Source: a bacterium
GTDB lineage: Bacteria > Sysuimicrobiota > Sysuimicrobiia > Sysuimicrobiales > Segetimicrobiaceae
NCBI GenBank assembly: GCA_035295165.1
Contig: DATGJN010000002.1
Location: forward strand, 1 to 47,505
Length of the DNA: 47,505 bases
Reading direction: 5' to 3'
Positions 1-47,505 of the stretch are shown here, piece by piece. How positions within the stretch are numbered: the first letter of the stretch is position 1; each line of letters begins with the position of its first letter. The notes beneath the pieces were generated by a model. It ran no database searches. It was not told the origin of the DNA and saw only the letters and a program-made list of their open reading frames with translations. A program made the position numbers and the translations under genes.

Positions 1-643
1 CCCGTTCGCGATCAACCGTGCGGCGGCGTTCGGGCTAGCGACCGTAGCGAAGAGCATGCTGCCGAGCCAGCTCGAAGGCTACACGTCGACCCTGTGGCCG
101 TACAAGTATGATCCCAATAAGGCCAGAGCCCTACTCTCGGAAGCCGGGTACGGCAAGGGGTTCAGCGTGACGATCGCGTTCAACGCGGGGAACACCGAAC
201 GCGAGCAGACCGCGGTGCTCGCGCAGGCCGCCCTGCACAACGTCGGCGTGGATGCGAAGGTCGAGGGCATCCCGTGGGGGACGTTCGTCAACAACTACCA
301 GGACGGCAAGATGGCGATGTTCGTGTTGAGCGGCCTGGAACTCCCGATCGTGGACGACTATGTCGACCACATCTTCTACTCGAAAAGCGCCGGCGCCAAG
401 GGGAACTTCGCATTTTACAGCAATCCCCAGGTCGACCGACTGATCGACCAGCTCGGCGGCACGACGGATCCCGCCAAGCGCAAGCAGATCGTGTTCGACA
501 TGCAGCGGTTGATCAACGCGGACGTCCCGAGCGTGCCGATCTACGACGCGCTCCTGATGTACGCGCACCGGGCGTGGGTGAAGGGGTGGGTCCTGTACCC
601 GTCGGGCAACTGGTACTTCTACCCCGTGGAGAAGCGCGCGTAG
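1..643 (+). CDS. ABC transporter substrate-binding protein, C-terminal part (SBP_bac_5 family)
   Basis: Only the last ~213 codons are present; the frame is open from base 2, so the start lies outside the window. The text around AGYGKGFSVTIAF and the later run of aromatic residues match the C-terminal lobe of extracellular family 5 solute-binding proteins, which deliver peptides, nickel or opines to DppBC-type permeases. The last residues (YPSGNWYFYPVEKRA) are a usual end for this family. Two permease genes follow on the same strand after 25 bases, so the three form one operon. The ligand cannot be told from this fragment, and no ATPase gene is in the window. Confidence 0.9.
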   Translation, partial: PFAINRAAAFGLATVAKSMLPSQLEGYTSTLWPYKYDPNKARALLSEAGYGKGFSVTIAFNAGNTEREQTAVLAQAALHNVGVDAKVEGIPWGTFVNNYQDGKMAMFVLSGLELPIVDDYVDHIFYSKSAGAKGNFAFYSNPQVDRLIDQLGGTTDPAKRKQIVFDMQRLINADVPSVPIYDALLMYAHRAWVKGWVLYPSGNWYFYPVEKRA

Positions 644-668
644 GGGAGAGGGCGCGCTGACCGGGTTT

Positions 669-1670
669 GTGGCGCGGCGGCTCCTTGCGGTCCCGCCGAT
701 CCTCGTCGGGATTACGCTTGTCACGTTCCTGCTGTTACACGTCGTGCCCGGCGATCCGGCGCGGATGTACCTCGGCGAGGGGGCGCAGGACCCCCGCGTT
801 GTCGCGGCGCTGGATCACGAGTGGGGGCTCGACCGCCCGCTTCCGGTCCAGTACGTAACCTATCTGCGCAACCTCCTGCGGGGCAACCTCGGGTTCTCGA
901 TCCACTCGGGCCGCCCCGTGGCGGACGACCTCCGCCACTTCCTGCCCGCGACGGTGGAACTCAGCCTGCTCAGCTTCCTGATCGCCGTCGCCGTCGGCGT
1001 GCCACTCGGCGTCCTGTCCGGCGCACGCGTCAACACCGGCGCCGACCACGCGAGCCGCATCGGCTCGCTACTGTTCCTGTCGATGCCGAGTTTCTGGTTC
1101 GGCCTGATCGTAATCTACGTGGGCTACTTCGTGCTCGGGTGGCTGCCGTCGCCGACCGGCCGGCTGGGCATGACCGACATCGCCCCCCCGCCGGTCACCG
1201 GCCTCTACACGATCGACAGCGTGCTCGCCGGCGACCCGGGCGCGCTCGTGCGGGCGCTGTGGTATCTCTTGCCGCCGGCGTTCACCCTCGCGCTCCCCTC
1301 GCTCGGCCTCGTCGTCCGGATGCTCCGCACCAGCATCGTCGAGGTATTGGGCCAGGACTACGTGCGGACCGCGCGGAGCAAGGGTGTGGCGGGCCGCGGC
1401 GTGCTGTACCGTCACGCCCTGCGCAACGCGCTCATCCCGACCGTCACCGTGCTGGGGGTCCAGTTCGGCCTCCTGTTCAGCGGAAACGTCCTGGTCGAAG
1501 CCGTGTTCTCGTGGCCCGGAATCGGCGGCTATCTCGTCCAAGCGATCCAGTGGCTCGACTACTCGGCCGTCATGGGCTGCACGCTGCTGATCGCGGCGCT
1601 GTTTGTCGCGGTGAACGTGCTCGTGGACTTCACGTACGCGTTCCTCGATCCTCGGGTGCACTATGGGTAG
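669..1670 (+). CDS. ABC transporter permease, DppB/OppB type
   Basis: A 333-residue inner-membrane permease of the dipeptide/oligopeptide/nickel importer class. An N-terminal membrane segment (VPPILVGITLVTFLLLHVVPGDPA) carries the family's PGDP signature. The BPD_transp_1 region fills residues ~95-330 with five more hydrophobic segments, and the EAA loop is visible near residues 225-255 (DYVRTARSKGVAGRGVLYRHALRNALIP). GTG at 669 is used as the start. A purine-rich SD-like stretch at 645-653 lies 15 bases away and would fit an in-frame CTG at 657 better, so the protein may begin four residues earlier. It forms a heterodimer with the next gene product. Confidence 0.93.
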   Translation: MARRLLAVPPILVGITLVTFLLLHVVPGDPARMYLGEGAQDPRVVAALDHEWGLDRPLPVQYVTYLRNLLRGNLGFSIHSGRPVADDLRHFLPATVELSLLSFLIAVAVGVPLGVLSGARVNTGADHASRIGSLLFLSMPSFWFGLIVIYVGYFVLGWLPSPTGRLGMTDIAPPPVTGLYTIDSVLAGDPGALVRALWYLLPPAFTLALPSLGLVVRMLRTSIVEVLGQDYVRTARSKGVAGRGVLYRHALRNALIPTVTVLGVQFGLLFSGNVLVEAVFSWPGIGGYLVQAIQWLDYSAVMGCTLLIAALFVAVNVLVDFTYAFLDPRVHYG

Positions 1671-1687
1671 CCCAGGCCGGTCGTCCT

Positions 1688-2572
1688 ATGGCTGACGTCG
1701 CCGCTCACCCCGCGGTCGCCATCGGCAGCCAGTGGCGGATGGCCGGGCGCCGTCTCCGCCGCAACGGCCTCTCGCTCGTCGGGCTTGTGATCCTGCTCCT
1801 CTGGACCGTGATCGGGACCGCAGCGCCGCTCGTCGCGCCGCACGATCCCGTCGCGGTGGACGTCGCGGATCGGCTCCAGCCGCCGAGCCGCGCCCACCTG
1901 CTGGGGACGGATTTCTACGGGCGGGACGTGCTCAGCCGGATCGTCTACGGCGCCCGCTACGACCTCGCGATCGCGATCGTGGCCGTCGGGGTGGCGGCGG
2001 GGGTGGGGACGCCGTTCGGCGTCGTGGCGGGATACTACGGCGCGCACGTGGACGACGCGATCATGCGCGTGTGCGACGTGCTGCTCGCGTTTCCGAGCCT
2101 CGTCCTCGCCTTGGCCCTGGGCGCCGCGCTGGGGCCCGGCCTGTGGAAGGCGGTGCTCGCCGTGGCGATCACGAGCATCGCCGGCTATGCGCGGCTGGCC
2201 CGCGGTTCGACGCTCGTCGGCCGCGAGGAAACGTACGTGGAAGCCGCCCGCGCCCAGGGCGCGTCCGATGTGCGGATCCTTTGGCGGTACGTTTTTCCGA
2301 ACATCGTCTCGCCCGTCGTCGTCCGCTCGACGATCGGGATGGGGTTCAGCGTGTTGTTGGCAGCAAGCCTGAGCTTCGTCGGCCTGGGCGCCCAGCCGCC
2401 GACGCCGGAGTGGGGCGCGATGATCAACGAGGGCCGGAACGAGCTCGTCACGGGCGTGTGGTGGGTCTCCACGTTTCCCGGTCTCGCGATCATGTCCGTC
2501 GTCCTCGGCTTCAACCTGCTCGGCGACGGAATCCGGGACATCCTGGATCCCCGGGGCGCGACGCGGATCTAG
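1688..2572 (+). CDS. ABC transporter permease, DppC/OppC type
   Basis: A 294-residue permease, the second half of the peptide-type importer. It has the OppC N-terminal helix (LVGLVILLLWTVIGTAAPLVAP), the family's LLGTDFYGRDVLSR motif near residue 75, and an EAA loop around ETYVEAARAQGASDVRILWRYVFPN. It ends in the typical NLLGDGIRDILDPR. ATG at 1688 is chosen because the DppC family starts here, although the frame stays open far upstream inside the previous gene as a by-product of high G+C. It follows the DppB-type gene by 17 bases. The ATP-binding subunits must be encoded elsewhere. Confidence 0.94.
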   Translation: MADVAAHPAVAIGSQWRMAGRRLRRNGLSLVGLVILLLWTVIGTAAPLVAPHDPVAVDVADRLQPPSRAHLLGTDFYGRDVLSRIVYGARYDLAIAIVAVGVAAGVGTPFGVVAGYYGAHVDDAIMRVCDVLLAFPSLVLALALGAALGPGLWKAVLAVAITSIAGYARLARGSTLVGREETYVEAARAQGASDVRILWRYVFPNIVSPVVVRSTIGMGFSVLLAASLSFVGLGAQPPTPEWGAMINEGRNELVTGVWWVSTFPGLAIMSVVLGFNLLGDGIRDILDPRGATRI

Positions 2573-2743
2573 GAGAATCGCCGGGCGCTTCGGGGCCCAT
2601 CACGCGCTGGTCCACAGCGTGACTGCGGGGTCCAACGAACGCGGTGTGCGTTACTGTCTGGCTGCGCAGGGCTGAAGCCATGTCAAGATGAGATCCGCCG
2701 GCCCGGGCGTCAACGAGGTGCGCGGCACCATCGAGCGAACCTA

Positions 2744-2833
2744 GCACGCCCATTGACGTCCCGTGTAGTCGCCGGGGCCGTGCGGAGTGTGGCACGTCAC
2801 GCAGCTCTGGCCTAGATCGTAGCACGCTATAGG
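2744..2833 (-). pseudogene. Possible cytochrome c remnant with one CXXCH motif
   Basis: A 30-codon stop-to-stop frame on the minus strand reads, in its middle, GQSCVTCHTPHGPGDYTGR. CVTCH (bases 2803-2789) is a perfect c-type heme attachment motif, and the context QSCVTCHTPHG is usual for multiheme or class I cytochromes c. There is no start codon, and stops lie on both sides. If it is real, it is a fossil of a cytochrome gene removed by deletion. Chance occurrence in GC-rich DNA is possible. Confidence 0.3.
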
Positions 2834-2880
2834 CTAGGTCCCGTCAGGCGAACAGGGGCGTGCGCGGCCGACAAAGAGAG

Positions 2881-2911
2881 CGGGGCACCCCGGCGGGACC
2901 GGGGTGCCCCG
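2881..2911 (-). terminator. GC-rich hairpin terminator
   Basis: A perfect 13-bp stem (CGGGGCACCCCGG with its complement) closes a 5-base loop. It lies 26 bases beyond the stop of the minus-strand aminotransferase and is followed on that strand by CTCTCTTTG, a weak pyrimidine tract. It could also act on the convergent ABC operon. Confidence 0.75.
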
Positions 2912-2936
2912 TATCGCGATGCTCCGCAGATGAGGT

Positions 2937-4289
2937 CTAGCGGGAGGCCGCCGTGATCGCCTCCCGCAGCACCGTCACGATGCGGTCCAACGTCTCCACC
3001 GGGGTCATGAGCGGCGGCGCCAGGCAGATCGTGTCCCCGATCGCGGGGTCCGCAGAGCCGGCGCGGAGGCGGGGCAGCAGCCCGCGGGACATCGACTCGC
3101 GCACCACCTTCGGTCCCAGACCAAGCGCAGGTTTCTTCGTGGCCTTGTCCTCGACCAGTTCCACCCCGCACATCATCCCGAGGCCGCGCACGTCGCCGAC
3201 CGCAGGCAAGTCCCGCAGGGTTTCCAGTCCCGAGAGCAGCCGCCGTCCCATCTCGCCGGCCCGCTCGACCAGGCCTTCGCGCTCGATGATCTCGACGTTT
3301 CTGAGACCGACCGCGCAGCACACCGGGTGCCCCGAGTAGGTCGCCGCGTGCATGTACTTCCGGTCCGGCGGCGCTTCCTGGATGGCCGCGTGCACGCGCT
3401 CGGAGACCAAGATCCCCCCGAGCGGCAGGTACGCGCTCGTGACGCCCTTGGCAAACGAGACCAAGTCGGGCTCCACTCCCCAGTGCCCCATCGCAAACCA
3501 CCGCCCGGTCCGACCGAACCCGGTAATGACCTCGTCTGTGATCAGCAGCACCTCGTGCTTGTTGCAGATCTCCCGCACGCGGGGCCAGTACGTCGGCGGC
3601 GGCACGATCACGCCGCCGGCACCCATCACCGGCTCGCCGATAACGGCGGCCACGGTTTCCGGCCCCTCCTTCAGGATGACCTGCTCGAGCGCATCCGCCG
3701 CCTCCAGCCCGGAGTCGCCCTTGCCCGACGCGCGATACGGGTAGGGAGGAGGAGCCTGGATGAAGTTCGGGACGAGCGGTCCGAACATCTTGTGATAGGC
3801 GGCCATGCCGGTCGCGCTCATCGCCGCCATCGTCACCCCGTGGTACGCGTGGACGCGCGAGATGATCTTGACCTTCTCCGGTTTGCCGAGCACCTTCCAG
3901 AAGAACCGCGCGGTCTTGAACGCGGATTCGTTCGACTCGGCGCCCCCGGTCGTGAAGTACACCGCCGACGTGCTCGGATACGCAAGCTTCACGATGCGCT
4001 GCGCGAGCCGAATCATCGGCGTGTTCGACTGTCCCGCGTAGGCCGACGCGAAGGCAATCTTTCGCATCTGCTCGGCCGCCACATCGGCCAGCTCGCCCCG
4101 CCCGTGCCCGATGTTGACGTTCCACAGGCCCGCGAGGCCGTCGATGTACTCGCGGCCGTCCGCGTCCTTCAGGATCGCCCCGCGTCCCTCGACGATCAGG
4201 AGCGGGTGCTCGTGATCTCTCGGATGGTGGAGCGGATGAATCAGGTGCCGCCGGTCCTCTTGGAGCAGGAGCTGGGTATCGTCCGCCAT
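2937..4289 (-). CDS. Class III PLP-dependent aminotransferase (omega-amino acid:pyruvate type)
   Basis: A 450-residue cytosolic fold-type I aminotransferase of the class III (ornithine/omega-amino acid) family. Visible marks are TGGAESNESAFKTARFF (phosphate-binding region), AYHGVTMAAMSATG, the PLP-binding aspartate in LLITDEVITGFGRTG, and the Schiff-base lysine in SFAKGVTSAYLPLGG. The enzyme should move an amino group from an omega- or beta-amino acid to pyruvate or another keto acid; the exact donor is not evident. ATG at 4289 is chosen because GGAGGGAGG lies directly upstream; an ATG six codons earlier would place the SD inside the gene. It stands alone, convergent with the ABC operon. Confidence 0.92.
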   Translation of the reverse strand: MADDTQLLLQEDRRHLIHPLHHPRDHEHPLLIVEGRGAILKDADGREYIDGLAGLWNVNIGHGRGELADVAAEQMRKIAFASAYAGQSNTPMIRLAQRIVKLAYPSTSAVYFTTGGAESNESAFKTARFFWKVLGKPEKVKIISRVHAYHGVTMAAMSATGMAAYHKMFGPLVPNFIQAPPPYPYRASGKGDSGLEAADALEQVILKEGPETVAAVIGEPVMGAGGVIVPPPTYWPRVREICNKHEVLLITDEVITGFGRTGRWFAMGHWGVEPDLVSFAKGVTSAYLPLGGILVSERVHAAIQEAPPDRKYMHAATYSGHPVCCAVGLRNVEIIEREGLVERAGEMGRRLLSGLETLRDLPAVGDVRGLGMMCGVELVEDKATKKPALGLGPKVVRESMSRGLLPRLRAGSADPAIGDTICLAPPLMTPVETLDRIVTVLREAITAASR

Positions 4290-4422
4290 GGTGCCTCCCT
4301 CCGTCATCCCCTCGCGTACTCTCGCCGGAACTCCGACGTCACGCGGTCCGGCAGCGGTCGGCGCGGGATGCGTTCAGGATATTCTCTGCGCGATGCATGG
4401 ACTCCCTGTATCACGAGTGTGC

Positions 4423-5318
4423 TTAGAGATCCAGGAGGAGCTGGCAGGGCGCATCGACCCGCCGGATGTACCGCGCGGCCTCCATCCCGGCGCGCGTCTT
4501 CTCGGCCTCGACGGTGCGCGACACGGCGGCCCGGTAACCGCCCGGCGCGTACTTGCCGCCGTACATCTGCGTGTACCGAGCGAGCAGGTCGGGGCGGTAG
4601 CCTTGAAGGAACCGGGTGAACGAGTCACGGGTCACGGCACCGAGGTGAAGCACGTTGTGGCCGAGGAACTGTGCGCCGTGATCCGCCGCCGCCTCCACGA
4701 CGGCCCTGAGATTGTCGCGCGAATCCGTGAGGCCCGGCAGGATCGGGGCGAGCAGGATGCCGCAGCGGATCCCCGCGTCGGCCAGGAGGCGGATCGTCCG
4801 CAGGCGCTGCACCGGCGGCGCGACACTGGGCTCGATCCGCCGCGCAATGCCGGCGTCGGTCGTGACGAGGCTCACGCACACGGTCGCGCCGGCCCCGGCG
4901 GCGAGCCGCCGAAGTACGTCCAGGTCACGGCGGACGAGGGGCGAACGGGTCACGATGCCGACCGGCGTCCGGAACTCGCAGAGCGCTTCCAGGATCCGCC
5001 GGGTGATGCGATAGCGCCCCTCGATCGCTTGGTAGGGATCGGTCGCCGTGCCGAGCGCTACCTGGTCCCGCCGCCACGACGGACGTGCAAGCTCGCGCCG
5101 GAGCACGTCGGGCGCGTTCACCTTGGCGAAGATCTTGGTCGACCACTGATCGATCCCGTCCTCGTCGAGGAACCAATGCGTGCGGCGGGCATAGCGAAAG
5201 GGCAGCCGTGCGCGCACCCCCGGTAGGGATTGATCGACCACTCGAACGGCATGCCCGTGACCCTGTTGATGACTGACTTGACCTCGATCTCGACGATCTC
5301 GCGGTGTCTCACGGGCAT
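4423..5318 (-). pseudogene. Radical SAM protein, spore-photolyase-like (Rv2578c-type), frameshifted
   Basis: Two overlapping frames join into one protein of about 298 residues. The first frame gives VINRVTGMPFEWSINPYRGCAHGCPF and the second continues YARRTHWFLDEDGIDQW, then ALGTATDPYQAIEGRYRITR and GILLAPILPGLTDS, all typical of the SplB-like radical SAM family. The expected CX3CX2C cluster motif reads CAHGC-PF followed by a missing Cys. One T (an A on the plus strand, between 5195 and 5196) is absent, which shifts the frame and removes the third Fe-S cysteine. This may be a sequencing error or a true inactivation. Start: ATG at 5318, with no SD and possibly leaderless. The family is linked to DNA repair by homology to spore photoproduct lyase, and a LexA-type box in the promoter agrees with that. 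Confidence 0.85.
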
Positions 5319-5319
5319 A

Positions 5320-5349
5320 ATCGTATATGCGAACGTACGTTCGAGTCAA
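5320..5349 (-). promoter_or_regulatory. SOS promoter: LexA box between -35 and -10
   Basis: On the minus strand TTGACT (5349-5344) is followed at once by CGAACGTACGTTCG (5343-5330), a perfect 14-bp palindrome that fits the Gram-positive LexA/DinR consensus CGAACRNRYGTTCG. A -10-like TATACG (5327-5322, 16-base spacer) or TACGAT (5325-5320, 18-base spacer) follows, just before the ATG at 5318. LexA bound here would block the promoter. Palindrome and hexamers are seen directly; LexA control is inferred. Confidence 0.75.
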
Positions 5350-5485
5350 GAGGGGCCGGATGGAGGACGGCAAGGTGGCGCGGAGCGCGTGGGTCCGGTC
5401 GACGGCACGGCTCGGGCCCGAGCGGAGAAGCATGCGTGGCGCCTGCCTGTGGCGGCCCGGTCGTGCGTGGGAAACAAAGGGGAAC

Positions 5486-5520
5486 GAAAAACGAGAAGGG
5501 GAGCCCGACGCGACTCCCCC
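5486..5520 (-). terminator. Rho-independent terminator of the cupredoxin gene
   Basis: On the minus strand a GGGGAG / CTCCCC stem with a ten-base loop is followed by TTCTCGTTTTTCG. It lies 35 bases beyond the cupredoxin stop. It is one of the few hairpins in this window with a real T tract. Confidence 0.7.
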
Positions 5521-5554
5521 TCGTAGCCCGATAGGTGTTGCGCCTTTGATGGCC

Positions 5555-6007
5555 CTAGGGCTTGTAGCCGGCGGGCCACACGACGAACGTGCCGACCTGC
5601 CCGAGCGACGCGTGATTGTACTGCTCGCACAAGAAGTTGACCTGGACCTGAGACTTCGGAACAAACGTGACCTGAGCCGTCTTGCCTTGGTCGACCAGGA
5701 TGTACTTCCAGCCGTCTTTGGCGATGCCTTCCTTCGCATCGCCGGACACGGTGTAGTCCACCGTCGACCAAAACTGCGAGCCGATGCTGTGCGCCCGGCC
5801 GGGATGATCCTTGTCGTCGTTGGTGATTTGGAGCGTCACCCGTTCGCCGACGTTCATCGTGATGACGCTCGGGTCGTACTTGAACGACACCATCGATACC
5901 TTGATCACGCGCGTCGGCGGAGTCTGCGCCGACGTCACGAGGCTTGCACCGAACAGCAGCGCCCCCCCGAGGAGCGATGCCATCACCACCCGCGTTCGCA
6001 AGAACAT
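5555..6007 (-). CDS. Secreted cupredoxin, rusticyanin/sulfocyanin-like, with Gln in the axial-ligand position
   Basis: A 150-residue exported protein. Residues 1-27 are a signal peptide ending TSA-Q. The body is a beta-sandwich of cupredoxin type with a candidate first ligand His73 (GRAHSIG) and the C-terminal ligand loop FLCEQYNHASLGQVGTFVV (Cys127, His132). The Cys-X4-His-X4 spacing equals rusticyanin, but the axial Met position holds Gln137, as in stellacyanins. It is probably a periplasmic or surface electron carrier. An AGGAGG lies one base before ATG 6007, too close; a TTG at 6001 (codon 3) has a seven-base spacing and may be the true start. A good promoter and a terminator bracket it as a single gene. 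Confidence 0.85.
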   Translation of the reverse strand: MFLRTRVVMASLLGGALLFGASLVTSAQTPPTRVIKVSMVSFKYDPSVITMNVGERVTLQITNDDKDHPGRAHSIGSQFWSTVDYTVSGDAKEGIAKDGWKYILVDQGKTAQVTFVPKSQVQVNFLCEQYNHASLGQVGTFVVWPAGYKP

Positions 6008-6033
6008 CCCTCCTTGAACACGCCGTTTGCCCG

Positions 6034-6062
6034 ATGATAGCAACAGAGCGCGATGGCTCCAA
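6034..6062 (-). promoter_or_regulatory. Promoter of the cupredoxin gene
   Basis: Minus-strand TTGGAG (6062-6057), a 17-base spacer and TATCAT (6039-6034) form a sigma-70-type promoter 27 bases upstream of the ATG. The -10 matches the consensus at five of six positions. Confidence 0.55.
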
Positions 6063-6072
6063 GTAAAAGTCA

Positions 6073-6087
6073 TGTCACGGGGTGACA
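6073..6087. promoter_or_regulatory. Inverted repeat, possible operator
   Basis: TGTCAC-GGG-GTGACA is a perfect 6-3-6 palindrome ten bases upstream of the cupredoxin -35 box and in the divergent gap before the hydrolase gene. A transcription factor site is inferred from position and symmetry only. Confidence 0.35.
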
Positions 6088-6236
6088 CGCTCTTCACATC
6101 TGCCTCGTTCCCGTGCGCGGGCGGTGCGGCGTGCGGGAACGAGGTCCGCATTGGAGCAACCAAAACAAGGGAAGGGGCCCCGGCGGGAGAAATGTTGCCT
6201 CCAGAGTCACGGATCCCGTGTGCGTGGGGAGGGGCG

Positions 6237-7196
6237 ATGCCGGACGCTCGCCCAGTCGAAGGGTTCCTATCGTTCCACGGGTTTCGCGTCTGGTACCGCA
6301 TTGTCGGCGTACGCGAGGATCCCGGCAAGTTCCCGCTGCTGGTGCTGCACGGCGGCCCTGGCGCCGCGCATGACTACCTGGAACCCCTTGAGGCGATCGC
6401 CGCCACAGGGCGCCGCGTCGTTCTCTACGACCAGTTGGGGTGCGGGAGATCCGACAAACCGCACAACCCGTCGATGTGGGCCGTGGGACTGTTCGTTGAG
6501 GAGATCGGGGTGGTGCGGCGCGTATTGGGATTGACGCGGATCCACCTCCTCGGCCAGTCGTGGGGCGGCATGCTCGCGATGGAGTACGCGGCGACCCGCC
6601 CGCCGGGGCTGGCCAGCCTCACCGTCGCCAGCTCCCCGGCGAGCATGCGGCAGTGGGTTGAGGAGGCCAACCGACTGCGAAGCGAGCTCCCGCCGGAGGT
6701 GCAGGAGACGCTCCTCCGGCATGAGGCCGCCGGAACGACCCAGGACCAGGCCTACCAGGAGGCGATGCTGGTCTACTACCGCCGCCACGTCTGCCGGGTG
6801 AACCCGTGGCCGGACTGCCTGAACCGAACGTTCGCCCAACTGGCGGCTGATCCCGAAGTCTATCACACGATGAACGGGCCGAGCGAGTTCCACGTAATCG
6901 GGACGTTGAAGGACTGGACGATCGTGGACCGGCTCGGCGCGATCCGCGTGCCGACGCTGGTCACGTCGGGCCGATACGACGAAGCTACGCCGGCAATTGC
7001 CGAGACGATCCACCGAGGCATCGGCGGCTCCGAATGGATCCTCTTCGAGCACAGCTCGCACACCGCGCATATCGAAGAAGCCGAGCGGTATTGCGCGGTC
7101 CTGGATCAATTTCTCTCCCGAGTAGAGCAGAGGGGCCCGACCACCGCGCGGTCCGCCGACCGGGCAAGCCCAGGTCCGAGGGATTCAGGGATCTAG
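6237..7196 (+). CDS. Alpha/beta hydrolase, proline iminopeptidase-like (peptidase family S33)
   Basis: A 319-residue hydrolase. HGGPG (38-42) is the oxyanion-hole motif of proline iminopeptidases, GQSWGG (106-111) holds nucleophile Ser108, and the triad is completed by Asp248 (GRYDEATP) and His275 (SSHTAHIEE). Members release N-terminal proline or act on small amides and esters; the substrate is not known here. ATG at 6237 follows a GGGGAGGGG SD. The family normally ends near residue 295; the last ~25 residues (GPTTARSADRASPGPRDSGI) look unrelated and run into a repeat that borders a truncated SDR gene, so the 3' end may be a rearrangement junction. Confidence 0.88.
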   Translation: MPDARPVEGFLSFHGFRVWYRIVGVREDPGKFPLLVLHGGPGAAHDYLEPLEAIAATGRRVVLYDQLGCGRSDKPHNPSMWAVGLFVEEIGVVRRVLGLTRIHLLGQSWGGMLAMEYAATRPPGLASLTVASSPASMRQWVEEANRLRSELPPEVQETLLRHEAAGTTQDQAYQEAMLVYYRRHVCRVNPWPDCLNRTFAQLAADPEVYHTMNGPSEFHVIGTLKDWTIVDRLGAIRVPTLVTSGRYDEATPAIAETIHRGIGGSEWILFEHSSHTAHIEEAERYCAVLDQFLSRVEQRGPTTARSADRASPGPRDSGI

Positions 7197-7251
7197 ATCA
7201 CATAACGGGGATTCTAAAACCTAGGACCCAGGGATTCCGGGGGTCGGATCA
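7169..7251. repeat. Imperfect direct repeat at a gene junction
   Basis: Two copies of a ~32-base unit, 7169-7200 and 7220-7251, share CC-AGG-CC-AGGGATTC-GGG-TC-GATCA at an offset of 51 bases. A further GGGGATTC lies between them at 7207-7214. The first copy forms the end of the hydrolase gene and the second directly precedes the headless SDR. This suggests slippage or recombination at a deletion scar. Confidence 0.5.
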
Positions 7252-7252
7252 T

Positions 7253-7666
7253 CGTGCCAAAGCGGTTGTGGCACCGCTCATGGTCGAGCGCGGATACGGC
7301 CGGATCATCAATGTGTCGTCGGTCACCGGACCGTTCGTGGCGTACGCCGGCGGGAGCGCCTATGCCGCGGCCAAGGCGGGGATGGACGGTCTGACCCGCA
7401 CGCTCGCCCTGGAACTTGGCCCGCACGGCGTGACGGTCAACTCGGTCGCCCCGGGATGGATCCTGACGAGTCCGACGCCGTCCTCGGTCGTGGTCGACGC
7501 AGGACGCTGCACGCCGGTGGGGCGCGCCGGGCGCCCCGAGGAAGTGGCGGCGGTCGTCGCCTTTCTCGCCGCGGAGTCGGCAAGCTATCTGACGGGGCAA
7601 TCGATCGTGGTCGACGGCGGCAACATCATCCAAGAACACAAAGGTCGCCAAGCGGACGATCGATAG
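7253..7666 (+). pseudogene. SDR-family oxidoreductase, N-terminally truncated (FabG-like)
   Basis: Only the C-terminal ~135 residues of a short-chain dehydrogenase are present. Recognisable are RIINVSSVTG with the catalytic Ser, YAAAKAG with the Tyr-X3-Lys pair, GVTVNSVAPGWI, the substrate-binding loop, and SYLTGQSIVVDGGN, the usual C-terminus. The Rossmann TGxxxGxG half is absent, and the sequence upstream is the hydrolase gene in another frame, so this is a true deletion, not a frameshift. An internal ATG at 7280 could still give a short product, but it could not bind NAD(P). Confidence 0.8.
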
Positions 7667-7717
7667 GTCCGCGTTGCCGCCGCGGCGACGGGTCGTCCCG
7701 GGACGTACCACGGGGAA

Positions 7718-9025
7718 TCACAGGTGAGCGTCACCGGGCTCGCCGCGGCGTCTGTCTCCGGTCAATTCGTCGAGCGTCCGCAGCCGCGGCATAGGAGACG
7801 GAATCAACCACAGGATGCCGGCCACGGCGCCGATCGTCGCGACCCAGAGCGTCGGCCGGAGACCAATGGCGGCACCGAGGAGTCCGCCGACCACCGAGCC
7901 GAGCGGGCGGATGCCGTTGTTGACCAAGCTGTACGCGCCCGACACGCGGGCGCGCAGTCGGGCGGGGACCAGGGCCGCAGACATCGACCCATAGCTGATG
8001 TCGAGAATCATCACCCCGAGGCCCGATCCGAATCGAGCGGCGAGGAGGCACGCCAGCACGAGGGGGGCGGGCCCGCCGGCCAACGGCACGAGCACCAACG
8101 GCAGCGGAAACAGGACGCAGCCGAGCATAAACGTCGGTCCGAAGCCGAGTCGGCCGACGAGGCGCCCCGTCACGATCGAACCGAGCACGGCACCCACCGC
8201 CCCCGTGCCGAGCACGAGCCCGAGGATCCCGGGCTGCACGCGGAGCGTCTGCGTCGCGTAGAGCACAAAGAGGGCGGAGAACGCGAAGTTGAAGAAATTG
8301 ACCGTCGATGTCGCCGCCAGCGCGGCGCGCGCGAACGGCGAGTGCATGATGAAACGCGCACCCGCGATGACCGTCCCCTCCCCTCTCGGTTCGGCCGGCG
8401 GCTCGGACGGGGAGATCCTGGCGAGGCAGAACGCCGATACGAGGAACGACAGGGCATCGGCGGCAAGTGCGGCGGGCGCCGAGAAGACCTGCACGAGAAA
8501 CCCACCGAGGCTCGGGCCGCCGACGAACGACAGCGCGCGGCTGCCGTGAAGGATCGCACTGCCTTCGACGTATCGCTCGCGAGGCACGATCGACACGAAG
8601 AGCGTGCTGTAGGCGACGAAGAACACGACGCTCAGCGCCCCGATCAGGAACGCGGTCGCATACAGGTACCCCATCGTCAGCCACCCGGCCCTGTATGCGA
8701 GCGGTATCGTCGCAAGCAGCACGACACGACCCAGGTCGGCGGCGATCATCGAGCGGCGGCGTGTTCTGCGCTGGTCGACCCACGCGCCGGCGTGCAGCGA
8801 GAACAATAGGTACGGCACCCATCCGGCCGCCGACAGATACCCCATCGCACGCGCGTCGGCGTGAAGCACGAGGACCGCCGCAAGAGGCAGAGCCAGGAGG
8901 GTGATCTGATCGCCGAACAACGAGATCACCTGTCCGGCCCAGAAGGTTCGGAACTCGCCGTTTTCGGCAAGGAGCGCGGGAACGAACCTCGGTCCCTGGC
9001 CCTTCGAGTGTCCGGGGAGCGACAT
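7718..9025 (-). CDS. MFS transporter (MFS_3/EntS-like exporter)
   Basis: A 435-residue inner-membrane protein with about 12 hydrophobic segments in two halves. The start FRTFWAGQVISLFGDQITLLALPLAAV and the cytoplasmic loop AGAWVDQRRTRRRSMIAADLGR are typical of the MFS_3 group that contains enterobactin and macrolide exporters. A charged central loop (PSEPPAEPRGEGTV) separates the halves. Substrate unknown. The gene lies 14 bases after a 4-TM protein gene and is the last of a three-gene minus-strand operon with a methyltransferase. A resistance or small-molecule export role is plausible but unproven. Confidence 0.9.
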   Translation of the reverse strand: MSLPGHSKGQGPRFVPALLAENGEFRTFWAGQVISLFGDQITLLALPLAAVLVLHADARAMGYLSAAGWVPYLLFSLHAGAWVDQRRTRRRSMIAADLGRVVLLATIPLAYRAGWLTMGYLYATAFLIGALSVVFFVAYSTLFVSIVPRERYVEGSAILHGSRALSFVGGPSLGGFLVQVFSAPAALAADALSFLVSAFCLARISPSEPPAEPRGEGTVIAGARFIMHSPFARAALAATSTVNFFNFAFSALFVLYATQTLRVQPGILGLVLGTGAVGAVLGSIVTGRLVGRLGFGPTFMLGCVLFPLPLVLVPLAGGPAPLVLACLLAARFGSGLGVMILDISYGSMSAALVPARLRARVSGAYSLVNNGIRPLGSVVGGLLGAAIGLRPTLWVATIGAVAGILWLIPSPMPRLRTLDELTGDRRRGEPGDAHL

Positions 9026-9039
9026 CGTGGCTCGGCGCT

Positions 9040-9483
9040 CTATTCCCGAAGTGCGTCTTCGACGGCGCGGCCGGGATCGGGGAGTTCCTGGTGGTCACCG
9101 GATGTTGGCTCGGGGTGATCACCCATGTACCGGACGAGGAACACGGGCATCAAGACCATGAACGTGGCGAGGGCAAGGACCCACACAACCGCCGCATGGA
9201 CCCACTCGGGCACCTGACCCCGCCACTGTGCCAATTCGACGAGGCACCCCAGATATAGGAGCAGGGCCACCGATTGTTGCCATTCCTTCAACGGCCGGCG
9301 GGAAGTATCGAGTATGAAGAGCGCGATCAGCAACGCCGCCCACGCCAGCACGTCGGGGAGCGGCATCGACGCTCGGCCTCGCCAGATTAAGTGGACCAAG
9401 AGGTACAACCCGATCAGCGTGATAACAAGAGTGTACGGGGTGTCGGGTCGGCGCCGCCTGGGGGTGTCCCGTTGGCGATTCAT
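9040..9483 (-). CDS. Small four-helix membrane protein of unknown function
   Basis: A 147-residue protein with a basic N-terminus (MNRQRDTPRRRRPDTPY) and four predicted membrane segments (YTLVITLIGLYLLVHLIW, VLAWAALLIALFILDTS, VALLLYLGCLVELAQW, VWVLALATFMVLMPVFLV). The C-terminal tail is acidic and hydrophilic. No family is recognised. Its ATG overlaps the TGA of the upstream methyltransferase gene as ATGA, so the two are translationally coupled; the MFS gene follows after 14 bases. Confidence 0.75.
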   Translation of the reverse strand: MNRQRDTPRRRRPDTPYTLVITLIGLYLLVHLIWRGRASMPLPDVLAWAALLIALFILDTSRRPLKEWQQSVALLLYLGCLVELAQWRGQVPEWVHAAVVWVLALATFMVLMPVFLVRYMGDHPEPTSGDHQELPDPGRAVEDALRE

Positions 9484-10283
9484 CGCGAGGGGTGGCGCAA
9501 GCGGACCCGGTAGCTCCGGCTTCGCGCGAGTAACGGCGGGCCGATGCGGGCGTCTCGGTGTGGATCGAACGACTCGCCGGCGACCTCGAATCGATCCGCG
9601 ACAAGCCCGGTTCCTTCGAGCAGCAAGAGAAAGTCCGCCGGCGAGTAGCACCGGACGGTTTCCACCATCGCGTCCTGCTCACACCCGGTCCGCCACCACT
9701 TGCTGAGGAACCGGCATGACGCGGGATCGAAGTCATACCTGACCATCACGGATACATCCAACGGCACAGTCCGGACCTCGCCGTCGACCAGCCGCAACAC
9801 CTCCTCGACATGGCGGCGCTTTCCGGTTTGCGCGGCCCAGAACGCGGGCGAGAACACGTCGAGCAGCATGGCCCCGTGCGCCGCGAGCCACTCCAGTCGG
9901 GCGCGCCGCAGCAATCGCCGCTGGTCGGCGTCGCTGCCGACCCCGAAGCCATCCCAGTAGCAGACCACGTCGAACGCCCCCTCGATGGCGGCCGTATAGA
10001 AATCCGCCTCGAGCACCGTCAACCGGCCGCGTCGCTGTTCAGCCAGGGCGCCTGCGAAGGCCGCCCGCACCGGGCTAATCTCGACGGCGGTCACGAGGTG
10101 GCCGAGATCGGCGATCGCGGCGGCTGTGCCTCCCGCCCCCGCGCCAAGATCGAGGACGCGCTTCCGCCCGCCGCCGCACAGGCGCTCAAGATCCCGGGCC
10201 CGGGCCCGGTGTTCGGGGAAGACTCCGGTCGGACCGAACCATGCGCTTCTCGTATCGTAGAAGGCACGTACCCACTCCATCAT
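9480..10283 (-). CDS. Class I SAM-dependent methyltransferase
   Basis: A 267-residue Rossmann-fold methyltransferase. Motif I is VLDLGAGAGGTAAA (residues ~43-56), the acidic end of strand 2 is TAVEISP, and VLEADFYTA and DVVCYWDGFG follow in the expected order. The substrate cannot be inferred. The start is the first of two adjacent ATG codons (10283, 10280). It is the first gene of an operon with a 4-TM protein (4-base overlap) and an MFS exporter, so modification and export of the same small molecule is one possibility. Confidence 0.88.
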   Translation of the reverse strand: MMEWVRAFYDTRSAWFGPTGVFPEHRARARDLERLCGGGRKRVLDLGAGAGGTAAAIADLGHLVTAVEISPVRAAFAGALAEQRRGRLTVLEADFYTAAIEGAFDVVCYWDGFGVGSDADQRRLLRRARLEWLAAHGAMLLDVFSPAFWAAQTGKRRHVEEVLRLVDGEVRTVPLDVSVMVRYDFDPASCRFLSKWWRTGCEQDAMVETVRCYSPADFLLLLEGTGLVADRFEVAGESFDPHRDARIGPPLLARSRSYRVRLRHPSR

Positions 10284-10469
10284 CTGGACACCCTCTCGGC
10301 GGTCAGGCTTCCCTCACCCGAGCGGTGCACCTCACCTTCCGTCCTCCGTTCGGCGAGCGGCCGCCTTCCCCTCGTGGGGCAGCCAAGACGGCACGGTCCG
10401 GAATTGGCCGCGTTGGGGAATTCATAAGCTGCTCATGTGGAGGAATCACGCTGGTTTCTTGATGCGGTT

Positions 10470-10502
10470 GGCAGGATTCGCGTACCGCCCGTCGAATCCG
10501 CC
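10470..10502 (+). other. Hairpin in the leader of the glycosidase gene
   Basis: GGATTCG (10474-10480) pairs with CGAATCC (10493-10499), and the outer GGC/GCC can extend the stem past one unpaired A. It lies about 60 bases upstream of the next gene's ATG. A regulatory role is only inferred; no known riboswitch class is recognised. Confidence 0.35.
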
Positions 10503-10560
10503 GCACCAATTGCAAGCAGGTGGGAGACAGACAAACCAGGAGTCGCGGCATCGCAGGCTA

Positions 10561-11865
10561 ATGCGCCGTAGCAGCCATCGTCGCAGTCAGTGGCACGCGG
10601 GGTTGTGGACCTTGGTGGTCCTGTGCCTCGCCACCGGGCCGGCGTTGGCCGGCGGCCCGCCCCTCTGGCCCGGCGTCAAGTCCTCTCGCAGTTGGACCGC
10701 TCCGATCGCCCCCGGGGTTCAATATACACACTTCCGCGTCGCCACGTCCAGCGGACCGCTCAGCATCCACCATCTTCGTGTCGATCTGACCAACCCGAGC
10801 GTGCGCCTCGGGATGGGGCTCGCCCACGATCAGCTGATCAGCCCGGACGAAACCGTCTCCTCGATGGTCGCTCGCACCGGGGCCGTCGCGGGCGTCAACG
10901 GGGATTTCTTCGACATCCGCGACTCCGGAATGCCCCTCAACATCGTGGTCAAGAACGGTGAGTTTCTCCGCAGCCCGGTGGGGCGGGCGGCGCTCGCCAT
11001 CGACAAAGACGGCGCGGCACGGATCAGCCATTTTCAGTGGGGCGGGTCGGTGTTGTTCCCGTCAACCAACGCGCGATACTGGCTCGCGGGGTTCAACACC
11101 GGCGTCGTGCCAGAAGGCATCGTCGCGTTCTCCAACGACCGGGGTTATGGGGCTCCGGTTCCGCCTCCAGGGGTCCGCCAGACGGTGGTCGACCTCGCCC
11201 CGGTCCAGCAACAACAACAGGAGGTGGCGCACCCGGTGTTCACGGTGACGGTGTCGGGCCAGCCCGAGCCTCCTGCTCCCGAGACGGCCGCGCAATCCAC
11301 GCAGTACATGGTCGGGCAGGTGTGGCCGCAGCAGGCCTACTACGCCCCGTTCCCCAAAGGGGTAATGCTGCTGGTCGGCCGCGGGAACGCGGCGGACTGG
11401 CTTCAGCAGCACGTCACGGCCGGTATGCCGGTCGAGGTGAACCTTGCGACGACCCCGGATTGGCGAAACCTGCATCTCGCGATCGGCGGCGGGCCGATGT
11501 TGGTGCAGAATGGGTATCCGCTCGACGATCCCCACTCGCCGGCCCCACACGAGCGCGACCGCCCGAACCCGGTGCTGGCGGTGGGAATCTCCCGGGACGG
11601 TGCCACGATGTTGCTCGTGGCGATCGACGGCCGTCAACCCAAGCTCAGCATGGGTGTGACGCAACCGCAGCTCGCGGCGTACATGCGGTGGCTCGGCGCC
11701 TACCAGGCGATGGCGTTCGACAGCGGCGGCTCCGTGACGATGGTGGCGAAGTTCTGGGGCCGCCCGGGCCCCACGGTCGTCAACTCGCCCTCGGACGGAC
11801 GCGAACGCCCCGTCGGCAACGCACTGTTGATTTTTAGTTCCCCGAACGCGGCGGTGTCGCGGTAG
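10561..11865 (+). CDS. Secreted phosphodiester glycosidase-domain protein (NAGPA/DUF2233 family)
   Basis: A 434-residue exported protein. Residues 1-30 form a signal peptide (WTLVVLCLATGPALAGG). The NAGPA domain is shown by GAVAGVNGDFFDIRDSGMPLNIVVKNGEF, LAIGGGPMLVQNGYP, VLAVGISRDGATMLLVAIDGRQ and the C-terminal MAFDSGGSVTMV. These enzymes cleave sugar phosphodiesters and, in bacteria, occur with exopolysaccharide or cell-wall teichoic acid turnover. A Gln/Pro-rich stretch near residues 215-255 interrupts the domain. ATG at 10561 is chosen for the signal peptide; the nearest SD-like AGGAG is about 20 bases away, so the start is not secure. A second secreted protein gene follows. Confidence 0.85.
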   Translation: MRRSSHRRSQWHAGLWTLVVLCLATGPALAGGPPLWPGVKSSRSWTAPIAPGVQYTHFRVATSSGPLSIHHLRVDLTNPSVRLGMGLAHDQLISPDETVSSMVARTGAVAGVNGDFFDIRDSGMPLNIVVKNGEFLRSPVGRAALAIDKDGAARISHFQWGGSVLFPSTNARYWLAGFNTGVVPEGIVAFSNDRGYGAPVPPPGVRQTVVDLAPVQQQQQEVAHPVFTVTVSGQPEPPAPETAAQSTQYMVGQVWPQQAYYAPFPKGVMLLVGRGNAADWLQQHVTAGMPVEVNLATTPDWRNLHLAIGGGPMLVQNGYPLDDPHSPAPHERDRPNPVLAVGISRDGATMLLVAIDGRQPKLSMGVTQPQLAAYMRWLGAYQAMAFDSGGSVTMVAKFWGRPGPTVVNSPSDGRERPVGNALLIFSSPNAAVSR

Positions 11866-12072
11866 ACTGCACCGTCCGTCGCCCGCGTGGTCCTCGGCCC
11901 TGAGTCACCGGCACCGCGCCCCACCGGGCCCATCCGGTCGTTTGCGTCCAAGACGCTGGTCTATGCGAAGGTCAACCCGGGAATATCACCTCATGCCCGG
12001 GCCGGGAGGCCCGCATCCGACTCCCCGCCCGGTGCGTGAACCTCCTGGGGGGACAGACGCGGAGATGGCCCG

Positions 12073-13329
12073 GTGATCGTTCGCCTCGCCCGTTTGGGGA
12101 TGGCGTGCGCCCTGTTCCTTGGCGTTGCGTGCCCCGCTCCAGCTCAGGTGCTGTCGGCCCATCGCGACCTCTACGCGACGTTGGGCACGACGCTCGCGCG
12201 GTTCGATGAGCAGCTCGACGCGCGGCCGGCCAGCGCTGCTCCCGTACTCTTCGCCGCAGAGTTGCTCACCGCCAACGGGAACCGCGGCAAACAGCTGCTC
12301 CGTCCCGAGGCGCGCATCGGCGTGGACCTGGAGCTGGATCGACTGCGCGCGCTCGGAGTCCAAGGCGTGACCGTGGCCATCCCTTTCCCCCTGCTCTACG
12401 ACCCGTACTGGCAGGAGCAGGGGGATGCGGCCGCCTCGCGGGACATGGTGGAGTTCTTCCGGTGGGTGGCCGGCGAAGTGCATGGCCGCGGCATGAAACT
12501 CCTGGTGGAAAGCGGCGTGATGTTCCCCGGTGTCTATTCAGCGGGTTCTGAGGTCGATGCCAACGCGTACTACCAGACCTTGAGCGATGCGCAGTATGTG
12601 GAGGGACGCGTGCAGAACATCATCGCCATCGCCCGCGACGTCGGCCCGGACATCCTGAGCGTCGGGTCGGAGCCCGACACCGAATTCCGCCTGACCGGGA
12701 AGGAGTTTCTCCGAGATCCACGAGCGTTTGCCCGCATGGTCCGCACATTTGTGGACCGCACGGCGGCGGCCGGGTTCGGCGCCGTGCCGCTGGCCGCGGG
12801 GACCGGCACATGGTACGCTCCCGGCGCGAGCTACGTCGCGGAACTGTGCAAGATCGGCGGGCTCGCCGCCATCGACCTGCATCTGTACCCCATCAATCGG
12901 GACTACCTCAACAAAGCGTTGGCCTTCGCGCAACAGGGCCACGCCTGTGGCAAACGGGTGACGATGCTTGAGACGTGGCTCGAAAAGATCGCGGATGATG
13001 AGTTGAGCTCGACCGACGCTGCGGTCGACCCGACGATCTTTGCCAGGGACGCGTCCAACGTGTGGGCGCCGCTCGACCAGCGGTTCCTCGGCGTCATGGC
13101 GAAGTACGCGCGCGCCGCGGGAGTCGACACGGTCTCGGCATTTTGGTCGCGCTATTTCTTTGCCTATCTGGACCCCGGCCTCGTTGCGCACGCCGACGCG
13201 AGCCAGGTCCTCACGTGGGCATCGGCCGCGGCCGCCCAGGCGATGGTCGATGGACGCGTTACCGATACCGGCCTGAGCTATCGGGCCATCATTGCAGGCG
13301 GCGCCACCGCCGGGACACCGAGCCGATAA
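12073..13329 (+). CDS. Secreted TIM-barrel protein, glycoside-hydrolase-like
   Basis: A 418-residue exported protein: a 24-residue signal peptide (ARLGMACALFLGVACPAPAQ), then a predicted (beta/alpha)8 domain. Strand-end patterns include GVTVAIPFPLLY, MKLLVESGVMF, ILSVGSEPDTEF (an acid after strand 4), LAAIDLHLYPIN and KRVTMLETWLEK (an acid after strand 7). The two glutamates in SVGSEPDTEF and MLETWLE sit where clan-A glycosidases hold acid/base and nucleophile, but no exact GH family is recognised. The GTG start has GGAG eight bases upstream. Together with the preceding phosphodiester glycosidase it suggests surface polysaccharide turnover. Confidence 0.7.
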   Translation: MIVRLARLGMACALFLGVACPAPAQVLSAHRDLYATLGTTLARFDEQLDARPASAAPVLFAAELLTANGNRGKQLLRPEARIGVDLELDRLRALGVQGVTVAIPFPLLYDPYWQEQGDAAASRDMVEFFRWVAGEVHGRGMKLLVESGVMFPGVYSAGSEVDANAYYQTLSDAQYVEGRVQNIIAIARDVGPDILSVGSEPDTEFRLTGKEFLRDPRAFARMVRTFVDRTAAAGFGAVPLAAGTGTWYAPGASYVAELCKIGGLAAIDLHLYPINRDYLNKALAFAQQGHACGKRVTMLETWLEKIADDELSSTDAAVDPTIFARDASNVWAPLDQRFLGVMAKYARAAGVDTVSAFWSRYFFAYLDPGLVAHADASQVLTWASAAAAQAMVDGRVTDTGLSYRAIIAGGATAGTPSR

Positions 13330-13332
13330 CCG

Positions 13333-13677
13333 TCACCACAGCCGGCTGACAACAAACGCAAATCCCAGCGCGATCAGAATCAGCGCCCCGATGTTCTGTT
13401 GCCCAAGCGAGCGGGCCGCGAGAAACGCGATGCCGAGACCGATCAACGCGAGTCCTCCGGCCGACGTGAGCCGGCGCCGTCCGCCGACAGTGCGTCCGAC
13501 CTGCGGTGAGGACGCGGGTCTTTGCCTCCCCACGACGATTCCCAACCCAATCACGATCAAGATCACCGGCCACCACTGGTCGAGTTCCTGCGGTACGTAG
13601 CCGAGGTTGCGGAGCAACAGGATGGCACCGATCAGGAGCAGCACCACCCCTCCCAGAAGGTCGCGCCGGTGCTCCAA
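13333..13677 (-). CDS. Small membrane protein with LiaI/LiaF-like transmembrane region
   Basis: A 114-residue protein with four short hydrophobic segments in two pairs: DLLGGVVLLLIGAILLLRNLGYVP, WWPVILIVIGLGIVVG, GGLALIGLGIAFLAARSL and IGALILIALGFAFVVSRLW. The pattern GGxxLxxIGxxLLLxNLG...WWPxxLIxxG is that of the LiaI-LiaF-like/DUF5668 membrane region seen in envelope-stress proteins. The TTG start has AGGAGGG at a seven-base spacing. It is convergent with the TIM-barrel gene, only three bases between the stops. Confidence 0.75.
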   Translation of the reverse strand: MEHRRDLLGGVVLLLIGAILLLRNLGYVPQELDQWWPVILIVIGLGIVVGRQRPASSPQVGRTVGGRRRLTSAGGLALIGLGIAFLAARSLGQQNIGALILIALGFAFVVSRLW

Positions 13678-13811
13678 GGGAGTTCCCTCCTATCTCGTGG
13701 TGTTGACTGAGCGTCTGCGTATGGTAAGCCCCAAACTCACTGCGCGAGGTACTCGCGAGCTTCGGCAGCCCACCGGTGCGGTTCCTGGTTGGTCGGGATC
13801 TCCACTTACTG

Positions 13812-14744
13812 CTAGAACATCGACGTGCCGTCCGGGTCCGCCGGGGCCAGGTACATGAGCGGATCGCGGAACAGGTCGTCGCGCGAGCAACAGAAGATCT
13901 CGGTATCGCTGATGCGGAACCCAGCCCGGAGGAGCGGAGCGAGGGCACCGTGCGGTTCCGGCACCACGATGCAGTATCGCGCCTCGTCACTCGACGCAGA
14001 CGCAGGTTCCGCCGTGGTGCCCGCCCACCGCCACGCGGCGCCGGCGCATGCGACGGAGTCAGCGGACGCCGTCACCCCCATGGGTCCGAGGCGAATGTCG
14101 ATACCGCCGGTCGCTTCTCTGGCGCACCGCCGCACGTATCCGTACCCCAGCGTGTCGGCGTTCCGTCGAAACCACAGCGGTACTGCGCCGAGAACGCGCT
14201 GCCAGTACGCGTGATCTTCGGGACGCCGGCGCCCGCACGCTTCGGCGTCCCAGGCCACTACGTCGGCACCGTCTCCGCCGGCCGGCACGGCGACCACCCC
14301 CGCGCTCGGCAGTTGTGCCACCGCCCCGGCCGTTCCCGTGAGGAAGAAGTGAGGCCACCGCGGCCTGAGCCCCGCTCGCACGTACAGGGTGAGCGCGCCG
14401 GGGTGCGTGGAGCTCATCGTGCAATATCCGGTCGCCGGTGCCGCCATCAACTGCCGCAGGAGAGTCCCGCCGATGCCGTCGGCCTGCCGGTCCGGCGCGA
14501 CGAACAGTTCGGAGATAAACGCAATACCGCTACGCACCAGCGCGGCGGCGTACCCGACCGCAACGTCCCCGTCCTCGGCGATCCACAGCGCCCCGGTCGT
14601 GCGCTCATGGCGAAAGAGACGGAGGAGCGGCAGCGTCACGTCGTGAGTCGTCGACGAGGTCCGCCCAGGATGCGCGGCGGCACGCCACACGCGGTAGACG
14701 GAGGGGAAATCGGCCTCAACGGCGCGCCGAATCCGGACGTCCAT
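13812..14744 (-). CDS. GNAT-family N-acetyltransferase
   Basis: A 310-residue protein. The N-terminal half is a GNAT fold: MDVRIRRAVEADFPSVYRVW (strand 1/helix 1), GALWIAEDGDVAVGYAAALV, and the acetyl-CoA loop ISELFVAPDRQADGIGGTLL, where Q-X-X-G-I-G stands for the motif-A Q/R-X-X-G-X-G/A. The C-terminal ~150 residues contain a second, weaker alpha/beta half (GIDIRLGPMGVTA, ARYCIVVPEPHGALAPLLRAGFRI), so it may be a tandem GNAT. Substrate unknown. ATG at 14744 is chosen because the GNAT domain starts there. It follows the kinase-like gene by 14 bases. Confidence 0.82.
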   Translation of the reverse strand: MDVRIRRAVEADFPSVYRVWRAAAHPGRTSSTTHDVTLPLLRLFRHERTTGALWIAEDGDVAVGYAAALVRSGIAFISELFVAPDRQADGIGGTLLRQLMAAPATGYCTMSSTHPGALTLYVRAGLRPRWPHFFLTGTAGAVAQLPSAGVVAVPAGGDGADVVAWDAEACGRRRPEDHAYWQRVLGAVPLWFRRNADTLGYGYVRRCAREATGGIDIRLGPMGVTASADSVACAGAAWRWAGTTAEPASASSDEARYCIVVPEPHGALAPLLRAGFRISDTEIFCCSRDDLFRDPLMYLAPADPDGTSMF

Positions 14745-14758
14745 GCGGTAGCGCCCCA

Positions 14759-15310
14759 CTACCGGGCAGCGGGCGCGGCGGCGCCGCCGTCGGGCACGGC
14801 CGAGAGCCACAGACGCACGTGCCGCGGCGACCGCAATCGCACGACCGCGAGATGCCCGTACTCCCGGCCGTCCAACGCCGCCGCATACGCGCGCCGGTTC
14901 AGCCCGTGCGTGCGCAGGGCCCAGAGAATGATGGAGTCCCGGCTCAGCGCGGTCCGCAACTGCTCGCGGTTGCCGTGCCACAGCTCTTCGCGAACGATCA
15001 TCCGCCGCAGGGTGCGCACGAACACCTGCCGCAGCACAACCGTCAGCGGGAAGTCGAGCCAGACGAGGGTGTCCGCAAGCGGCCACACGATGTCGCGCGC
15101 CTTGGCATAATTCCCGTCCACCACCCAGGCGGCTCGCGCCAGCGCACGGGAGACCCGCGCACGAAACACGTCGGTCGGGGTCTCGGTCCATCCGGGCGCC
15201 CAGTGTAGCGCGTCCAATTCGATGTGCGGGATCCCGAGGCGCTTCGAGAGTTCGCGCGACACGGTCGTCTTGCCGGCGCCACTCGTCCCGACGACCACGA
15301 TGCGCCGCAT
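14759..15310 (-). CDS. P-loop NTPase, adenylate-kinase-like (FlaR/topology-modulation type)
   Basis: A 183-residue protein starting MRRIVVVGTSGAGKTTVSREL, a Walker A motif directly at the N-terminus. HIELDALHWAPGW and DGNYAKARDIVWPLADTLVWLDFPLTVVLRQVF are signatures of the small AAA/adenylate-kinase-like proteins often named 'DNA topology modulation protein'. Its substrate is not known. An in-frame ATG 13 codons upstream (15349) is possible; neither start has a strong SD, and the shorter form is preferred because the family begins at the P-loop strand. It lies between a PLP decarboxylase and a GNAT gene on the same strand. Confidence 0.82.
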   Translation of the reverse strand: MRRIVVVGTSGAGKTTVSRELSKRLGIPHIELDALHWAPGWTETPTDVFRARVSRALARAAWVVDGNYAKARDIVWPLADTLVWLDFPLTVVLRQVFVRTLRRMIVREELWHGNREQLRTALSRDSIILWALRTHGLNRRAYAAALDGREYGHLAVVRLRSPRHVRLWLSAVPDGGAAAPAAR

Positions 15311-15360
15311 CTGTCCGCGCGTTCGGCCGCGTGACGCCCCAGGCGACATGAGGCGCCTAC

Positions 15361-16737
15361 CTAGTGCCGAAGCTCTCCGGCAATCCGGAGCATCGTTTCC
15401 AGCGTGCGCTGGACGTCGCGGTCCGTGGTCGCCCAGGATGAGACGCTGATGCGCATTGCGGCCCGCCCGCGCCACACGGTGCCGCCGCACCAGCACGTGC
15501 CGTCTCGCTGGACCGCGTCGATCACCCGCGTGGTCGTATCGTCCACGCCGAACGACACGAGCACCTGATTGAGGACGACCTCGTTGAGCACCTCGTACCC
15601 CCCCTGCTCGAGACCTTCGGCCAGGCGCGCGGCCTGCCGGCAGTTTCGCTCGATCAACTCGACGAACCCGCGTCGCCCGAGGCTGCGCAGGGCCGCCCAG
15701 ACCTCCACGCCCCTCGCCCGTCGCGACATCTCCGGCGTGTAGTGCGCGGGCTCCCGCCGCCCGCCCTGCGGGAGGTACGCGGCGGTGGCAGACATGGCGG
15801 CCCGCAAGTGCGCGCCCTCGCGGACGAAGGCCACGCCGCTGTCGTAGGGGACGTTCAACCACTTGTGGGCATCCACGGCCCACGAGTCCGCGCGGTCCAA
15901 GCCGCGCGTCTGATGTGCGAACGCGGGAGAGGCCGCCGCCCACAGCCCGAACGCGCCGTCCACATGCACCCACGCGCCGGCTGCGTGCGCCGCGTCGCAG
16001 AGCTCAGCGGCCGGGTCGAACGCTCCGGTGTTCACGTTGCCGGCCTGCAGGCACACAATCGCCAGGCCATCGAGGCGCGGCAACGCATCGGGGCGCATCC
16101 GGCCTTGCCCATCGACCGGCACGCGCACGACGCGCTCGCGGCCGAAGCCCACGAGGCTGAGCGCCTTGAGCAGGCTGACGTGCACCTCGTCCCCAACGAC
16201 GACCGTGATCGGCGGCGCGCCGAAGAGACCCTGCGCCTCGACGTCCCACCCCGCGCGCGCGAGCACCGCGTGGCGCGCCGCCGCGAGCGCGGTGAAGTTG
16301 GCGACCGTGGTGCCGGTCACAAACGCGCCACCTGCGACCGACGGCAGGTGCAGCAACTCAAGCAGCCATCGCAGCGCCGTCTCCTCGACCGCCGCCGCCA
16401 CGGGCGACATCACGGAAAACGCGACATTCTGGTCCCACGCGCCGGCCAGCCAGTTGGCGGCAAGCGCCGCCGGCAGCGACCCGCCGGTGACGAAGCCGAA
16501 GTACCGCGGTCCCGCGGAGGCCACGGTCGCGGGTGATCCGATCCCGTCGAGCAGCGCAAGTACCCGCTCGGGGTCCGCCGAATGCTCCGGCAGGGTCCCG
16601 TCGAGCTCGCGCAACCGGTCCACAGCCTCGGCGGCGGTAGCCACGCGTCGGGCGTCGAGCCCCTCAAGGTATCTCGCCGCGCGTTCCGCCGCGTCGCGCA
16701 GGAGCGCTCTCGATGCACTCTCGGCCAACGGCACCAC
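15361..16737 (-). CDS. PLP-dependent group II decarboxylase
   Basis: A 458-residue fold-type I enzyme of the glutamate/aromatic-L-amino-acid decarboxylase family. Visible are AGPRYFGFVTGGSLPAALAANWL (substrate entry region), TTVANFTALAAARHAVL, HVDGAFGLWAA with the PLP-ring Asp, and VDAHKWLNVPYDSG with the Schiff-base Lys. A late arm carries CWCGGTVWRGRAAMRISVSSWAT. The family decarboxylates aromatic or acidic amino acids; this divergent branch often lacks an assigned substrate. The start is the first of two GTG codons after a G-rich weak SD. Spacing to the kinase-like gene is 50 bases. Confidence 0.9.
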   Translation of the reverse strand: MVPLAESASRALLRDAAERAARYLEGLDARRVATAAEAVDRLRELDGTLPEHSADPERVLALLDGIGSPATVASAGPRYFGFVTGGSLPAALAANWLAGAWDQNVAFSVMSPVAAAVEETALRWLLELLHLPSVAGGAFVTGTTVANFTALAAARHAVLARAGWDVEAQGLFGAPPITVVVGDEVHVSLLKALSLVGFGRERVVRVPVDGQGRMRPDALPRLDGLAIVCLQAGNVNTGAFDPAAELCDAAHAAGAWVHVDGAFGLWAAASPAFAHQTRGLDRADSWAVDAHKWLNVPYDSGVAFVREGAHLRAAMSATAAYLPQGGRREPAHYTPEMSRRARGVEVWAALRSLGRRGFVELIERNCRQAARLAEGLEQGGYEVLNEVVLNQVLVSFGVDDTTTRVIDAVQRDGTCWCGGTVWRGRAAMRISVSSWATTDRDVQRTLETMLRIAGELRH

Positions 16738-16899
16738 CCCCCACTCTGGTTTCGGTCGTCGCGGGGCCGGGGTCCGATCACCCGGACGTGACGGCGACCG
16801 CGCACGACGATCTTGCCAGCCGCTCCCGCGCCTGTTGCGTCGTCCCCGTGGGAACGCGCATTCCGCCTGTTCGCATCGCCGCCGCGGTCGCGCTGCGCG

Positions 16900-18042
16900 T
16901 CAGGCGTCGGTACGCGCGAGGCCAACGTCCTCGTAGATCGCCGCGTTGAGCGCGTTGAGTCGGGCCTGGTGGCGGGGTTCGCCGGGAGTGCCGTTGGCCG
17001 CCCACGCTACGACGAGGCCGTGCTCGGGATCGCAGAACGCGCACGAGGACTGATATCCGCTGTGCCCAAACGTGCGGGGCGACGCGTGCGGCCCGTAGCC
17101 GTACGGTGGAACGCCCGTGCCGTACATCTTGGAGTCGAGCATGAATCCCAGTCCCCAGTCCATGACGTGCTGAAACGCCTGATCGACCATCCCGGCCCGG
17201 TGCCGCGCCGTCAGCGCCTCGACCGTCTGGGCAGAGAGGATCCGCGCGTCCCGCCAGCGTCCTCGTGCGCTCAGCATCTCGTAGAATCGGCCCAACTCCC
17301 GCACCGGACCGCGTCCGCTGCCACCGGGCCGGTACGGTCCGCCCATCGCCTCGCCGTCGGCGTCGTTCTGCCGGGCCTCGTCGCCGCTGGTGTCGTAGAG
17401 GATGCCGAACCGATTCCCGTACGCCTCCCGCGCCGCCGCCGGGATCCCGATCCACGAATCGCGCATCCCGAGCGGTTCGAAGATCGCCTCGCGAACGATG
17501 CGGCTGTAGTCACGACCGTCCAGTCGGCGCACGATCTCGGCGAGGATGTACCAACTCGTCCACGTGTGATATCCGGCCCGCGCCCCCGGGATCCACCCGG
17601 GTTCGAGGGGCGCCTCGCAGATACTCGCGATGATTCCATCCCACGAGAGACTCGCCTCGGGGCGGACGCCGCCGCGAAACCCGCCGGTGTGCGTCAGCAG
17701 GTGCCGGACGGTCACCGCAGCCTTTCCGTGCACGCCGAATTCGGGGATGAAACGCGCCACCGGGTCATCGAGCTCGAGCGCGCCGCGCTCCCACTGCCGG
17801 GCGATCGCGACCGCCGCCACGGGTTTCCCCGACGACATCCACGGCATCAGCGTGTCCGACGTCAGCGGGATCCCCGGCCGCGCCTCACCGACAGCCGCGT
17901 CCGCGAGCGTCGCCCCGCCCTCGGACACGTAGAGCTGCAGGCCCAAGTGCAGTTCGTCGGCGATGCCCCGAGCGATCGCGGCGCTCGTCCGGGGAAACCC
18001 CGGAACGCGGTCGGCAGGAGAAGCGTCGTGCGGTCCGGGCAT
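16900..18042 (-). CDS. Serine hydrolase, class C beta-lactamase/esterase fold
   Basis: A 380-residue protein of the beta-lactamase-related family (Pfam Beta-lactamase). The SXXK catalytic motif is SSGK within PWMSSGKPVAAVAI. The second motif region reads GYHTWTSWYILAEIV, where Tyr takes the general-base place, and FGHSGYQSS gives the HxG version of KTG. VRHLLTHTGGF is also typical. Such enzymes are mostly esterases or D-amino peptidases rather than true beta-lactamases. No signal peptide is evident, so it is probably cytosolic. ATG at 18042 has GGAGGG at an eight-base spacing, which excludes longer reads. Confidence 0.88.
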   Translation of the reverse strand: MPGPHDASPADRVPGFPRTSAAIARGIADELHLGLQLYVSEGGATLADAAVGEARPGIPLTSDTLMPWMSSGKPVAAVAIARQWERGALELDDPVARFIPEFGVHGKAAVTVRHLLTHTGGFRGGVRPEASLSWDGIIASICEAPLEPGWIPGARAGYHTWTSWYILAEIVRRLDGRDYSRIVREAIFEPLGMRDSWIGIPAAAREAYGNRFGILYDTSGDEARQNDADGEAMGGPYRPGGSGRGPVRELGRFYEMLSARGRWRDARILSAQTVEALTARHRAGMVDQAFQHVMDWGLGFMLDSKMYGTGVPPYGYGPHASPRTFGHSGYQSSCAFCDPEHGLVVAWAANGTPGEPRHQARLNALNAAIYEDVGLARTDA

Positions 18043-18140
18043 CCGGCGGTCCCTCCGGAGAAACCTGTGGGCTTCGGCCCCCCACGCGGCGAGGTGCCGC
18101 CCCACCTGTTTCCACGCAGAGCGGGCCGGATCATGCCACG

Positions 18141-18198
18141 CAGGGGCCCGTCCGTCCTCACGCTCCCCGGAACGGGCGGGAGGACGGCGGCGCCCCTG
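18141..18198 (-). terminator. Long imperfect hairpin downstream of the exported-protein gene
   Basis: CAGGGGC (18141-18147) pairs with GCCCCTG (18192-18198) and CCGTCCTC (18152-18159) with GAGGACGG (18180-18187), with further GC pairing possible inside. It starts 20 bases beyond the stop at 18218 and ends the minus-strand cluster. No T tract is present. Confidence 0.5.
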
Positions 18199-18217
18199 TG
18201 AAACGACTCGCCCTACC

Positions 18218-18835
18218 CTATCGTGTCGTTGACGGTTGGCTCGCCGGCGACCCCGTCCCCGGCTTCCCGGCGATGTGGATCGAGTTGATGACCTGCGTCA
18301 ACAGGCCGGCGTGCCCGGCCAGCGCCGCACCGTTGTCGGCGGTCGTGCCCGTCAGCACAAACGCCTTCCCCTGCTGTACGAGACACACTTGGCGGCTCCA
18401 CCGACTTTCGCCGGTGTTCGCCTTCCACGTGTAGATGTGCTCGTACGCGGGCAGCCCCGCCACGGTCGTGGGCCCCTTGCGGACCGTGGTGAAGTTGATG
18501 TGCGCGAAGTGCTGCGTGACCCATTCCGCCTCGCTCTCGCACGACTGCGGCGACATCCCGGACGGGATGCCCCGCACGACGACGTCGAGGCTGTCCGGCA
18601 GCCCGCGCCCAGGCGCCGGCGCGGTCGCCGCGAGCGTCACGTTCCCGTTCGGCGCCGCGACCGACCAGGTCGCCGGCACGTTCAGCGTGAACTGGTTCCC
18701 GGCGTCGTGCACGGTGCGACCGACCGCAGTTGCCGCGAACGCGGCCGACCCCACGAGCGCGACGCCCACAATGAAACCAACCAGCGATGTCGTCCCTGCG
18801 CTCCTGAGCGTGTACGATCTCGACATCATCGGCAT
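18218..18835 (-). CDS. Exported or membrane-anchored protein of unknown function
   Basis: A 205-residue protein with an N-terminal hydrophobic segment (TTSLVGFIVGVALVGSAAFAATA), probably a signal peptide or anchor. The mature part starts AGNQFTLNVPATWSVAAPNGNVTL, a pattern like PsbP/LpqN-type lipobox-less secreted domains, and ends NSIHIAGKPGTGSPASQPSTTR. Two cysteines (SPQSCESE, RQVCLVQQ) could form a disulfide outside the cell. No function is known. Three ATGs compete (18835, 18829, 18826). It follows the CMD-family gene by 39 bases and may be co-transcribed. Confidence 0.65.
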   Translation of the reverse strand: MPMMSRSYTLRSAGTTSLVGFIVGVALVGSAAFAATAVGRTVHDAGNQFTLNVPATWSVAAPNGNVTLAATAPAPGRGLPDSLDVVVRGIPSGMSPQSCESEAEWVTQHFAHINFTTVRKGPTTVAGLPAYEHIYTWKANTGESRWSRQVCLVQQGKAFVLTGTTADNGAALAGHAGLLTQVINSIHIAGKPGTGSPASQPSTTR

Positions 18836-18874
18836 CACCCAGGAGGATGTTACCCAGATTCCGGCCCGCGCCAA

Positions 18875-19429
18875 TCAGGCGCGCCGCCGCGGCGCGGGCG
18901 TCCGTCCGGGCTCGAGCCCGACGCCGAGCGGTTCCAAGATGCGCACGACCATATTGTAGTAGGCGACGACCTGGACGAGCTCGACAATCCGCTCGGTGTC
19001 GAGAAACGTACGCAGCGCGTCGAACACGGCGTCGCCGACGCGCACGGCCCGGGTGGTCTCTGCGCTGTAGCGGATCACGGCGCGCTCCTGGTCGCTGAAG
19101 ACCGCGGACCGCGCGTAGTCCGCGAGCGCCTCGAGCTTTTCGACGGGCACCCCGGCGCGCCGGGCGATCTCCCAGTGGTGGGTGAACTCGTAGTCGACGC
19201 CGGCGACCTGCCCGACGGTCATGATCGCGAGCTCCCGCAGGGCGGGGTCGAGCGCCAGCGACGTGCGGAGGCAGGTGCTGTAATCGACGAGGCGTCGGAG
19301 CGGGCCCGGCGCATGCGCGAGCACGCGAAACAGGTTCGCGACTTCCCCGCGCCCCGCCGTCAGGCCGTCGTAGATGTCTCGGTCCTCGGGTCGAAGATCC
19401 TCGCGGGTCAGGTATGGCACACGCGGCAT
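18875..19429 (-). CDS. Carboxymuconolactone decarboxylase-family protein without the CXXC pair
   Basis: A 184-residue all-helical protein. LRTSLALDPALRELAIMTVGQVAGVDYEFTHHWEIARRAGV matches the CMD/AhpD core, but the place where AhpD-like peroxidases have Cys-X2-Cys reads YEFTHH, so redox-thiol peroxidase activity is not expected. The remaining acid and histidines resemble the decarboxylase/lactone-type members. It lies 12 bases after the ThDP-enzyme gene and is probably part of the same catabolic operon. Confidence 0.85.
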   Translation of the reverse strand: MPRVPYLTREDLRPEDRDIYDGLTAGRGEVANLFRVLAHAPGPLRRLVDYSTCLRTSLALDPALRELAIMTVGQVAGVDYEFTHHWEIARRAGVPVEKLEALADYARSAVFSDQERAVIRYSAETTRAVRVGDAVFDALRTFLDTERIVELVQVVAYYNMVVRILEPLGVGLEPGRTPAPRRRA

Positions 19430-19441
19430 CGGCAGCTCCCT

Positions 19442-21070
19442 TCAGCGTTCCTGGGGAAGAATCGCCTGGACGCTTGTATCGATGACGACGAACTCCGGCC
19501 CGGCGCTCCCCAGGATCGCCGGAAGCGCCTCGAGCTCCCCAACGGTACGGATCCGCGTAACGGTGAAGCCGAACGCGCGACCGAGCAGTTCAAGATCCGG
19601 ATTCGTGAAATCGGTCCCGATCGCGCGTCCCGGATAGTCGCGTGCCTGCTGGACGCGGATCGAGCCGTACATCCCGTTTTCCGACACGATCACCTTCAAC
19701 GGCAGCCCACGCTGCGTCGCGACCGCGAGCTCGTTCCCGGTCATGAGCAGCCCACCGTCTCCGACGAAGCAGATCACCTGGCGATCCGGCTCGCGCAACG
19801 CCGCCGCAACGGCGGCCGGCACGCCGAAGCCCATCGCCCCGGAGATCGGCGCGAGGAGGCGCTGCGGCGGCGTGAACGGAACGACGCGGTACACCGGGGC
19901 GCCGAACATCCCGGCGTCGACCGTCACGATCGCGTCGGGCCGCAGGTGCTGCCCGACGAGCGCCACCACGCGCTCGAACGGCACTCCGTCGTCGACCTCG
20001 CGAGGCTGGATCGCCGCGATCGCGCGCCGCTCCCTCCCCACACGATCGATCCATGCGCGCCGGCCGGCGGGCGCCTGATTTGGCGGCACCCCGAGGGCCT
20101 CGATCAGCGCCCGGGGGTCGCACGCCACGGCGAGATCCGCCGCGAAATGCGTGCCGATGACCGCTGGGTCGGGGTGCACGTGGACGAGCTTCATCTCCGG
20201 CCGCACCGACCGCGGGAACGTATAACGCTGGGTGGTGATCTCGCCCAGGCGCGCCCCGAGGACGAGCAGGAGATCGGCGCCGCGGAGCACGCCCATCTGA
20301 GACGCCGGGTTGGCGAGGCCCATGTCCCCGGCGTAGAGACGGTGCGTGTTCGCGAAGAGGTCCTGACGGCGAAACGACACGACCGTGGGCACCTCCCAGG
20401 CTTCCGAGAACATGCGCAGGGCCTCACGCCCGCCCGCGCGGTCGAGCGCGCTGCCTGCGACCGCAAGCGGCCGTTCGGCTCCGTTCAACCACCGGCGGAG
20501 GATCGCGACATCGCCGGCGCCGGGCGCGGCCCTGATCGGCGCCTGTGGGGCGACCGGCGCGGCATCGGTCAGCGCGGTCAGGACGTCCTCCGGCACGGCG
20601 ATCACGACCGGCCCCGGGAGCCCTGCCGTCGCCGTCTGGATCGCGCGGAGCATCGTCTCCGCGGTCCGGTCCGGGTCCGTGATCTCCGCCGTCCACTTCG
20701 CGATCGAGCCGAACATCTGGCGGTAGTCGATCTCCTGGAAGGCACCTCGACCGATGTCGCGCACGGGCACGTCGCCCACGACGAGAAGGAACGGGGCCGC
20801 ATCCTGCTGAGCGGCGTGGACCGCGATCGCCGCGTTGCTGGCACCAGGGCCGCGGCTGACACAGGCGACGCCGGGACGGCCGGTGAGGCGCGCGTCCGCC
20901 ACCGCCATAAACCCCGCGCCGGACTCGTGCCGGCAGACGACGGTGTCGATGTCGGCGCGCCCGTACAGCGCGTCAAGGAGGCCGAGGTAGCTCTCCCCGG
21001 GGACGCAGAAGACGCGATCGATGCGCTGCGCGGCGAGGCTGTCGGCGATGAGCTGACCGGCCGTTCGCAT
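19442..21070 (-). CDS. Thiamine-diphosphate-dependent enzyme, acetolactate-synthase-like
   Basis: A 542-residue three-domain ThDP enzyme. The Pyr domain holds VFCVPGESYLGLLDALYG with the activating Glu, then CRHESGAGFMAVADARLTG. The central domain is IRAAPGAGDVAILRRWL to FAADLAVACDPRALI. The PP domain has the GDG-X-N motif spread as VGDGGLLMTGNELAVA...VSENGMYGSIR. It could be a benzoylformate/oxalyl-CoA-type decarboxylase or a ligase-type carboligase; true acetolactate synthase is unlikely, since no regulatory subunit is present and the context is catabolic. ATG at 21070 is chosen from the family N-terminus (MRTAGQLIAD); a GTG at 21109 is also possible. Confidence 0.87.
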   Translation of the reverse strand: MRTAGQLIADSLAAQRIDRVFCVPGESYLGLLDALYGRADIDTVVCRHESGAGFMAVADARLTGRPGVACVSRGPGASNAAIAVHAAQQDAAPFLLVVGDVPVRDIGRGAFQEIDYRQMFGSIAKWTAEITDPDRTAETMLRAIQTATAGLPGPVVIAVPEDVLTALTDAAPVAPQAPIRAAPGAGDVAILRRWLNGAERPLAVAGSALDRAGGREALRMFSEAWEVPTVVSFRRQDLFANTHRLYAGDMGLANPASQMGVLRGADLLLVLGARLGEITTQRYTFPRSVRPEMKLVHVHPDPAVIGTHFAADLAVACDPRALIEALGVPPNQAPAGRRAWIDRVGRERRAIAAIQPREVDDGVPFERVVALVGQHLRPDAIVTVDAGMFGAPVYRVVPFTPPQRLLAPISGAMGFGVPAAVAAALREPDRQVICFVGDGGLLMTGNELAVATQRGLPLKVIVSENGMYGSIRVQQARDYPGRAIGTDFTNPDLELLGRAFGFTVTRIRTVGELEALPAILGSAGPEFVVIDTSVQAILPQER

Positions 21071-21233
21071 ACGGATCCTGGACTCGCCCGAGAACGGCGC
21101 CGGGCTCACCGGCCTTCCGCGAACCGCTCGACGAGGTAACTCCTCAAGAGCATCGTCTCCTTGACGTTCGCGAATCGGACGTCCGACCGGTGGGCGCGTG
21201 CCTTCGCGACCGAACCCGGGGTGCCGCGGTGCG

Positions 21234-22703
21234 CTATGTCCACGGCGCGCCGACCGTCGGAAACCGACGGGGCGCCAGCAGCTCCGCGTAGGACACCGGC
21301 GTGGGGAACATCTTCCACGGGTTCATGCGGCCGTCGGGGTCGAAGACGTCCTTGACCGTCCGCATCGCCCTGAGGTCCGCGTCGTTGTAGATCCACGGCA
21401 TGTAGTTGTTCTTCTCGAACCCCACGCCGTGCTCGCCGGTGATCGTGCCGCCGACGTCCACGCAGAGGCGCAGCATATCCTCTCCCGCGCGGAGCACCCG
21501 CTCGGTCTCGCCGGGCACGCGGGCGTCGAACACGATGAGCGGGTGCAGGTTCCCGTCCCCCGCGTGGAACATGTTCACCAACATCAGCCCTTCGCGCGCG
21601 GCGATCTGCTGAACGCCCCGGAGCACCTCGGGCAGCCGGGACCGCGGCACGACCGCGTCGTGCAGGTAGTAGTTGACCGCGATCCGGCCCATCGTCCCGA
21701 ACGCCGCCTTGCGCCCGAGCCACAACGCCTGGCGCTCCTCCTCCGTGTGAGCGGTCCGCACGTCGCTCGCGCCGTGGGCGCGGCAGATCTCGTCCACCGT
21801 CGCTCGCGCCCGGGGCAGCGCGTCGCGGACGCCCTCCACCTCGATCAGGAGCACCGCCGCCGCGTCGAGCGGGTACCCCGCGTGCACGAACGGCTCGATC
21901 GCCTGGATCGCGTTGTGATCCATCATCTCGAGCGCGACGGGGCCGACCCCGCGCCCGATGATCTCGGTCACGGCCTCGCCCGCCCGCCCCAGGTCGTCAA
22001 AGACTGCAAGCAGGGTCACCACGTCCTCCCGCCGGCGCAGCAGTCGCACCCACACGCGCGTGATGATCCCGAACGTGCCCTCCGCGCCGACGACGAGGCC
22101 GGTCAGGTCCAGGCCGGGCGCATCCGCGCCGTCCCCGCCCAGCCGGACGAGCGTCCCGTCGGCCAGCGCGAGTTCGACGCCCAGCACGTGGTTCGTCGTG
22201 ACACCGTACGCGATCGTGTGCGGCCCTCCCGCGTTGTGCGCCACGTTGCCGCCGATGCTGCTCGCGTACTGGCTGCTCGGATCCGGGGCGTAGAGGTACC
22301 CTTGTTCGGTGACCGCTCGCGTGATCTCGATGTTGGTCAGACCCGGCTCGACGATCGCAACGCGGTTGTCGAGGTCCACCTCGAGGATGCGGTCCATGCG
22401 GTTGAGGCCGACGACGATGCCGCCGATGATCGGCAGCGCGCCGGCTGCGATGCCGGTCCCGGCGCCGCGCGGAATCACCGGCAGGCCGTGTCGGGCTGCG
22501 ACGCGCAGCACGCCGCACACCTCGGCAGCGCTCGCCGGCAGCACCACGAGATCCGGCACTGCCGTAATGTTCGACGCGTCGTACTCATACGCGAGCATCT
22601 CACTGAGACCCGCGAACACGTACGCCTCGCCGACCACCTCGCCGAGGTCCCGAACAACCGCCGCGCGCGCGGGAATGGCGACGCGGGCGGCGGCGATCTC
22701 CAT
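21234..22703 (-). CDS. FAD-linked oxidase, GlcD/D-2-hydroxyacid dehydrogenase type
   Basis: A 489-residue VAO/PCMH flavoprotein. The FAD-binding domain shows VIPRGAGTGIAAGALPIIGGIVVGLNRM, PDPSSQYASSIGGNVAHNAGG and LVVGAEGTFGIITRVWVRLL. The cap domain ends with NMFHAGDGNLHPLIVFD and VGGTITGEHGVGFEKNNYM, the metal/substrate His signature of glycolate oxidase GlcD and D-lactate dehydrogenase. It probably oxidises a D-2-hydroxy acid to the 2-keto acid, passing electrons to a quinone or ETF. GlcE and GlcF partners are not in the window. ATG at 22703; the upstream gene ends 23 bases before. Confidence 0.9.
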   Translation of the reverse strand: MEIAAARVAIPARAAVVRDLGEVVGEAYVFAGLSEMLAYEYDASNITAVPDLVVLPASAAEVCGVLRVAARHGLPVIPRGAGTGIAAGALPIIGGIVVGLNRMDRILEVDLDNRVAIVEPGLTNIEITRAVTEQGYLYAPDPSSQYASSIGGNVAHNAGGPHTIAYGVTTNHVLGVELALADGTLVRLGGDGADAPGLDLTGLVVGAEGTFGIITRVWVRLLRRREDVVTLLAVFDDLGRAGEAVTEIIGRGVGPVALEMMDHNAIQAIEPFVHAGYPLDAAAVLLIEVEGVRDALPRARATVDEICRAHGASDVRTAHTEEERQALWLGRKAAFGTMGRIAVNYYLHDAVVPRSRLPEVLRGVQQIAAREGLMLVNMFHAGDGNLHPLIVFDARVPGETERVLRAGEDMLRLCVDVGGTITGEHGVGFEKNNYMPWIYNDADLRAMRTVKDVFDPDGRMNPWKMFPTPVSYAELLAPRRFPTVGAPWT

Positions 22704-22725
22704 CAGCGGCCCGGCTGCGGTCCGG

Positions 22726-24138
22726 TCACGTCGCAGACGCGCCGGCAGCGCCCGTCGGGAGGTGCGAGGCCTTCCACGCGGCCAGCCCGCCGACGAGATC
22801 GGCCACGGCCTCGGTTCCGCGCCCGGCGAGCAGGCTCGCCGCAATCGCGGAACGGTATCCGCTCTGACAGTGCACCACGACCGGCCGGTCCCGGGGCACG
22901 TCGGCCAACCGCTCCAACAGGTGGTTGAGGGGGATACAGAGGCTGCCCTCGATCCACTCGAGGTTTCGCTCGGCTGGCGCGCGCACGTCCAACAGCACGG
23001 GCGGCCGCCCCGATCCGAGCTGCTCGGCGAGCGTCGCTGCGGTCACCCGTTCGGTGCACCGGACCAGGTCCGGTCGCGCGTCGACCGCGGTCATGCCGCC
23101 TTCGAGGTATCCCGCCACATGGTCGAACCCGATCCGCCCGAGCCGCAGCGCCGATTCCTGCTCCCGGCCGGCGGAGGCGATGATCACGATCGGACGATCG
23201 TGATCGAGCAGGGTCCCGGCCCATGTCGCAAACTGCCCGCTGAGACCGATGTTCACGCTGTCGAGCAGGTGCGCTCCCTCGAACTCTCCCGGCTCGCGCG
23301 TGTCGAGCAGGCTCGCGCCGGCGTTGCGCAGGCGGAGCACCTCCTGGAGCGTGAGCGGGCGGAGTTGCCGCGCGAGCGCCGCCTCCAGCGTCGGGCGCTC
23401 CTTGGTGTTGAGAATTGCGTCGTACGTGAAGTACGGGGGAGCGTCCGGTTGGTCGGCGAGCACGATCCGGATGAACTCCTCGCGCGACATCGGCTGGAGC
23501 GCGTAATTGTACCGGCGCTGGACACCGATCGTGGACACGGTATCCGTGCTCAGGTTCTTGCCGCACGCCGATCCCGCCCCATGCGCGGGGTACACGAGCG
23601 TCTCGTCGGGCAGCCGGAGGAGCTTCTCGTGCAGTGAGTCGTACAGCATGGCGGCGAGGTCGGCTGGCGCCCAGCCCAGCGCCGCCCTGAGGTCGGGGCG
23701 CCCGACGTCGCCGATGAACAGCGTGTCCCCCGTCAGCACCGCCTGTGGGACCTGTTCGCTCTTCGTCCGGTCGTACACGACGAGCGAGATCGACTCCGGG
23801 GAATGGCCGGGGGTCTCCAGCACCGACAGCCGGACGTCGCCGAGCGGCACTTCGTCCCCATCCCCGATCGGCGAGAACGCGTACTCGGCCGCGGCCCGCC
23901 GCCCCAAGTGGATCCGCGCCCCTGTCCGTTCGCGCAGCTCGAGGTGCCCCGCCACGAAATCGGCGTGGAAGTGCGTCAGGATCACGTGGCGGATCTCGAG
24001 GCCCTGCGCGCAGGCGTCGTCGAGGTACTGGTCGACGTCGCGCTGCGGATCGACCACGGCGGCGACGCCGCTTTGCTCATCGCCGACCAGGTACGATGCG
24101 TGAGCGAGACACTTCAGGTAATATTGGGTCAGAATCAC
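22726..24138 (-). CDS. CstB-like persulfide dioxygenase with two rhodanese domains
   Basis: A 470-residue fusion. Residues 1-~210 are a metallo-beta-lactamase domain with THFHADF (His56, His58, Asp60), His112, Asp138 (GDTLF) and His186 (PAHGAGSACGK), the mononuclear-iron ETHE1/persulfide dioxygenase pattern. Residues ~265-355 form a rhodanese fold whose catalytic Cys is replaced (IVIIASAGREQ). Residues ~370-465 form an active rhodanese with Cys424 (VVVHCQSGYRS). This MBL, pseudo-rhodanese, rhodanese order is that of Staphylococcus CstB, which turns persulfides into thiosulfate; Cys192 may match its second reactive Cys. It sits inside a catabolic operon, which is unusual for a pure sulfide-detoxifying enzyme. 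Confidence 0.92.
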   Translation of the reverse strand: MILTQYYLKCLAHASYLVGDEQSGVAAVVDPQRDVDQYLDDACAQGLEIRHVILTHFHADFVAGHLELRERTGARIHLGRRAAAEYAFSPIGDGDEVPLGDVRLSVLETPGHSPESISLVVYDRTKSEQVPQAVLTGDTLFIGDVGRPDLRAALGWAPADLAAMLYDSLHEKLLRLPDETLVYPAHGAGSACGKNLSTDTVSTIGVQRRYNYALQPMSREEFIRIVLADQPDAPPYFTYDAILNTKERPTLEAALARQLRPLTLQEVLRLRNAGASLLDTREPGEFEGAHLLDSVNIGLSGQFATWAGTLLDHDRPIVIIASAGREQESALRLGRIGFDHVAGYLEGGMTAVDARPDLVRCTERVTAATLAEQLGSGRPPVLLDVRAPAERNLEWIEGSLCIPLNHLLERLADVPRDRPVVVHCQSGYRSAIAASLLAGRGTEAVADLVGGLAAWKASHLPTGAAGASAT

Positions 24139-24250
24139 AGCGCACCTCCGCAGCGCGGTGGACGTCGCCCCCGGGCGACCACCGCGTCACCTCGAGCCGT
24201 CGCCCCCGAGTTCCCGCGCCCCCGAGGGAACTCCTGCCGTGCCGGGGGCC

Positions 24251-25042
24251 CTACAGCGGCGGCGTGAAGCGGCCGTCCACCGCAGTCCAGCCGCCGTCCG
24301 CGAAGAGGAGCGACCCGGTCACGAAACTCGCGGCCTCCGACGCCAGGAAGACGACCGGACCGGCCATCTCGTCGGCGGACGCCCAGCGGCCGAGCGCGGA
24401 CCGTTCGGCGTACGCGCGATACCACTCCGGATGGCTCTTGATCTGGCTCGTCAGCGGCGTCTCGACCACTCCGGGGGCGACGGCGTTGACGCGGACCCCG
24501 CGCGGGCCCAGCTCCGCGGCGAGCGTGCGGCAGAGCAGCACGATCCCCGCCTTGGTCGCGGCGTACACGCCCTGTCCCGGCTCCACGGTCTGTGCACGGA
24601 TCGAGGCGAACGCGATGATGCTCCCCCGCCCCTGCTCGGCCATCCACCGGCCGGCCTCGCGCAGCACGTAGAAGGTGCCCTTGAGGTTCACCGCCAGCAC
24701 CCGTTCGAGCTCCTCCGCGGTGTAGTCGAGGATGGGCTTTCGCACGTTGATCCCCGGGGTGGTGACGGCAACGTCGAGCGACGCGTGGCGCGCCGCGACG
24801 TCGTCGAACAGCCGCCGAACATCATCCTCCCGGGTCACGTCCACACTGCGGGCCTCCGCGTGCCCCCCGGCCTTCGTGATCAACGCGACCGTCTCCGCCG
24901 CGCTCTCCGGTCTGACGTCGGCGACCGCGACATGGGCCCCGTGCGCAGCGAGCGCCCGCGCCGCCGCCTGGCCGATGCCGGACCCACCGCCGATGACCAG
25001 AGCGACCTTTCCGTCCAGCCGAAACAGCCCCGCGTAGTCCAC
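24251..25042 (-). CDS. SDR-family oxidoreductase
   Basis: A 263-residue classical short-chain dehydrogenase. VALVIGGGSGIGQAAARAL is the nucleotide-binding glycine motif (GGGSGIG replacing TGxxxGIG), AVADVRPE suggests NAD preference through the Asp after strand 2, and the catalytic residues are Asn in AVNLKGTF, Ser in IIAFASIRAQ, and Tyr/Lys in VYAATKAG. It ends TGSLLFADGGW. The substrate is unknown. The GTG start at 25042 has GGAGGG four bases upstream. It is the first gene of the minus-strand catabolic cluster and is divergent from the aminotransferase gene across ~100 bases. Confidence 0.9.
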   Translation of the reverse strand: MDYAGLFRLDGKVALVIGGGSGIGQAAARALAAHGAHVAVADVRPESAAETVALITKAGGHAEARSVDVTREDDVRRLFDDVAARHASLDVAVTTPGINVRKPILDYTAEELERVLAVNLKGTFYVLREAGRWMAEQGRGSIIAFASIRAQTVEPGQGVYAATKAGIVLLCRTLAAELGPRGVRVNAVAPGVVETPLTSQIKSHPEWYRAYAERSALGRWASADEMAGPVVFLASEAASFVTGSLLFADGGWTAVDGRFTPPL

Positions 25043-25146
25043 GCCACCCTCCCCCCATCTCGTCCAGAGCCCGGTACAGGAGTTTCGCGGCGGGGAAGAC
25101 AAATACTTCCTCGTTCGGCGGATGTCAGTCACAAGGAGCAGGCGCC

Positions 25147-26502
25147 GTGCCCGAGACGCAGACCACTGCAAGTGATCTCATGACCGCGTATGTGGAGGCA
25201 CATCCTCGATCGCGCGAAGCGTTCGAGCGAGCGACCGGCGTCCTCCCGGGCGGCCTGACGCACGACACGCGGGCGCTCGCGCCGTTCCTCCCGTACATCG
25301 CGCGCGCGCAGGGCGCGCGCAAGTGGGACCTGGATGGACACGAGTACGTCGACTACGCGATGGGACACGGCGCGATGATCCTCGGACACGCCCACCCCGC
25401 GATCGTCGAGGCGGTACGCCGCCAGATCGGGTTCGGAACGCACCACGGCGCCAACCACGTGCTCGAGATCGAGTGGGCGGAGCGCATCCGGGCGATGGTC
25501 CCCGGCGCCGAGCTCGTACGCTTCACAAGCTCGGGCACGGAGGCGACGCTGCTCGCGCTGCGGGTCGCGCGGGCGGCGACGGGACGGTCGAAGATCGTCA
25601 AGTTCCGTGGGCACTTCCACGGCTGGCACGACGCGGTGATGCCGGGCCAGTCGCCGCCGTGGGACGGCCTCCCCCAGGGTGTGCCTGCCGCGGTGGCGAG
25701 CCAGACGATCGTACTTCCGCCGGACGCGGCAGTGGTCGAGGCGACGCTCGCCGCAGACCCCGACATCGCCGCGGTCATCCTCGAGCCGAGCGGCGCATCC
25801 TGGGGCACCGTTCCCCTGTCGCCGGGCTTCCTCCAGGACCTCCGGCAGCTTACTACCAAGCACCAAGTGTATCTCGTCTTCGACGAGGTGATTAGCGGTT
25901 TCCGGGTGGCCCCGGGCGGCATCCAGCAGACCTCCGGGGTCACGGCCGACCTCGTCACCATGGCCAAAATCCTCGCGGGCGGGCTCCCCGGTGGTGCGGT
26001 GGCTGGGCGGCGCGACCTCCTCGAGCCGATCGGCCTCCCCGGGAGCAACCGGAAAAAGATTCAGCATCCCGGAACCTACAACGCGAACCCGCTGTCGGCG
26101 TCGTCCGGCGTCGCGTGCCTCGACCTGATTCGCGACGGGCGGGCCCAGGCCCAGTGCGACCGGACCGCGGCCGCGCTCCGAGCCGAGCTCAACGCCGTGA
26201 TGGCGAAGCTCGGCGTGCACGGCGCGGCGTACGGCCTGTCGTCGGGGTTCCACCTGGCGTTCGACCCCGCGATCTCACCCGGCGCTCCGGGGAGTGCGTT
26301 GGCCCTTCCACCTGACACCCTCAAGAAGCAGCGAGGCCTGCCGCTCTTCGCCCCGCTCACCGTGGCGATGCTGATGAGGGGGGTGCACGTGTTTGCGATG
26401 GGTGGGTTCCTCAGCATCGCGCACGGCCCGGAGGACGTCGCACGCACGGCCGAGGCGTTCGAGGGCGCGCTCAGGCAAATCAAGGAGATGCTGCCCGGCT
26501 GA
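25147..26502 (+). CDS. Class III aminotransferase, glutamate-1-semialdehyde-aminomutase-like
   Basis: A 451-residue fold-type I PLP enzyme. The start GVLPGGLTHDTRA, the phosphate-binding FTSSGTEATLLALRVARAATG, the KFRGHFHGWHD block and the PLP Asp in LVFDEVISGFRVAPGG all resemble HemL, with the Schiff-base Lys in LVTMAKILAGGLPGGAVAGR. In this catabolic setting a beta- or omega-amino acid aminotransferase is more likely than heme biosynthesis, since HemL's usual partner genes are absent. The GTG start has AAGGAG eight bases upstream. It is divergent from the SDR operon, with which it may share control. Confidence 0.9.
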   Translation: MPETQTTASDLMTAYVEAHPRSREAFERATGVLPGGLTHDTRALAPFLPYIARAQGARKWDLDGHEYVDYAMGHGAMILGHAHPAIVEAVRRQIGFGTHHGANHVLEIEWAERIRAMVPGAELVRFTSSGTEATLLALRVARAATGRSKIVKFRGHFHGWHDAVMPGQSPPWDGLPQGVPAAVASQTIVLPPDAAVVEATLAADPDIAAVILEPSGASWGTVPLSPGFLQDLRQLTTKHQVYLVFDEVISGFRVAPGGIQQTSGVTADLVTMAKILAGGLPGGAVAGRRDLLEPIGLPGSNRKKIQHPGTYNANPLSASSGVACLDLIRDGRAQAQCDRTAAALRAELNAVMAKLGVHGAAYGLSSGFHLAFDPAISPGAPGSALALPPDTLKKQRGLPLFAPLTVAMLMRGVHVFAMGGFLSIAHGPEDVARTAEAFEGALRQIKEMLPG

Positions 26503-26628
26503 ACCCACCGAGGCGACGCCGTACTGGAACAATATCCACCCGTGCAGTTGCCGGCGGTACGACAAACCTACTTGTCCGCCAGGACGATCTCGCCCGGAAG
26601 GCTCCACAAGGAAATCCTCGTCGCGTCA

Positions 26629-26955
26629 TTAATTCGGAAGCCGCCATCTTCGATGGCGGCTTGCGCATGGATCGGCCGGCAGTCCCTGTAGGCGGGAGGA
26701 CGTCCGGTGGTGCCATTCATAGGAGCCGACGGGTCGCGCCAGGGCCAGGATGCCGTGCCCGGTGCCAAAGCCGATCTCAAGGACGTTCTCACGTTCTTTT
26801 ACCCCGAGCCGGTGCAGCGCCGCGTTCCGGGACATCTCCTCAAGGCGGGTGAACACGTCATACCAGCGGCTCACTCGATCATACGTGGCGATCGCGCTGG
26901 CGTTCGGCCTGGTCACTCGACGGACCCTTCGCGAGACGTCTTCCAGGACGTTCAC
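26629..26955 (-). pseudogene. Class I methyltransferase, truncated after motif I
   Basis: The first ~75 residues are a normal UbiE-like methyltransferase start: ATYDRVSRWYDVFTRLEEMSRNAAL and motif I VLEIGFGTGHGILALARPVGS. After this the frame continues with unrelated, Arg/His-rich sequence to a stop, and no other frame restores motifs II and III. The 3' part has therefore been lost or replaced. Its GTG overlaps the TGA of the DUF4336 gene as GTGA, so the two were once a coupled operon. Confidence 0.75.
26638..26662. terminator. Perfect 11-bp hairpin
   Basis: AAGCCGCCATC-TTC-GATGGCGGCTT. It lies 135 bases beyond the plus-strand aminotransferase stop and within the truncated end of the minus-strand methyltransferase frame. 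It may now end both transcripts. There is no T tract beyond the stem's own TT. Confidence 0.5.
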
Positions 26956-27665
26956 TTACGAGTCGGCGCCACGAGCCACCGAAAGGCCCGCTGTACAAAT
27001 GGCTTCGCCTCTTTCCCTACGCAGACGCCGTGCCCGATGATGAGCTTGTCGAAATCCCATGAAAGCAGCGTTTCAAGCGATCGTCGTGCGAGATCTCGAT
27101 TGATGAAGGACAGCCTGACGTCGATCGGAACGCCGCCGTGCGGATATGCAACACCAGCGAGTTTGAACAGCGCGTTGCGAAGGCCTTGGCCCTCCACGAT
27201 CGGATGATTTTGGATCAAATCGTCCAGGATGACCGTGCGGGACTCGCGATGAAAGAAGAGGATTTCTTCCATGAGAGGGTTGCCTTTGAACGCGAGTTGA
27301 TCGAAGTCGCCCGCCCAACCGTGATACGGCGTGTCCGTCAAAATGCCCGTGAACGGCAGGTGCCCTCTGTTCAACGTCAGGGGGGTAGTTCGCGGTGCCC
27401 ACAACTGGGCATGCGGAAATAGCGTGTGCCACCCCGCCAGCCGCCAGACGTGCCTCGGGGTCGCGGCAACAAGATATCTAACAGGACCCAACGCCACGAT
27501 CTGGTTGAGCGTATCGAAGGACACGGGCACAGGAGAACTTACCCATAACGAACCGTCGGAGAGCTTCACGATCGCCATGCGGGTCGTGAAGACGACACCG
27601 AAGTCGCGGACATTCGGACCGTCCACGATCCATAGATGGTTACCGAACGCTCGTAGTTCCAACAT
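26952..27665 (-). CDS. DUF4336 domain-containing protein
   Basis: A 237-residue protein that fits DUF4336, a family with a metallo-beta-lactamase-like fold. Blocks seen are LWIVDGPNVRDFGVVFTTRMAIVKLSDGSLWVSSPVPV, PVRYLVAATPRHVWRLAGWHTLFPHAQLWAPR and DFDKLIIGHGVCV. The usual HXHXDH metal motif is not present, so enzymatic activity is uncertain. ATG at 27665 is preferred over a GTG three codons earlier. A methyltransferase, now truncated, was coupled downstream. Confidence 0.8.
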   Translation of the reverse strand: MLELRAFGNHLWIVDGPNVRDFGVVFTTRMAIVKLSDGSLWVSSPVPVSFDTLNQIVALGPVRYLVAATPRHVWRLAGWHTLFPHAQLWAPRTTPLTLNRGHLPFTGILTDTPYHGWAGDFDQLAFKGNPLMEEILFFHRESRTVILDDLIQNHPIVEGQGLRNALFKLAGVAYPHGGVPIDVRLSFINRDLARRSLETLLSWDFDKLIIGHGVCVGKEAKPFVQRAFRWLVAPTRK

Positions 27666-27959
27666 AGTGCACACTCATGGGGAGAGCCGCGCGTGCCGTC
27701 CTTTGCAGGATTCCGACTGTCCATACACGTGTGGTTGTTCTCAACGGACGAACGCTGGCGACGCACTTGGTCGTGGCGACGTGGCGCCCAGCGCGTCGAT
27801 GCGTCCGACCGGTACTCCCGCGCGCCTCGGGAGTAAGCTCTCGATGCCCGGCGGCGAGTGGACGGTCAGCATCGTCATCGCGCGGCGACACGTCTATGGC
27901 GCGACGCGCATCCGCGCATTCTCGTCTCGCCGTGCGACGCTCGCAGCGGTACTGGCGGT

Positions 27960-30377
27960 TCAACGAAGCCGCTCCAACACTTCCCGCGCGTGATCGGAGC
28001 GCGCGAGAATCGTGACGCGATCGCCGGCGACCAGGTACGAATCCCCGCGCGGCACAATGATCGTCCGGCCCCGGTGGATCGCCATAATCAATACCCCCGC
28101 CCCAAGGTTCACGTCCCGCAGCATTCGCCCGGCGACGCGCGATCCCGGCGCGATCACAGGCTCGAGCACGACCGTTCCGGCTGTCGCCGTCGGGGGCCAC
28201 TGGTCAACCGCGGCAGGGTCGCGTCGCGAGGTCTCGGCGCAGCGATCCCCGACGCGACCGGTTGACTCCGCGAGGGTGCCGATCAACGCATCCACGTCCT
28301 TCGCCTGCGAGACCGGCACCAAGATCGACAGCCGATCGCCGCGACGAAGCTCCGTTTGGCCGTCCGGAACAAAACTCGACCCGCCTCGGCGGACAGCCAG
28401 CACGAGCGACGACGGTGGCCAGGGCACATCCGCAATGCGCCGGCCCGCGAGTACCTCGCCGCCCCGGAGCTCGAGATCGACAATCCGATAGTCGCGCAGG
28501 GATGCCGAGAGGTCGCCGGCCGGCGCGCGCGCGGCTTCCAGGTCTTGCGCCTTGATCGGCGTCCCCTTGCGCTTCGCCTCGGAGATCGTCCGCTCCAGAC
28601 GTGCATAATACGCGCTCAGAATGTCCCGATGTGTCAGCCACCCGATCAGCCGGCGGCTGTCACGATCGAGCACGGGCAGCCCGTCGTCACCGTGGCGCAA
28701 GGTGAGCTGTAGCGCCTGCTCGAGCGTCTGGACCGGCGTGAGCGTTGGCGTGTCCTGCGCGAGCTCACCGGCCACGGCGTCGAGCGCGTTGTCGCGCATC
28801 GCCTGCTCGACCTGCCGAAATGTCACGGTCCCGCGGAACGCGCCCGCCGCATCGACGACCGGCAGCGCATCCCAACTGTCGTTGGTGAACCGCGCGATCA
28901 CCTCGCCGAGCGCCATCTGCTCCGGCAACGCGGCCGGCACCGGCCTCATGGCGCTCCCAACCGTCAGCACCTCCATGAGGTTGGCCGCCCGCCCGCGTCG
29001 GATGTCGATGCCCCGACGGCGCAGCTTCAACGTGTAGATGCTCTCGTTCGTGAGAACCCGGCTCACGCCGGTCGCGAGCACCACGGCGAACATCAGCGGG
29101 AGGATGATCTGGTAATCGCCGGTGAGTTCAAAGATCATGATGATGGCCGTGATCGGCGCCTGGGCGGCGCCGGCAAACACCGCGCCCATCCCAATGAGGC
29201 CGTACGCCCCCGCCGGACCGGCGATCCCGGGAAGGACTTGATGCATCAGGTCTCCGTACGCGGTGCCGAGCATGGCGCCCATGAACAGCGACGGCGCGAA
29301 CACACCCCCGGATCCGCCGATGCCGATGGTCAGGCTCGTCGCGACCATCTTGCCGACCAACAGGAGTGCGAGAAACCCCAGCATGTACTCCCCTCGGATG
29401 GCGCGCTCCAGCACCGGGTACCCGACCCCGTACATCTGCGGCAACACGACCAGCAGCAGCCCGAGCACGAGACCGCCCACCCCCGGGCGGAGCCATCCAG
29501 GACCTCGCCAGAGGCGGTCGCAGAGATCCTCCGTCCCGTACAGCACGCGGATGAACGCCACGCCAACGACCGCCGCCAGGGCCCCCAGCCCCGCGTAGAT
29601 CAAATACTCCCACGGAGAACTAAGCTTGAACGCGGGGAGCACGAGGAACGGATGCGTGCCAAACGCGGCCCGGCCAATGATGTCCGCGACCACCGAGGCC
29701 ACGACCACCGCGCCGAACGACTCGACTTCGAAGTCCCGCAGGATGAGCTCGAGTCCGAAGAACACCCCGGCGATGGGCGCATTGAATGTGGCGGAGATGC
29801 CGCCCGCAGCGCCGCAGGCCACCAGGAGGCGCAACCGGGATTCCGACACACGCACGACCTGCCCAAGCGTGGACCCCAGGGCAGAGCCGATCTGCACGAT
29901 CGGGCCTTCGCGGCCTACCGATCCACCGGACCCGATGCACAGCGCAGACGCAAGCGCCTTGACCACCGCCACGCGCGGCCGGATCCGCCCGCCGCGCTCC
30001 GCCACGGCCAGCATGACTTCCGGCACGCCGTGCCCTCGTGCCTCGCTCGCGAACCGCTCGATCAGCGGGCCGTAGATGAGCCCACCGACGACGGCAGCGA
30101 CCACAACAAACCATGGCCCCAGTTGTGGGAGCCACGGGTGGGACGCAGGGCCCACCGCGCTGTAGTCGGCTGTCCCGGTGAAGATTCTCGTAAACTCAAG
30201 AATGAGTAACCGAAACGCGATCGCCCCCAACCCAGCCCCCGCGCCGATCGCCACCGCGAGCGCGAAGAGCCCCGCGGGGGCCCCACGCAGCCAATCGTAC
30301 GCTCGCAGGATCGGGCGGTCCGGAAAGTGCAAGGAGCCGATCCCCGATTTGGCCGCGACCGTGCGATGGTCAATCAT
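27960..30377 (-). CDS. ClC-family chloride channel/transporter with CBS and RCK_C domains
   Basis: An 805-residue membrane protein. Residues ~30-440 are a ClC pore with GHGVPEV (115-121), GREGP (gating Glu157) and GGSGGVFAPSLFMGA. The first motif has His where E. coli ClC has Ser107. Then come two CBS domains (~455-575, AMRPVPAALPEQ... and ...GWLTHRDILSAYYARLE) and two TrkA-C/RCK_C domains (LRGGEVLAGRRIADVPWPPSSLVLAVRRG and PGSRVAGRMLRDVNLGAGVLIMAIHRG). The soluble part suggests gating by nucleotides or other ligands. ATG at 30377 overlaps the TetR stop by eight bases, so expression depends on the TetR promoter. Confidence 0.93.
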   Translation of the reverse strand: MIDHRTVAAKSGIGSLHFPDRPILRAYDWLRGAPAGLFALAVAIGAGAGLGAIAFRLLILEFTRIFTGTADYSAVGPASHPWLPQLGPWFVVVAAVVGGLIYGPLIERFASEARGHGVPEVMLAVAERGGRIRPRVAVVKALASALCIGSGGSVGREGPIVQIGSALGSTLGQVVRVSESRLRLLVACGAAGGISATFNAPIAGVFFGLELILRDFEVESFGAVVVASVVADIIGRAAFGTHPFLVLPAFKLSSPWEYLIYAGLGALAAVVGVAFIRVLYGTEDLCDRLWRGPGWLRPGVGGLVLGLLLVVLPQMYGVGYPVLERAIRGEYMLGFLALLLVGKMVATSLTIGIGGSGGVFAPSLFMGAMLGTAYGDLMHQVLPGIAGPAGAYGLIGMGAVFAGAAQAPITAIIMIFELTGDYQIILPLMFAVVLATGVSRVLTNESIYTLKLRRRGIDIRRGRAANLMEVLTVGSAMRPVPAALPEQMALGEVIARFTNDSWDALPVVDAAGAFRGTVTFRQVEQAMRDNALDAVAGELAQDTPTLTPVQTLEQALQLTLRHGDDGLPVLDRDSRRLIGWLTHRDILSAYYARLERTISEAKRKGTPIKAQDLEAARAPAGDLSASLRDYRIVDLELRGGEVLAGRRIADVPWPPSSLVLAVRRGGSSFVPDGQTELRRGDRLSILVPVSQAKDVDALIGTLAESTGRVGDRCAETSRRDPAAVDQWPPTATAGTVVLEPVIAPGSRVAGRMLRDVNLGAGVLIMAIHRGRTIIVPRGDSYLVAGDRVTILARSDHAREVLERLR

Positions 30378-30972
30378 GTCCTGCCAACCGCTCCAGCATC
30401 GTTCCCACGGCCTTCCTGATGTTCGCCCAGCGGAATCCGGTGGGATCCAGTCCGGCGTGTAGGCCCAGACCGTCACCCAAGGCCAGCAGGACCGCTGCGA
30501 ATGCATTCGCAGGGATGTCCACCACCTCGCCGTCGGCGATGGCTCGCTCGATCCAGGCGCGCAGGACGGTGCGGCGATGCCGGACCGTGGCGGTGAATCG
30601 CTCGCGCACGGCCCTGTCCGTGAGCATTTCGGCCCACAGGTCGGCTCGGACTTGCACGCGGGCGGGATCATCTCCCCGCTCCAGCATGGCACGGACGAAG
30701 CGCCGGAGCCGGTCGACACTCCGGACGGACTCCGCCTCAAGCCGCTCGACGATCCGGTCAAGCGTCTCCGCGTCCTCCGCGAGGAGCGCCAGCAGCAACG
30801 CCTGCTTACTCTCGAAATACCCGTAGAACGCGCCTTTACTCATCCCTGCCTCGGCACAGATCTCATCCACCGACATCGCGCGAAACCCTTTGTGGCTCGC
30901 GCATCGCCAAGCCGCGTCCAGGATCTGTTGCCGGCGTTCGGTGCGCGCACTCAAAGATATGCGGGGCACCAT
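30370..30972 (-). CDS. TetR-family transcriptional regulator
   Basis: A 200-residue repressor. The N-terminal HTH is ILDAAWRCASHKGFRAMSVDEICAEAGMSKGAFYGYFESKQALLLALL, a textbook TetR domain; the C-terminal helical ligand domain (residues ~75-195) gives no clue to the inducer. ATG at 30972 has GGAGG five bases upstream. An 18-bp palindrome lies 28-45 bases upstream, at the predicted start of transcription, so the gene is very likely autoregulated. The ClC gene overlaps it by eight bases and is therefore under the same control. Confidence 0.93.
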   Translation of the reverse strand: MVPRISLSARTERRQQILDAAWRCASHKGFRAMSVDEICAEAGMSKGAFYGYFESKQALLLALLAEDAETLDRIVERLEAESVRSVDRLRRFVRAMLERGDDPARVQVRADLWAEMLTDRAVRERFTATVRHRRTVLRAWIERAIADGEVVDIPANAFAAVLLALGDGLGLHAGLDPTGFRWANIRKAVGTMLERLAGHD

Positions 30973-30994
30973 CGCACCTCCAGAGTCTCCGCGC

Positions 30995-31049
30995 TTGCAA
31001 AACTGACCAGTCAGTTTATACTATAAGCCAAGCCTCAGGCAAATTTCAA
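30995..31049. promoter_or_regulatory. Divergent promoters with TetR operator (site 1)
   Basis: The palindrome AAACTGAC-CA-GTCAGTTT (31000-31017) lies between plus-strand TTGCAA (30995-31000) and TATACT (31017-31022), spacer 16. On the minus strand TTGAAA (31049-31044), spacer 18, TATAGT (31025-31020) forms the TetR promoter, whose start point falls inside the palindrome. One bound dimer could thus silence both directions. A second, nearly identical module lies at 31924-31958. Confidence 0.75.
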
Positions 31050-31144
31050 TCGGTCGGTCCGACTCGCTGGAACGACATCCGGCCGGGGGAGAGGAGAGCA
31101 AGGGCTCGGGTGGGTTAACCAATCCCGGACCTGATCCCAACGTC

Positions 31145-31357
31145 GTGGCGCTTGTTGCCCACGCCGACGGCGGGCCCGCGGCGGCAACCATCGTGGTCAA
31201 CGGCACGCTAGAAGATCTGGCGATTGTGCAGCCGGTCGCACCGCGGTTGGTCGCGAGGCTCAGGATTCCCGCCGCCAGCACGGTGGAAGAGCACATATCC
31301 GCCCTGAGCGACGCCGGACCATACTACCCGGTCGTTATGATCGTGGGTCCTCCCTAG
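31145..31357 (+). CDS. Small hypothetical protein (doubtful)
   Basis: A 70-codon frame from GTG: MALVAHADGGPAAATIVVNGTLEDLAIVQPV and on to YYPVVMIVGPP. It lies 120 bases after the plus-strand promoter of operator site 1. No family is recognised and no good SD is seen; in-frame sequence upstream also looks coding-like (LTNPGPDPNVV) but lacks a start. It could be a small regulated protein, part of an older gene, or noise. Confidence 0.3.
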   Translation: MALVAHADGGPAAATIVVNGTLEDLAIVQPVAPRLVARLRIPAASTVEEHISALSDAGPYYPVVMIVGPP

Positions 31358-31584
31358 GATGCGCCAGCCGACGCGGCACGGCGCTCTTCGGCGATATCCC
31401 GAGCTCTCTTCGGCAGGGCGACACCCGGTGGGCGTGTTCCGTGGCTTGCGTGCAGCGCTGGCCCAGACGATGCAAGATCGCGTGCGCCGGATGTCAACTC
31501 GACCCGATACGTAGCGAGGGCCACTCCTGGGAAAACCATTGTTAGACCGTTCTGGGGAGATCGTCAACTGGAGAGGAGGACGCG

Positions 31585-31839
31585 ATGATGACGTTCAAGG
31601 CGAGCCGTTTCGGCTTAGCCGGAGGGATCCTATGGGGTGCGGCGATGCTTGTCGTCACGCTTATCTCGGTTCCCACCGGATATGCTGGAGCATTCTTGAA
31701 AGCGATGGAGAGTGTGTACCCTGGCTATCATGTGAGTCTGCTTGGAAGTATCGTAGGCCTCGTCTATGGATTCGTCGACGCGTTCATCGGGTTCTCGCTG
31801 TTCGCCTGGCTGTACACACGCCTCGCAGGTAACGCGTAG
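31585..31839 (+). CDS. Small two-helix membrane protein, holin-like annotation type
   Basis: An 84-residue protein with two hydrophobic segments (FGLAGGILWGAAMLVVTLISV and LLGSIVGLVYGFVDAFIGFSLFAWLYTRL) joined by a loop rich in aromatic residues (KAMESVYPGYHVS). Chromosomal proteins of this kind are often named 'bacteriophage holin' without proof. Two adjacent ATGs follow a GGAGAGGAGG SD. It lies between the two TetR operator modules on the plus strand, so read-through from site 1 would express it. Lower G+C than its neighbours hints at transfer. Confidence 0.65.
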   Translation: MMTFKASRFGLAGGILWGAAMLVVTLISVPTGYAGAFLKAMESVYPGYHVSLLGSIVGLVYGFVDAFIGFSLFAWLYTRLAGNA

Positions 31840-31923
31840 CCGAGAAAGCCGTCGTCGTTCCAAAAGTGGACTCCGCCTTGTGGCTGCGTCGCGCTGAGGG
31901 TGCACCCTCCGACCTCGGTCGGA

Positions 31924-31958
31924 TTGACAAACTGACTAGTCAGTTTATACTCTAAGCT
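31924..31958 (+). promoter_or_regulatory. Promoter with TetR operator (site 2)
   Basis: TTGACA (31924-31929), 16-base spacer, TATACT (31946-31951). The fully symmetric palindrome AAACTGAC-TA-GTCAGTTT (31929-31946) fills the spacer. The 35-base module matches site 1 (30995-31029) at 30 positions, including both half-sites, the -10 box and TAAGC beyond it. It drives the Met-rich secreted protein gene at 32018. Confidence 0.8.
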
Positions 31959-31974
31959 TGTGAACGGTCACAAG
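31957..31974 (+). other. Stem-loop at the predicted 5' end of the mRNA
   Basis: CTTGTGA-ACGG-TCACAAG is a perfect 7-bp stem with a 4-base loop, starting six bases after the -10 box, where transcription should begin. It may act as a 5' stabiliser, or as a CRP/FNR-family-like site on DNA. Confidence 0.45.
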
Positions 31975-32017
31975 ACGGGAGCGCTGCGTTTCCCGATCCC
32001 TGGGAGGTGATGTGGAA

Positions 32018-32554
32018 ATGGCACGATGCTGGCTGGGAAGTCTCGCTGTGTTGCTGCTCCTTGCGCTGGGGCCCACGAACGGCCTTGCCGCAATGTCGAT
32101 GGGCGGCGCGCCGATCACGCAAACCGGAAAAACTGCGCACTTTCGCTTGATGCTGCAGATCGGTCCGATGGAAACCATGTATTCGAAGGCCGACGCCGCC
32201 AAGATGCACCCCACGACGGGCGAGATCATGGTGGGCGGCGCCATGGCGATGTCGGGGGGCGCCATGATCGGCCAAACGGGGGCGATGACGACAGATACGC
32301 GCCATCTGGAGGTCCACGTGGCCAGCCTCGCCACGGGCAAGGTCACCACCGATGCGACGTGCCAGATTACGGTCACGAACGAAGCCACCAAGGCGAGCCA
32401 GGTCGTCCCAATCGCCATGATGTACGGTGTCAAAGAGGGCACGTCCGACTGGCACTACGGGAACAACGTGTCCATGGCGCCGGGATCCTACACGGTGAAA
32501 GTCGTGGTGAACGGAGAACCGGCCCTCTTCCACGTGACCATTCCCAAGAGTTAA
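32018..32554 (+). CDS. Secreted Met-rich protein under TetR operator control
   Basis: A 178-residue exported protein: signal peptide RCWLGSLAVLLLLALGPTNGLAA, then a beta-rich domain. Met clusters (AMSMGGAP, LMLQIGPMETMY, MVGGAMAMSGGAMIG) and the lines RHLEVHVASLATGKV and WHYGNNVSMAPGSYTVKVVVNGEPALFHVTI resemble periplasmic metal-binding proteins of the P19/Tp34 kind, though no firm family can be given. Met and His could bind copper or iron. ATG at 32018 follows GGGAGGTGA at a seven-base spacing. Operator site 2 lies 70 bases upstream, linking it to the TetR/ClC genes. Confidence 0.75.
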   Translation: MARCWLGSLAVLLLLALGPTNGLAAMSMGGAPITQTGKTAHFRLMLQIGPMETMYSKADAAKMHPTTGEIMVGGAMAMSGGAMIGQTGAMTTDTRHLEVHVASLATGKVTTDATCQITVTNEATKASQVVPIAMMYGVKEGTSDWHYGNNVSMAPGSYTVKVVVNGEPALFHVTIPKS

Positions 32555-33081
32555 TCGCCCTGAAAGCACATTTCGGGAGCGGAGCTGAAATTGCGTCCTG
32601 CTCTCGATGACCAGGAGCGAGACTGGTAACGCGTCGGCGGGGATCTTGCACGTCGCCGCAAAACCTTCGGGGCGATGGTGAGTTCCTACCGCACCAGCAG
32701 CTCGGTGGCGGATGTCCATGATCGCGCACCTGTCGGGTTTTCGCGACAATGTTCTCGCATTCTGCAGCGCCGCCGTGGCCGGCCCTTTCGTGGTACACAG
32801 GATCGTTCGGATTGCCGCCGGGAACGGCCGTGCCGGGCGACAGAGAGCGCAAGACCTGGCCAGCCACTCGTCCAGTAGGGAACGGCCGCGCCGACCGACG
32901 GCGGGTCGTGCCCTACCAAGACGTGCCCGGGGCGCGAACGGATCAAGACCTGCGCAGGACAATGCAGGTGATCCGAGCCGGCGCCTGCGAAAGGTAGGGT
33001 TTGGTCGTACCGTGGCGGAACAACTTTCCGATCCGCGCGGTAGGGCGGTCCCGAGCCTCACGTAGGATCAGGGGAAACGCA
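32555..33081. other. Gene-free stretch
   Basis: No convincing gene in 527 bases on either strand. GGGAACGGCCG occurs twice (32820-32830 and 32878-32888). Coding-like but unrecognised text (NGRADRRRVVPYQDVPGARTD region, 32880-32997, plus strand) could be a gene remnant. Confidence 0.5.
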
Positions 33082-33504
33082 ATGGGGACGATTCACAAGC
33101 AGACCGGCCAGAACGGCAACTTCCTGTGGGACGGGGTGGATGTCGAGCCCTATCGGGGCGGCGGGGCCACCGAAGGAGGTTGCCGCGCGGTCATCGTCGG
33201 GCCCAACGAGGGCGCGCCGCATTTTGCGATTCGCTACTTCGAGATCCCGCCGAACGGGCAGTCGTCGTTGGAGCAGCACGCCCACGATCACGGCATCGTC
33301 GTCCTTCGAGGCCGCGCGCAGGCGCAGTTGGGGCGGGACGTGCAGGAGGTCCGGCCGGGCGACGCCATCTACGTCCCGCCGAACGAGCAGCATCAGTTCA
33401 AAACGATCGGCGAGGAGCCGTTCGGATTTCTATGCGTCATCCCTTCCAAGGACTTGCTCCAGAAACTGCACCGTCTCGAGGAGGACGAGCTCGCGCGCCG
33501 TTGA
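33082..33504 (+). CDS. Cupin-domain protein
   Basis: A 140-residue single-domain cupin. Motif 1 is SSLEQHAHDHGIVVLRGRAQAQLG with three metal-ligand histidines in HAHDH, and motif 2 is VRPGDAIYVPPNEQHQFKTIG with the final His. The acidic ligand normal in motif 1 is not obvious. Such proteins are dioxygenases, isomerases or sensors; the substrate is unknown. ATG at 33082 follows AGGGGA at eight bases. It is convergent with a pair of alcohol dehydrogenases, so sugar or polyol metabolism is only a guess. Confidence 0.88.
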   Translation: MGTIHKQTGQNGNFLWDGVDVEPYRGGGATEGGCRAVIVGPNEGAPHFAIRYFEIPPNGQSSLEQHAHDHGIVVLRGRAQAQLGRDVQEVRPGDAIYVPPNEQHQFKTIGEEPFGFLCVIPSKDLLQKLHRLEEDELARR

Positions 33505-33537
33505 CCGCCAGGCCTTTCTCGCCCTCTCCCTTACCTC

Positions 33538-34578
33538 TTACGGGTGCACCACGACCTTGAGAGCCGCGCCGCCGGTGCGCACGAGAGCGTAGCCGCGCCC
33601 GATGTCTTCCAGCGGCAACCGGTGCGTGATCAAGCGTTCGACCGGCAGGCCGTCCGCGAGTAGCCGCATCGCCTCCCGCGTGTCATTCGGGCCGGCCGAG
33701 TAGGACGGAACGATCGTCGTCTCCCGAAAGAACAGATCGTGCACGGGGAGCGGCCAGCGGCCGTCCGGCGGCGTGGGAGCAAACACCGCGAGGGTGCCTC
33801 CTGGCGCGACCGCGCGGCGTCCCGCCTCGAGGGCGTCGACGGTGCCGGGGCACACGATCACAACGTCGGCGCCCTCGCCGTCCGTCAGGTGGGCTACTCC
33901 CTCGTCGAGTCCGGTCTGCGAGGTATCGATCACCGCATCCGCGGCCCGGGCGCCGTGCGCGAGGCGTTCCGGCACGCGATCGGCGGCCAGGAGCTGGCCG
34001 GGACGCACGAGGGCCCGGAGGGCCTGCAGGTGCAGCAACCCCATCAGGCCCAAACCGACCACCAACACGCGGTCCCCGTCCTGCACCCGGGCACGGCGAA
34101 TCGACTTCACCACGCACGCCAGCGGTTCTACAAACGTCGCGGCGTCGTCAGACAGGTCATCGGGTACGCGCAGGGCGTCACCCGCCACGGCGGGTGACTG
34201 CACGACCGCATACGTCGCGAGACCGCCGGGCACCAAACGCCGCGGCCGCCAGGTCGCACAGTGAACGAAGTCGCCGCGCCGACACCGCCGGCACGTCAGG
34301 CACGGCGCGTGATGGTGCACGGACACACGGTCCCCCGGTCGGAACGCGACGTCGTCGCCGACGTCGATGACTTCGCCGACGGGCTCGTGGCCGAGCGGCA
34401 CCGGGGCCTTCCGCATCATGTACCAATCCATAATCTCGCCGGGGCACAGGCCGCACGCCTTGACGCGGATCAGCATGTCGCCTCGTCCGAGCGGGGGTAC
34501 CGCGACCTCCTCGAGACGCAGATCGCCGGGTCCGTGGTAGATCGCCGCGATGGTCGTGGCCGGTCGCGTTACGCCCAC
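33538..34578 (-). CDS. Zinc-dependent medium-chain dehydrogenase (first of a pair)
   Basis: A 346-residue MDR-family alcohol dehydrogenase. Catalytic-zinc residues are in KACGLCPGEI, GHEPVG and EPLACV; the structural zinc loop is CLTCRRCRRGDFVHC; NAD(P) binding is VLVVGLGLMGLLHLQAL. It resembles sorbitol/threonine dehydrogenases. The GTG start at 34578 overlaps the end of the preceding dehydrogenase gene by 10 bases, so the two are coupled. Two different MDR enzymes in one operon suggest successive or alternative oxidations of a polyol or sugar. Confidence 0.9.
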   Translation of the reverse strand: MGVTRPATTIAAIYHGPGDLRLEEVAVPPLGRGDMLIRVKACGLCPGEIMDWYMMRKAPVPLGHEPVGEVIDVGDDVAFRPGDRVSVHHHAPCLTCRRCRRGDFVHCATWRPRRLVPGGLATYAVVQSPAVAGDALRVPDDLSDDAATFVEPLACVVKSIRRARVQDGDRVLVVGLGLMGLLHLQALRALVRPGQLLAADRVPERLAHGARAADAVIDTSQTGLDEGVAHLTDGEGADVVIVCPGTVDALEAGRRAVAPGGTLAVFAPTPPDGRWPLPVHDLFFRETTIVPSYSAGPNDTREAMRLLADGLPVERLITHRLPLEDIGRGYALVRTGGAALKVVVHP

Positions 34579-35603
34579 GTGGAGCCCTCCGGAAGGACGG
34601 CGTACTTGGCGCCGACGCCGCGGTCGAGATCGTGAAAGACCTGGACGATGCCATCGAGCGGGCGCGTCTCGCTGATCAAGTCGCGCGGCCGGAACGTCCC
34701 CGACGACAACAACCCGAGCGCCGCGTGCACGTCGTCCGTGCCGTAGTGGAACGTGGCGATCAAGTCGACCTCACCGTAGTGAAGACGCGTGGCGTCGAAC
34801 TCGGGGGTGGTGCCGCCGGGCAGTCCCCCGAACAGCAGCACCCGGCCCCCGCCGGCCACCCACCGAGGCGCCGCCGTCCAGATGTCGGGCGATCCCGTGC
34901 ACTCGATGAGCACGTCGGGGCCGTCGCCCCACAGCGCCCGGAGCGCCTGACCGGGGTCGTCCGCGCGAGCGTCGATCGTATGCGCGGCCCCCGCCCGCAC
35001 AGCCTGCTCCCGTGCGGCGGCCCGCCGTCCCACGGCAGCCACCTCCAGGCCGCGGCGGCTCGCTTCCCGAATGTGCAGGAGCCCGATCGGACCGAGCCCG
35101 ACGACGGCGACGCGTCCACCGGAGAATCGGCCTAAACGCCGCCAGCCGTGCACGACGCAGGCGAGCGGCTCGAGAAAAGCCGCCTCGACGTAGGAGAGCA
35201 TCTCCGGTTTCGCAAAAAGATGCCGGCGGACGATGCGCCGGGGCACGCGCATCTGGTCGCCGTACGCCCCGACGGCCATGTCGTCGAACAGCGTTTCGCA
35301 GAGGTTTTCGCTGCCGCGCCGGCAGGGACCACACTCTCCGCACGGCGCGGTCGGCATGAAGACAACGGCCTGCCCCACGGTGAATCCCCCGACCCCGTCG
35401 CCGACGGCGGCGATGTCCCCCGCAGCCTCGTGCCCGAAGGGTCCGAAGGGAACCCGGGGATGCCCCCGGCGGTAGGTCTTGAGATCGGTGCCGCACGTCA
35501 GCGCGGCGCGCACGCGCACGACGACCTCGCCAGGCGCCGGAACCGGCACGGGCACGTGCTCCAACGTCAGATCGTAGGGAGCCCGAAGCACTGCCTGGCG
35601 CAT
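34569..35603 (-). CDS. Zinc-dependent medium-chain dehydrogenase (second of a pair)
   Basis: A 344-residue MDR enzyme: catalytic-zinc region ALTCGTDLKTYRRGHPRVPFGPFGHEAAG, structural loop CGECGPCRRGSENLC, an EPLACVVHGW segment and VAVVGLGPIGLLHIREAS for NAD(P). It is clearly related to, but distinct from, the downstream copy. ATG at 35603 is chosen; GTG at 35609 is also in frame. It leads a two-gene operon whose substrate is unknown. Confidence 0.9.
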   Translation of the reverse strand: MRQAVLRAPYDLTLEHVPVPVPAPGEVVVRVRAALTCGTDLKTYRRGHPRVPFGPFGHEAAGDIAAVGDGVGGFTVGQAVVFMPTAPCGECGPCRRGSENLCETLFDDMAVGAYGDQMRVPRRIVRRHLFAKPEMLSYVEAAFLEPLACVVHGWRRLGRFSGGRVAVVGLGPIGLLHIREASRRGLEVAAVGRRAAAREQAVRAGAAHTIDARADDPGQALRALWGDGPDVLIECTGSPDIWTAAPRWVAGGGRVLLFGGLPGGTTPEFDATRLHYGEVDLIATFHYGTDDVHAALGLLSSGTFRPRDLISETRPLDGIVQVFHDLDRGVGAKYAVLPEGSTWA

Positions 35604-35655
35604 GGTCACCCCGCATCCCTCACAAGTGAAATGATGCGCCGGTGGAAGGAACGGG

Positions 35656-36222
35656 TCAAGAGACCTCTGTGGACGGCGCCCGGAGCCAGGCGAGATCTAT
35701 CCAGGTGCGCTCACGGCGCACCGGCCGCTTCGCGTTGCGGGTGAAGATCGCGACCTCGCCCCAGGGTTCGTGGGGCTGCGTCCACTGTGCGAATCCGAGA
35801 CGCGCAAGCGACGCGCTGCGGCAGACGACGCCTTCGAACGCCGCCGCATGCCACGTGCTGGCCGCCCGCTGGGTGTCTGCTTTGGTCACCCCGGTGGGGT
35901 ACGCCGATGGCAGCCCTGCCGTCGCGAGGCCTGCGGGGGTCGCCGCATCCACCAGCTCACCGCGCCAGCCGAGCTCGTGCAACACCGGGAGGGCGTCCGG
36001 CTGCAGATCTTCGAGGACCACGCCGGAGCGGCTGAAGAGATCGTTGGCCACCGACCGGGCGACCGCCAGGCTACAACACGCATACAGCGCGGGGAAGTCC
36101 GGAGTGTTCCACCGGTTGTCGCGCCTGGTCTGACTGTACGACGCATCCTCCGACATCGTGTGCCGGCGCGCCAGCACCCGGTAGACGTTGTGGGTGTGCG
36201 GCATGAGCCGCGCGGCGGTCAT
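35656..36222 (-). CDS. RES-domain toxin (type II toxin-antitoxin)
   Basis: A 188-residue protein with the RES fold of NAD+-degrading toxins: NVYRVLARRH with the first conserved Arg, NTPDFPALYACCSLAVARSVANDLF for the Arg/Tyr/acid block (here divergent, no clear Glu), and AAFEGVVCRSASLARLGFAQW with the conserved Ser region. RES toxins deplete NAD+ when free of their antitoxin. Its ATG overlaps the antitoxin's TGA as ATGA. The divergence of the acidic active-site residue leaves activity open. Confidence 0.8.
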   Translation of the reverse strand: MTAARLMPHTHNVYRVLARRHTMSEDASYSQTRRDNRWNTPDFPALYACCSLAVARSVANDLFSRSGVVLEDLQPDALPVLHELGWRGELVDAATPAGLATAGLPSAYPTGVTKADTQRAASTWHAAAFEGVVCRSASLARLGFAQWTQPHEPWGEVAIFTRNAKRPVRRERTWIDLAWLRAPSTEVS

Positions 36223-36965
36223 GCCTGATACGACAGGGCGAGATCGTACCGATCTGCGACGTCCGCAATCCGCCCCCGCCGGATCCAGTCGATCGCGCGC
36301 TCCCCACTGAACACTTCGGCGGGGCGGCGGATCACTTCCGGAAGCCGCTCGGGACGGAAGAGCGCGACCAACCGCTTGAGGGCGTCCGCGGCGCTGTCGA
36401 GCTTGGCCAGCTTCGCCTCCGGGATGGACCCCGTGCCGTGCGACCATCGACGGATCGTCTCGCCCGACACCTCGAGCACAGGGCCGAATTCGTCGTGGCT
36501 CATTCCGAGCCCGCCGAGGAGCTCGGCGAGCAGGGCTGGCCCCCGCGACACCTTGGCCTGGGCGATGAGGACCCCGGACACCGTGGCGGAAAACATCCGG
36601 AGCGTCCCATCGTCCGCGGGACCGGGCCGACAGTGCGTACGAGTGGGAACCGCCGCGACGGGATCGCCACGGTAGAACCGCCACTTGATCATCAGGAGGC
36701 GGGTCGCCTCGCGCCGATGCCCCCGCTGGTAGCACAGAAACGGCGCGAACGCGTCCTGCACCACGGCCCCGGCAACGACCAGACCCGTGTCCGGCCGGAG
36801 GCCCGCCTGCTTCCCGAGTGCGGTGAAGAACTCGCTGATCTCGACCACAAACACCCGGATCCCCTCGGCGCTGCCACGCTCAAGGAGTCGGTTGAGCGTA
36901 CGATGTGTCGCGAGGCGGCGCTCCAGGTCTGCCTCGGCTCGGCGAAGTGCCACGGACTGTGGCAT
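36219..36965 (-). CDS. Xre/MbcA/ParS-family antitoxin with a long N-terminal extension
   Basis: A 248-residue protein. Its C-terminal half has an Xre-like HTH (LGMSHDEFGPVLEVSGETIRRWSHGTGSIP) and then the DUF2384 toxin-binding domain (ALKRLVALFRPERLPEVIRRPAEVFSGERAIDWIRRGRIADVADRYDL). Known Xre antitoxins of RES toxins have about 130-160 residues; here ~120 extra N-terminal residues of unknown fold precede the HTH. ATG at 36965 has GGAGG ten bases upstream. It is co-transcribed with, and overlaps, the RES toxin gene. Confidence 0.82.
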   Translation of the reverse strand: MPQSVALRRAEADLERRLATHRTLNRLLERGSAEGIRVFVVEISEFFTALGKQAGLRPDTGLVVAGAVVQDAFAPFLCYQRGHRREATRLLMIKWRFYRGDPVAAVPTRTHCRPGPADDGTLRMFSATVSGVLIAQAKVSRGPALLAELLGGLGMSHDEFGPVLEVSGETIRRWSHGTGSIPEAKLAKLDSAADALKRLVALFRPERLPEVIRRPAEVFSGERAIDWIRRGRIADVADRYDLALSYQA

Positions 36966-36999
36966 CGGCGGCCATCCTCCCGATGAGGATCAATTGTGC

Positions 37000-37046
37000 G
37001 GTTCGTTCGCTATTAGTGTGCCACAAATGAGCCACACAATCAACCT
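37000..37046 (-). promoter_or_regulatory. Probable promoter/operator of the toxin-antitoxin pair
   Basis: This AT-richer stretch upstream of the antitoxin ATG contains TTGTGT, an 18-base spacer and TAATAG on the minus strand, with repeated TTGTG(T)GGC elements and GTGTG...CACAC symmetry between the boxes. Autoregulation by the Xre antitoxin is inferred from location. Confidence 0.35.
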
Positions 37047-37096
37047 CACGCCTCCGCCGCCTCTGCCGGCGACTCGAGCGAGATCCGAGCGAAGAC

Positions 37097-37130
37097 GGCG
37101 CGGGGGCGCGGCCACCCACACCCCCGCGCC
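37097..37130 (-). terminator. GC-rich hairpin terminator
   Basis: GGCGCGGGGG and CCCCCGCGCC form a perfect 10-bp stem around a 14-base loop. It starts 29 bases beyond the stop of the Gly/Tyr-rich protein gene and separates it from the toxin-antitoxin promoter. Confidence 0.65.
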
Positions 37131-37158
37131 TTCTACGGAGTTGCCCCGATCGTGCCCG

Positions 37159-37533
37159 TCAGTGTGGACTGTTCCCGTCCTCCGGCCCACGCCGCGGCAA
37201 GGCGCCGGAATCGAACGGTTGCGACTGGTCAGATTGGCCGTAGCCGTTGCCGTAGCCGTAACCGTTGCCGTAACCGCCACGGTTCTGTCGGCCTTGGGTA
37301 CACGAACGGTCCTGTTGCCGGGCGGACCCCCAACGGCCATCGCGCGCCGAAGATGCGGTGCATCCCCTGCCCTGATCCTGGTACCGGCCGCCCCAGTTGG
37401 TCGTGTGGGCCGGATAGTTCGGTTGGTACCTCGGCGACTCGGCGTACGCCGGCAGCCCGCTCAACACCACACATGCCGCTCCCATGATCACGAGTCGTAA
37501 CACCCGTGCCTTCACCAGCGTGCCTAACGTCAT
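37159..37533 (-). CDS. Small secreted Gly/Tyr/Asn-rich protein
   Basis: A 124-residue protein with a signal peptide (RVLRLVIMGAACVVLSGLPAYAE) and a low-complexity mature part: YQPNYPAHTTNWGGRYQDQGRGC, two cysteines, and the repeat GGYGNGYGYGNGYGQ near the C-terminus. No family is recognised; the repeat could be adhesive or structural. ATG at 37533 has a perfect GGAGGTGA at seven bases. Three 11-bp-spaced repeats upstream suggest control by a response regulator. A hairpin terminator follows, so it is a single-gene unit. Confidence 0.75.
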   Translation of the reverse strand: MTLGTLVKARVLRLVIMGAACVVLSGLPAYAESPRYQPNYPAHTTNWGGRYQDQGRGCTASSARDGRWGSARQQDRSCTQGRQNRGGYGNGYGYGNGYGQSDQSQPFDSGALPRRGPEDGNSPH

Positions 37534-37651
37534 CCCGATCACCTCCGATTGATGCGTCGTCCGCTTCCCGTGCGGCCCCGGTGTCGGACCGGCGACGGGC
37601 TGCTGACACTCTGAGGGTACACGACGCCCTTGAAGGACTGTCACAGAGGCG

Positions 37652-37678
37652 ATGAATATCGGATGAATGTCCTGTGAA
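37652..37678 (-). promoter_or_regulatory. Three 11-bp direct repeats, OmpR/PhoB-type site
   Basis: On the minus strand TTCAC (37678-37674), TTCAT (37667-37663) and TTCAT (37656-37652) recur with exactly 11-bp period. This is the layout of binding sites for winged-helix response regulators such as PhoB/PhoP. It lies 119 bases upstream of the Gly/Tyr-rich protein ATG. Confidence 0.5.
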
Positions 37679-37759
37679 GGCGGCCGTGACGTCAGACCGC
37701 CGAGCCGAGATGCCCGCTCCTCGGATGCCTCACGCTGACCGCACGCGTGTGTCGCCAAC

Positions 37760-37790
37760 GCGGGTGCCCCCGGTCGCCGGGGGCACCCGC
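37760..37790 (-). terminator. GC-rich hairpin terminator of molybdoenzyme 1
   Basis: GCGGGTGCCCCCGG and its complement form a perfect 14-bp stem with a TCG loop, 19 bases beyond the stop at 37809. There is no T tract. Confidence 0.75.
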
Positions 37791-37808
37791 ACGCTTAGAG
37801 GCGGCGCC

Positions 37809-40271
37809 CTACGCGCCTTGGATCGGCGCGTAGTCGTTCGGGCGCTCGCCCCCGTAGTGCTTCTCGATCTGGACGAGGTTCGTATACGCCACCGGCCCCT
37901 GCGCCAACTGGGACGTCCCACGCTGCGATGTCAGGACGTTGGTGCAGCCGCCGCGATCGAGGCTGCCGATCTTGCCCGGCTCGGCCGGTGTATACCACGC
38001 ACCCTCGTGGAGCAACGCCACGCGTGCGCGCACGCGCTCCGAGACCACCGCCGCGGCCAGGACCTGTCCCCGATCGTTGAACACCCGCACCACGTCCCCG
38101 GTCGTGATCCCGCGGGCCGCCGCGTCCGTGGGATTGATGACCACCGGCTCGTACCCCTTGACCTTGCTGTACTGATGGAGCTCCTGCACGTTGTCGTAGG
38201 ATGAGTGCCGCCGCCAGATCGGGTGTTTGGTGATCAGGTGGAACGGGTACGTTGCCGCCTTCGGGCTGCCGAGCCACTCAAACGGCTCCATCCACTGGGG
38301 CGTGGGCGGACAATCCGTATAGCCGAGCTTCGCGATCGCCGCCGAGTAGATCTCGAGCTTCCCAGACGGCGTGTTGAGTGGGTTCGCGTTCGGGTCCTTG
38401 CGAAAGGCCGCGAAGCCCACGTACGGGGTCTCGTCAATCGGCAACATGTAGTAGCCGACCTCTTTGAACCGCTCGTAGCTCATCGGAATCTGGGCGGACG
38501 CGTAGATCTTCCGCAGCCACTGGTCCGCGGTGTCGAGGCCCATCGTGAACCTATCCTTGAACCCGAGTCGCGCCGACAGGTCCCGAAACACGTCAAAGTC
38601 GGATCGGGATTCCCCGAGCGACTCGATCGCCTTGTGCTGGTAGACCACGTACCGCCACGTCTGGCTGATGTCGTCGCGTTCAAGGAGCGTGTTGATCGGC
38701 AGCACGATGTCCGCGTGCCGCGCCATCGGCGTCCACCAACTGTCCTGCACGATGATCGTCTCCATCTTGCGGAACGCCTGGAGGTTTCGGTTGACCTCGT
38801 CGTGTTGGTTGAGCGTGGAGCCCCCGACCCAGTAGATGAGCTTGATCTCCGACTTCCCCGGCTGCGGATACTGGTAGGTGTTGCCGTTGTGATGCAGCGT
38901 CACCGGCGCGTTCAGGACCGCGTTCGCGAACTGCTGGTCCAGCACGATCTGCGTCACCGGATTCTGCACCCCGGGGAATCCCGCGGGGCCCCGGCCCTTG
39001 ATGCGCGCGTCGCCGGCCGATCCGAAGCCCGGGATCGACGCGGTGAGCCCGCCGCCCGGGAGCCCGAACTCGCCTTTCAGGGCGGCCAGCGTGATGAGCA
39101 TCCGCACCTGCTGCTCGCCGTGATCTTGCCGCTGGATCCCGAACCCCGTCGTGATCTTCACGCGGGAGGTGCCCGCGTATTCGTGCGCGAGGGCCCGGAT
39201 CCGCTCCGCGGGGATATCCGTCAGCGCCGCCGCCCACTCCGGCGTCTTCGGCTGCTTGTCCGTCTCCCCCATCACGTACTGCCGGAACGGCTCGAATCCG
39301 ACCGTGTACGTGTCGATGAACCCCTTGTTGTAGAGGTTTTCGGTGAGCATCACATACGCCATGGCTGCGATCAGCGCCGAGTCGGTGCCGGGTCGGATCG
39401 GGATCCACTGCTGAGACACCTCGGCGGTCTCGGTGTAGACGGGGTCGATCGTGATGAGCTTCCCGCCCCGCTGCTTGAACGCGGCGATCCACTCGTACGT
39501 GCGGCCCTGCAGCGGCCCGACGACCTTCTGGACGTTCATCGGGTCGCTGCCCCACACGATCACCAGGTTGCTGTTGGCAACCGTGTCCGCCCACGAATCG
39601 TCGGGAAAGATCACGCCCCAGGAGTACGGCGCCGCCCACTGCCACGCGGCGTAACTCTTGTTGCCGATGCGGTTCGTGTACCCGCCGTAGAGGCTCAAGA
39701 AGCGGCTGAGCTGGCCTGTCTTGGTGTTCAACAGCCCGGTCGTAGACCACCCGCCGATCATGCCGCCGAAGATCCCCTCGTTGCCGTAGCGCGTCTTGAC
39801 ACGCTTGAGTTCCTGCGCCACGAGGTCCAGCGCTTCGTCCCAGCTCACCCTCCGATAGCGCGGCACCCCCCGGGTCGCGCGATTGCCGCCCGCGCCGGGC
39901 TTCCAGTCCGCCCGTACCATCGGGTACAGGATCCGATCCGGCGCGTATGTGCGGTGGTGCCAGTTCAACGCCATCGGCGACGCCACGTTGTTGGGGTAGT
40001 CGAGGCTGCTGACCCGGGTGATGCGCCCGTTCAGCACGTGCACGTCGATCAGCCCCTCGTTGTCGGCGCTCGCGAGGACCCGCTCGGTCCCGGCGGGCGG
40101 TTCCAGTGGCGACGCCGCAGGCATGGCGGCCGCCGCCGCAGGCCGAGGCTGGAGCGCGGCTCCCAGCAATGACGTACTCGCCGCCGCGGCACCGACACCC
40201 CTCAGGAACTCCCGGCGGCGTACCCGGCCCCGCGGTGCCTTCGCGTCGGTCCGCTCGGATGATTCACTCAT
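37809..40271 (-). CDS. Tat-exported molybdopterin oxidoreductase, DMSO reductase family (paralogue 1)
   Basis: An 820-residue catalytic subunit. The Tat signal is RVRRREFLRGVGAAAASTSLLGAAL (twin Arg at 18-19). No CxxC...C Fe-S motif follows it. Mo-bisMGD regions seen: RRVSWDEALDLVAQELKRV, GGMIGGWSTTGLLN, candidate Mo ligand Ser206 in GNKSYAAWQW, VIVWGSDPMN, and the C-terminal cofactor domain with INPTDAAARGITTGDVVRVFND. In overall length and lack of Fe-S it is like TorA/BisC, but the Ser context (KSYAAWQWAAPYSWG) is reminiscent of transhydroxylase-like members. Substrate unknown. ATG at 40271 has GGAGGGG at six bases. It is highly similar to the gene at 41815-44286. Confidence 0.92.
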   Translation of the reverse strand: MSESSERTDAKAPRGRVRRREFLRGVGAAAASTSLLGAALQPRPAAAAAMPAASPLEPPAGTERVLASADNEGLIDVHVLNGRITRVSSLDYPNNVASPMALNWHHRTYAPDRILYPMVRADWKPGAGGNRATRGVPRYRRVSWDEALDLVAQELKRVKTRYGNEGIFGGMIGGWSTTGLLNTKTGQLSRFLSLYGGYTNRIGNKSYAAWQWAAPYSWGVIFPDDSWADTVANSNLVIVWGSDPMNVQKVVGPLQGRTYEWIAAFKQRGGKLITIDPVYTETAEVSQQWIPIRPGTDSALIAAMAYVMLTENLYNKGFIDTYTVGFEPFRQYVMGETDKQPKTPEWAAALTDIPAERIRALAHEYAGTSRVKITTGFGIQRQDHGEQQVRMLITLAALKGEFGLPGGGLTASIPGFGSAGDARIKGRGPAGFPGVQNPVTQIVLDQQFANAVLNAPVTLHHNGNTYQYPQPGKSEIKLIYWVGGSTLNQHDEVNRNLQAFRKMETIIVQDSWWTPMARHADIVLPINTLLERDDISQTWRYVVYQHKAIESLGESRSDFDVFRDLSARLGFKDRFTMGLDTADQWLRKIYASAQIPMSYERFKEVGYYMLPIDETPYVGFAAFRKDPNANPLNTPSGKLEIYSAAIAKLGYTDCPPTPQWMEPFEWLGSPKAATYPFHLITKHPIWRRHSSYDNVQELHQYSKVKGYEPVVINPTDAAARGITTGDVVRVFNDRGQVLAAAVVSERVRARVALLHEGAWYTPAEPGKIGSLDRGGCTNVLTSQRGTSQLAQGPVAYTNLVQIEKHYGGERPNDYAPIQGA

Positions 40272-40372
40272 GGTTCCCCTCCTTCGGCGGGCGCGCGACC
40301 GTCTGCGCGCTCGCCCTCATGGTCTCACGCTACCAACCCCCGGCCGGGTGGAGTATCCGGTCTCTACCTGAT

Positions 40373-40405
40373 TTGACGGGAAGCCAGCGTTCATCGAATC
40401 TTCAC
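40373..40405 (+). promoter_or_regulatory. Promoter-like element and two 11-bp repeats
   Basis: TTGACG (40373-40378) is followed by TTCAT (40390-40394) and TTCAC (40401-40405), an 11-bp period as at 37652-37678. They lie in the divergent gap between molybdoenzyme 1 and the small membrane ORF, so one regulator may act on both sites. The -10 match is weak. Confidence 0.35.
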
Positions 40406-40454
40406 GACATCCGCGCGGGTTCTTCGCACCGTCGGGCCGGCCCGTGGGGACAAC

Positions 40455-40562
40455 ATGAGTGCGTGGATCACGCGCGGAGAGGGGGTACAAACCATGTTGA
40501 TTGCGCTGCTTCTACTCGCGGGGCTGGCAATGTGGGCAACCGGTCACCTCATTCTCCAGTAG
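40455..40562 (+). CDS. Small membrane peptide (35 or 22 residues)
   Basis: The frame has two possible ATG starts, 40455 and 40494. The shorter reads MLIALLLLAGLAMWATGHLIL, a single transmembrane helix; the longer adds a short charged N-terminus (MSAWITRGEGVQT). GGAGAGGGGG lies 8-17 bases upstream of the second ATG, which favours 22 residues. A 15-bp hairpin terminator starts eight bases after the stop. SD, hydrophobic peptide and terminator together make chance unlikely. It may be an accessory subunit for a membrane complex; no family is recognised. Confidence 0.55.
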   Translation: MSAWITRGEGVQTMLIALLLLAGLAMWATGHLILQ

Positions 40563-40570
40563 GCACACGT

Positions 40571-40604
40571 ACGCCCCGGCGGAGGAACGCCTCCGCCGGG
40601 GCGT
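40571..40604. terminator. Bidirectional GC-rich hairpin terminator
   Basis: ACGCCCCGGCGGAGG and its exact complement form a 15-bp stem with an AACG loop. It lies between the stop of the small membrane ORF (plus) and the stop of the GGDEF gene (minus), and can serve both. Confidence 0.8.
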
Positions 40605-40622
40605 GGATCGCCCCCGCCCTCC

Positions 40623-41672
40623 CTATCGTCGTCCGGACTGGCGCACCCCGTTTCTCACGAACAGGCGCTTCATCTTGCGCAACCGGTTGTCAGCCTCCCG
40701 CAGGAGCCCTTCGGGGGTCTGCGCGTCCTTCGGCCATGTCGCGAGTCCGCACGAGAGACTCGCGTAGGAGCCGGCTTCCCGCATGTGGGGCACGGTGATC
40801 CGCACCGGACGGAGCCGCGCGACCAGCTTCTCCGCCTGGGCGGCCGTCGTCTCCGGGAGGAGCATGCCGAACTCGTCCCCGCCCCACCGCGCCACCATGT
40901 CGGAGCCGCGCACGTAACGGACCAGCAGATCCGCCACGTGGGCGAGCAGCTCGTCGCCCGCGGCGTGGCCGTGCACGCTGTTGATGATCTCAAACCCGTC
41001 GATGTCGAGCAGCACGACGCTGAGTTGGCGCCCCGTGCGCCGGTTGCGAGCGATCTCCGACCCAAGGCGATCCAGAAAACTCTGCCGGTTGGCCACGCCC
41101 GTGAGGGCGTCGGTCGCCGCGAGTTGCTTCAACTGCTCGTTGAGCCGCGCCACCTCCACCGCTCCCGCCAGATAGCGCCCGACCACCGTGAGGAGACTGA
41201 GGTCGGCCTCCGTGAACGCGCCCGGGGCGGCGGCGTAGGCGCTCAGGACCCCGATGGCGCGGTCGCTGACGACCAGTGGGGCGTAGATGCCTGACTTGAC
41301 CTTCCCCCCACGCGGGAGCGTCCCGCCGTCAGGGGACAGGTTCGAGATGAGCAACGGGACCTTGCGGTCCATGACGGTCCCGTGCAACCCCTTGTCTCGG
41401 GGCAGCGCCGCGCCCCGCGATTTCGCCCAGAGGCCCGAGGCGGCCCGAACGGTCAACGCGTTCGGCACGCGCTCGTCCAGCAGCGCGATCGTGCACGAGT
41501 CGAACCCCGTCTCCTCGTGGAGCGCCAGCATCACCCGCTCGAGCAGGGTCGGCAGCGACCGGACCGCCGCGAGGTCGTTTGCGAGACGCGCAAGAAAGAG
41601 GAGCGCCCGGTCCGGCTTCGCGGCGCCGGCTCGGGCTCCGTCCCCGGAACGTGACGAAGACACTTTCGACAT
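40623..41672 (-). CDS. GAF-GGDEF diguanylate cyclase
   Basis: A 349-residue cytosolic protein. A GAF domain (~25-175: LPTLLERVMLALHEETGFDSCTIALLDE to YAPLVVSDRAIGVLSAYA) is followed by a short helix and a GGDEF domain (~180-345). The active site is intact as GGDEF (264-268, RWGGDEFG), and the allosteric c-di-GMP inhibition site RxxD is RGSD (255-258) at the exact five-residue spacing. It should make c-di-GMP in response to a ligand or redox state sensed by GAF. It is inserted between molybdoenzymes 1 and 2, on the same strand but with its own terminator. Confidence 0.93.
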   Translation of the reverse strand: MSKVSSSRSGDGARAGAAKPDRALLFLARLANDLAAVRSLPTLLERVMLALHEETGFDSCTIALLDERVPNALTVRAASGLWAKSRGAALPRDKGLHGTVMDRKVPLLISNLSPDGGTLPRGGKVKSGIYAPLVVSDRAIGVLSAYAAAPGAFTEADLSLLTVVGRYLAGAVEVARLNEQLKQLAATDALTGVANRQSFLDRLGSEIARNRRTGRQLSVVLLDIDGFEIINSVHGHAAGDELLAHVADLLVRYVRGSDMVARWGGDEFGMLLPETTAAQAEKLVARLRPVRITVPHMREAGSYASLSCGLATWPKDAQTPEGLLREADNRLRKMKRLFVRNGVRQSGRR

Positions 41673-41760
41673 GTGTCGGGTCCCCTGGACAGGTCAATTT
41701 GCTCGTTAGTAGCGTGCCCATCTTCCGCGCCCGTGAGACGCCCGCGCGGCCGGTAACGCC

Positions 41761-41786
41761 GTGCGCCCCCGGATTCGGGGGCGCAC
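41761..41786 (-). terminator. GC-rich hairpin terminator of molybdoenzyme 2
   Basis: GTGCGCCCCCG-GATT-CGGGGGCGCAC, a perfect 11-bp stem 29 bases beyond the stop at 41815, without a T tract. Confidence 0.75.
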
Positions 41787-41814
41787 GGTCGTCGCCGGGA
41801 CGCATGTGCCGGCG

Positions 41815-44286
41815 TTAGGTGGGCTGGATCGGCGCGTAGTCGTTCGGACGCTCCCCGCCGAAATGCTTCTCGATCTGCACCAGCCCGGTGTGACAGACCG
41901 GCCCCTGCGCGAGCTGCGACGTGCCCCGCTGGGCGGTCAGGCTGTTAGCGCACCCGCCTACGTCCAAGCTGCCGAGCTTGCCCGGCTCCGCGGGTCGGTA
42001 CCAGGAACCCTCGTGCAGGATCACGACCCGCGGGCGCACCCGTTCGGTCACCAACGCGGCGGCCAGCACCTGTCCGCGGTCGTTGAAGACCCGGACGACG
42101 TCGCCGGTCTCGATGCCACGGCCCGCGGCGTCCTTGGGATTGATGAACACCGGCTCGTACCCCTTGATCTTGCTGTACTCGTGGAGCTCCGCCACGTTGT
42201 CGTACGACGAGTGCCGGCGCCACCGCGGGTGCTTGGTCAGGAGGTGCAGCGGATACTGCTTCGCCTTCGCGCTGCCGAGCCACTCAAACGGCTCCATCCA
42301 CTGCGGCGTCGGCGGGCAGTCCGCGTAGCCGTACTTCGCGATCTGCTGCGAGTAGATCTCGATCCGCCCCGATGGCGTGTTGAGGGGATGCGCGGCCGGA
42401 TCTTGGCGAAAGTCCGCGAAGGCGACGTACGGCGTCTCGTCGGTCGGCAGCGTGTAGAAACCGACCTCCCGGAAACGTTCGTAGCTCATCGGGTTCTGGG
42501 CCTGCGCGTAGAGTCTCCGAAGCCACAGGTCCTCGGTCTCGAGGCCCATCGTGAACTTGTCCTTGAACCCGAGCCGCGCGGAGAGCGCCGTGAACACCTC
42601 GAAGTCCGACTTCGATTCGCCGAGCGGCTCGATGACCTTGTGCTGGTACACGACGTACCGCCAGAACTGGGTGATGTCGTTGCGCTCGAACACGGTGTTG
42701 ATCGGCAGGACGATGTCGGCCATCCGCGCCGCGGGCGTCCACCAGCTGTCCTGCACGATGATCGTCTCCATCTTCCGCAGCGCACGAAGGTTCTCGTTGA
42801 TCTGGTCGTGTTGGTTGAGCGCGGCGCCGCCCACCCAGTAGATCAGCTTCACCTCCGCCTTCCCCGGTTGCGGGTACTGGTACGTGTTGCCGTTGTGGTG
42901 CAGCGTGACCGGGGCGTTGAGGAGCGCGTGCGCAAACTGCTGATCCAGCAGCACCTGTGTCACCGGATTCTGGACGCCCGGGAATCCCGCGGGACCCCGG
43001 CCCTTCAAGCGGGCGTCGCCGGCGCCGGCGAACCCGGGAAGCTCGAACGACAGGCCGCCACCAGGCAGGCCGAATTCGCCTTTGAGCGCGGCCAGCGTGA
43101 TCAGCATCCGCACCTGCTGCTCGCCGTGATCGTTGCGTTGGATGCCGCGCGCACAGGAGATCTTCACGCGGGGCGTCTGCGCATACTCGTGGGCGAGCGC
43201 GCGGATCTTGTCCACCGGGATCTCGGTCAACGCCGCCGCCCACTCCGGCGTCTTCGGCTGCTTGTCCGTCTCCCCCATCACGTACTGGCGGAACGGCTCG
43301 AAGCCGACCGTGTACTTGTCCACAAAGTCCTTGCTGTAGAGGTTCTCGGTGAGCATCACGTACGCGATCGCCGCCATCAGCGCTGAATCGCTGCCGGGGC
43401 GGATCGGGATCCACTCGTCCGAGATCTCCGCGGTTTGCGTGTACAGCGGGTCGATCGTGATCAGCTTGATACCCCGCTGTTTCATCGTCGTGATCCAGTT
43501 CCGGACCCGAGCGTACGACGGGGCGCGGACCTTCCACGAGTCCATCGGATCCGAGGCCCAGAAGATGAAGATCTTCGTGTTGGCGAGCGTGTCGGCCATC
43601 GAGTCGTCGGGGTACATCTGCCCCCAGGAGTACGGAGCGCCCCACTGCCAGCACGCGTAGCTCTTGTTGCCGATCAGGCTCGTGTACCCGCCGTACAGGC
43701 TCAGGAAACGGCTGATCTGGCCGATCTTGGCGTTGAGGTTGCCGGCGGACTGCCATCCGCCGAACACGCCGCCGAGGATCGCCTCGTTCCCGTACCGCCC
43801 CTTCACGCGCTTGAGCTCCTGGGCGACGAGGTCGAGGGCCTCACTCCAGCTCACGCGCCGGTAGCGAGGCACTCCCCGCGTCGCGGGGTCGCCGCCGCCG
43901 GGCTTCCAGCCCACGCGCACCATGGGGTACAAGATCCGGTCGGACGCATATACGCGATGGTGCCAGTTGAGCCCCATCGGCGACGCCTCGTTGTTGGGAT
44001 AGTCGAGGCTGCTCACCCGGACGATCCGCCCGTCTTTGACGTGGACGTTGAGGAGCCCCTCGCTGTCGGCGCTCGTCAACACCCGCTCGGTGCCGGCCGG
44101 CGGTTCGAGCACGGCCGGCGGCGCGCCGGGCGCGGGGGCGGCCGCGGTCGGTGTCAGCACCGCCGGCACGCCGAGCAGCGACGCACCGCCCGTGGCCGCG
44201 CCGATCCCCAACCCGCGGAGGAACCGGCGACGGCTCAATCCCGAACGAGCGGTGACCGTGCGAACCCCTTGCCTGGGCGTCTCCAT
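41815..44286 (-). CDS. Tat-exported molybdopterin oxidoreductase, DMSO reductase family (paralogue 2)
   Basis: An 823-residue catalytic subunit, near-colinear with paralogue 1. The Tat signal is GLSRRRFLRGLGIGAATGGASLLG. No N-terminal Fe-S cysteine motif. The candidate Mo ligand is Ser209 in GNKSYACWQWGAPYSWG. Long shared blocks (GETDKQPKTPEWAAALT, GRGPAGFPGVQNPVTQ, IVQDSWWTP) run through both proteins to the same C-terminus (GGERPNDYAPIQ). Differences cluster in the Mo-site flank (SDPMDSWKVRAPSYARVRNW against SDPMNVQKVVGPLQGRTYEW), which suggests a changed substrate pocket. ATG at 44286 has GGAGGAG upstream. Confidence 0.92.
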   Translation of the reverse strand: METPRQGVRTVTARSGLSRRRFLRGLGIGAATGGASLLGVPAVLTPTAAAPAPGAPPAVLEPPAGTERVLTSADSEGLLNVHVKDGRIVRVSSLDYPNNEASPMGLNWHHRVYASDRILYPMVRVGWKPGGGDPATRGVPRYRRVSWSEALDLVAQELKRVKGRYGNEAILGGVFGGWQSAGNLNAKIGQISRFLSLYGGYTSLIGNKSYACWQWGAPYSWGQMYPDDSMADTLANTKIFIFWASDPMDSWKVRAPSYARVRNWITTMKQRGIKLITIDPLYTQTAEISDEWIPIRPGSDSALMAAIAYVMLTENLYSKDFVDKYTVGFEPFRQYVMGETDKQPKTPEWAAALTEIPVDKIRALAHEYAQTPRVKISCARGIQRNDHGEQQVRMLITLAALKGEFGLPGGGLSFELPGFAGAGDARLKGRGPAGFPGVQNPVTQVLLDQQFAHALLNAPVTLHHNGNTYQYPQPGKAEVKLIYWVGGAALNQHDQINENLRALRKMETIIVQDSWWTPAARMADIVLPINTVFERNDITQFWRYVVYQHKVIEPLGESKSDFEVFTALSARLGFKDKFTMGLETEDLWLRRLYAQAQNPMSYERFREVGFYTLPTDETPYVAFADFRQDPAAHPLNTPSGRIEIYSQQIAKYGYADCPPTPQWMEPFEWLGSAKAKQYPLHLLTKHPRWRRHSSYDNVAELHEYSKIKGYEPVFINPKDAAGRGIETGDVVRVFNDRGQVLAAALVTERVRPRVVILHEGSWYRPAEPGKLGSLDVGGCANSLTAQRGTSQLAQGPVCHTGLVQIEKHFGGERPNDYAPIQPT

Positions 44287-44314
44287 GAGATTCTCCTCCT
44301 CGCCTGCTCGCCTA

Positions 44315-44341
44315 CGGGGCGGACCGGATCGGTCCGCCCCG
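44315..44341 (-). terminator. GC-rich hairpin terminator
   Basis: CGGGGCGGACCG-GAT-CGGTCCGCCCCG, a perfect 12-bp stem 36 bases beyond the stop of the 68-residue protein gene and upstream of molybdoenzyme 2. Confidence 0.75.
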
Positions 44342-44376
44342 CTCCTGCTCGACGACCTCCGCCCGGAGCCGGCAGG

Positions 44377-44583
44377 CTACCGAATCACCGGCAGGTCGGT
44401 CGTCATCAACTCGTTGCTCACGTGTTTGAGAATCGCCTTGGCGTCCGCCTCGCTGGCGAACGACCGGATGACCACCTTCTCTCCTCCCGAGAACGTAATA
44501 GTCAACGATCCCCCCTCGACGGTGAGCTGTCGGACATGATCAAGGTTGATCAGGGTTCGCTCATCGCCGAGGGTGAGCCACAT
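44377..44583 (-). CDS. 68-residue protein of unknown function, overlapping molybdoenzyme 3
   Basis: MWLTLGDERTLINLDHVRQL, then a beta-rich middle (GGSLTITFSGGEKVVIRSF) and a helix (SEADAKAILKHVSNEL). The pattern suggests a small beta-barrel with one helix, a cytosolic protein without cysteines. The ATG lies 23 bases inside the 3' end of molybdoenzyme 3 and has GGAGGTGGGG at about seven bases, so it is co-transcribed. It may assist maturation or regulation of that enzyme, by location only. Confidence 0.75.
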   Translation of the reverse strand: MWLTLGDERTLINLDHVRQLTVEGGSLTITFSGGEKVVIRSFASEADAKAILKHVSNELMTTDLPVIR

Positions 44584-47023
44584 CGCCCCACCTCCGGGCG
44601 CGGTAGTTGAGCGGCCAGGCCACCGCGGTCTTCGGCGGCGCGAACGCCGTGATGGTTGGCGGCATGCCGACGTACTTCTCGATCTGCACCAGCGCGGAGT
44701 GCGACGGGTTCCCGTCCGACAGCTTCGAGTTCGGCGCGTCCGTGCTCACGGCGTTGATGCTCCCGTGGCGATCGAGCGTGCCGAGTTGCCCGGGGGTCAG
44801 CGGATCGTACCACCCACCCTCGTGCATTGCAACGACGCCACGGCGCGTCCGCGCGGTGACCACGGCGCCGGCGAGGGTCTGCCCCCGGTTGTTGAACACC
44901 CGCACGACGTCGCCGTTGGCGATCCCGCGGGCCGCCGCGTCCGACGGATTGATCCAAATCGGCTCGCGCTCGGCGACTTCGTACCGCTCCCGGAGACGGG
45001 TCTGATCCAGCTGCGAGTGCAGTCGGTCCTTCGGATGGGGCGACAGTAGATGCAGCGGGTAGCGCGCCGTCTTCTCGCTCCCGAGCCACTCGTCCGGCGC
45101 GAGCCAGGTCGGGTGGGGCGGGCAGTCGTCGTACTTGAACCCCGCGATCGCCTCGGAGTAGATCTCGATCTTCCCCGACGGGGTGCCGAGCGGATGGTTG
45201 ACCGGGTCGGCGCGGAACTCCGCGTATCCCACCAGCTGGTTCGCCGCATCCGTCACCGAGAACTCCAGGTATCCTTGCTGCCAGAACGCGTCGAATTCCG
45301 GCATCGCGAGCCCGCGGGCCTTCGCCTGCTGCTGGGCCGTCGCGTAGAACTGGCGCAGCCACGCCATCTCGTCCTCCTTGCCTTCCGTGTACTGGGCGCC
45401 GACGCCCAGGCGCCCGGCGAGCGCGGCACAGATGTCGAAGTCGTCGCGCGCCTCGAACAGCGGCGGCACGATCTGCGGCATCGCCGCGATGAACCGGCTC
45501 GTGCCCACGATATCGTTGCGCTCGAGCGTGGTCGTCGCCGGGAGCACAATGTCGGCGTGCTTCGCCGTCGCCGTCCACGCGTACTCGTGGACGATCGTCA
45601 CCTCGGGGCGCTGCCACGCTTGCACGACCCGGTTGACGTTCTGGGCGTGATGGAACGGGTTGCCTCCCGCCCAATACACCAACTTGATGTCCGGATACGT
45701 GACCTTCTGCCCGTCGTAGTCGATCGTCTTACCGGGGTTGAGCAGCATGTCCGTCCACATATTGACGGGGACGAAATCCTTGACCGGGTTCGTGCCAGTG
45801 GTCAACCCTGGGACGGCGGGGGCGGTCCCGAGCGGCGCCCCCACCCGGGACGGAAAGTCGATCTGCACGCCGCCGCCCGGCAGCCCGAGCTGGCCCAGCA
45901 TCGCGGACAGCGTGATCATCATCCACACCGGCTGTTCTCCGTGGACCGCCCGCTGCAGCGGATAGCCGCCCATCAGCACCGTGCGGGACTTCGCCATGCG
46001 GCGCGCGAGCGCGCGGATCGTCTCGACCGGTACGTCGGTGATCGGCGCGGCCCATTCCGGCGACTTCGGCTGCCCGTCAGCCTTGCCGCTCAGGTAGTCG
46101 GCGAACTTGTCGAACCCGACCGTGTACTTGTCCAGGAACGCCCTGTCGTGGAGGTTCTCGGTGTAGAGCACGTGCGCCAGCCCGAGCATGAGCGCGGTGT
46201 CGGTGTTCGGCCGAATCGCGATGTGTTGGGGCTTCAGGAACTGGTCCGTGTCGGTCTCGAGCGGGTTCACGGACACGACCGGGATCTTCGCGTCGCGCAG
46301 CTGCCTCACGAAGTCCATGACGAGGTGTCCACCGTCCCCCGACAGCACCTCGGCGTTGACGAACGGATCGTATCCGAACATGACCACCAGCTGGCTGTTC
46401 TTGATGAGGCTCGGCCACGCCGACGCTTTCGGCGACGCGTCTCCCACCACGTGCGGGCTGATCACCGGCAGCGTGGGCGCGCTGTAGGTGTTGACGTAGT
46501 ACACATAGCCGCCGAGGAGCACCAGCAGGCGCTGCATGGCCTGGCTCGCGCCGTGCAGCCGGCCGGGACTCTGCCACCCGTAGCTACCGCCGAAAATGGC
46601 ACGGTTGCCGTACTGCATCTTGACCCGCCGCAACTCGTCCGCCACGATGCCGAGCGCCTCGTCCCACGAGACGCGCACGAACGGTTCGACGCCGCGCCCG
46701 GCGGTGTCACTACGTGACCGATTCCGATAGAACCCCTCCCGGATCATCGGGTACTTCACGCGATTCGAGGTGTACAGCAGGTCCGGCATAACCGTGACCA
46801 TGGGGTTGGGGTGCGGATCTTTCGCGAACGGCAACGTCCGCATGAGCCGGCCGCCGACCACCTCCGCGTTGAACAGGCCCCAGTGCGCGTTGGTCAGTTT
46901 GGTCAGCGTCCCGCCGGCGATCGCGGCGTCTGCGGGCGCGAGACGGATCAATGGCGCGGCGACCAGACCGCCCACCGCGATTCCGCCCTGCCACAGGAGC
47001 TCACGCCGCGTGATGGTTCTCAT
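44561..47023 (-). CDS. Tat-exported molybdopterin oxidoreductase, TMAO/biotin-sulfoxide reductase-like
   Basis: An 820-residue catalytic subunit close to TorA/DorA/BisC. The N-terminus RTITRRELLWQGGIAVGG is a weak Tat signal. Active-site marks match DorA: GGSYGWQSPGRLHGA with the Tyr148/Trp150 equivalents of Tyr114/Trp116, and the Mo ligand Ser181 in NTYSAPTLPVISPHVVGD. No Fe-S motif is present, as usual for this group, which reduces S- or N-oxides in the periplasm. The usual pentaheme TorC/DorC partner is not in the window. ATG at 47023 follows GGGGGGATA; a longer read from 47038 is possible. The 68-residue protein overlaps its 3' end. Confidence 0.93.
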   Translation of the reverse strand: MRTITRRELLWQGGIAVGGLVAAPLIRLAPADAAIAGGTLTKLTNAHWGLFNAEVVGGRLMRTLPFAKDPHPNPMVTVMPDLLYTSNRVKYPMIREGFYRNRSRSDTAGRGVEPFVRVSWDEALGIVADELRRVKMQYGNRAIFGGSYGWQSPGRLHGASQAMQRLLVLLGGYVYYVNTYSAPTLPVISPHVVGDASPKASAWPSLIKNSQLVVMFGYDPFVNAEVLSGDGGHLVMDFVRQLRDAKIPVVSVNPLETDTDQFLKPQHIAIRPNTDTALMLGLAHVLYTENLHDRAFLDKYTVGFDKFADYLSGKADGQPKSPEWAAPITDVPVETIRALARRMAKSRTVLMGGYPLQRAVHGEQPVWMMITLSAMLGQLGLPGGGVQIDFPSRVGAPLGTAPAVPGLTTGTNPVKDFVPVNMWTDMLLNPGKTIDYDGQKVTYPDIKLVYWAGGNPFHHAQNVNRVVQAWQRPEVTIVHEYAWTATAKHADIVLPATTTLERNDIVGTSRFIAAMPQIVPPLFEARDDFDICAALAGRLGVGAQYTEGKEDEMAWLRQFYATAQQQAKARGLAMPEFDAFWQQGYLEFSVTDAANQLVGYAEFRADPVNHPLGTPSGKIEIYSEAIAGFKYDDCPPHPTWLAPDEWLGSEKTARYPLHLLSPHPKDRLHSQLDQTRLRERYEVAEREPIWINPSDAAARGIANGDVVRVFNNRGQTLAGAVVTARTRRGVVAMHEGGWYDPLTPGQLGTLDRHGSINAVSTDAPNSKLSDGNPSHSALVQIEKYVGMPPTITAFAPPKTAVAWPLNYRARRWGDVAHPRR

Positions 47024-47199
47024 TCCGTATCCCCCCAATCTGATTTGCCGTCTGCTCGCCTCCAGGTTCGACCGTCAGGCCCGCCCGGAGCGGCGTGCAA
47101 GGGATGTTTAGTTTGGCATGACCCCTCGAGGACGGCATCCAAAAACAGGGTACGTCCGTGCGATGGGCACGACAATCGGGCGAGGGTCGTATTCCTGCG

Positions 47200-47505
47200 C
47201 TACGGAGCGGCGGCCGGCCCCTGGCGGCGCCCCCACCAGACCCGGGAACCGTCCGGCCGGTGCACGGCGACGTTGGCGCCCCCCGCGTGGGCCACGCCGC
47301 AGATTCCAATGTGTCACCGGACAGCGCCGGCTGGAAGTACGCGAGGTCGTACTCGGCCGGACGGGCCTGCGGATCGAGGCCGAGGGCGCCGAGGGCGTCA
47401 TCAAGGAGGTCGAGGTACGCGGCGTTGTTCATGTGTCCGCGTGGATCAGTCTGGTGCGCCGGCACGCGATAGGCGCCGATGCTGGCCCCGGCGGGCGGAG
47501 CCTCG
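47200..47505 (-). CDS. Hotdog-fold thioesterase, 5' partial and frameshifted
   Basis: The frame enters from beyond the window end and reads AYRVPAHQTDPRGHMNNAAYLDLLDDALGALG, the D-X-(2)-GHMNN-X2-Y motif of 4-hydroxybenzoyl-CoA-type thioesterases, then FQPALSGDTLESAAWPTRG. At a run of six G (plus-strand C at 47279-47284) the expected continuation moves to another frame, ANVAVHRPDGSRVWWGRRQ, ending at 47200. One missing G would explain it: a homopolymer sequencing error or a real mutation. Without the shift the frame continues with unrelated sequence to 47001. Confidence 0.75.

Follow-up and report, generated by a model that had tools for sequence, protein, structure and literature searches.

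We favour, with moderate confidence, the reading that the three molybdoenzymes encoded at this locus, MoA, MoB and MoC, are periplasmic single-subunit reductases of the S-/N-oxide type that use a shared electron chain encoded elsewhere in the genome, and that their genes were inserted around a native gene pair. With this shared chain to draw on, the enzymes would need no dedicated partners. The novelty of the locus lies in MoA and MoB. The window, by which we mean the whole stretch of DNA analysed, is a complete contig of 47,505 bp, and the gene neighbourhood that was read covers this contig, including the MoC side up to the contig end. The genes are transcribed from the minus strand in the order MoC, 68-aa gene, MoB, GAF-GGDEF gene, MoA:

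44561-47023, minus strand: MoC, predicted exported reductase of the DorA/TorA/BisC family with DMSO reductase-type Tyr/Trp/Ser pocket residues
44377-44583, minus strand: conserved small protein of 68 aa, overlapping the 3' end of MoC (homologues at 59-81%)
44314-44342, minus strand: GC hairpin after the 68-aa gene and before MoB, 13-bp perfect stem, -30.8 kcal/mol
41815-44286, minus strand: MoB, predicted exported, divergent Ser-ligand bis-MGD enzyme
41759-41788, minus strand: GC hairpin after MoB, 13-bp perfect stem, -36.4 kcal/mol
40623-41672, minus strand: GAF-GGDEF diguanylate cyclase, with matches to both domains
40571-40604, minus strand: GC hairpin after the GGDEF gene, 15-bp perfect stem, -35.7 kcal/mol
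37809-40271, minus strand: MoA, 77%-identical paralogue of MoB
37760-37790, minus strand: GC hairpin after MoA, 14-bp perfect stem, -35.3 kcal/mol

The original prediction described three Tat-exported catalytic subunits, two of them close paralogues and the third a TorA/BisC-like enzyme, with no partner subunits. This description was borne out. All three large proteins matched PF00384 and PF01568 in a profile search and carry twin-arginine motifs (VRRREFLRG, LSRRRFLRG and ITRRELLWQ), MoA and MoB are 77% identical by tblastn (75.5% over a global alignment), and MoC is the TorA/BisC-like member. Neither the open reading frames nor the profile matches within the 47,505-bp window included an electron-transfer partner gene.

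MoC carries PF18364 (Molybdopterin_N) in addition to the two shared domains, and in the alignment it has a Ser Mo ligand and no 4Fe-4S Cys motif. It scored 1004.9 bits on TIGR00509 (bisC_fam; curated cut-off 1017.55), and the family phylogeny, which had been proposed as a check, placed it inside the DorA/TorA/BisC radiation. MoC keeps the SY-GW and YS motifs; SY-GW holds the counterparts of Tyr114 and Trp116 of the Rhodobacter DMSO reductase, and the Ser ligand is kept as well. It thus resembles the type III DMSO reductases in domain set, Tat motif, pocket residues and lack of a 4Fe-4S motif, and differs from them in having no adjoining TorC. Its clade comprises four putatively exported paralogues from other contigs of the same genome (C96, C104, C22a and C22b; C96 is 82% identical to MoC) and genes of two congeners (G001 and G002), and so far appears restricted to this genus. 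C22a and C104 lack the Tyr114 equivalent, as does E. coli TorA, and the paralogues differ exactly at the SY-GW motif. Tyr114 is linked to the preference for DMSO versus TMAO. With this residue varying among them, the paralogues may between them serve different oxides.

The absence of partners had been taken as a possible mark of an uncharacterised system; for MoC this view did not survive a search of the rest of the genome. Contig C22 carries the reductases C22a and C22b beside genes for a TorD-like chaperone (PRK04976, 124.5 bits, E 5e-36), a TorB-like protein, a Rieske protein and a fusion of cytochrome b with a cytochrome c domain. The TorB-like protein has 240 aa and one haem motif (monohaem); it aligned to the TorC model TIGR02162 (E 1e-32) only over positions 198-380 of 387, the C-terminal half, and to residues 210-360 of E. 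coli TorY (E 8e-25). The genome gave no match to the NapC/NirT/TorC quinol dehydrogenase family (PF03264), with an E. coli positive control matching; the proposed search for co-occurring cytochromes returned the TorB/Rieske/cytochrome b-c set and no NapC/NirT cytochrome. PF13247 ferredoxin genes number only two in the genome, on contigs C69 and C80 and not on that of the window. The TorB and Qcr genes are unlinked to the window.

In Campylobacter jejuni, TMAO reduction needs QcrABC, and TorB is a soluble monohaem protein homologous to the C-terminal domain of TorC, for which it is the proposed replacement (PMC6195509). The C22 set matches this mechanism: judged by homology, TorB would again be a detached TorC C-terminal domain and a Rieske/cytochrome b complex the electron source, and a NapC/TorC quinol dehydrogenase is likewise lacking. 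Unlike in C. jejuni, the tor and Rieske/cytochrome b genes share one cluster here, the cytochrome b carries a fused cytochrome c domain, and the partner set apparently serves five or more exported catalytic paralogues. With E. coli TorCAD/TorYZ the genome has in common a homologous catalytic subunit (MoC), a TorD-like chaperone and the TorC C-terminal domain, whereas no NapC-type membrane haem domain like that of TorC/TorY was found in it. The C22 genes are thus likely the missing partners of MoC, encoded in trans.

This assignment is further supported, without being proven, by co-occurrence. The TorB-like cytochrome is present in 3 of 43 genomes of the phylum, namely this one and the two congeners, and the same three contain the family members with a Tat motif. 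The members of G007 and G013 and the one on contig C103 of this genome show no Tat motif; the enzyme start in G009 was not placed, and its export status lies outside the comparison. One point stands against the shared chain: BisC-type enzymes that carry no export motif, C103 among them, show that some relatives must depend on other donors. For MoC, the partner puzzle largely dissolves, and the in-trans circuit offers a testable answer for enzymes of this type. The C22 contig also adds a non-Campylobacter cluster that joins reductase, chaperone, TorB-like and Rieske/cytochrome b-c genes, a link that the C. jejuni work proposed functionally.

A different arrangement was seen in Neorhizobium (L083:1534-3195, L091:1-611), where the gene before torD-torA encodes a c-type cytochrome in which a C-terminal portion with a match to the TorC C-terminal domain is fused to haem domains other than NapC. 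Rhodovulum has the same gene order.

Alongside the fold family, export motifs, phylogeny, co-occurrence and synteny observed here, we infer an electron route in this organism in which the Rieske/cytochrome b-c complex would oxidise menaquinol and pass electrons to the soluble monohaem TorB, the putative detached TorC C-terminal domain, which would in turn reduce MoC, MoA and MoB; the TorD-like chaperone would serve their maturation. For MoC, the shared chain is proposed because of family membership, clade and co-occurrence. MoA and MoB would use the same chain inasmuch as they keep the fold and the Ser ligand and have no 4Fe-4S motif. Speaking against this extension, they lie outside the family known to use TorC/TorB, which leaves their docking to TorB hypothetical, and their pocket carries transhydroxylase-like aromatic residues.

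The wider placement of the enzymes here follows a published MopB survey that unites RhL/PgtL, DmsA and DorA/TorA/BisC as Ser-coordinating enzymes (PMC10100899). We compared MoA and MoB with each of these. A DmsABC-type (type II DmsA) system was rejected, as the alignment shows no N-terminal 4Fe-4S Cys motif and the window no DmsB or DmsC. With DorA/TorA/BisC the two proteins share the fold, the Ser ligand, the Trp of the GGW motif, the IQRxDHGE motif and the lack of a 4Fe-4S motif. Membership nevertheless fails: they scored 700.1 (MoA) and 688.9 bits (MoB) on TIGR00509, below the cut-off of 1017.55, lack Molybdopterin_N (PF18364) and the Tyr114 equivalent, have KSYA(A/C)WQW where the family has DYSTGAAQV, and split off later than RhL/PgtL, as sister to the entire DorA/TorA/BisC radiation (SH-aLRT 98 and 100, in trees from quick searches with SH-aLRT support alone, which included pyrogallol transhydroxylase, PTH, and three PTH-like proteins).

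The original prediction held that the KSYA(A/C)WQW context recalls transhydroxylases. The resemblance itself is real: the motif aligns with DSWEGWHW of PTH, whose sequence was checked against PDB 4v4c, and the region around the Ser ligand reads GNKSYA(A/C)WQW(A/G)APYSWG in MoA/MoB, NPDSWEGWHWGGMHMWG in PTH and GDYSTGAAQVILPRVVG in TorA. Like RhL/PgtL, MoA and MoB have an aromatic residue after the Ser ligand, W-x-W-(G/A), a PG(F/Y)xxxG loop and no 4Fe-4S motif in the alignment of catalytic subunits, and the positions of the Ser ligand, W179, W181 and W187 are common to PTH and both proteins. Family membership, on the other hand, was weakly rejected (p-AU 0.027 for a joint clade with PTH relatives included; 0.052, marginal, with PTH alone). 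In contrast to RhL/PgtL, MoA and MoB are predicted to be exported and form a separate branch, there is no nearby 4Fe-4S beta subunit gene, Trp, Lys and Phe stand at the positions aligned with PTH His144, Asp174 and Tyr404, and PTH Tyr152 is absent. PTH residues are numbered as in its structure.

Taken together, MoA and MoB appear to be a deep orphan branch, a mosaic of a PgtL-like S-Y-x-x-W-x-W pocket and a TorA-like remainder, including the IQRxDHGE and GGW motifs. An AlphaFold2 model of MoB (pLDDT 86.6, 30-row alignment) had Rhodobacter DMSO reductase as its best predicted structural match in the PDB (TM 0.92, versus 0.77 for PTH, both target-normalised). No relative of MoB above 43% identity was detected in about 800 distinct genomes (43 of the phylum, a domain sample of 386, and 18 and 396 of two further phyla), a pattern scan of 84,980 species genomes returned only matches of 23-24%, and the best plasmid match had 39% identity; these searches sample diversity, and the absence of close relatives is not thereby proven. 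As predicted, the paralogues differ around the Mo site, with Phe in MoA versus Arg in MoB and Ala versus Cys. Their dN/dS of 0.235 is consistent with both being under purifying selection.

Because the pocket is remodelled, the substrate of MoA and MoB is probably bulkier or aromatic, an N-/S-oxide or a similar oxo-acceptor, and the two are most likely exported reductases with a changed substrate; the direction of the reaction, too, we infer. As an intermediate branch, they are suited to asking how Ser-ligated molybdoenzymes switched between O-atom removal (TorA/BisC) and ring hydroxylation (RhL/PgtL). It is conceivable, though rather unlikely, that MoA and MoB found a lineage in its own right: exported, single-subunit, Ser-ligated bis-MGD enzymes placed between the phenol hydroxylases (RhL/PgtL) and the S-/N-oxide reductases (TorA/BisC), with a mosaic active site and acting on a substrate that neither family is yet known to use.

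It is unlikely that MoA and MoB are exported aromatic hydroxylases or transhydroxylases of the RhL/PgtL kind, whose Ser-ligated Mo would be the site of oxygen transfer to a phenol ring, with electrons delivered to periplasmic cytochromes. The shared S-(Y/W)-x-x-W-x-W-(G/A), W/F-G and PG(F/Y)xxxG motifs, not seen in the TorA, BisC and DmsA rows shown, would fit such a function, as would MoB being the closest row to PTH outside its family (33%) and the pair forming the next branch of the tree after RhL/PgtL. A single clade is disfavoured by the p-AU values given above, however, the three PTH residues are not kept, DMSO reductase is the nearer match by both fold and sequence score, and the 4Fe-4S subunit found adjacent in all three RhL/PgtL-type loci read is not present at MoA/MoB. 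Among large plasmids, those of Salipiger, Ensifer and Burkholderia (L087, L088 and L089) carry genes 48-49% identical to PTH, and a 4Fe-4S dicluster gene comes after each of them. At a strict cut-off, searching the domain sample (386 genomes) with PTH gave no match, which is uninformative as an absence.

We regard it as quite improbable that MoA and MoB are non-respiratory, periplasmic repair or scavenging reductases of the methionine or biotin sulfoxide type. BisC-type relatives do include solitary catalytic subunits with no partner, for example a Bosea plasmid gene, and the genome holds several lone paralogues. No linked methionine or biotin genes were recognised in the window, though, and the exported members are found in genomes that also encode a cytochrome set of the respiratory type.

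The favoured reading, shared-chain reductases inserted into the locus, also accounts for the remaining genes as bystanders. The predicted diguanylate cyclase is present, with an intact RGSD-5-GGDEF motif; that it and the 68-aa protein belong to the molybdoenzyme system is disfavoured by synteny. In both congeners, the 68-aa gene (81% and 75%) and the same GGDEF gene are neighbours on one strand with no molybdoenzyme nearby, about 300 bp apart in G002, and the stretch carrying them (L106, L107) has matches to window blocks lying from 14.8 to 26.5 kb. This synteny places the contig in the genus. In the present genome, MoB lies between the two genes, and MoC runs up to the 68-aa gene's ribosome-binding site, which falls inside the MoC 3' end. 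Because the congeners keep the pair without molybdoenzymes, the three molybdoenzyme genes look inserted around a pre-existing pair, and the cyclase and the 68-aa gene are probably native to the locus and no part of the system. A single operon in which c-di-GMP made by the cyclase, together with the 68-aa protein, regulates the molybdoenzymes is highly improbable: same strand, close spacing and an intact GGDEF motif would suit it, whereas the congeners have the pair without the enzymes and hairpins stand between the genes.

Each of the three enzyme genes had been said to have its own terminator, which is partly right. Hairpins do come after four genes, those for the 68-aa protein, MoB, the cyclase and MoA, and at -31 to -36 kcal/mol they stand apart from random 110-nt stretches (-17.7 +/- 4.0 kcal/mol). 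None follows MoC, which overlaps the 68-aa gene; all four lack a T tract, and a scan for intrinsic terminators found none. The four GC hairpins likely act as terminators.

Several minor observations concern the surroundings. In G001, two other ORFs separate the 68-aa and GGDEF genes (L106:1022-2198), at the place of MoB here, and this gap has the look of a hot spot for insertions. Both congeners carry, upstream of their 68-aa gene, a 165-nt stretch (L106:225-389, L107:7605-7769) that folds into one long closed structure (-87 kcal/mol); it had no Rfam match and no BLAST match in the window, and Rfam gave no match in the window or the syntenic loci. Two very small proteins had been predicted; the small proteins found are the 68-aa protein (44377-44583) and a conserved 22-aa ORF, MLIALLLLAGLAMWATGHLILQ (40494-40562, plus strand), on the strand opposite the cyclase and just beyond its gene. 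Both congeners have the latter too, with three substitutions (L106:3683-3751, L107:9625-9693), and it is likely a membrane micropeptide. At 35656-36965 on the minus strand, near the inserted genes, a RES-domain protein (PF08808) is preceded by an overlapping gene that reads like an Xre/DUF2384-type antitoxin, with no Pfam match; together they probably form a toxin-antitoxin pair.
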